IMG/VR virus record: IMGVR_UViG_3300024346_000208 | Span: 1-38,222 of that record | Reading direction: 5' to 3' (one strand) | Source of the DNA: a virus | Length of the DNA: 38,222 bases | Part shown: in pieces, positions 1 to 38,222 of the stretch | How the letters are laid out: every line of letters starts with the position of its first letter | How positions within the stretch are numbered: the first letter of the stretch is position 1 | Notes under the pieces: model-generated | Told to the model about the DNA's origin: nothing | The model's database searches: none | What the model saw: only the letters and a program-made list of their open reading frames with translations | Translations under genes and position numbers: made by a program

Positions 1-525
1 ACGTGCATCAGCATTGGGGAAATTTACTGTAGTTGTATGCGAGACAGTTCCGTTCCAGCCCGGTGTTCTTGTATCTGAAACTAATCCGTCAACTGTGAAG
101 CTTCCAGCCCCCGGAAAACTTGTAGGGAAATTATTTGCAAAAGTAAGTATATCAGTAGCAACTGCCGAAAAGTCTAAAAATCCTTCGTCATCATCAGTTG
201 TACCGTCAGTTACATCTATCGAAGCATCTGCGCCAATAATTTCAACTGCTGATGGAGCGTTTAAACTAAGTGTAGGTGACCAACCAAATGAAGGGTCTGA
301 TTCAGCAAAACCATTTTGATGTTCTTTAATAAGTTCTAAGTCGTTATATAATGCTGTCATATCAGCCGAAGAGATAATATCTCCTTCGCTTCTAGCAGAA
401 CTAGATACAGCACGACCATAGCCGATCTTTTGATCAGCGCCGTCGTCGCTCAAAACTTTTATAATCTTATTTCTAATTCCGTTATAATCATCTGCATCAA
501 TGATACTATCAGCTGCTATTGCCAT
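1..525 (-). CDS. Virion structural protein, 3' part cut by window edge
   Basis: This is the first 175 codons of a minus-strand gene that runs off the left edge. The start ATG at 525-523 has a GAGGA ribosome binding site about seven bases upstream and an NATAAATA late-type box 40 bases upstream. The protein begins MAIAADSIIDADDYNGIRNK and continues with IGYGRAVSSS, then SSADMTALYNDLELIKEHQNG. From memory, this N-terminal pattern (a DYN-hRNKh motif, GYG, then a helix ending HQ-G) recurs in virion structural or fibre-associated proteins of marine T4-like phages. The rest of the visible part is rich in Thr, Ser, Asp and Gly and is probably beta-rich. It is the last visible gene of the fibre cluster. 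A role as fibre or baseplate-attached protein is inferred from position only. Confidence 0.75.
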   Translation of the reverse strand, partial: MAIAADSIIDADDYNGIRNKIIKVLSDDGADQKIGYGRAVSSSARSEGDIISSADMTALYNDLELIKEHQNGFAESDPSFGWSPTLSLNAPSAVEIIGADASIDVTDGTTDDDEGFLDFSAVATDILTFANNFPTSFPGAGSFTVDGLVSDTRTPGWNGTVSHTTTVNFPNADAR

Positions 526-564
526 TGGTCGTCCTCATAAATTCGGTTATCACCTTACTATGAG

Positions 565-572
565 TATTTATC
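565..572 (-). promoter_or_regulatory. T4-type late promoter box GATAAATA
   Basis: On the minus strand this reads GATAAATACTCATAG, one base from the T4 late consensus TATAAATA. It lies in the 66-base gap between the 494-residue gene and the left-edge gene, 40 bases before the latter's start. The downstream bases CATAGTAA recur after the box at 2108-2115. The call rests on recurrence of the box ahead of several virion genes and on gp55 being encoded in the same window. Confidence 0.6.
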
Positions 573-591
573 AAAAACTAGTCTGTCAAAT

Positions 592-2076
592 TTATAACTT
601 TAAAATACACTCAACTAGCTTTTCAGCTATATCTAAACTGGTTTCTAATGCAACACCAACTCTAGGATTTCCATTATACTTAGTACTAGCAGTACCATCA
701 GCATCTACATAGACAATTTGACCTTTTCGAACTTCGCCAATACATCTTACCGGAACACGTCCTTCTAACGCAATTGCTTGTCCGCTTGATTCGCTATTCA
801 TTAAATAAGCAGGATTTTCTGATATAACGCCTACTGGAAAACTATCTAGTAAACACGGAGCAATTTCATGTGCGACATCTTCGCATACGTGCATAACTGT
901 TCCTACTGGATGTGTTTCTCCAGTAGTATATTTCTCTGCCAAGTCAGCAAATCTAGCACTTGTTGCTACACCTTCAAATACATCTGCAAGTATTTTATTG
1001 TCGGCTGTTCTAATTGCAATTGTGCCACCTGTAGATGATTCAGAAGCATATGTATAAGCACTACCTGTATTCCCGTTACGTAATTGATTTGCATTATCTG
1101 CAATGCCCTTAAACGAAACTGCATGTACTTCATCAAATTTTAAGTTAGTTTCACCTATATTAAATGTTTCAGTAACAGCAGGTGTTAATCCAGCACTTGT
1201 TATTGTTAAAGAATGTACATTGTTGCTTGATGCATTTTGTGTTATAAATTTAATTTCGTTAGAAGCGCCACTAGTGTTTTTAAGTACGCCTGTATCATTT
1301 GCGGCGCCAGCTTCAGTAGTTAAACTAAACACTCCGTCTATAATCATTCCTTGTGATGCTTCAATAAGTTGATCAAATGTTGGATCTCCAGATTGTACAA
1401 AACTTGATGCTGATAAACCTTGTAATCTATCAGTATCAGTTGCTGTACCGTGGAATCTATATGCCGAAGTAGTTTCGCCTGTAGCACCATCTGAATCACG
1501 TAATGTAATACCTTGTCTTACTATAGTAAATCCATCAATGGTATTTCCAGCAACGTTTTTAATTGTAAATGTATCAGGGGAGAATACAGAAATTGGAACA
1601 TTATTTACAGTCGAAATAATTACTGCTTTGGCTATATCTGAAGTATCTAAAACAGTTTTACTAACCATTTGAGTAGTATTTTCGCCTGCTCCTTGTGGAC
1701 CAATTAAAATAAATTCTGTACTGTTGTAAACATATAACTGATCGTTAGCAGTATCCCACCAAAAATCACCTTGTGCAAGTCCTGTCGGTTGTGTAGAACT
1801 TGTCTGAGAACCACCAATTGTTCTCCAACTGCTGTTACCATCTCTAAACTTCATTTTATCGCTAGAGCTATCATACCAAACTTGACCGCTTAATGGTTTA
1901 GGTGGCTCATTTGCTCCTGCAAAATTTTCTAATAAAAACAAAAAGTTTTCATTGTGTATTTCGCCGTATCCAGCGTAGTTTTTACCAACAAATTTTATAT
2001 CTGTTGTTTCATCCAAAGTACCGTCTTGAACTGTAACAAGTGGTGTCCTGTTAAATCTATCAATTTGATAAGCCAT
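592..2076 (-). CDS. Tail-fibre-like structural protein with C-terminal ADLAEKY-type domain
   Basis: This 494-residue protein is the third of three tandem paralogs. Residues 1 to about 210 carry the shared head domain: MAYQ start, ENFLFLLENF, GQVWYDSSSDKMKFRDG, GDFWWDTANDQLYVY and LIGPQG. The middle is beta-rich and contains fibre-style stretches (FNIGETNLKFDEVHAVSFKG). The last 120 or so residues hold RFADLAEKYTTGE near residue 375, then FPVGVISENPAYLMNS and EGRVPVRCIGEV. This C-terminal module recurs on marine phage fibre proteins and resembles intramolecular chaperone or autoprocessing ends. Cleavage here is not shown. The start has a GGGGA ribosome site about eight bases upstream and a late-type box 32 bases upstream. 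Its likely role is a fibre, or a fibre-to-baseplate connector. Which receptor it binds cannot be told. Confidence 0.8.
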   Translation of the reverse strand: MAYQIDRFNRTPLVTVQDGTLDETTDIKFVGKNYAGYGEIHNENFLFLLENFAGANEPPKPLSGQVWYDSSSDKMKFRDGNSSWRTIGGSQTSSTQPTGLAQGDFWWDTANDQLYVYNSTEFILIGPQGAGENTTQMVSKTVLDTSDIAKAVIISTVNNVPISVFSPDTFTIKNVAGNTIDGFTIVRQGITLRDSDGATGETTSAYRFHGTATDTDRLQGLSASSFVQSGDPTFDQLIEASQGMIIDGVFSLTTEAGAANDTGVLKNTSGASNEIKFITQNASSNNVHSLTITSAGLTPAVTETFNIGETNLKFDEVHAVSFKGIADNANQLRNGNTGSAYTYASESSTGGTIAIRTADNKILADVFEGVATSARFADLAEKYTTGETHPVGTVMHVCEDVAHEIAPCLLDSFPVGVISENPAYLMNSESSGQAIALEGRVPVRCIGEVRKGQIVYVDADGTASTKYNGNPRVGVALETSLDIAEKLVECILKL

Positions 2077-2107
2077 TTCGTGCTTCCCCTAATATGTTTA
2101 CTATGTA

Positions 2108-2115
2108 TATTTATT
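2108..2115 (-). promoter_or_regulatory. T4-type late promoter box AATAAATA
   Basis: The minus strand reads TGAATAAATATACATAGTAA just past the stop of the 618-residue gene, 32 bases before the start of the 494-residue gene. It shares ATAAATA and the trailing CATAGTAA with the box at 565-572. It probably gives the distal fibre gene its own late transcript. Confidence 0.6.
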
Positions 2116-2117
2116 CA

Positions 2118-3974
2118 TTATGGACTAGGACTTGCATCTACTGTCCATACTCCGTTAGCAACAATAAATGCTCTAGTTTCTCGTGAAACTACTAGCGTTA
2201 CTGCTGTTGTAAGTGAATTTGGTAATGTAATACCTTGTACTACTGTAACTGGACTTCCTGCGCCACCTACAGGCTCAACATCTACAGTACTTACTACTGT
2301 AGATCCTGATATGTTTATCGGATCAGTAGTTTGGTTACCATAGAATGTACAAGCTACTCTTGCTTGTTTACCGTTGTTTACTTGTGCCACAGGATATAAA
2401 TTAGTTAGCAATAAAATTATCTGATCGTTTGTTGTTGATGCCCAACCTGTTGTATCAAGTCCAAATATAATTCGCTGTGTTAAGTTTTGTGTATCTACGT
2501 AGGTTTTATTAGTTGCGTCTGCACCGGCTGTTGGTGTTAATAAATTTGTAATTTTACTAGCAGAAACATCAATGTCGCCGCCTACGTTTATTGTAAATCC
2601 TGTACCAGACGATCTTGACAGTGTACTTCCGTCTATTCTAGTAGTGTCAACATTTAGTTGTGTTAGTGTGCCTAAGTTTTGTAGATTACTGTTAACAACA
2701 CTACTTGCTATTGTTGTTTGTGATAAAATATTAACATTATTAATTTTGTAAGATTTATTGTTTGCTAAATCAATATTTTCACTTGACGTCCAACTATCGC
2801 TGCCGTTTACCCAATTAAAAGTTTTGTCAGTAGCACCTTTTAACGTAATGCCGCCATCTGCTGCTGTAAGATCTGTAGGAGTAGTAACGTTACCAAGTAC
2901 AATGTTTTTGTCCTCAACTTCTACAGTTTCGACATTAGTTGTTACGCTATCGCCTTCAACTGTTAAGTTTCCAGTAACACGCACGTCTCCAGTAACATCT
3001 AAGTTATAGCTAGGATTACCGTTAAAAATACCAACTCGTTGTGTGTTAGATTTAATAGTTAATGCGTTTGACTGACTTAAAGATGTTAACACGCCGCCAC
3101 TAGAGTTAACTACAATATTAAAATCTTGATTTGCTCTAGTATTTCGTATAGTATAACCATTTTCAATAACATGTGTTGTTTCGCCGTTAACACCTACTGT
3201 TAATCCTTGGCTTGATTGTAGTTCTAAACTACCTTGAATTACTCCATTTTCGTCATTCTTCAACAGTCTAGATTCAGGAATAATTTCTCCTACAGCACTA
3301 ACTAAATTTTCAGAGTTAAGAGATGTTCCTCTAAACTTAAAATCATCAATTGTGTCACTAGTACTAGGAAGAATATTTACTCCACGTTTAATAGTTCCTG
3401 CAGGATTAGACTCTGTTACTAATTCAGAAATTATGTTTCCAGGTAAAGGGTTAGGATTGAAGTCTGTGCCTGCACTTATTACTGCTTGTAAGGAATTGTT
3501 TACAAAAAGTTTTAATACTGTGCGTCCTCGTAGTCCGCTATCAAATATAGTGTCTGCAAATACACCTGTTTGCCCTTGATTTTTAGTATAAGATGGACCT
3601 ATTAATGTCCACTCTAAACCAGAGTATAAGTAAAATTGATTTTTTGTTGTATCGTACCAAGTATCTCCTTGTATAGCACCGCTAGGTTGTAAGTTACTGA
3701 TGTAACTACCCGCAGCACTTTGAAATACTGTTCCGTCATAAATTTTAAGTTTGTTTTCGCTAGTATCATACCAAAGTTGTCCTTGTATTGGACTTACTGG
3801 TTCGTTTGGATTAGAAAAATTTTCTAAAAGTTTTACAAAGTTTTCATTGAAAGATTCACCATATCCTTTGTAGTTTCTACCTACTAAACTTAAATCTGTA
3901 GTACTTGTATCAATAATCCCGTCGATTAAATCTACAAGTAGTGTACCGTCTGTTTTGTTTACTTGATATGCCAT
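2118..3974 (-). CDS. Tail-fibre-like structural protein, second tandem paralog
   Basis: This 618-residue protein has the same N-terminal domain as its two neighbours: MAYQVNK, ENFVKLLENFSNPNEP, GQLWYDTSENKLKIYDG, GDTWYDTTKNQFYLY and LIGPSY. The middle contains QGLTVGVNGE, then NPSYNLDVTGDVRVTGNLTV, and later TPTAGADATNKTYVDTQ near residue 480, a phrase typical of phage tail fibres. Unlike the 696-residue paralog it lacks a collar domain, and unlike the 494-residue one it lacks the ADLAEKY end. Its last 130 residues are instead a distinct Val/Thr-rich segment. The gap to the upstream gene is ten bases, with an AGGA site seven or eight bases before ATG and no separate promoter. A role as long tail fibre or connector is an inference from these motifs. 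Confidence 0.8.
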   Translation of the reverse strand: MAYQVNKTDGTLLVDLIDGIIDTSTTDLSLVGRNYKGYGESFNENFVKLLENFSNPNEPVSPIQGQLWYDTSENKLKIYDGTVFQSAAGSYISNLQPSGAIQGDTWYDTTKNQFYLYSGLEWTLIGPSYTKNQGQTGVFADTIFDSGLRGRTVLKLFVNNSLQAVISAGTDFNPNPLPGNIISELVTESNPAGTIKRGVNILPSTSDTIDDFKFRGTSLNSENLVSAVGEIIPESRLLKNDENGVIQGSLELQSSQGLTVGVNGETTHVIENGYTIRNTRANQDFNIVVNSSGGVLTSLSQSNALTIKSNTQRVGIFNGNPSYNLDVTGDVRVTGNLTVEGDSVTTNVETVEVEDKNIVLGNVTTPTDLTAADGGITLKGATDKTFNWVNGSDSWTSSENIDLANNKSYKINNVNILSQTTIASSVVNSNLQNLGTLTQLNVDTTRIDGSTLSRSSGTGFTINVGGDIDVSASKITNLLTPTAGADATNKTYVDTQNLTQRIIFGLDTTGWASTTNDQIILLLTNLYPVAQVNNGKQARVACTFYGNQTTDPINISGSTVVSTVDVEPVGGAGSPVTVVQGITLPNSLTTAVTLVVSRETRAFIVANGVWTVDASPSP

Positions 3975-3984
3975 TTATTTTTCC

Positions 3985-6075
3985 TTATTCCTTGTTTGCA
4001 AATATAATATAATTAACAGTTGCATAGGGAGGCATAATATCTAAGTTTCTACCTACGAGTTCGTTATCTACAGTGTTATATTGATCATTAGCATCTATAC
4101 CGCCGCCTCGGATTTGACCTGATGATGGTATACCACTTACGTTTTCTGCACCTGTTGGTATACTTAATGACGGAACGTTATTACTTTGATCCTCTTCAGC
4201 CGGTAAATCATCTCTAATAGCATAATGTTGTATGCCGCCCGGTGAAACTAAACTGTGTTCGTGTGCAGGTAAGTTATTTTTCTTAATTGTTTTACTCTCA
4301 GTGCCTGCTTTTCCGCCTACAAAACTTGCAGCAACATTCTGTGTTGTTTGTGCCGGGACGCCGCCCATTGTATCTGCACCTAGTAAAAATCTTCCTCTAA
4401 AATCTGGTAATGCAAAATGTGTTGCTAAAGAATTTACTAGCTGACTTGCATCTTTAAAATTATATTGTATAATACTAAATAATTCTTGGTATACTTGTAT
4501 TTGTATTTCTCTACCATCGCAAATTAACCATCCCGCTGGAGCTATTAATCCAGCAAATGGAACAATCATACCAACAGGATTTCTTGGTACAGTAGAAATA
4601 AGATTAGCTTGTGTAATCCTATGTAGACCGTCTTGATCTCCTACTACTCTATTAATTAATATTTCGTCACTAGTTTCAACTGTATCTGTCAGTGGTTTAT
4701 CAGAAACAAATCCTGGAGCAATACTTGTAGTAAATGTTTTAATAAGCGATCCTGCTCCGTCAAATGTAAACGATTCAGAACTAACATCACCTAACATCCT
4801 AAATTCAGTTGCGTTTGTTAGTTTTGATGCCTCTGACGAAGCACCTGTAACTGTACCTTCAAATGTACCGTCAAATACTCCTGAGAATCTAGTTGCTTCG
4901 ATTAAACTAAATCCAGTTAAAGTAGGAAGACTAGCAGCATCTAAATCAGGATCAGTAGATATGTTACCTGCAACTTTTATCTGTGATGCAAATGTTGTAT
5001 CTCCTGCTACTTTCATATTACCTGCAATGCTTGCGCCGCCAGCTAACACTAATGCTCCTGAGGAATAATCATCATTAAATAGTACGTCAGCATCGTCTGT
5101 TCCAGAAATACTAACATTAGTTAAAACCTTTAAATCTCCCGAAACATCTAAAGTTGCTTGCGGATCTTCATTAGCAATACCTACAGAATCATTAATTGTT
5201 CGAATTATAGTTTTGTAATTACCTGACGCTTCTTTAAGTTGTACGTCTATACTTGCACCTGTAAAGTTATTTCGTATCAAAGCACGATCACTTGCTGCGC
5301 CTATAGTAACTTGTCCGTTTTCACCTACAGTAATACCTTGGTTATTCTTGATTTTCAAGGTACTAGTACTTGTGCTGTTAACATCTCCTCTAAGGAAATT
5401 TTCAGCAGGAACATTAGAATTGCTTATAACAAGGGATTCTGCACTTTGTGCAATACCGTTGTATTTAGGTACACCATTTTCAAAATTTCTTGTGCTTAAA
5501 TTGTACCCAGGACTTAATTTTGTAAATCCTCTAATTGTAACTTTTGGTGTAAATCCTTGTTGCGAAACAATTGCTACTGGATTATTATCAACTTCAATTC
5601 TTAATATTGTGTATAATCGGTCATCTGTTCCTAAAATTTGCTCTGCTCTTACACCTGTAGCAAGCCCTTGACTAAATTCAGGTCCTACTAATATCCATGC
5701 TCCGCCATTATTAAGATATAATTGTTGGTTAGCAGTATCAACCCAAAGGTCGCCTTTGATACTAGTATCTATATCAGGTTGATTATTACCTTTTTTAACA
5801 CCGCCGCTTGCAACCCAGTTTGTTCCATCATAAACTTTAAGTTGATTAACAGTTGTCGAATTATCATACCAAACTTGTCCTTCAGCAGGATTAGCTGGTG
5901 GATTTGGTGCAGCAAAGTTTTCTAATAAGTGTAAAAAGTTTTCAGCAATATCTTGGCCGTAACTTGTACTTTGTTTTCCAGGAAATCTTAAACTTGTATC
6001 AGTATTAATTTCTCTGTCTTCAACAATGAGCTCACCCTTATTAATGTTGTCAGTAAATCTAACGGTATAAGGCAT
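3985..6075 (-). CDS. Tail-collar fibre protein (gp12-like), first tandem paralog
   Basis: This 696-residue protein has the shared N-terminal domain (residues 1 to about 210: ENFLHLLENFAAPNPP, GQVWYDNSTTVNQLKVYDG, GDLWVDTANQQLYLNNGG, LVGPEF). A beta-rich shaft follows with DPQATLDVSGDLKVLTNVSI. The C-terminus is a phage tail-collar domain: GMIVPFAGLIAPAGWLICDG near residues 499-520, LPDFRGRFLLGAD near 553-566, and MPPYATVNYIIFANKE at the end. LPAHEHS near residue 600 supplies an HxH pair, the kind of motif that binds metal in trimeric T4 gp12 and gp37. Collar domains occur in short tail fibres that bind the cell surface, so this is the best candidate for the receptor-binding short fibre. Its ATG overlaps the upstream stop as TAATG, suggesting coupled translation. 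Confidence 0.88.
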   Translation of the reverse strand: MPYTVRFTDNINKGELIVEDREINTDTSLRFPGKQSTSYGQDIAENFLHLLENFAAPNPPANPAEGQVWYDNSTTVNQLKVYDGTNWVASGGVKKGNNQPDIDTSIKGDLWVDTANQQLYLNNGGAWILVGPEFSQGLATGVRAEQILGTDDRLYTILRIEVDNNPVAIVSQQGFTPKVTIRGFTKLSPGYNLSTRNFENGVPKYNGIAQSAESLVISNSNVPAENFLRGDVNSTSTSTLKIKNNQGITVGENGQVTIGAASDRALIRNNFTGASIDVQLKEASGNYKTIIRTINDSVGIANEDPQATLDVSGDLKVLTNVSISGTDDADVLFNDDYSSGALVLAGGASIAGNMKVAGDTTFASQIKVAGNISTDPDLDAASLPTLTGFSLIEATRFSGVFDGTFEGTVTGASSEASKLTNATEFRMLGDVSSESFTFDGAGSLIKTFTTSIAPGFVSDKPLTDTVETSDEILINRVVGDQDGLHRITQANLISTVPRNPVGMIVPFAGLIAPAGWLICDGREIQIQVYQELFSIIQYNFKDASQLVNSLATHFALPDFRGRFLLGADTMGGVPAQTTQNVAASFVGGKAGTESKTIKKNNLPAHEHSLVSPGGIQHYAIRDDLPAEEDQSNNVPSLSIPTGAENVSGIPSSGQIRGGGIDANDQYNTVDNELVGRNLDIMPPYATVNYIIFANKE

Positions 6076-6686
6076 TACGAATTACCTCCGCTTAGACTTT
6101 GCACTCTAACAGTATAATCAATTTGTATAAGTCTGTTTAATGATTTTTGTACAGGATGAAAAACAACGTGGGTAAGCAGTCTACCTCCGCCTAAACTTCC
6201 TGTAGAACTTGTAGAACGTAATCCTAATTCGTCAAAGACATAAAGCGCATCTTGATCAGTGGCAGTATCAAAAGCATCTTGTCCATCTGGTTCACCATAA
6301 TCAAGTAAACATGTAACTAAAATATCAGTATAGTTTGTACCATTTAAGTGTCTAGTTTCAATTTTGTTTCTAGTAGGATCAATATTATTCTTATTTCTAT
6401 CATCTACAATTTTTGTAAATGTTTGGTTATATAATCCTGCATTTGTGCCGGTACTATTTGGTGTCAAATATGTAATAATTCCGGTTGGGTCAACATTTGT
6501 ACCGCCATTACCAAAGCTCATCTCTGCGATTGGGCCTTGTCCTGAATTGCCCAAACTCTCTGCTAATGCAATACTCATATTTTCGTAATGTATTGCGTTC
6601 TTTTTGTCTACAAAAACTTCACCAGATTCAGGATTGTGAATCTTTATATGTCCTTGTAAATATACGCCACTGTTTTCATTAATCAT
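6075..6686 (-). CDS. Small virion protein, probably baseplate/fibre attachment
   Basis: This 203-residue protein begins GVYLQGHIKIHNPESGEV and continues KKNAIHYENMSIALAESL, then EMSFGNGGTNVDPTG and ITYLTPNS. The N-terminal pattern (h-G-hKIHN---G-V, KNAIHYENMS, FGNGG) recurs in marine T4-like phages as an unnamed virion structural protein lying between the baseplate and fibre genes. No enzymatic motif is visible. Its place between the giant wedge-position protein and the fibre cluster suggests an adaptor such as T4 gp9 or gp11, but I see no sequence proof of that homology. An AGGAG site lies about eleven bases before the start, and an AATAAATA late box 24 bases before it, overlapping the stop codon of the giant gene. 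Confidence 0.78.
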   Translation of the reverse strand: MINENSGVYLQGHIKIHNPESGEVFVDKKNAIHYENMSIALAESLGNSGQGPIAEMSFGNGGTNVDPTGIITYLTPNSTGTNAGLYNQTFTKIVDDRNKNNIDPTRNKIETRHLNGTNYTDILVTCLLDYGEPDGQDAFDTATDQDALYVFDELGLRSTSSTGSLGGGRLLTHVVFHPVQKSLNRLIQIDYTVRVQSLSGGNS

Positions 6687-6709
6687 TAGTTTGTTTACTC
6701 CTGCTAGTG

Positions 6710-6717
6710 TATTTATT
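6710..6717 (-). promoter_or_regulatory. T4-type late promoter box AATAAATA
   Basis: The minus strand reads TGAATAAATACACTAG. The box includes the TAA stop codon of the 5207-residue gene and lies 24 bases before the ATG of the 203-residue gene. It would restart late transcription after the 15.6 kb gene, which makes sense for expressing the fibre genes independently. Confidence 0.6.
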
Positions 6718-9700
6718 CAGGTAATTCACTTATGCTTCCGCGCAAGAAATTTCCAATGTCATTTTGTAAGTCTTTTATAGGAGTTCCTGTTGGACCCCAT
6801 ATTTGACCTGTTTTTCTAATTATTGTTACTCGTTTATCTTCTTCAATTGGGGTTAAAAGTACTAATGTACTACCCGATAATGTAAATTCAGGAGCAAGTG
6901 TTATATCGCCTTCGGGCGAATCTAATTCTGATCCTATTACAAATTTTTCTAATGCTGTTTTTCTTAACCGTTTACCAGCTGCAAATACTTCAAATTCATT
7001 TACACTATTCGGTACAAAGTCTAATTCAAAATTTGTTTGACCCTGTGTTGCAATAAAATTTTGTACATGCGTTTTGTCAGCATACGGAATATTTTTCTCT
7101 CTACCTGCTGGTTCAATTTTTGTACCAGCATAATGTATATCTTTAATACCTGTACCTAATGTACCTCTACGCAACTGTCTTAACAAATTATTATCTTTTA
7201 CAAGATATTCTATTCTTTCGCCATTAATGAAAACAACACCTGGAATATTATTACGTCTGTCTGGATCAGGTAATTGCGATGTATCTACTACATTAATACG
7301 CAAATCATCGTTAAGTAAATCTGTTTGTAAAGTTATATTTAACGCATTGTCTAGTCTCTTATACATATTTCTGTTTAATATGTCTTGGAACTGTCTCCAT
7401 GCAATTTTAGGTGTAGATAATGGAGCTGAGAAATGTATAACATCTACAGTGTCATTTTCTGTTAATTGGGTATTAAGTATTACATGCTGTTTGTCATCAC
7501 TTAATGAATAATCAACATTTGGTTGTAATAGTTCACCGTTTATAATTGTCCAAACGTACTGCGATGCTATAGCAGGATCATTAAGTCTAATCTTACCTCC
7601 TAAAATACTATGGAAGCGAGTAAACTCATCTGTTCCTACAGTTAAACTACTACGTGCTAACGCTGTATACGAATATCTTTCTATTTCGTTAACACCGTGA
7701 TTACTAAATGTGTAAACATTAATTATATCGTCTTGTTGTGGTCCAGCAAAGTTATCTGTAAATGTTAACACATTACCTTCAATTATGTAATCAGCTAAAT
7801 CCATTGTAAACAACTCGAGCTTATCACCTAATTTTAATATACCCGGATCAAGTATAATACTTGAATTACCAATGTTTACAAGATATTGTGTTCCTTGGTT
7901 TAATAATGTATCGTTGAGATAAACTTTAAGTAATGACGGTTGTAATGTAGATACTGCTACTTGGAATTTTTCAAATTCATATTCTCTTGTTAACGGGCTG
8001 TCTATAGTAAACTGTCTACTATATCCTGGCATTAACACTTTATTGTCAACTTCAACTATTGTATAAAATCCTTCAGGCTTACTATACAACGGAGTTACAG
8101 GTAACGTATATGTTTTAGTGCCGCCTGTTGCTACTAATACAGATTTAGCAACTTTACTATAATTAATTTCATCTTTGTTACTATAAATTTCATACTCTAG
8201 TGTGGAGCCTGCTTCTGTACTAACTGTAAATTCAAACTCTACTCGATTATTAGCACTCTTACGTGCATTTACTGCTTCTGGTGAATGTGCTTCTCCGTCT
8301 ATTGTAGTAACAATTTGAAGATCATCTTGCCATGCAACACTTGTTTCAAAAATAGTAGTACTACCGTCAGCAACGTGAGAGTCAATATCTAATATATTTT
8401 GTCCGTTTTTACCAATTGTTAAAATTGTTAATAGTTGATCTACAGTAGGTGCTGATGTAAACGTTAATGTATTCTGTTTAAGATCTATAGTATAGTCATG
8501 GACTATATTAGAGTTAATCTTAACAATAACTGCATCAGGACTATTTGGTTGTATTACTAAATCATAAACTGTTGTGCCGTCTGTAATAAAGTTTTGGCTA
8601 TATATTTGTCCTGTGCCAGTACCTGATCTTTCAAATACTTTTATATCTACTGTATCTAGTACTTGTCCTGCAACTAGTTCTTCAGTGCCAGCTGCGTTGT
8701 TCGGAGTTACAAATAAGTCTCCGTCTACTATAATATCTTCAGAAGCTGTTCCGCCGGCATTACCATAATTTAATTGGCCGCCACTAAGTTGTGTATCATA
8801 ACTATCAGTATCAGGATTTACTGTACCTTCACTTGTAATTTTGCGTACAATTAAGATATCGTCAGTATTTAGATCTATACCTAATTCTGCGAGATTTATC
8901 AACGTTTGTTGGCCGTCTCCTACAATCGAAGTCATAATAGCATTAGGATTTGTAGGATTAGCTGGGTAATTAGAATCATCTATTCTAACACCATTTCTGT
9001 ATATATTGTATGTAACACCGTCTTCTAATGCACTATCTAACTCAATTATAATAGTTGTACCGTCTGCATAAAAAACATGATCTTCATATGTATTATCATA
9101 TGTGTCCCATGGTGTTGTAAACCATCCATCAGTGTCCCATCCTGACTCAGTATCAAAATCAAAGCTACGTACTTCAACACCGCCAAAATCAATACCTGTC
9201 ATAACTTGTGATAATTCAGCGCCTAACATACCTGTAGTTGGGTCGTAAAAATTAGTTACTCTATCAGCTGCATTTAACATGCTAACATCTTTAGAATAAC
9301 TTACAGTTATTACACTGTTAAGTGCAGGGGGAGTTACAAAATTAATACGTCCTAACGATCTAGTATAGGACTTAGTAGTATCTTTTACGTTTTCATATGT
9401 GTACTGACTTCTTAATTGTTTTTCTCCGTCTATAATAATCTCAAGTTTATTAGTTCTAAGATCCATTGGATATTTTAAATCAAATACTAATTTTGCAGCA
9501 GTACCGGTAAATGTTTCTATTTCAGGCAATACGTTATATACAAAAGTTTTTGACGTTCTATCAAACTTCATTGCAACATGCATTGTTTTTGTGAGTGTTT
9601 CGCCTAATATTGCAGTAGCAATAGCAGTTTCTCCGCCATCTTGAACACTACCTTCTAAAATTACTGTTGGAGCACTAGTATAGCCGCTGCCAGGATTAGT

Positions 9701-12700
9701 TATTTCAATTTTATTAACTTTTCCTCTAGCAATATATGAATGAGCTACTGCACCTGTGCCGCCGCCACCTTCAAAGATCACCTTAGGTGGATAAGTGTAA
9801 CTGTTGCCGCCATCATAAATTTCTACCGAAGTAATTTTATAACCTGCATTATCATACCAATTCTTATCAGGGTATTCATTAAATCTTCCTTCAGATCCAA
9901 TAAATTGATTACCTCTAACTTTTAAATTGCTGGGAACTATTTTACCGTCTTGATAAATCGGCGGTACATCAAAATCTGATGTAAGAGTATTAGTATTGTC
10001 AGTTCTTTCATAAGAACTTAGATATTCTCTAATATTTGTTTTATAAGGTTTTACTTCCTCAATATACTCATTATAGCTTGGTAAGTTATCGTTGTTAAAT
10101 GTAATGTCTTCTCTTAATTCACCTACATTGTGTTTTGCTTTAACAAAACTAGTTTTGAATACCCAATCTACATTAGGTTGCTCACTTAGTACATAACGTA
10201 TACTGCTGAAAAATAATTCATTATACTCAGATCTTAAATTATCTACTAAAATATCATACCTTAGTGCATCTAATATGTTTCTAATTTCAACATTTGGTTC
10301 ATTATCATAAAAGTTGCCGTCGAATGTAAAACTATCAAATCCCGATGCATTAGTTGAAACTGTATAAACAGCTGGATCAATTTCAATCGTTCCATTTTCA
10401 CGACCAATTGTAGTATAATCGTCAGTGTAATTTCTACTGCCTGTGTCAGCAGTCTTCTGTAATAATAACCAACCGCCGGAACCAATGTTACTAATCTTAG
10501 TTATATCTCCGATTCTATCGTCAACGTTTTCTAGTTCATAACTTTGTGAAACTAAATGGTTTATAGTTGTAAATTGATTGTAACCTGCTGCAAACCAATT
10601 TGTATAGTTCCAATAATTACCAGTATTATAAGACTGTACTTGTACTCTTTCCCATATTAAATCTATATGATTCCACTCATATATTGACCAACGTCCGTTT
10701 GCTGTTTCGTCATTATTAACTAGTACACGTAACTTTCTAAATAATAACTGAGTAGTATCTTCAAAATTTGTGCCGCCATTTAAAATCTCTATCGATGCTA
10801 GACTGCCGTCAATATTATTAATTGTAGTAGCAATTTCTAAATCTGATCCTGCACCTACAATATTATACGACGGTCCTTTAAGTGTACCGTTAATATCTTT
10901 GTACGATCTGCCTCTATCTAGTATTCGAGCCCTAGTAACAACACCTTCATTAACTATTAAATCAACAATCGCAGGTCTTGCCTTTGCTGTTCCAACAAAT
11001 TGTAAATCATCAATTGTATCAATTACAACATCGTATTCTCTTTTATATGTGCTAGGTGGAGTATCTTTACTTGTCAATCTTGTAAAATCAAAATCATCAA
11101 CTATAATATTTTCTTTTAATACAGAATTTGCTCTTTCGACAACTTGTTTTAAAGCCTCATGTCTATTAATAAACCAACTTTGTCTTGGCTGATAGTTTAT
11201 TCCGTACTTTTCTCTAACTGTTAAATCGTTATCTGGAACATGACGTCCTTGGACATCGTATCCTACTAAACTGTCTATCCATTTTTGTGATATTTCAGCA
11301 GACGGTTCACTAGTTTCTAATCCTTGTGATATTAATTGATACTGTGTATGTATATTCTGTTCTTGATTATCAAGTGTATAATAATCAACATGCAATACAA
11401 TATCATCGTCTTTGAAAAGACTTTGACAATTATATAACACAAATCTATCATTACTTAATAATGCTGCAAATTGATATCCTTGAGCTTTTGGATTTCCTAT
11501 TAACGAAGATACTTGACCAGCACTTATAGTTCTACTTTGATCGCTAGGTATAGTTAGTTTGTTTTTAACCCAATAAAAATACTTTGTGCCAAAAGATTTA
11601 CTAACATTATCATATGTTAATTTTTGTGAGTAAGCAGCATCACTGTATTTTGTTTGTCCACTTATTCCTTTAGCATACCCTTCTGGTGTATCGGCCTGTG
11701 CGTCCCATTCTGAAGGTAATAAACTACTTTCTACCCATTCATACACATCTATAGAATATGTACTAATCATTGAGTGCCATGTTTGTGCTTGCTCTAATGG
11801 TTCTCCTTGGTAATGGTTATGGAATCTAGCGGTACTAATGTCCCACCATAATTTTCCTACATAATTAGATTCCCAATTATCAGTATCATTAAATATATTA
11901 ATATCAGAAGTAACATTATATTTTGCAAGATCAATAGAACTTTTAAAAGTTAATTCTTGTTCTGCAGGACCTGGAATTTTTCCTTGATGTATATCAACAT
12001 AGTCTAGATTTTTAACTAGCTGTCCAGTTTTTCTATTGTATAAGAATACTTTTCTAATTTTAGTTGTATCAACAACTGGATTAGCTGAGCGGATAACATT
12101 CCAAGATTTTGTTCCTTTTGGTGAAATATAATTAATAACTTGTCCATCGTTTATTACATCTTCTGATGCAGGTTGTCCTGCACAGCCTACGTAAATATGA
12201 TTTCTGTTTATTAATAAAGTTTCAGCAAATCTGCTAGATTTTATATTACTATATTCTAGCTCTTCAGCAAATATATACCCGTTATCAAATTTTTCGTAAA
12301 GTGTAACACTTCCGCTATCAATTTGAGTATTAACAAATTTAGTAAATCTATTATCAAGTATTGTCGTATCATCATCATATGTAGTATTAGCTGTTATATC
12401 TCCGTTGAACGATGATATAGCAATGATATCTTCTGTAGCACTTACTTTTGTACCAAACTTTCTTGCTAATTCAGTTTCGTTTCCAATTAATGTGTCAGTA
12501 AGTACGAAACTTGTACCAATGCGAGTGTAAACATATACTTTACCGGTATCATATCCGTTATCGTCATTTCCGGGATCTCCAACAACTAGTGTATTACCAT
12601 TAGGAGTAACATCGATACTTGATGCCCATTGTGTATTACTTGTTGGTGCAACAAGTGTTTGGCTCCAAATATATCTACCTTCTGAATTTAATCTATAAAT

Positions 12701-15700
12701 TACAACTTTATTATCTGCATCCGATGTAGTATTAGTTTGTATACTTATAACTAGTACTTGACCATCTTCACTTACTGCCATATCTTTACTAAAGTCTAGT
12801 ACAGTATCTACACTATCAAACAACGTATCTGAATATATGTTACCAACGTTTGTATTAGGTACAAAGAAATTGTTTTGTATGTTTTGATCAAGTAGTATCC
12901 AATTATTAGTATTAGTTGTTGGAACTGCAAAACTAAAAGTTTTAGACTGATATAAATTTCCTTCAAACAATACAATTTCGTCTTTTGCATAAGGAACTAA
13001 TGTACTATACGTTCCTCTATATCTATTATCAATGTCTAACGCAAAATTATATTCTATATCATTATTGTCAACACCGTGTTTAATAACAAAAACTTTATCT
13101 TTAGAACTTACAAATATTCTATACAAATCTTTTTCTTGGCTTATTTCAACTTGCTTACCTAATTGCTCAACTGTAGTTTGAGGACTTGCAGGATTATATT
13201 CTGCATTATTAGTTGTAACCGGAACTGTATACGTTCCTCGACGTTGCCATTCTGTTCCTGCTTTAGTGTATACCATAAACACACCAGAATTATTATAAAA
13301 TCCTGAAGTTCCAGTACCAATTACAGGAATATTGTTTGTTAATGTCCAATCTCTGTTTGTTGAAGCAGGATAACTAGCAGATAGGGTTGCTCCTGTTTCG
13401 TCTGTTTTTTCAGAATATATCCAATATTCTTTGTTTATATAACCAAATACATTTAAATCTTTAGTAGCGTCTGTTGAACCATAACTATCAGGATGTGGAT
13501 CAAACGTAAACAAACTAGGATTAGAATTAAAGTAATTTTCAGGTGTATATCCAGCTGGGTTTTCTAAACTATCATAAAACTTAGGTGCTGAACTTGCAGT
13601 TACGACTAAGAATTTGCCTAAAGATGAATCATGTCCTGTGCCTGCAATACTTACTTTTTGTATTTGACCCATTGGTCTACGCCCTAAACTATACGGCGTA
13701 AAATCAACCCTAATATCATTTCTATTTTGAAATCCTGTATTTGTAATTGTAATATCTTTAACATATACTCTTACATCAGCAATATTTCTTTTAATGTAAT
13801 GTACAACTTGAGCTCTAGCGCCTGTAACGCCGTCTTCGATATAATCACCTACACTAGGTTCAAAATAATCACTTATATCAGTATCAATGTCACTTGGTAC
13901 ATCAATGTCAGCAGTTTGTTTTGCTGTTAATAAGATATCAATATATCCGTCCCAAATATCATTTACTATATGAGGCAAATCATTATGCTCATTGTTGTTT
14001 ACTTTAAGTACAACTTGATTACCTGTTTGACCATCTAATTTAGATAAATCGTTAATTCCTTCTTCAGTATTAATCCAAACTCTAAACTCGTCGTCTTCAC
14101 TAAAGGACGCAGCAGCAGGAGCTCTAATTATCCATCTGCTGTCTTTAATATCTCTTACACCTGAAACTGCATCGTATGCATCGCCTCTATGTGAAAGTAT
14201 TTGTAAATGTCCAGGTTCTTTATTTGGTGTTGCTCCGACATTATCTAAACTATTGTAGTAAAATCTGTTAGTACTACTATAGCTATCATTAGTTTCGTCA
14301 TATACTAGTACATCTTTATATACTAAGCCATACGCAGGTATTCCAAATTTACTTAGATCTGAAAATTCGTTACCATTATAGTAACCGTCAGCTTCTGCTG
14401 CTATATACCAAAAGCCGCCTAAGCCGTTATTTGTCGTATTGTTTGGTTGAGTGTAATCACCAATAACAACACTTTCTAGCGATACTGTAGAATCTGTTGG
14501 GAAAAATCCATTAGTTTCTGTTATATAAACTACCAATCTGTCTACTTTAGAAATTACCTTTACAACTTTTGCAGATCCAGTAGAGCAATCAACAGTATCA
14601 TTTACTTCTGGTACAATTAACGGATTTACAATGTAAAGTACATGATCAACTTTATGTATTATTTCATGTTCATTATTAATAAAACTAGATCTTGGTGCAA
14701 CGTATGTTTTGTTATTACTGTCTGGTTGTCCAGTATTGTTTAATGAAATACTATTAGTAAATAATTCAGTACTTGTATATTGATCAGATGCTCTATTAAA
14801 TCCTGTATAACGATTCCAGCCAAGTACTATCTTATCTTGAGGTTTTGTTGCCCTGTATTGATCTAATGGAGCTCTTACAAGAATATGATCAGTTACACTA
14901 TTTGGCAAATAAGGATTACCTTGTAATATCAATGTAAGTTGTCTGCTATTAATGTTAACTGGTGCAGCTTCTTCTAAAGTATTAATTATACCTGAAGCAC
15001 CTGATTCTTTACCTACTATTTGATCACCTTGTTGTATGTCTCCAGTCGGTGATGATAGTGTTAAACGTTCGCCAACTTTGTTACCAGAACCATTAAGTAT
15101 AATTTGTATATCTTCAACGATAGCTGATACATTATTAGACTGTACGTTTACAATTTCTTTTTGTTCAAAAGATCCAAGTTGATCAACTGTAATACCGTCA
15201 TCTTTTAAAGGAAAATTAATTACTAACGTTTCAGGTAAAGGTTGTATAGTTTCTTCAAAAAATGCATAACTGTCAAATGTACTAAATTCTATTGCATTAT
15301 TTTCAGCAGGAATATTTCTTACTGCTTTCCAATAATTTTCATTATATTTAACAATGTCACCTGTCTTATATTCAGCATCTGCAACTCCAACAGGTCCAGC
15401 TTCTCTAAAATCACCTTTGATATTATCTGAAATGTTAGTTGCATTTGGTGCACCAACTACTGCTAACTTACCATCTGGGCTGATTGCAACATCATGACCA
15501 AAGTTTGATTTTAAACTATAGCCGTTGGATTTAAGTATAAGCCCACTTATAAATGTACCATATGATGTAGTATCAATAGATTGTGTTAATCCGACGTCAC
15601 TGTACATTGAGATAGTATTTTCATTAATTACGTTTGCGTAAAATTCAAGATTGTTTAGCGCAGTCATTCCAGAAACTTCTTTAAATCTTACTAACTCTCC

Positions 15701-18700
15701 TGATTGTAAGTTATGGTCTGTTGCTGTAACTACTCCTGGATTTGCATTAGTAACACTAATCCCAAATACTGCCGATGTTTCAGGAGTAAGCTCACCCATA
15801 TTTCTTAAATTATTTGAACTGCTTGCTCTTGAATAGAAATGCACAACACCGTCTTCTACTGTCTCGTCGCCAACTAATAAGTTTGTATTTCCTAAACTAG
15901 TTGCCATACTATTGCTAAAGTTAGTTTCGGTAGCAACCAAGTACGGATTGTCAATTACATTATAATCAGTAAACGTTTCTTGCCTCTTTATAACTTTCCA
16001 GTCATTATTAGATGTGCCGTCTAACCAAATTACTTGGTCATGTAATTTAAATTTTTCTAAAATTAAGTTTGCTTCATCTAATGACGAAGCTCTAACACTT
16101 CTAAGAATACTTACATATCCGTTTAAGTTTTCAGAATCATTAACTAATGTTCTGTCTTGTACGCTTGCAATTGCAACTGTATTATTAATTTCTTCTATTT
16201 GATAAAAACCCCAGTTACCATTACCAACTTGTTGTAAGCCAACAATATCACCAGGAATAAAATTAGTAGTTCTATCAAATGTAATTTTAACAGCTGGACT
16301 AGCACTGCGATCAATTGCATCAACTAGTTCAGTAAATCCTTCAATTGATGTTACGTGGTAATCTGTAGTGATATGTTGTAGTACGTCCCAGTCTTCTGTA
16401 GTTCCAGTTATCCATACATAATCACTAATTCCAATTGAGCTAGGAAGACTTTGAAGTAAATCTGCTTTAATTTTTACTTTGTATACAACATCTTTGTCAT
16501 TTACATATCCCGAAGTCTTAACACCAATATGGGGTGCATTTGTTGTTGGGAAAGGCTTATGGTTATAATCTTTAGGCCTGTAATAAACATCATTTGGTAT
16601 AATTTTGTAAATATCGTCTGTATCATTTGCTGGTATACTTTTTACTAGTTGTACCGTAGTCGGATCTATTTTAATTTTGTCTTCGTCGATAATAAATTCA
16701 ACTTCATTAAAGTTATCAGTAGCACCGTACTGACCTGCTCTAATAGCCCATTCTTCATAAAAGTCTATACTATCTTTATCTGCACTACTCAGCGCATCAA
16801 ATAACTTATCTAAAGAATTTATAGTACCTTTATCTTGAATCATTCCTTGATAAAATTTATATTGGCTTACGTCATCGTTAATGATATTTTGTAGGTATTG
16901 TCTTTTTTGGTAGCCAATTAAATGCTGTGCATGTTTTTGTTGCTCAACATCAAAGTTATCACTATCTAAATCATAAAAGTCTGCAAACTGATTAATTCGA
17001 TAATCAAAGTTAGGATACATCTTTGGCTGAGGACGTTCATCTAAACGCTCCCAATCATTTTCATTAAATTTTTCAACTCCAGTAAGATCAATTGTGCTTA
17101 CATAATAAAATTCTTTATATTTTACTAATGAGCCAATAGAGTAATCTTTGTAACTTGTCCACTCATCTACAATAGCTTCGTCATAAACAAATCCAGGGAT
17201 GTTTAAGCCGCCTGTCCAGCCGTCGCTTTTATATCCAACAACTTTAATACGCTCTTGTCTATAACCTGCAGGTTGATCATAAATTACATCGCCGAATACT
17301 GTTTCGTTATCTAGTAAAACTACATGTTCTTTTTGAACAAGTGGTAATTTTATATGATAAATGCCGTCTTGCGTATTCTTTGGTAATATTCCAAAAGTAT
17401 TTTGGTTATCTCTTACAATACTAGTAAACGATTTGTCAAGTCTTGTACCGTCTGATTTAAACAACGAGTAATCGTAAAACTTATCAAATATATCGTCAAC
17501 TACACAATAATCTTTTGAAAATGTTATTTCAGAAGCTGCTGGGCTTAATGACAGAACTGCTCCAGCTGCCCAATTCTGTGTAGTCCAAAATAAGAATTCT
17601 TTTACAGACAAGCTCCAATTTGACACTTGACTAAGCTCATCATTGTAATAGTTAAACTCAAATCCTTTTTCAACTAGGCTTGCTTCGTATCCTAGTAAAA
17701 AGTCAATTACTTCTTGTCGAGTTTTTAGTAATGTTCCGTAAGGTATAGATAACTCACGTGTTGTAAACTCTCTTCTAAGTATTGCAGAGCTACCTCCTAT
17801 AAGTGGAAGTGTTGCAATCTGTTGAAACTTTTCTACATCTATCGTAGTTCCACTTACATGACTTTCTTTACATCTATAAAATGATCCAGAAAATCTAACA
17901 TTTTGTGATTTAACATACTGTTTTCTTTCACTCCACTCAACAAATGTTTCGCTTATGCCGCCTATGTTAATACTAGGATCATTTGCTCTTACAAATGGTT
18001 GTTTGTACTCAAAAGTTGCTTTTTCTCTATCATATCCTCTAATAATAAATCCGTTAGACTGTTTTTCAACTATAACTCCGCTATAACTTATCGTAGTAAC
18101 AGGTGAGCTGCTATTTAAAAATACTTTATAGTTTTCTTGCGGGACAAATACATTTCCTTTATTTAAAGGTGTACGTGAATCTAGTATTAATTTAAATTTT
18201 TCTTGCTCAGTAAATCCGCCTACTTTTAAAGATATTCTATTATTAATATTTGATATTAAATTTTGATATGATTTATAATTTGAAGTAGTATTACTTGCAA
18301 GATAATTATAAACAAAATTTACTAATCCGCTAGTTGTCTGACGGGTATTATCTTTTACTGTATTAGGAAATACAATATCTTTTAATCTAATACAGTTATT
18401 AGTTTTTGTTGATACTAGGTTTCCAACTAAATCACGTTTGATACGACTAATGTCAAAGCCTATACCTAGTACTTTAGCAGGTTGATTTAATACCCAACTT
18501 AGTAACACCGCAAACGGATATTCAGCTGATTTTCTCCATGCTGTTTCTGCTGGGTTGCCATCACCATATCCAAATAATTCTTTTGTAGGACCAGCAACAT
18601 AATTTTGTGCAAAGTTACTTTCTAATGGACTTAATAATACTCCTGTGTCATCTACAGGAATATGGTTTACTAGCCCAGGTCTTGAATATTTTTTATTTGA

Positions 18701-21700
18701 TTTTATTGCGGAAGACGGATCTCTAATTATACCGTTTTGTAAATCTTCCCAAAGTAATGTGTTACTTCTAGTATATGGTGAAGGACCGTATTCATCTTTC
18801 CACCATTTTGGTTCTATTGTAAATCCTAACATTTCCCAAGGGTGTGTGTGAGGACGATCAGTATCATATGCTTGTATATAAACCTGTCTCCACCAACCTG
18901 GTAACTGATTACCTTGTGGTGAAATCATAGTTTTGTAATTATATGTAAAACTATTACCTTCAGTATAATATTCATTTGAAGTATAATCAGGATTACCAGC
19001 AAGTGTAGTCCATTGTATAAAGTCAGCAGTATAAGATTTGTCTATAGCTTTTTTAGTAAACTTAGTATCTCTATATTCGCCGCCAATAAAATCATGTATG
19101 TCTAGTAGGTTAGTATTATACGCTTGTTTTAAATTATTAAAAATTCTTAATTCTAGTTCTAATATTAAATCATCTCTAAAATCGTCATATGCTTTAACAA
19201 TACTTCCGTCGTGTCCTTGAATCATTGTTACTGGTTCAATGTATGTATTATCAGTAAAAATCTTAGGCTGGTACTTAGGGTATAAACCTAACTTAGTTGG
19301 AGTTGCTGGAACATAGCATCCATCAGTTGATTCATATTCATAGATTTCAATAATATCGCCTGGTGTTTTAGTAGCTGTAATATTAACAAAACCTTCATCG
19401 TTAAATGTATAATCTTTACCATGTGTTAATTGTAATCCATTAAGGTATACTAACACTGCTTTTTCAGTTAACGATGTTATACTAAAAATTTCATTTAGTG
19501 CATAATAATTTGTATCGCTTGAACTTACATTATGTTCAGTACGTAAGTATCCTGATACCGGTACCATATCTGTAAAATAAAATGGCATACTGTCATTTTT
19601 TTCTGCATTTATAGTAGAGAATATTTTATCTACAGTCTGTTTTACTGGACCGTCATAACCTAAATTATTTGCAGTTTGTAAAAACAATCTTTTAAATTTT
19701 GCATATTCTAATCTAGAATATCTTATAGCCTTTACTACATTTGCTTCTTTATTAGTAATATGGAATAATGGTAAATTGATAGGGCCACTATGTTTTACAA
19801 ATCTAGTACCAAATCTATCAACATCGCCTAAATCTCGCAAGTTGCTTGATCCAGGGTATACATTACCGTTATATTGGTTAGTGTTTTGTACAATAGTACC
19901 AACATGATCAATAACTTCACCTAAAGTAAAGCTTGCCATATCATCGTTTAATGGATTTCTTTCTAAGTTATGAGCAAGCTCATAATAGCCGTTACTATTT
20001 GCAGTTGCAGAACTATAACAATTTAATTGTAAAACGTCATCTACAGATAAATCATTTTCAAATCTTATAAATGCTACATCATTAATAATGTCTATTGTAT
20101 AATGTAAATCTTTCTTTTGAATATTATTATTTAAAATTACTTTTACATCTAAATCTAACAATAAGCCGCTGTTATCAAAAACGTCAACTGCAAAATTGTT
20201 AACTTGATCACCTGCAATGTATTGTCTAATAACTGCTTGTTGGCTTAATTTTCTACCCTTGCTCCATCCATTCTGGTTAGTAAAATTTGTTCTATCTCTA
20301 AATTTCTTTAGATATAGTGCATTACTTTTTATTGTGGATAATACAGTATTATTTTGGTATGTATAACTTTCAGTTATCAACGAAAAGTCAAAAAGTATGT
20401 CGCCGAGATTTTCTATATTTTTATAAGATAATCCAAAACCTAATTCGCTATCTGTTGCTTCTTGTGTATTTTGCACATAAGAAAAAATACTATTACCTGT
20501 AAAATCGCTCGACGTATATAATTCTTTATCTGATATACTATTGCCAGTATCGTCAAATAAGTCAAATAGCGGTTGCTGATTTGTAGCAGTTTTATCTTGA
20601 CCTTGTTTCCAGTCTGTTCCGTCATAATACCAAGATGTACCTTTTTGTAAAGTGCCATTTGTTATTAATAGTGTTTCATTTTCTAAAGGAGTAGTATCAG
20701 CTTCTTCAATTAAACTTATTATACGTCCTTTATCTTGAACTGTTATAAAATTAACTTTATATATTTTATTTTTTACTAATATGTCAGTATCAGCAGCAAA
20801 CAATATACGCATACCTTCTGATATATCTACGCCATCAATATTATATCCTAACGATCCTTCAATAGTACTAAAAACATCCTTTGTAATAGTATCAATTAAA
20901 TCAATATCATTTTTTGCCTGTGTACCATATTGGTATAACTTTAATCCTGCTTCAAATTCAATAATAGGACGTGTGGCTCTAAAAGTTTGATCAATTACTG
21001 CTGGTTGTCCATTGTATTCTGCACTTTTTTCTATTACATCTCTGTGGAACCATCTATTATATCTGCTCCAAGGATTTCTATCTACGCTAGATCTATTAAT
21101 TACAATATAATCTTTTACTCCAGCAAAACTATTTGCATTTTCAAAAGGCATACGATCAAAACCTTCGGAATCAAATTCAATTTGGATATCGTCTACATAT
21201 GCAGCAGGAATAGTTAAATTATCTTCATTAATTAATTTAATTTTTTCACCAACGCCTTCAACATACCAAGCGCCTGTTGCATACTGTGTAGGAGATACTT
21301 CTCCTACAAACTCAACTTTTAATCCATTTGTAAATTCAACACCATTGGCACTTCTATAAGTTTTCTTTCCAATAATATCATTAATATCAATACTTGTGTT
21401 TTCTTCAATATCAAATACTTTTACTAGCCCGCTAGTATTAATGCTAGTTTTACTTGCATAATATAATCTATCAGGTGCTTCGTAAGCAACAGTAAGTTCT
21501 ATTGTTCCTTCTTCAACATTTACAGGTGGAATTTCATTTCCATCTAAATCAAATGCTTTCATACTTTCAATATATACTGAACTTATACTTTCACCTGCTG
21601 ATTCTGCTGTAAGTAATCGGTAGGTCCCAGTATTGTCAATTTCTATTTCATACTGAACATCTGCAAAGTTTAGATTAGTGTTAAAACTAAATGGATGTCC

Positions 21701-22336
21701 TGGAGTATTAATTTCAAAGATATATTTCTGACCTCTAAAAAGTCTAAGATCAGGATTAGGTGTAAAGCCAGGAGGAGAAAACAAATAAACTGTATTATCG
21801 TCTTGTTCTTCTGCGGTTACAACATATGTACTTTGTACTGTGTTGTTTTCGCCTGCAACATTAACTGTCTGTGCTCCGTACGGTAACCAATAGTATTCAC
21901 GGAAATTAACAAACTTATCCCAATCAATATTTGGGTTCCATGAATAGTATTCTTGCGAGTTTAATAAACTTTGATTACTAACGTTACCATTAAAGTTTGA
22001 TATTTGGTTTATATAATCAGGATAGTCTTTATAAAATTGTACATTGCCTAAATCATCAGTTACAACTGCTGCTGGTTCAAGTTGTCTATTTTGACGTTGC
22101 TCACTTACATCATTTATGTAAGTGTCGTTAGCTCTAAAACTTTTAGCAGTCTTTCTTCCATAATACCCTTCAACTTTAGTTGCAACACCTGGTTGTAACA
22201 TTTGATCAATTGTACTAGAAAGTATTTTTTGATTTGCATTTGTTCTAAAATATTTAGGTAAAAGATCTACACTTTTTCTATTTTCATTAGAATTTAACGG
22301 TACTGGACTCTGCGATTGATTTTTATTATAAGCCAT
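6713..22336 (-). CDS. Giant modular virion protein in the gp7-gp11 position
   Basis: A single uninterrupted frame of 5207 codons, directly after gp6 by a TAATG overlap. The N-terminus (YFRTNANQKILSSTIDQML, then RGQKYIFEINTPGHPF at 201-216, a cupredoxin-like phage motif) and a Trp/Tyr-rich block near 1155-1190 (RPHTHPWEMLGF) match my memory of large baseplate-associated proteins of marine phages. Other modules: four CBM5/12-like strands near 1465, 1724, 2317 and 3109; an NPGVVTATDHNLQSG segment near 2205; FG-GAP-like propeller strands near 2280 and 3185-3390; glycine-rich GSGYTSAPTV repeats near 4170-4235; and a conserved end with GERIEYLVKDNN and LRQLRRGTLGTG near 5040-5060. T4 has gp7 to gp11 here. 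No separate homologs of gp7, gp8 or gp10 are visible, so this protein may replace several of them. It is surely virion-structural, most likely distal baseplate wedge or adhesin. The exact role is unknown. Confidence 0.85.
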   Translation of the reverse strand: MAYNKNQSQSPVPLNSNENRKSVDLLPKYFRTNANQKILSSTIDQMLQPGVATKVEGYYGRKTAKSFRANDTYINDVSEQRQNRQLEPAAVVTDDLGNVQFYKDYPDYINQISNFNGNVSNQSLLNSQEYYSWNPNIDWDKFVNFREYYWLPYGAQTVNVAGENNTVQSTYVVTAEEQDDNTVYLFSPPGFTPNPDLRLFRGQKYIFEINTPGHPFSFNTNLNFADVQYEIEIDNTGTYRLLTAESAGESISSVYIESMKAFDLDGNEIPPVNVEEGTIELTVAYEAPDRLYYASKTSINTSGLVKVFDIEENTSIDINDIIGKKTYRSANGVEFTNGLKVEFVGEVSPTQYATGAWYVEGVGEKIKLINEDNLTIPAAYVDDIQIEFDSEGFDRMPFENANSFAGVKDYIVINRSSVDRNPWSRYNRWFHRDVIEKSAEYNGQPAVIDQTFRATRPIIEFEAGLKLYQYGTQAKNDIDLIDTITKDVFSTIEGSLGYNIDGVDISEGMRILFAADTDILVKNKIYKVNFITVQDKGRIISLIEEADTTPLENETLLITNGTLQKGTSWYYDGTDWKQGQDKTATNQQPLFDLFDDTGNSISDKELYTSSDFTGNSIFSYVQNTQEATDSELGFGLSYKNIENLGDILFDFSLITESYTYQNNTVLSTIKSNALYLKKFRDRTNFTNQNGWSKGRKLSQQAVIRQYIAGDQVNNFAVDVFDNSGLLLDLDVKVILNNNIQKKDLHYTIDIINDVAFIRFENDLSVDDVLQLNCYSSATANSNGYYELAHNLERNPLNDDMASFTLGEVIDHVGTIVQNTNQYNGNVYPGSSNLRDLGDVDRFGTRFVKHSGPINLPLFHITNKEANVVKAIRYSRLEYAKFKRLFLQTANNLGYDGPVKQTVDKIFSTINAEKNDSMPFYFTDMVPVSGYLRTEHNVSSSDTNYYALNEIFSITSLTEKAVLVYLNGLQLTHGKDYTFNDEGFVNITATKTPGDIIEIYEYESTDGCYVPATPTKLGLYPKYQPKIFTDNTYIEPVTMIQGHDGSIVKAYDDFRDDLILELELRIFNNLKQAYNTNLLDIHDFIGGEYRDTKFTKKAIDKSYTADFIQWTTLAGNPDYTSNEYYTEGNSFTYNYKTMISPQGNQLPGWWRQVYIQAYDTDRPHTHPWEMLGFTIEPKWWKDEYGPSPYTRSNTLLWEDLQNGIIRDPSSAIKSNKKYSRPGLVNHIPVDDTGVLLSPLESNFAQNYVAGPTKELFGYGDGNPAETAWRKSAEYPFAVLLSWVLNQPAKVLGIGFDISRIKRDLVGNLVSTKTNNCIRLKDIVFPNTVKDNTRQTTSGLVNFVYNYLASNTTSNYKSYQNLISNINNRISLKVGGFTEQEKFKLILDSRTPLNKGNVFVPQENYKVFLNSSSPVTTISYSGVIVEKQSNGFIIRGYDREKATFEYKQPFVRANDPSINIGGISETFVEWSERKQYVKSQNVRFSGSFYRCKESHVSGTTIDVEKFQQIATLPLIGGSSAILRREFTTRELSIPYGTLLKTRQEVIDFLLGYEASLVEKGFEFNYYNDELSQVSNWSLSVKEFLFWTTQNWAAGAVLSLSPAASEITFSKDYCVVDDIFDKFYDYSLFKSDGTRLDKSFTSIVRDNQNTFGILPKNTQDGIYHIKLPLVQKEHVVLLDNETVFGDVIYDQPAGYRQERIKVVGYKSDGWTGGLNIPGFVYDEAIVDEWTSYKDYSIGSLVKYKEFYYVSTIDLTGVEKFNENDWERLDERPQPKMYPNFDYRINQFADFYDLDSDNFDVEQQKHAQHLIGYQKRQYLQNIINDDVSQYKFYQGMIQDKGTINSLDKLFDALSSADKDSIDFYEEWAIRAGQYGATDNFNEVEFIIDEDKIKIDPTTVQLVKSIPANDTDDIYKIIPNDVYYRPKDYNHKPFPTTNAPHIGVKTSGYVNDKDVVYKVKIKADLLQSLPSSIGISDYVWITGTTEDWDVLQHITTDYHVTSIEGFTELVDAIDRSASPAVKITFDRTTNFIPGDIVGLQQVGNGNWGFYQIEEINNTVAIASVQDRTLVNDSENLNGYVSILRSVRASSLDEANLILEKFKLHDQVIWLDGTSNNDWKVIKRQETFTDYNVIDNPYLVATETNFSNSMATSLGNTNLLVGDETVEDGVVHFYSRASSSNNLRNMGELTPETSAVFGISVTNANPGVVTATDHNLQSGELVRFKEVSGMTALNNLEFYANVINENTISMYSDVGLTQSIDTTSYGTFISGLILKSNGYSLKSNFGHDVAISPDGKLAVVGAPNATNISDNIKGDFREAGPVGVADAEYKTGDIVKYNENYWKAVRNIPAENNAIEFSTFDSYAFFEETIQPLPETLVINFPLKDDGITVDQLGSFEQKEIVNVQSNNVSAIVEDIQIILNGSGNKVGERLTLSSPTGDIQQGDQIVGKESGASGIINTLEEAAPVNINSRQLTLILQGNPYLPNSVTDHILVRAPLDQYRATKPQDKIVLGWNRYTGFNRASDQYTSTELFTNSISLNNTGQPDSNNKTYVAPRSSFINNEHEIIHKVDHVLYIVNPLIVPEVNDTVDCSTGSAKVVKVISKVDRLVVYITETNGFFPTDSTVSLESVVIGDYTQPNNTTNNGLGGFWYIAAEADGYYNGNEFSDLSKFGIPAYGLVYKDVLVYDETNDSYSSTNRFYYNSLDNVGATPNKEPGHLQILSHRGDAYDAVSGVRDIKDSRWIIRAPAAASFSEDDEFRVWINTEEGINDLSKLDGQTGNQVVLKVNNNEHNDLPHIVNDIWDGYIDILLTAKQTADIDVPSDIDTDISDYFEPSVGDYIEDGVTGARAQVVHYIKRNIADVRVYVKDITITNTGFQNRNDIRVDFTPYSLGRRPMGQIQKVSIAGTGHDSSLGKFLVVTASSAPKFYDSLENPAGYTPENYFNSNPSLFTFDPHPDSYGSTDATKDLNVFGYINKEYWIYSEKTDETGATLSASYPASTNRDWTLTNNIPVIGTGTSGFYNNSGVFMVYTKAGTEWQRRGTYTVPVTTNNAEYNPASPQTTVEQLGKQVEISQEKDLYRIFVSSKDKVFVIKHGVDNNDIEYNFALDIDNRYRGTYSTLVPYAKDEIVLFEGNLYQSKTFSFAVPTTNTNNWILLDQNIQNNFFVPNTNVGNIYSDTLFDSVDTVLDFSKDMAVSEDGQVLVISIQTNTTSDADNKVVIYRLNSEGRYIWSQTLVAPTSNTQWASSIDVTPNGNTLVVGDPGNDDNGYDTGKVYVYTRIGTSFVLTDTLIGNETELARKFGTKVSATEDIIAISSFNGDITANTTYDDDTTILDNRFTKFVNTQIDSGSVTLYEKFDNGYIFAEELEYSNIKSSRFAETLLINRNHIYVGCAGQPASEDVINDGQVINYISPKGTKSWNVIRSANPVVDTTKIRKVFLYNRKTGQLVKNLDYVDIHQGKIPGPAEQELTFKSSIDLAKYNVTSDINIFNDTDNWESNYVGKLWWDISTARFHNHYQGEPLEQAQTWHSMISTYSIDVYEWVESSLLPSEWDAQADTPEGYAKGISGQTKYSDAAYSQKLTYDNVSKSFGTKYFYWVKNKLTIPSDQSRTISAGQVSSLIGNPKAQGYQFAALLSNDRFVLYNCQSLFKDDDIVLHVDYYTLDNQEQNIHTQYQLISQGLETSEPSAEISQKWIDSLVGYDVQGRHVPDNDLTVREKYGINYQPRQSWFINRHEALKQVVERANSVLKENIIVDDFDFTRLTSKDTPPSTYKREYDVVIDTIDDLQFVGTAKARPAIVDLIVNEGVVTRARILDRGRSYKDINGTLKGPSYNIVGAGSDLEIATTINNIDGSLASIEILNGGTNFEDTTQLLFRKLRVLVNNDETANGRWSIYEWNHIDLIWERVQVQSYNTGNYWNYTNWFAAGYNQFTTINHLVSQSYELENVDDRIGDITKISNIGSGGWLLLQKTADTGSRNYTDDYTTIGRENGTIEIDPAVYTVSTNASGFDSFTFDGNFYDNEPNVEIRNILDALRYDILVDNLRSEYNELFFSSIRYVLSEQPNVDWVFKTSFVKAKHNVGELREDITFNNDNLPSYNEYIEEVKPYKTNIREYLSSYERTDNTNTLTSDFDVPPIYQDGKIVPSNLKVRGNQFIGSEGRFNEYPDKNWYDNAGYKITSVEIYDGGNSYTYPPKVIFEGGGGTGAVAHSYIARGKVNKIEITNPGSGYTSAPTVILEGSVQDGGETAIATAILGETLTKTMHVAMKFDRTSKTFVYNVLPEIETFTGTAAKLVFDLKYPMDLRTNKLEIIIDGEKQLRSQYTYENVKDTTKSYTRSLGRINFVTPPALNSVITVSYSKDVSMLNAADRVTNFYDPTTGMLGAELSQVMTGIDFGGVEVRSFDFDTESGWDTDGWFTTPWDTYDNTYEDHVFYADGTTIIIELDSALEDGVTYNIYRNGVRIDDSNYPANPTNPNAIMTSIVGDGQQTLINLAELGIDLNTDDILIVRKITSEGTVNPDTDSYDTQLSGGQLNYGNAGGTASEDIIVDGDLFVTPNNAAGTEELVAGQVLDTVDIKVFERSGTGTGQIYSQNFITDGTTVYDLVIQPNSPDAVIVKINSNIVHDYTIDLKQNTLTFTSAPTVDQLLTILTIGKNGQNILDIDSHVADGSTTIFETSVAWQDDLQIVTTIDGEAHSPEAVNARKSANNRVEFEFTVSTEAGSTLEYEIYSNKDEINYSKVAKSVLVATGGTKTYTLPVTPLYSKPEGFYTIVEVDNKVLMPGYSRQFTIDSPLTREYEFEKFQVAVSTLQPSLLKVYLNDTLLNQGTQYLVNIGNSSIILDPGILKLGDKLELFTMDLADYIIEGNVLTFTDNFAGPQQDDIINVYTFSNHGVNEIERYSYTALARSSLTVGTDEFTRFHSILGGKIRLNDPAIASQYVWTIINGELLQPNVDYSLSDDKQHVILNTQLTENDTVDVIHFSAPLSTPKIAWRQFQDILNRNMYKRLDNALNITLQTDLLNDDLRINVVDTSQLPDPDRRNNIPGVVFINGERIEYLVKDNNLLRQLRRGTLGTGIKDIHYAGTKIEPAGREKNIPYADKTHVQNFIATQGQTNFELDFVPNSVNEFEVFAAGKRLRKTALEKFVIGSELDSPEGDITLAPEFTLSGSTLVLLTPIEEDKRVTIIRKTGQIWGPTGTPIKDLQNDIGNFLRGSISELPE

Positions 22337-25300
22337 TAGTAACTATATCCTCCGTTACTGGAACTACCTGATGAGCTGCTTGATGTATTAGAACTACTTG
22401 TTGGTGTAGCTGATGCGCTTGTTATTCCTGTATTTTGGGATAACGACGAACTTGTAATTACGTTACCAGTAGCATTTAATCTAGTAGCAGTAATTTCATC
22501 TATTAACTCTACGTCTGCAACTGTTGCTGAGTTTATAAAAATTTCATCTGATTCAGACTTTATTTCAAATAAACTACCAAATGTCTGACTTGATTGTTTC
22601 GGAACAATTAACATTGTAACTAAATCTGGAGCAAGCCTACTCATTACATATGTTACTAGTTCTTGGAAATAAAATGTATCGCCAAATTCCCAGTTTTCTA
22701 ATGCAAAGTATTGATTAATTGCATCAATAACTCGTGTTCTTATATCGTTATCATTTAATACTTGATCTTTATTCTTAACTAATTTGAACGTAGCCTGTAA
22801 GTCACTGTTTGCATAGTTTCCAAACAACGGTTTGTATTTTACTGGGTGATAAATTATTTCATCACTAATAGATTTAATTTTGTTTAGTTCTGCACCGTAG
22901 CTTCTATACAATTCGTCGGAACTAGGAGGCAATGGTTTAGAGTTTAGTTGACCATCTAGATACAATCTAAATTGTCTATCATACTCTTTAGTTAATAAGA
23001 AACTATCAATTAAGTTACTTGCACTTGGATCAATTCTTGCATTAGTATCTGCTACATGCACATACTGGAATTTAATTTCATCTCTACCAACAAATGCTCT
23101 GTAATTAGCAGTAAGTCTTAATTCAGGAACACTTGATACTAATGTTTTAAATGTATTTGTTTCATGGAAGTAAAATAACTGACCGTCATCGTACTGACTA
23201 TAAGCACCTACAGGTCCATCGTATTTTGTAGGACTAACGTCAACTACGTGTACATTAAGATCAGTTTTAGAAATGTATCTAAAATCTTCAGTGCCTGCTT
23301 GTGTTCTATATTTTTCTAAAAATACATATGGCGTATCTGCATTTATATCTGGATCAATACAGTACTGCTCAAATAATTCTGGATCATCAATTGTGTCATC
23401 ATTGTCAGAGTTAGCAAAAGTTACTTCTATTTTAGTACTATCAATGTATCCTTCAGCATCTCTATATTCTTGTAAAGTTTCCCAATCAAATGTTCTTGAA
23501 AAATTATTAATGCTGCCTGGTCTAGTATTAATACTTAATACACTAATTTTATCTTTAATAAGTTTACCAGTCTTTGCATCAAATATTTTATCATTATCGT
23601 CATACCAAAATCTTATTTCTTTATCGCTTTCAAATACATATCTTAACATTCTATAAGTTACTGTATAAATTTCACCATCAGTTTCAAAAAGAATTATCCA
23701 ACTTGAGTCAAGATTTTGATTACTTAAATCACCTGTAAATCCTGAAGAAAAGTTATTTCTTTTATTAATATTAGTTTCTTTTATTAGTCGCCACTGTCTA
23801 AGATTGCGATCATAACGTAATCCAAAATCATTATAAGCAAATGTTTGATCTATAATTTCAGTCTTTACGTCATCTAATAAACTAGTTGCTAACTTTGGAC
23901 GCACTTGCGACAACTGTGCTCCTGTTGGTATATCATCACTTAGTGTAATCGCACCAAGATTAGTATCTGTAGATGTAATGCCATCTGATTGTACTTGTAT
24001 TACTTTGGTCCAAATGTATTCTCTTGATCCTGGGTGATCTGCTAAACCAGACATAATTGTTCCGTCTGCCATAAAGTGTTGCGGGGTGCCGTCTTGTAGT
24101 GGCGGTGCTATAAATTTAATTACAGCGCCCGGTTCAACATACCGCAATGAAGTTGCTGTGAATCCGCCAACTTGAAATGTTTGATTATCAATATCATCAA
24201 AAAATCCTGTAAATGTATTAACATCACGACTCACACTATTCCAGTATACTCCTAGATCAATAGTATTAACTGTTGATAATTTGTCTAAGTAAAAATGTTT
24301 TACTTTTTTATCAGCTAATATTGGCTCAATAGAATTAATAATTACGCCTTCAATATCTGTTTGGGTATCAAATGTAAAATTTGTCTTGCCTGTAATTTCT
24401 TGTTTATAAACTATACCGTCATTTCCGTATAAGTTAGTGTTAGAGTATTTTCCAGTAGCATCAATTAAATCAAAATATCTTGATATCCCGCTTGATGTAC
24501 GGTTAACACTTTTAACTTTTACAATATCTTGGCTTATTCCAAGTGGACCTATGTTATAGTCCTCGCCTGTGATCATTCTATTTTGAGTATAGTATGTCGA
24601 CGGAGCACTTCTTTTTATACTTTCATTAGTTTCACTAGTTTCACTGTTGCTTACAGTATATTCTAATCCAAGTGTAAGAGTTAATGTATGCACTTTGCCG
24701 GCTTTACTTAGATAACTAATATCAATTTCAACACCATTAACAGACTGTGGTGAAATAATCATTTTTCTATTACCACTAGTTCTGTAATAAATCTTAAAAT
24801 TACCTTTAGGTAAATTGCCAAATACACCATCGCTAAAAATTAAATTTATTCTATCATCTACTCTAGTTGTTACACTATAGACATTACGTATTTTTTTACT
24901 TAAACTATTATAGATAATGTTGTTACCTTCAACAGCATCTAGCTTGGTCCAAAATTCGTTTTCATTTCCATTAGCGTCTAGTTTGTATAACCAAACATCG
25001 CTATTGTTTATGTTTGTTGAGTCAATTGCAATTGTTTGATTTGAAGTTGGTTGTGATATACTAAAATCACCAGTGTTTAAAACACCTTGTCTAAAGTGTG
25101 CAAAAAATCCACTATTTGAACTACCAGCACCTTGGCCGTCATCTCTATATAGGAATGCAAAGTTGTTACCCGGAATTGGTGGTTCTTCTTGTATATCACC
25201 ATCATTAATATCAGTACTTACAACTTGAAACGGAGTAGACTTTGCTTCAATAGCTTTATTAAAACTATATACCGGAACATTAGTGTTTATACCGTTTACT

Positions 25301-25863
25301 CTATATTGCTCTGTAGAAATTCCGTTTACATCTTCTTTTTTATTAGGTCTTCCAAATACTCCGTTTACTGGTAAAGACGTATTCATTATTTTAATAAATT
25401 GTTCATACCAGTTTGCGTTTGTGCTGTCATTCCATTCAATAGTTTGCCCAGCAAGGTTAACTCCATTACTATCTAATACATCTTCTGTTGTTTTAATAGC
25501 AGAAAACTTTAACAACCCGTTGGCTGCTTGATTACGTTTTGGATTATACGATAACAAACGTGCAAGACGTAAGATGCTTTCTCTACGCTCTGCTAATTCA
25601 AGATAGTTTTCACGTGCATTTAGATCAATACGGAATGCAAGATTTTGACCTAAGAACGCAATGAGGTCAATTAATGCAAGATATTCTGAACTTTCAATGT
25701 AGTCGTTAAAGTCTTCAGGATAATTTCTCCTGAGATAATTAATCATTGTTCTGCGTAGATTGTCAAAGTCGTAGCTTTGGAAATCTGCATTACGGAAAGT
25801 TTGGTATACACGTTTCCAATCTTCCGCAACTAGTAATCTATTCTGTCTATCTGTTGCTGACAT
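22336..25863 (-). CDS. 6: Baseplate wedge protein gp6 (baseplate J-like)
   Basis: This 1175-residue protein is almost twice the length of T4 gp6 (660). The N-terminus is diagnostic: DFDNLRRTMINYLRRNYPED, then ESSEYLALIDLIAFLGQNLA, RIDLNARENYLELAERRESI and LARLLSYNPKRNQAA, the region that packs gp6 dimers around the baseplate. The middle is beta-rich, and the C-terminal part has LVKNKDQVLNDNDIRTRVID and YFALENWEFGDTFYFQELV, as in other gp6/baseplate J proteins. The last 40 or so residues are a Ser/Thr-rich tail. gp6 forms the inner iris of the baseplate with gp25 and gp53, both encoded just upstream. ATG has an AGGA six bases ahead and a late-type box 22 bases ahead. Its stop overlaps the start of the giant gene. 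Confidence 0.95.
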   Translation of the reverse strand: MSATDRQNRLLVAEDWKRVYQTFRNADFQSYDFDNLRRTMINYLRRNYPEDFNDYIESSEYLALIDLIAFLGQNLAFRIDLNARENYLELAERRESILRLARLLSYNPKRNQAANGLLKFSAIKTTEDVLDSNGVNLAGQTIEWNDSTNANWYEQFIKIMNTSLPVNGVFGRPNKKEDVNGISTEQYRVNGINTNVPVYSFNKAIEAKSTPFQVVSTDINDGDIQEEPPIPGNNFAFLYRDDGQGAGSSNSGFFAHFRQGVLNTGDFSISQPTSNQTIAIDSTNINNSDVWLYKLDANGNENEFWTKLDAVEGNNIIYNSLSKKIRNVYSVTTRVDDRINLIFSDGVFGNLPKGNFKIYYRTSGNRKMIISPQSVNGVEIDISYLSKAGKVHTLTLTLGLEYTVSNSETSETNESIKRSAPSTYYTQNRMITGEDYNIGPLGISQDIVKVKSVNRTSSGISRYFDLIDATGKYSNTNLYGNDGIVYKQEITGKTNFTFDTQTDIEGVIINSIEPILADKKVKHFYLDKLSTVNTIDLGVYWNSVSRDVNTFTGFFDDIDNQTFQVGGFTATSLRYVEPGAVIKFIAPPLQDGTPQHFMADGTIMSGLADHPGSREYIWTKVIQVQSDGITSTDTNLGAITLSDDIPTGAQLSQVRPKLATSLLDDVKTEIIDQTFAYNDFGLRYDRNLRQWRLIKETNINKRNNFSSGFTGDLSNQNLDSSWIILFETDGEIYTVTYRMLRYVFESDKEIRFWYDDNDKIFDAKTGKLIKDKISVLSINTRPGSINNFSRTFDWETLQEYRDAEGYIDSTKIEVTFANSDNDDTIDDPELFEQYCIDPDINADTPYVFLEKYRTQAGTEDFRYISKTDLNVHVVDVSPTKYDGPVGAYSQYDDGQLFYFHETNTFKTLVSSVPELRLTANYRAFVGRDEIKFQYVHVADTNARIDPSASNLIDSFLLTKEYDRQFRLYLDGQLNSKPLPPSSDELYRSYGAELNKIKSISDEIIYHPVKYKPLFGNYANSDLQATFKLVKNKDQVLNDNDIRTRVIDAINQYFALENWEFGDTFYFQELVTYVMSRLAPDLVTMLIVPKQSSQTFGSLFEIKSESDEIFINSATVADVELIDEITATRLNATGNVITSSSLSQNTGITSASATPTSSSNTSSSSSGSSSNGGYSY

Positions 25864-25884
25864 TTGCGTTCCTCTGTTATACTG

Positions 25885-25892
25885 TATTTATT
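25885..25892 (-). promoter_or_regulatory. T4-type late promoter box AATAAATA
   Basis: The minus strand reads CAAATAAATACAGTATAACA in the 56-base gap between gp25 and gp6, ending 22 bases before the gp6 start. It fits the same NATAAATA pattern as the boxes at 565, 2108 and 6710, and would drive gp6 and the giant gene. Confidence 0.6.
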
Positions 25893-25919
25893 TGATTTGT
25901 AAACTACGTATTTTATTTC

Positions 25920-26366
25920 TTAGCTCAATAACCCGTTAGATTGATCAAACTGTAATCGCATAGTTTCTGCAATACTGTAGTTCAAATAAATCAATACACA
26001 TTCAATTTGTATTCCACTTTCGTACTCTGATACAATAACTTGATCTACGTTAACTCTAGGATCATAGTTAATAATATCTTCTATATTTTTTGTAATAGCA
26101 GCTTTTAAGGAATCAGTTAGTGGATCAAAAATTACGTCCCATATAATTGTGCCAAATTCAGGATTTTCTAATTTTTCACCTTGCCGTATATGAAAGTGAT
26201 TAATAATATCCTGTTTTATAACTGCAAGATCATATAATCTAAATCCATCATTTTCTGGGTTAACTGTAGATATACTTCTATATGCAGCATTACTTGCCGG
26301 TGTTTCTTCTGACTGTGCTGTTTTTACATTTACACGCTTATATAAATTTTTCTCTAATGTACTCAT
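25920..26366 (-). CDS. 25: Baseplate wedge protein gp25 (GPW/gp25 family)
   Basis: This 148-residue protein is close to the usual gp25 length (about 130). It carries the family pattern DLAVIKQDIINHFHIRQGEK, NPEFGTIIWDVIFDPLTD and IINYDPRVNVDQVIV, the last corresponding to the usual EPRV/I motif. gp25 sits at the centre of the wedge, contacts gp6 and gp53, and initiates sheath contact in contractile tails. Related proteins occur in phage P2 (gpW) and type VI secretion. The residues before about 35 form a short extension. An AGGA site is six bases before ATG, and the gap to the upstream gp5-type gene is nine bases with no promoter, so it is read from the same transcript. Confidence 0.94.
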   Translation of the reverse strand: MSTLEKNLYKRVNVKTAQSEETPASNAAYRSISTVNPENDGFRLYDLAVIKQDIINHFHIRQGEKLENPEFGTIIWDVIFDPLTDSLKAAITKNIEDIINYDPRVNVDQVIVSEYESGIQIECVLIYLNYSIAETMRLQFDQSNGLLS

Positions 26367-26375
26367 AATTTTTCC

Positions 26376-28802
26376 TTACTGCGGACCTGAATTTCTTGTT
26401 GGCGGTGCGCCGGCTTGATCGTTAGGTGCTGGACGTAATGCTCTGATAGCAGCAATAACTGTATTTGTTGCAACAAGAGACTTGTTTAGTCCGTCGCCTG
26501 CATAGTAACTTTCTTCTGCATTGACCATACGGAACTTGCCCTGTGTTCTACTACACACTGGCATCGATGCCCATTCTTGTGCTATATTAATTGCAAATCT
26601 AGCTTCCGTAATCGAACCAGCAATATATTGGGCAATTCTTCTGCGTCTTAATAGAGCATTAGCTAATCTATCTTGTACTTCCGCATTATACACTTCATCT
26701 ACACTTGCAGCACCTTCTGCTACTAGACTACGTAATGTACTTCTAATGATTTGATACTTACCTGCTGCACTACTTGCGCTACCTAGTACATCTGTGCTAT
26801 GATCTCCCCATTGTAGAACTTCTGTAATAGTACATGCAGATAAGTCTTTTCCTAAATATTCTTTTGTAGTAATCCTGCTATTACTAAACACAGTATCATA
26901 ATTTGCTCCAGATTCAGCTTGTGCAATTATATTCAATAAATCTCCGCCTGGTCCAACACTACTATAATCAGGTGTTACTGTAACCGGCGCTGTTCCGTTT
27001 ACACTTGGTGCTGCACCAAATCCGCCTGCTTCTCGAGTTCCTCCTGCCCCACTCTTTTGGAAAGTGTCAGGAGTTCTAATATTGATAGTATCAATAAACG
27101 GTGAAGTATTTTGTTGATCAGTTTCCGCTTTCTTGAATTTTAACGGATCTAAATTTTCATGTTGGCTCCAAGGTTCATGACTTGGCATTCTTCTTACTAT
27201 AGTGTTTACATCATCTGGCGTAAACACTCCAGGATTAGTAACCGGCAATCCATGAGTTTTAAGTAGTGCTACTTCTGTTGCGTCTGCAGGATCATTTGCA
27301 CTACCTGCTGCGGCTGACTGAGCACTATTCCAATATATTGTAGCAGCATCTCCTGCTAATTGTGTGTCGGCTTGTAAGTCTATGTTTGTGCCAGCTCCTA
27401 AGCTAACTTTTGCGCTTGCTTTTGCATTAATATTTCCGCTTGTTGCTTCTGCATTAATGCCTCCGCTTGCTTTTAAATCTACTGTGCCTCCTGTAGCATG
27501 TAGTTTAAACGATGCATCAGTAGTAGTGTTAATTTCTCCTATTACATGAGAGTTGTGTGTTCCTTTAGTATAATCATCTCTATTAGATTCAACGTGAATT
27601 TTCATGTTTTCGTCAGCACGAAGATTCATATCGTTCTTGCTTTCTATTTGTACATTGCCGCTTGTTCCGCCTGTAGATAGACCATCTGAAAATCTTGCAC
27701 TAGCTCGTATATTAACATTTCTTCCGCCTTCGATATTTACATCGCGATCGGCTGTAAAGTTTAGATCATTGTCGCTGTGAATGCTTACACTATCATTAGC
27801 ATATACATCAATTTTACCATCGCTTGATAATTCTATCCACGCTGTTCCTCGTGAATTACCAATGTAAATGAAATCTTCTGTATTGTGCATTAGTATTTGA
27901 TGACCGCTACGTGTTCTAAGTCTTGTTAGTTCATTTTGAGGAAGTGTAGGATCGCCGCCTGTTTCGCCGCCTTCTACATTTACATACGAAGGTGGACCTT
28001 GTTCAGCTGTTGTTTTTCTTAAAAGTTTATCGTCGCCATCGTCCATAACTATCGATGCACCACCTAAGCGGTTTACAAATCTATTTGATCTTGCATCTAG
28101 TTGGCCTGATTGCCCTTTTGGTGCGCCGTTACGTTTATCAATCGGTCCAGGCGTACTCCATCCATATACACTACTAGGTAAATCTCTTCTAGCACTAGTA
28201 GTTGTTAATCCTCTTGCTTCGTCTTGAATAAGTCCTTGTATTTCTAAAACTTGAGTAAAATCTTTATTGTAAGGTTTTTTGAATTTAGTAGGATCTGCAC
28301 GAGTTCCGGTTTCAATTTTTTTATTGTATTCACCTACGGGTAATTTAGATCCTTTTAAATTACTTGGAGTTGCATCTGTTGTTATTTCAGTACTTGCACG
28401 GCCATCAGGAACCATAAAATTCATATATGCATCTTGTATACAGCCAATCCAATAACAACGAGAAATATCACCGTTTACAAATAAAACTAATACTCGTGTT
28501 CCCGGGTCCGGTGGCACTGCCCAAAAACCATAACTTTTTTGTGTTGAACTATATCCGTCATTACCCTGTGTATGCTGAAATCCTGTAGTTCCGTAAAACG
28601 GTGATAGATATCTTGCTTCAATACTATTACCTATTTTTTCTGGTATACTACCGGCATCGCTTCTTCTTAGAATATCAACTAATAATCCGCCTTGATAATT
28701 AGGATCAAGTGTACTAACTACAATTGCTTCAAACGGACCGTTTCCGTGGGTAGCAATTTCATTTGCAAGTACGTTTTGATTTGTCCTTCTACTTACTGCC
28801 AT
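26376..28802 (-). CDS. 5: gp5-type tail spike with C-terminal lambda-type lysozyme domain
   Basis: This 808-residue protein forms the membrane-piercing spike of the hub. Residues 20-131 resemble the gp5 OB-fold (FEAIVVSTLDPNYQGGLLVD, GTRVLVLFVNGDISRCYWIG). Residues near 340-485 are the triple beta-helix type, with alternating short repeats such as VNIEGGRNVNI and VDLKASGGINAEATSGNINA. A lysozyme-like domain occupies about 615-808: IIAQAESGANY with a candidate catalytic Glu near 627, AAGKYQI near 682 and EWASMPV near 743. These match the lambda endolysin pattern (SEG, GRYQ, WASLPG), not the T4 gp5 lysozyme. In T4 the enzyme lies between the OB-fold and the helix, whereas here it is last. The start overlaps the hub gene's stop (TAATG). 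The spike identity is firm; the lambda-type assignment of the enzyme is by eye. Confidence 0.9.
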   Translation of the reverse strand: MAVSRRTNQNVLANEIATHGNGPFEAIVVSTLDPNYQGGLLVDILRRSDAGSIPEKIGNSIEARYLSPFYGTTGFQHTQGNDGYSSTQKSYGFWAVPPDPGTRVLVLFVNGDISRCYWIGCIQDAYMNFMVPDGRASTEITTDATPSNLKGSKLPVGEYNKKIETGTRADPTKFKKPYNKDFTQVLEIQGLIQDEARGLTTTSARRDLPSSVYGWSTPGPIDKRNGAPKGQSGQLDARSNRFVNRLGGASIVMDDGDDKLLRKTTAEQGPPSYVNVEGGETGGDPTLPQNELTRLRTRSGHQILMHNTEDFIYIGNSRGTAWIELSSDGKIDVYANDSVSIHSDNDLNFTADRDVNIEGGRNVNIRASARFSDGLSTGGTSGNVQIESKNDMNLRADENMKIHVESNRDDYTKGTHNSHVIGEINTTTDASFKLHATGGTVDLKASGGINAEATSGNINAKASAKVSLGAGTNIDLQADTQLAGDAATIYWNSAQSAAAGSANDPADATEVALLKTHGLPVTNPGVFTPDDVNTIVRRMPSHEPWSQHENLDPLKFKKAETDQQNTSPFIDTINIRTPDTFQKSGAGGTREAGGFGAAPSVNGTAPVTVTPDYSSVGPGGDLLNIIAQAESGANYDTVFSNSRITTKEYLGKDLSACTITEVLQWGDHSTDVLGSASSAAGKYQIIRSTLRSLVAEGAASVDEVYNAEVQDRLANALLRRRRIAQYIAGSITEARFAINIAQEWASMPVCSRTQGKFRMVNAEESYYAGDGLNKSLVATNTVIAAIRALRPAPNDQAGAPPTRNSGPQ

Positions 28803-31800
28803 TATTGTGGTCCTGTACTATCGTAATCATTTGCTGGAGGTGCGCTTGATTCTTGTTGTGTATTAGTTTGTGTATTAGTTTGTGTATTAGTTTGCATATT
28901 TGCTATTAAAGAACGTATTTTATCTCCAGTTCTAAAATCGTATCTGTTGTCTTGTGGAACTAACGGTAAGTAGGGTCTTAAATCATTACCTGATACCTGA
29001 TTAGTATTACTTACATTATTTGCTACCGGTGCTGCTGGGTTAGTGGTTACTGGAGCAGTTCCGCTTGTTCTTTGTGCTCTAGCATCATCTGTGCTATCTA
29101 CTGTATTAGCAGGAGGTGGAGTATTTGTTTGACCTTTACCTCTTGGATCATTAGCATCCGGATTATCAGGCGGAGCTGTTGACTCAGCATTTGTTCTTTG
29201 TGCTCTAGCCTCATCTGTAGTATCTACGTTTACATTAGAAGGTTGAAATCTAGGTATTGTACCGTCTTTAGGATAATCAAAAGTTCCTTGTTCATTAGGA
29301 CCAGCACTAAAATGCATAGCATCAGTTGAACTAGCCCAGTTTCCTCCCCATCCAAGACCGTGTTTTGCTGCTAGTGCTACCATAGCTGATCCTGTTCCGT
29401 CTAATGGCATATCTGTCCAATCGTCTGTAACTCGCCCTTCTTTACGTACTTTCTTAAAAGGATTTTCTGCAGGATTAATGTCAATTGCTAGTCCTGCATT
29501 ATGCCAACTATAAGTAGTTCTACTGTATGTGCCGTCACCGTTATTAATTCCAGCTACGGCCGGGTTTCTATAGCCGCCCATAGATCTAATGTCATACCCG
29601 TATTCACTTTCAAGTTCGTCTACTAATGCTTGGAAATTTGGAGCCATAACTTTTGCAACTAAGGCACGTTGTCCTGAAGCACTTCGAATTTCAGTTAGAT
29701 CAGTCGTGTCTCCTGCTCCACTTGGATTAGTTGGTGTTGGTGTGCCAGCTGATCCGCCGTTAGATGAATCTTGGCCAACTGTTTCTGGACGAGGTTGTTC
29801 ATTACCACTATTTAGAGATTGTGCATTTTGGTCTTCGCCTACTGCATCTGCTCCACTTGAAGGTATAATATTTGAATAGTCTTCTTGATTTTTTCGTCTA
29901 ATCAAACTTAGTGTTTGTACAAACATATTTTCACGTACAGATGAAACAACTTTTAATACTTTATACACACCACTAAATTGTCCAACTGATTGTGTAGCTA
30001 ACTCTCCTCCTGGAAAGATTGCATACCCATCTGGTCCATAATCTATAGGTGTTTTAAAATTTATTAAAATATCTACTTCTGATCTTTGATAATCTAAAGA
30101 ACCGTCAACTGTTAAACTAGTAGTCTGCCCACTGTTTGCTGCATTATAATTTCCTAATCCACTTGACGGAAGATAATAAGGATCGCCCCATATTTCTAAT
30201 TCAGCAACTATTAAATCAACATCACTATCTAACAATGCACGTTGGAATTGTTTAGCTAGTGCTGCTCCTCTATCTAAATTATAACTACCGCCGACATATG
30301 TTAATGCTGTATTTTGAGGTTGGACTACTGTTTCTGGTACTCCGTTGCCTCCTAATTTTATATTGTATGCCGGTATTCCATTTGCTGCAACAATATTTTC
30401 TGTATTTCTTGTTTGTTCACCTGCACTAAGTTCACCAAAGTCACCTTGTATTGCTTCAAAGAACGCAGCATTAAATTTTATATCAAATCCTAAAACATCT
30501 TCATTTGCGCCACTGTATATATAATTGTATTCTTTAACAATTTGTTTTTTGCGCTCTTCTGCTGAGTGCGAAGTATTTGGAGCAGGAAATACACTTGAAT
30601 GTACTTCATAAGGAACAATATTAAATACAAAAATTCTAGCTGGTTTTCCTGTTTCTTGTTCAATTTGTTTATCAGGAATAATAAAACATTGTGGTTCAAT
30701 TTTATACCAACGGATCATTCCTTCTCTATCAGCATATTCTATTGCTTCTCGACCGAAAGAACTAATAGTAACTAGTTCTTCAATTATAGTTTGTATTGAT
30801 GCTCCAGTATCAAACGTAAATGCAGGTGCGCCTCCTACATTTGATATTTCAACGCCGGCCCTATTATATACTCCAGCTTCGCTATCGTAAGTATAACGAT
30901 CTAAACCAAATGGCGAATTTTGTTGAGTATTAGGGAATTTTAATAATGATGCACCTATCGAGCTTACATCGCTTACTGCTGTTGATTTTAAATTCTCAAA
31001 TAGTGCGCTTCCGCTTGTGCCAGTGCCAACCGAATTAAAGAATCCAGTTAACTGACCGTCAACTACTTCTTGTAATTCTGCACCTAATCTAGTTCTAGCT
31101 TCTTCTAATTCAGACGTAGTTGCTTGATTAACTGCTGAACTTCCAATATTAGAACTTTGTAATCCATTCTGACTAGTACGCTTTGTTGGAAATCTAATCA
31201 TATAATAATCAGTTGCTGATATATTTTTTGCAGAAGCTACTTTTTCTAACGCAGAATTTATAATAGTTGTTAAACTTTGTTCACCTAAAGATAATGCTTC
31301 TAATAGTGTTGTACCGACTATTTGTGCAGGTGCCGGTAATGTTTGTATCTCGTCCATTAACGCTACTTCATTCCACGGAACTGCATGTACCTCATAAACG
31401 CTGCCTGCTCTCTCTACATCAAAAGTTATTGACACTAAACTCATTGGTATTTTTCTATTTGCTTTTTCGACTAATTCTGCGTTGCCTTCGTCGTCCCAAC
31501 CAATAAAGTCTATTTCAAGCATAAACGGCGCTTTTAGATAATTTGCAAATCCCGATTCTAATGCTGCTGCCTGTAGAGACTGTAGGAATAATCCCATTGA
31601 ATAAGGTTCGTGTACTTTAAAACTGAAAGGCATTGCTTGAGCCATACCTGAAGTTTTATTAGGAGCAATAAGTGCTTCAAGTTCAAAGTCATCAATAAAA
31701 TATTCTAAGTTACCCGGTAAACCATTGCTTTGTCCTAATGCATCGTAAATAGTCATTACACGTTTATTGTCAATGCCGCCACCGCCGCTTCTTAGTATGC

Positions 31801-32446
31801 TTACATCAGCACCCCTAACTAGATATGTAGTATCTGGAAAATTAATACTATTTGCACTTATAGCACCAAACTGAAATATAGTATTAAAACTTGCATACTT
31901 CCTTAGTTGGTTCGGCAAAAATTCGTCTTTGGAAATACCAGCAGGTTTTTGTTCTGATTTAGAAGTTGATCCAACTTCGGACCCAGGAGTTTTATTTACA
32001 TATGGTATATCTAAATTAATTCCAGCTGCTGAAGCAGCAGCGCCTAAGGATCCTTGAGCCAGTGCATTTTCAATGCCGACACCCAAATCAATAGCCTGAT
32101 TTAATTGCCCTGTTAGAGATGCAATACCTTTATCAAGACTGTCTACTCTGTCTAGTAAACTTGCACCAAACCCTTGTGCAAAGGAATTTAGACTCGACGG
32201 AAATATTGAAGCTAAAGCTGGATCTATATTTGTTAAATTCTTTAGACTAGGAATGTCAATATCCCCTGCAATACCGTTTGCAATATTACGCACTTGATTA
32301 CTAGCATCTTTGATACCATTATCCATACCAATTTTAAGTTGTGCAAGAGATCCTGACGAAAGTAAGTTTGTAGCAGTGTCAGTAACTCCGTTAGCTTTTG
32401 CTAATAAATCCGTTTTTGCTTCTTGTATTATTTTAGGGTTTATCAT
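28802..32446 (-). CDS. Baseplate hub protein (gp27/gpD-like) fused to M15 zinc peptidase
   Basis: This 1214-residue protein has an Ala/Gly-rich N-terminal 170 residues, then a hub-like region. Near 750-850 it has EIWGDPYYLPSSG and FSGVYKVLKVVSSVRENMFV, followed by QTLSLIRRK, as in gp27/late-control D proteins, which make the ring holding the spike. Near residues 925-1060 lies a peptidase of family M15: GYR near 958, SWHNAGLAIDIN near 975-990 with zinc ligands His and Asp, and DAMHF near 1044 giving the last His ligand. M15 enzymes cut peptide cross-links or stems in peptidoglycan. The C-terminal 150 residues are disordered-looking, with repeats ARAQRT and NTQT. T4 gp27 has 391 residues and no peptidase. 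AGGA lies six bases before ATG, which directly follows the gp53 stop. The peptidase call is strong; the hub call is good but motif-based. Confidence 0.85.
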   Translation of the reverse strand: MINPKIIQEAKTDLLAKANGVTDTATNLLSSGSLAQLKIGMDNGIKDASNQVRNIANGIAGDIDIPSLKNLTNIDPALASIFPSSLNSFAQGFGASLLDRVDSLDKGIASLTGQLNQAIDLGVGIENALAQGSLGAAASAAGINLDIPYVNKTPGSEVGSTSKSEQKPAGISKDEFLPNQLRKYASFNTIFQFGAISANSINFPDTTYLVRGADVSILRSGGGGIDNKRVMTIYDALGQSNGLPGNLEYFIDDFELEALIAPNKTSGMAQAMPFSFKVHEPYSMGLFLQSLQAAALESGFANYLKAPFMLEIDFIGWDDEGNAELVEKANRKIPMSLVSITFDVERAGSVYEVHAVPWNEVALMDEIQTLPAPAQIVGTTLLEALSLGEQSLTTIINSALEKVASAKNISATDYYMIRFPTKRTSQNGLQSSNIGSSAVNQATTSELEEARTRLGAELQEVVDGQLTGFFNSVGTGTSGSALFENLKSTAVSDVSSIGASLLKFPNTQQNSPFGLDRYTYDSEAGVYNRAGVEISNVGGAPAFTFDTGASIQTIIEELVTISSFGREAIEYADREGMIRWYKIEPQCFIIPDKQIEQETGKPARIFVFNIVPYEVHSSVFPAPNTSHSAEERKKQIVKEYNYIYSGANEDVLGFDIKFNAAFFEAIQGDFGELSAGEQTRNTENIVAANGIPAYNIKLGGNGVPETVVQPQNTALTYVGGSYNLDRGAALAKQFQRALLDSDVDLIVAELEIWGDPYYLPSSGLGNYNAANSGQTTSLTVDGSLDYQRSEVDILINFKTPIDYGPDGYAIFPGGELATQSVGQFSGVYKVLKVVSSVRENMFVQTLSLIRRKNQEDYSNIIPSSGADAVGEDQNAQSLNSGNEQPRPETVGQDSSNGGSAGTPTPTNPSGAGDTTDLTEIRSASGQRALVAKVMAPNFQALVDELESEYGYDIRSMGGYRNPAVAGINNGDGTYSRTTYSWHNAGLAIDINPAENPFKKVRKEGRVTDDWTDMPLDGTGSAMVALAAKHGLGWGGNWASSTDAMHFSAGPNEQGTFDYPKDGTIPRFQPSNVNVDTTDEARAQRTNAESTAPPDNPDANDPRGKGQTNTPPPANTVDSTDDARAQRTSGTAPVTTNPAAPVANNVSNTNQVSGNDLRPYLPLVPQDNRYDFRTGDKIRSLIANMQTNTQTNTQTNTQQESSAPPANDYDSTGPQ
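28857..28892. repeat. Three perfect 12-bp tandem copies in the hub gene
   Basis: TGTGTATTAGTT on the plus strand occurs three times without a mismatch. On the minus strand it encodes a QTNT-type repeat near the C-terminus of the hub protein. The 12-bp unit keeps the frame, so copy-number change would only lengthen or shorten the flexible tail. Confidence 0.95.
29066..29227. repeat. Imperfect 36-bp direct repeat in the hub gene
   Basis: The segments 29066-29101 and 29192-29227 match at 33 of 36 bases by my count. They encode the duplicated phrases DSTDDARAQRTS and DTTDEARAQRTN in the tail downstream of the M15 domain, showing a recent internal duplication of a linker unit. Confidence 0.85.
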
Positions 32447-32746
32447 TTATATTCCTAATGAGTTCTTTAATAAAGACTTTTTCGGTACATATATTGTTGT
32501 TCCTGCTATCATATCGTAAATAGGATCTTTTATAACATCCATATTTCTTTGGGCAAACACCCACCATAACTTTACAGTACCATACAAATCATATGCAAGT
32601 AGGTCTGGCCTGTGTGTATACTGAGGTTCTATAGTATATTGTGAATCGTCTGCCCTTGCAGGGATTGGACGAATTCTAAGAATATCTAATGCACCTAACT
32701 GAGTGTATCCTGTTGTACTCCACGGACTAGTTTTTGGGTATTCCAT
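32447..32746 (-). CDS. 53: Baseplate wedge protein gp53-like
   Basis: This 99-residue protein has a central block HRPDLLAYDLYGTVKLWWVF, then AQRNMDVIKDPIYDMIAG and TTIYVPKKS. This is the LysM-like pattern of phage gp53 (D-hA-D-YG---LWW-h---N, ending in G--I-hP). In T4 gp53 clamps gp6 and gp25 in the wedge core, and both partners are encoded just downstream. It is half the length of T4 gp53 (196), keeping mainly the LysM-like fold. The start overlaps the upstream stop by one base (TAATG), with AGGA eight bases before. Small LysM-like baseplate proteins of other phages look similar, so the gp53 name rests on motif plus context. Confidence 0.82.
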   Translation of the reverse strand: MEYPKTSPWSTTGYTQLGALDILRIRPIPARADDSQYTIEPQYTHRPDLLAYDLYGTVKLWWVFAQRNMDVIKDPIYDMIAGTTIYVPKKSLLKNSLGI

Positions 32747-33651
32747 TATATAAATCCTCTTCCATCTAGTACATAATTTCCGCTAACAAATCCATTTAAA
32801 TCAAATTGACTAACTTGTCTTCTACTGTAAGTTGGCTTACAAGTTACAGTTATTTGACTCATAGTAGGTACCCATGTTGTTCCGCTACTATTGTATGTAG
32901 TTGGGATACCCATGTCATTCATTCCTTCACTCTTTGCATTTAATGAAACAGCAATGTAATCTACTTCTACCGGTAAATCGACTGTAAAGTTAGATATTAC
33001 AACTGGAATGTTTTTAAAGATATAATCTCCATATCCGTTTAATCTAACTACAGGAGGCGGTGCGCCGTCAGTACCGTAATTCATTTTAGTAACACTTCTT
33101 AGATAATGCATGCATGCAACCCAGTAGCGTCCATCTATATCATTTTCAACTGGAAATTCACCAGTTATTGTCATATCATCGGTGCTACTATTTTCGTATA
33201 CTTGGAAAGGATAGTTTGTATGCACTGGTTGTAAACTATTATAATTTGCACTGTGTGAAATAATTACACTAGGAGTAAGTGGAAATGTCATGCTGTTTTG
33301 TGTATTTCCAAGTGGTGCTAATAAATCGCTGCCGCTCATTGTCGAAGGAACACTTAACCTAACTCGCCAGTCTGCTTCTGTACTGCTACTAAACTCTGCA
33401 GATGCAGCTCGTTTTTCTGGACTGTCTTCGCTTGGTAAATTTTGACCTCTAAGTTTTTTTGCAAAATTAAATGGTTCAAATACTGCACCTACTGAATCAG
33501 TTATATCGTTTACAAAATTTGTTACTAAACTAGATCCAAAGTTGCCAGCTGATCCTAAGAATTTTTGTACTGTAGATTCTGCTTCATCCTTCAACGCACC
33601 TTCAGCTTTTGAAACAGCTTGGTCTAGTAAATTTTTTGGATTAAATGCCAT
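32746..33651 (-). CDS. Tail tube-baseplate junction protein, gp48/gp54-like
   Basis: This 301-residue protein has an amphipathic, low-complexity first 80 residues (LLDQAVSKAEGALKDEAEST), then a beta-rich domain: ADWRVRLSVPSTM, MTFPLTPSVIISHSANYNSL, DDMTITGEFPVENDIDGRYW and PVVRLNGYGDYIF. It ends with YSRRQVSQFDLNGFVSGNYV. From memory this type of protein is annotated in marine T4-like phages as a baseplate tail-tube cap (gp48 or gp54), which starts tube polymerisation on the hub. I cannot choose between gp48 and gp54. It is the first gene of the leftward block, with AGGAGAT about seven bases before ATG and a CTAAATAG box 20 bases before it. Confidence 0.7.
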   Translation of the reverse strand: MAFNPKNLLDQAVSKAEGALKDEAESTVQKFLGSAGNFGSSLVTNFVNDITDSVGAVFEPFNFAKKLRGQNLPSEDSPEKRAASAEFSSSTEADWRVRLSVPSTMSGSDLLAPLGNTQNSMTFPLTPSVIISHSANYNSLQPVHTNYPFQVYENSSTDDMTITGEFPVENDIDGRYWVACMHYLRSVTKMNYGTDGAPPPVVRLNGYGDYIFKNIPVVISNFTVDLPVEVDYIAVSLNAKSEGMNDMGIPTTYNSSGTTWVPTMSQITVTCKPTYSRRQVSQFDLNGFVSGNYVLDGRGFI

Positions 33652-33670
33652 ATTAGTTATCTCCTATACA

Positions 33671-33678
33671 CTATTTAG
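33671..33678 (-). promoter_or_regulatory. Late-type promoter box CTAAATAG for the virion block
   Basis: The minus strand reads AACTAAATAGTGTATAGGAG, 20 bases before the first leftward virion gene. It keeps TAAATA of the late pattern but lacks the usual ATA start of the other boxes. From memory, CTAAATA variants have been discussed for cyanophage late promoters. It directly abuts the -35 box of the rightward promoter. Confidence 0.45.
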
Positions 33679-33707
33679 TTGACAAAATTAAGTACGTGTA
33701 TTATAAT
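33679..33707 (+). promoter_or_regulatory. Perfect sigma70-type promoter for gp55
   Basis: TTGACA at 33679-33684 and TATAAT at 33702-33707 are exact consensus boxes with the optimal 17-base spacer. Initiation is expected near 33714, leaving a short leader with GGAG at 33721-33724 before the TTG start at 33731. This is the sort of strong promoter read early by unmodified host polymerase. The -10 lies inside a ten-base palindrome (33699-33708). Confidence 0.85.
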
Positions 33708-33712
33708 AAATA
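33705..33712 (+). promoter_or_regulatory. Late-type box AATAAATA overlapping the gp55 -10 box
   Basis: AATAAATA overlaps the last three bases of the TATAAT box and lies 18 bases before the gp55 start. It is the same octamer found ahead of the leftward virion genes. If functional, gp55 could maintain its own expression late. It may also be chance in an AT-rich spacer. Confidence 0.35.
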
Positions 33713-33730
33713 TAACAATAGGAGACTACC

Positions 33731-34579
33731 TTGAGAAAAAGAAATTATCTAAACAACAAAGATATTTTATTAGAAATACACAGATCTAAGAATACTTTTA
33801 ATAGCTATCTAGACAAAGACTTCAACCAGTTTGACATTATTTTACCTAGTGTTGATAAAATTAATAGACTTACTGTTACTGAAGCAAAACGTAATAAAGC
33901 AAAGCGTTTAAGTACCGAAGCATACGAAACAAGACGTATGGCTGGCGAGAAAGTTAAACAAGCACAGTGTGAAGTTCCTTATACAGATATTACAAAAGAA
34001 GAACTAATCTTTCGTGTTATGACATTTGATCATATACCTGAAGAGCCTGGACGTAAAAAGAATCCAAAAACAGTTGCAGATACAAAGACTAAACTTAATT
34101 TTCCACCATTTCAGCATTACAAATATAATGACGAAGGTGAATTAGAGCTAGTAGGCAAAAGTCATTGGGTTGGTGGCATGGAAAATGGACACTTTAGTAA
34201 AGGTCACGGATGTGCTACAAATAAACTAGCAATGATGTGGATGAAACTAGTCGATCGGTATGCTACAAGAGGCAATGTACGTGGATACACTTACAATGAC
34301 GAAATGAAAGGTCAAGCAATCTTGCAGTTATCACAGATTGGTTTACAATTTGACGAATCTAAGTCGAATAACCCATTTGCGTATTACACAGCAGCAGTTA
34401 CTAACAGTTTTGTACGTGTTATTAATATAGAAAAGCGTAATCAAAACATTAGAGACGACATTTTAGAGATGAACGATATGAGCCCAAGTTATACTAGACA
34501 GATGCAAGGCGAATGGGAAGCTGAAGTTAGAAGAAACGAAGAAGCTGCATTTTCATCATTTAAAGAAAAAAATACTTGA
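33731..34579 (+). CDS. 55: Late-transcription sigma factor gp55 with long N-terminal extension
   Basis: This 282-residue protein starts at TTG, chosen because GGAG lies six bases upstream and the promoter directly precedes it. Residues about 165-250 are the gp55 sigma region-2-like core: MMWMKLVDRYATRGNVRGYT, YNDEMKGQAILQLSQIGLQF, NPFAYYTAAVTNSFVRVINI and EKRNQNIRDDIL. gp55 binds host RNA polymerase core and recognises the late -10 element, with the sliding clamp and gp33 helping in T4. T4 gp55 has 185 residues. Here residues 1 to about 150 are extra, with LNNKDILLEIHRSKNTF, IILPSVDKINRLTVTEAKRN and HWVGGMENGHFS. That part may be a separate conserved domain fused on. It probably controls the leftward virion block. 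Confidence 0.92.
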   Translation: MRKRNYLNNKDILLEIHRSKNTFNSYLDKDFNQFDIILPSVDKINRLTVTEAKRNKAKRLSTEAYETRRMAGEKVKQAQCEVPYTDITKEELIFRVMTFDHIPEEPGRKKNPKTVADTKTKLNFPPFQHYKYNDEGELELVGKSHWVGGMENGHFSKGHGCATNKLAMMWMKLVDRYATRGNVRGYTYNDEMKGQAILQLSQIGLQFDESKSNNPFAYYTAAVTNSFVRVINIEKRNQNIRDDILEMNDMSPSYTRQMQGEWEAEVRRNEEAAFSSFKEKNT

Positions 34580-34604
34580 CAGGTGTAAATTTAGACTGTA
34601 TAAT
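34576..34604 (+). promoter_or_regulatory. Perfect sigma70-type promoter for gp47-gp46
   Basis: TTGACA at 34576-34581 and TATAAT at 34599-34604 are exact consensus boxes, again 17 bases apart. The -35 overlaps the stop codon of gp55. Initiation is expected near 34611, with GGAG at 34621-34624 ahead of the TTG start of gp47. It gives the recombination genes a transcript independent of gp55. Confidence 0.85.
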
Positions 34605-34633
34605 TAAACATATTAAATATGGAGTCTAAATTT
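34587..34633 (+). promoter_or_regulatory. 11-bp inverted repeat spanning promoter spacer and gp47 ribosome site
   Basis: AAATTTAGACT at 34587-34597 and AGTCTAAATTT at 34623-34633 are perfect reverse complements 25 bases apart. The left arm is in the -35/-10 spacer. The right arm covers the end of the GGAG ribosome site and the first base of the TTG start codon. Transcripts from the local promoter (start expected near 34611) lack the left arm. Transcripts reading through from the gp55 promoter contain both arms and could fold to hide the ribosome site. A two-fold operator for a DNA-binding protein is the alternative reading. Confidence 0.65.
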
Positions 34634-35646
34634 TGTTTAAAAAAGCAGCAGTATTTACAGATATTCACTTTGGATTAAAAAGTAATAGTCGTGTACACAA
34701 CGACGATTGCGAAGAATTCGTTGACTGGTTTATCGAACAGGCACAAGCTAACGGTTGCGAAACTGGTATCTTCTGCGGTGATTGGCATCACAATAGAAAC
34801 AGTCTAAACTTAACTACAATGGACGCTACTATACGTAGTTTAGAAAAACTAGGTTCTGCATTTGAACAGTTTTTCTTCTTTGACGGTAATCACGATTTGT
34901 ACTATAAAGACAAGCGTGATATCAATTCAACAGCATTTAGCAAGTATATTCCTGGAATAACATTTGTTGACGAAATTACAACTATAGATGATGTAACATT
35001 AGTGCCGTGGTTAGTTGGAGACGAATGGAAACAAGTAAGTAAAATTAAGAGCAAATATATATTTGGTCATTTTGAATTACCTAGTTTCTATATGAATGCT
35101 CTTGTAAAGATGCCTGACCATGGTGACCTTAGAGCAGAACACTTTAAACATCAAGAATATGTGTTTAGTGGACATTTCCACAAAAGACAAAAACAAGGTG
35201 CAATACATTACATCGGTAATGCATTTCCGCACAACTATGCAGACACATGGGACGACGATCGAGGCATGATGATACTTGATCGAGAAAACAACAAAGAGCC
35301 TGAATATTTAAATTGGCCTAATTGTCCCAAGTATCGTACAGTTAAGTTAAGCCAACTCTTAGATAACACAGATACATTAATTAAAAGTAAGATGTACCTT
35401 CGAGTTGAACTTGATTTACCTGTGAGTTACGAAGAGTCAAGTTTTATCAAAGAAGAGTTTATTAATCGATATAACTGTCGTGAAATAACACTAATACCAC
35501 AAAAGCAAGTTGAAGAAATATCAACTAATTTAGATATTTCTAGTTTTGTGAGTGTTGACCAAATTGTTGCAGGTGAAATATCAGAACTTGATACTGACAA
35601 CTATAATAAAAAAATGTTACTAGATATCTATGATGGATTAGAATGA
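34633..35646 (+). CDS. 47: Recombination endonuclease subunit gp47 (Mre11/SbcD-like)
   Basis: This 337-residue protein is near T4 gp47 length (339). All calcineurin-type metallophosphoesterase motifs are visible: FTDIH at residues 8-12, GDWHH at 49-53, GNHD at 85-88, GHFE at 145-148 and GHFH at 180-183. These bind two metal ions and cut DNA. gp47 works with gp46 to resect double-strand ends for recombination-dependent replication and host DNA breakdown. TTG start with GGAG eight bases upstream; no ATG lies near. It has its own consensus promoter and overlaps gp46 by ATGA, so the two subunits are translated together. Confidence 0.95.
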   Translation: MFKKAAVFTDIHFGLKSNSRVHNDDCEEFVDWFIEQAQANGCETGIFCGDWHHNRNSLNLTTMDATIRSLEKLGSAFEQFFFFDGNHDLYYKDKRDINSTAFSKYIPGITFVDEITTIDDVTLVPWLVGDEWKQVSKIKSKYIFGHFELPSFYMNALVKMPDHGDLRAEHFKHQEYVFSGHFHKRQKQGAIHYIGNAFPHNYADTWDDDRGMMILDRENNKEPEYLNWPNCPKYRTVKLSQLLDNTDTLIKSKMYLRVELDLPVSYEESSFIKEEFINRYNCREITLIPQKQVEEISTNLDISSFVSVDQIVAGEISELDTDNYNKKMLLDIYDGLE

Positions 35647-37415
35647 TAAAAATTAAAGACCTTACAGTTAAAAACTTCATGAGTGTTGGTAATCAAACTC
35701 AGGCAGTAGACTTTAACAAAGAACAACTAACATTAGTACTTGGCGAAAATTTAGACCAAGGTGGTGATGACAGCGGATCAAGAAACGGCACTGGTAAAAC
35801 AACTATTATCAATGCACTTTCCTATGCACTTTACGGTCAAGCACTTACTAACATCAAGCGTAATAATCTTATTAATAAGACTAATTCAAAAGGTATGTTA
35901 GTTACACTGCATTTCGAAAAAGCTGGGACCGACTATAGAATTGAACGTGGGCGATCTCCTAATGTATTAAAGTTTTTTGTAGACGATCAAGAACAAGAAA
36001 TGATTGACGAGTCGCAAGGCGATAGTCGTAAGACTCAAGAGTCTATCAACGAGCTACTTGGTATGAGTCACGATATGTTTAAGCATGTTGTAGCACTTAA
36101 CACTTACACAGAGCCGTTCTTATCAATGCGAGCAAATGATCAACGTGCTATTATTGAGCAGTTGCTAGGTATAACAATATTAACTGAAAAAGCAGATGCA
36201 TTAAAAGATCAAGTAAAACTTACTAAAGATGCTATTACACAAGAAACTCTTAAGATTGATGCAATACAAACTGCTAATAGTAAAATTGAAACAACCATTA
36301 AAAGTTTGCAAAGTAATCAAAAGGCATGGCTTTCTAAACGCACTACAGACATTATAAAATTACAAGAAGCAATTGACGAATTAGAACATTTAGATATTGA
36401 ATCTGAATTAGGTCTTCATGAAAAACTGTCAAATTGGACCGAACATAATAATGCTATTTTGGCTCTTAAAAAAGAATTAAGCACATTAGAGCCAGCACTA
36501 GTACGTGCAGACAGGAGTGTTGAAAAAGCACAAAAAGACATCGCAGATTTAGATGATGCAACGTGTTATACATGTGGTCAAGAATTACATGCAGATAAAA
36601 AAGCAGAGATTGCAGAACGTAAATCTAAAGAACTTGAAGATGCTTTATTGTATCAAAAAGAAGTAAGTAGTAAACTTGTTGATGTTACAAAAGCACTAGA
36701 AGACATTGGTGACATTAACGGCAAGCCTACTACATTTTATGAGACTGCAAAAGAAGCATACGAACATAGACAAAACGTTGATAGTTTAAAACAAACATGG
36801 AAATCTAAAAAAGAAGAACAAGATCCTTATCAATCACAAATTGACGAGTTAAATCATAGTGCTATTCAAGTAATAACTTGGGATAGTGTAAATGAACTTA
36901 CAAACTTTAAGGACCACCAAGAATTTTTATTAAAATTGCTAACAAACAAAGATAGTTTTATTCGTAAGAAAATTATTGATCAAAACTTAGCATACCTAAA
37001 CAACAGACTTACATACTACCTTGACAAACTAGGTTTGCCGCATCAAGTTACATTTCAAAATGATTTAAATGTTGAAATTACACAACTAGGGCAAGACTTA
37101 GACTTTGACAACTTGTCACGTGGCGAGCGTAACAGACTTATATTAGGCATGAGTTTTGCATTCCGTGATGTTTGGGAAAGTCTATATCAAGGCGTTAACT
37201 TATTGTTTATTGACGAACTTATAGACAGCGGCATGGACACAGCAGGTGTTGAAAATGCACTAAGTGTCCTTAAGAAAATGGCTAGAGAACGTGATAAGAA
37301 TATCTACTTAATATCTCATAAAGATGAATTAATTGGTAGAGTTAATAATGTAATGAAAGTTGTTAAAGAAAATGGCTTTACTAGTTACGAAAATGATATT
37401 GATATTATAGAATGA
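35643..37415 (+). CDS. 46: Recombination endonuclease subunit gp46 (Rad50/SbcC-like ATPase)
   Basis: This 590-residue protein is close to T4 gp46 (560). The Walker A motif GSRNGTGKTT is at residues 45-54. Two coiled-coil arms (about 165-300 and 320-430) flank a zinc hook, C308-Y-T-C311. The ABC signature LSRGERNRL is near 491-500, Walker B LLFIDELIDSGMD near 519-531, and the H-loop LISHKDE follows. The ATPase heads clamp DNA and power gp47 nuclease action, and the hook joins two molecules. The P-loop is preceded by a GENLDQGGDDS stretch, longer than in T4. The start ATG overlaps the gp47 stop (ATGA), and its own stop overlaps the next start in the same way. Confidence 0.96.
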   Translation: MIKIKDLTVKNFMSVGNQTQAVDFNKEQLTLVLGENLDQGGDDSGSRNGTGKTTIINALSYALYGQALTNIKRNNLINKTNSKGMLVTLHFEKAGTDYRIERGRSPNVLKFFVDDQEQEMIDESQGDSRKTQESINELLGMSHDMFKHVVALNTYTEPFLSMRANDQRAIIEQLLGITILTEKADALKDQVKLTKDAITQETLKIDAIQTANSKIETTIKSLQSNQKAWLSKRTTDIIKLQEAIDELEHLDIESELGLHEKLSNWTEHNNAILALKKELSTLEPALVRADRSVEKAQKDIADLDDATCYTCGQELHADKKAEIAERKSKELEDALLYQKEVSSKLVDVTKALEDIGDINGKPTTFYETAKEAYEHRQNVDSLKQTWKSKKEEQDPYQSQIDELNHSAIQVITWDSVNELTNFKDHQEFLLKLLTNKDSFIRKKIIDQNLAYLNNRLTYYLDKLGLPHQVTFQNDLNVEITQLGQDLDFDNLSRGERNRLILGMSFAFRDVWESLYQGVNLLFIDELIDSGMDTAGVENALSVLKKMARERDKNIYLISHKDELIGRVNNVMKVVKENGFTSYENDIDIIE

Positions 37416-37618
37416 ACGATGTACACGACAAACTTGTAAAAGCATACTTAGAGTATTTCAAAGCTAACGAAAAATTTGAATTACGAAACTCTGTGCGAAC
37501 ACATAGAGAAGTTAGAAGATGGTTACGCACCATTAGATCTTTATCGTATGATAGAATGGAAGAGATACACGTAAAGCATAATACCAAAAAAGAGGCAAAT
37601 AAAAAAGGCACACAATAA
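37412..37618 (+). CDS. Small conserved-looking protein downstream of gp46
   Basis: I cannot assign a function to this 68-residue protein. It is highly charged and almost entirely helical in character: HDKLVKAYLEYFKANEKFEL, SVRTHREVRRWLRTIRSLSY and DRMEEIHVKH, ending in a Lys-rich tail. Similar short proteins next to gp46 come to mind in marine T4-like phages, but I cannot name them. The ATGA overlap with gp46 argues strongly that it is real and translated with it. The basic RRWLR helix could touch nucleic acid, which is only a guess. No transmembrane or signal segment is present. Confidence 0.75.
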   Translation: MNDVHDKLVKAYLEYFKANEKFELRNSVRTHREVRRWLRTIRSLSYDRMEEIHVKHNTKKEANKKGTQ

Positions 37619-37626
37619 GTACATTC

Positions 37627-38076
37627 ATGCAGTGGACTTATAAAGGTAAAATAATTGACGAAATACCAGATGAGTACGAAGGCTTTGTTTATCTTATTAC
37701 TAACACCACTACAGGCCAAAAATATATAGGTAAAAAACTAGCAAAATTTAAAACTACTAAGCCACCGCTCAAAGGCAGAAAAAATAAACGACGAGGCTAC
37801 AAAGAAAGCGATTGGAGAACTTACTACGGTAGTTCAGATAGACTAAACGCAGATGTAGCAACACTAGGCGAAGACAAGTTTACAAGAGAAATATTATACC
37901 TATGTAAAGGTAGGGGCGAAATGTCCTACATAGAGGCACGAGAGCAGTTTGATAGGCGAGTACTTGAAACAGATGAATACTATAATGGTATTATTAATGT
38001 TAGAGTAGGCGGCTCGGACAAATTAAAACAGGCATTGCTAGAACATCACATACAGGCAAAACATTCCAACACCTAA
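37627..38076 (+). CDS. GIY-YIG nuclease-like protein
   Basis: This 149-residue protein carries a GIY-YIG fold. The paired motif is GFVYLI at 19-24 and KYIGKK at 32-37, followed by a basic loop (KGRKNKRRGYK), SDWRTYYGSS near 61-70 and FTREIL with candidate Arg87. The motif YIEAREQ has candidate metal-binding Glu103, and YYNGIIN has Asn120. The first GIY residues are FVY rather than GIY, a common variant. Phages carry such genes as free-standing homing endonucleases or as repair nucleases. There is no DNA-binding extension here, so a simple nuclease of unknown target is likeliest. It sits eight bases after the preceding gene with only a weak ribosome site, so it is probably read with gp46. The next in-frame ATG is at residue 99, so this start is the only sensible one. 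Confidence 0.85.
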   Translation: MQWTYKGKIIDEIPDEYEGFVYLITNTTTGQKYIGKKLAKFKTTKPPLKGRKNKRRGYKESDWRTYYGSSDRLNADVATLGEDKFTREILYLCKGRGEMSYIEAREQFDRRVLETDEYYNGIINVRVGGSDKLKQALLEHHIQAKHSNT

Positions 38077-38222
38077 GGTTGGCGGGCCAGATTAGAAATA
38101 CCGCTGTGGAAAAAGCTCTCGTATAGAAGCACACGTACATATTGATTGACACACCAGAGTGTGGAAGCCACCAAACAAATTGGGCTCACTAGTTGATATA
38201 GATTGCATGTTGGCAGTCGAAA
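38077..38222. other. GC-richer non-coding segment with small hairpins, unassigned
   Basis: No open frame longer than about 22 codons continues through here. The first 116 bases are roughly 47 percent GC by my count, clearly above the AT-rich surroundings. Perfect short hairpins are visible: TGGC-GG-GCCA at 38080-38089 and CACAC-CAGA-GTGTG at 38150-38163, plus a 5-bp stem CCAAC/GTTGG straddling the preceding stop codon (38066-38082). There is no T-run, no TPsiC-like GTTCRA and no convincing promoter. It could be a structured RNA, a leader of the next gene, or a site for a DNA-binding protein. ATG at 38207 could open the next gene but lacks a ribosome site. Confidence 0.4.

Follow-up and report, generated by a model that had tools for sequence, protein, structure and literature searches.

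A lineage-specific hairpin in a marine T4-like phage is predicted to occlude the gp47 start on read-through RNA

Hairpins that mask the ribosome binding site on early read-through RNA have been described for the T4 genes e, soc and 49 and for the intron endonuclease I-TevI; in these cases late genes are preceded by an internal late promoter (PMC3014915; PMC2988022). For mobE of phage Aeh1 a hairpin sequestering the ribosome site has been shown experimentally (PMC2988022 and its refs. 57-58). The structure of T4 gene e is reported to be kept in close relatives of T4. The gp55-gp47-gp46 locus of a marine T4-like phage analysed here is predicted to share the anatomy of the T4 cases, as a promoter lies between the two arms, the long RNA would mask the ribosome site and local RNA would lack the 5' arm. 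However, the internal promoter of gp47 is of the sigma70 type and thus shares its class with the promoter upstream, gp47 belongs to the replication/recombination genes, and the hairpin shows no conservation across relatives. Like that of mobE, the predicted gp47 hairpin covers the ribosome site of a gene which is part of a longer transcription unit, whereas mobE is a homing endonuclease gene with a late-promoter logic.

The window, i.e. the whole stretch of 38,222 nucleotides that was analysed, contains the following features at this locus:

33679-33707, plus strand: sigma70-type promoter of gp55, TTGACA-17-TATAAT, matching the consensus at 12/12 positions
33731-34579, plus strand: gp55, late sigma factor (phrog_12791), putative origin of the read-through RNA, with its stop in the -35 box of gp47
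34576-34604, plus strand: sigma70-type promoter of gp47, TTGACA-17-TATAAT, with TTGACA at 34576-34581 and TATAAT at 34599-34604; 12/12 match
34587-34597, plus strand: left arm of the repeat, AAATTTAGACT, within the promoter spacer
34599-34621, plus strand: inner helix extending the stem as predicted by folding, 34599-34602 pairing with 34618-34621 and 34604-34607 with 34613-34616
34621-34624, plus strand: Shine-Dalgarno sequence GGAG of gp47, assigned from sequence
34623-34633, plus strand: right arm of the repeat, AGTCTAAATTT, beginning with the AG of GGAG and ending on the first T of the TTG codon
34633-35646, plus strand: gp47, SbcD-like (phrog_100), TTG start
35643-37415, plus strand: gp46, SbcC-like (phrog_77)

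Since gp55 has its own promoter and no terminator-like site was found between gp55 and gp47, RNA reading through from gp55 into gp47 is plausible. The preliminary description had reported a perfect 11-bp inverted repeat with one arm in the promoter spacer and the other across the ribosome site and start codon of gp47. The repeat is present, and its left arm lies inside the 17-bp spacer between 34576-34581 and 34599-34604. The right arm was correctly placed as well, but its extent was overstated, as it takes in the AG alone of GGAG and the first T alone of the TTG codon (34633-34635). Inward extension of the repeat gives arms of 21 nt that are 86% complementary and separated by a gap of 5 nt. 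In the 38-kb window this is the sole perfect inverted repeat of at least 11 bp with a loop of at most 40. An Rfam search returned a chance match only (E 0.89, 16.5 bits versus a gathering value of 90).

Folding of the long and the short RNA predicted a stable stem for the long one, a hairpin at 34587-34633 with 19 pairs and -14.2 kcal/mol. By MFE and opening cost, defined as the energy needed to open positions -15 to +3 at a gene start, this hairpin is predicted to mask the Shine-Dalgarno sequence and/or the start codon of gp47. The opening cost of the gp47 start was 13.5-14.8 kcal/mol when the RNA began at 34587 or further upstream, and 4.6-5.0 kcal/mol with 5' ends at 34598-34612. Local RNA would lack the 5' arm, which ends at 34597, in front of the -10 box. 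With about 13-15 kcal/mol required on read-through RNA that contains both arms, compared to about 5 kcal/mol on locally started RNA without the left arm, the thermodynamic logic of the earlier proposal holds in folding: the former could fold shut and the latter leaves the ribosome site free. Masking of the gp47 start on read-through RNA and its accessibility on local RNA are therefore well supported as a prediction. Terminating gp55 ribosomes, which would reach about 34589-34590, could open just the outer 3-4 pairs, and truncating the left arm to 34591 still gave an opening cost of 11.8 kcal/mol.

For comparison with relatives, viral contigs with gp47 and gp55 were scanned and two DNA patterns were used in addition, which yielded 107 further distinct leaders and 108 sequences in all. 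In 106 of the 107 relatives gp55 lies directly upstream of gp47, the exception (L057) having just 125 upstream bases, and the gp47 promoter spacing is exactly 17 bp in 108/108 sequences with at least 9 of 12 matches each. Conservation of the arms in relatives of the same gene order had been set beforehand as a test of the proposed switch. More than 100 relatives sharing gene order and promoter lack the arms and the hairpin, and among the 108 sequences both arms are complete solely in the near-identical contigs L003, L084 and L086 (99.8-100% DNA identity in gp47), so that the structure is not kept in relatives carrying the gene. A sister type, L004 and L085 (gp47 89% identical in protein and 81% in DNA), retains the right arm and AGACTG; its outer left arm is altered without compensation, and 6 outer pairs plus a re-paired inner helix remain. 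Nucleotide matches in annotated phages fell only inside gp47 (60-80% identity) and were therefore of no use for the leader comparison. As a separate observation, gp47 starts with TTG in 104 of the 108 sequences, with GTG in 4 and with ATG in none, and gp55 of these phages starts with ATG, TTG or GTG; the conserved weak start codon may tune gp47 output.

The preliminary description had transferred the early-read-through logic of T4 e, soc and 49 to gp47, i.e. a selected translational switch which separates gp55 expression from that of gp47-gp46. This is rather unlikely in our view. The similar anatomy, with the start masked on the long RNA only, and the part of the stem retained in the sister lineage are consistent with such a switch, but its absence from the relatives with the same genes and promoter argues against it, as does the local promoter. 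The T4 arrangement of an internal late promoter of the TATAAATA class with early or middle promoters upstream was not found: TATAAATA is absent from the window, [A/C]TAAATA is absent from the gap between gp55 and gp47, and both promoters read TTGACA-17-TATAAT. With the same promoter class locally and upstream there is no temporal difference to exploit.

Block shuffles contained 0.57 perfect inverted repeats (at least 11 bp, loop at most 40) per window. The mere existence of the gp47 repeat is therefore unremarkable, and what is unusual is its position. The repeat lies across the start of the only gene that has an internal promoter, and when promoter hexamers and leader were held fixed and the rest of the upstream sequence was shuffled, the occlusion difference of 9.3 kcal/mol at the gp47 start was matched in 2 of 4000 shuffles. 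Moreover, the opening cost of gp47 is the highest among the 16 gene starts in the window (14.2 vs 2.0-10.4 kcal/mol). These results make it quite improbable that the repeat is a pure coincidence with no effect, the read-through RNA being rare or held open by translating ribosomes, although the shuffled expectation fits this explanation, and hairpins of similar strength, unrelated and at chance level, occur in the relatives L078 and L173.

Whether occlusion is a property of the family was addressed by a swap test in which each leader's own upstream part was compared with the upstream parts of other relatives, promoter and composition being kept. The mean z was 0.14 +/- 0.14 for 81 non-redundant leaders (0.06 +/- 0.17 in a first run with 54 leaders). 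Without the window and L004 it was 0.04 +/- 0.12 for 79 relatives, which corresponds to no family-wide occlusion signal, and 4 of these 79 passed p<0.05, as chance predicts, which is in line with pure coincidence. Hence, there is no family-wide switch. The window's own leader beat all 80 swapped leaders (z 5.2), and L004 showed the second-largest difference in opening cost (7.7 kcal/mol, z 2.35). In simulations placing seven substitutions at random from the window sequence, the occlusion level of L004 was kept in 4.8%; its retention is a weak hint of selection within one lineage (p about 0.05). Covariation was considered as support for the hairpin and discounted. On a 26-row alignment of relatives the score was reached by 0/500 column shuffles, but a control slid by +2 was nearly equal (0.151 vs 0.158), the window structure pairs 53% of the cells, and RNAalifold predicted no common structure.

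A DNA operator in which the arms are dimeric repressor sites flanking the promoter core is very improbable, since the arms do flank the -10 box and start region but their sequence is not conserved in relatives, and the window's other copies with one mismatch, which fall within genes, show no clear enrichment (6 vs 3.0 expected). An attenuator or terminator hairpin acting on read-through transcription can hardly be assumed either, as the stem, though followed by UGUUU, is AT-rich with a long and interrupted loop, has no U-run and was not called as a terminator.

We moderately favour a lineage-specific occluding hairpin in this marine T4-like phage which would dampen the translation of gp47 on read-through RNA and need not have been selected. 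As judged from the sequence, transcription of gp47-gp46 would depend mainly on the sigma70-type promoter that lies between gp55 and gp47 and is strongly conserved, and the resulting leader of about 20 nt would leave the start site open. Only in this phage lineage does the promoter spacer appear to have become complementary to the stretch from the Shine-Dalgarno sequence to the start codon. Transcripts that come from the gp55 promoter and read through could form the 19-pair hairpin over the gp47 start, and locally started RNA could not form it. As a likely effect, gp47 would be translated less from read-through RNA. Since the two promoters belong to one class, the hairpin would insulate one gene from upstream transcription rather than act as an early/late timer.

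Protection from external transcription is known for the transposase of IS10 and IS50, where folding covers the ribosome site on read-through RNA but not on RNA started at the internal sigma70-type promoter. The principle is alike and requires no timing difference, and the gp47 hairpin, if acting, is closer to IS10/IS50. In contrast to gp47, IS10 and IS50 are mobile elements with terminal inverted sequences, and there is no relation by descent. Given the more than 100 relatives without it, the hairpin is probably a local peculiarity and not a genetic switch under conservation, and between selection and drift in AT-rich DNA we lean towards an incidental or minor role. The stem remnant in L004 and L085, kept as rarely as it was in the simulations, leaves room for a lineage-specific function. 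That a same-class hairpin switch of T4 style evolved in one marine T4-like lineage, with an antisense arm encoded in the spacer and gp47-gp46 answering only to their own promoter and ignoring gp55 read-through, we consider unlikely. If functional, the hairpin would mean that phages use masking of the ribosome binding site on read-through RNA to insulate genes of the same promoter class and not just to delay late genes, and it would be a young, lineage-specific case useful for understanding how such switches arise. The comparison also illustrates that repeats spanning a promoter in AT-rich phage DNA readily resemble switches.

The pattern at the gp55 promoter is stronger than that of the gp47 hairpin. 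It was counted in the window and 55 further loci (15 non-redundant at 80%). The 12-mer TATTTAGTTGAC (window 33672-33684), which reads GTCAACTAAATA on the opposite strand, is invariant at 56/56 gp55 loci with varying flanks. At all 56 loci the gp55 -35 box overlaps the divergent late-promoter motif ACTAAATA on the minus strand, and a minus-strand ORF starts 11-24 nt downstream of the motif. In the late-promoter variant of Aeh1, a/gC replaces TA at -13/-12 (PMC2988020), and ACTAAATA fits this variant. It appears that the -35 box in the late sigma factor's own promoter is also part of a divergent late promoter. By means of this shared box gp55-RNAP could turn off gp55 transcription, which suggests mutual exclusion of early gp55 transcription and gp55-dependent late transcription.

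Further motifs were observed at other promoters. In the window, [A/C]TAAATA late-promoter-like motifs occur upstream of 4 of 11 minus-strand genes (ends 2076, 6686, 25863 and 33651), compared to 0.016 expected per gene. In the gp47 promoters of relatives the -10 box is often palindromic with the part of the leader that directly precedes the Shine-Dalgarno sequence (TATACTT-N4-AAGTATA), e.g. in L005, L010, L023, L029 and L135, the version in L029 being TATACTATT/AATAGTATG. This palindrome ends before the Shine-Dalgarno sequence, is only weakly above UTR shuffles (z 0.36 +/- 0.14, from related sequences) and may serve as an operator or, next to the Shine-Dalgarno sequence, as a read-through hairpin. 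Besides, many relatives show a palindrome that spans the -35 box at the spacer start of this promoter, reading TTGACAGGTGTCAA or TTGACA-NN-TGTTAA. Downstream of gp46 the window carries a SegE-type GIY-YIG endonuclease-like gene at 37627-38076 (Pfam PF19835, E 6.4e-36).
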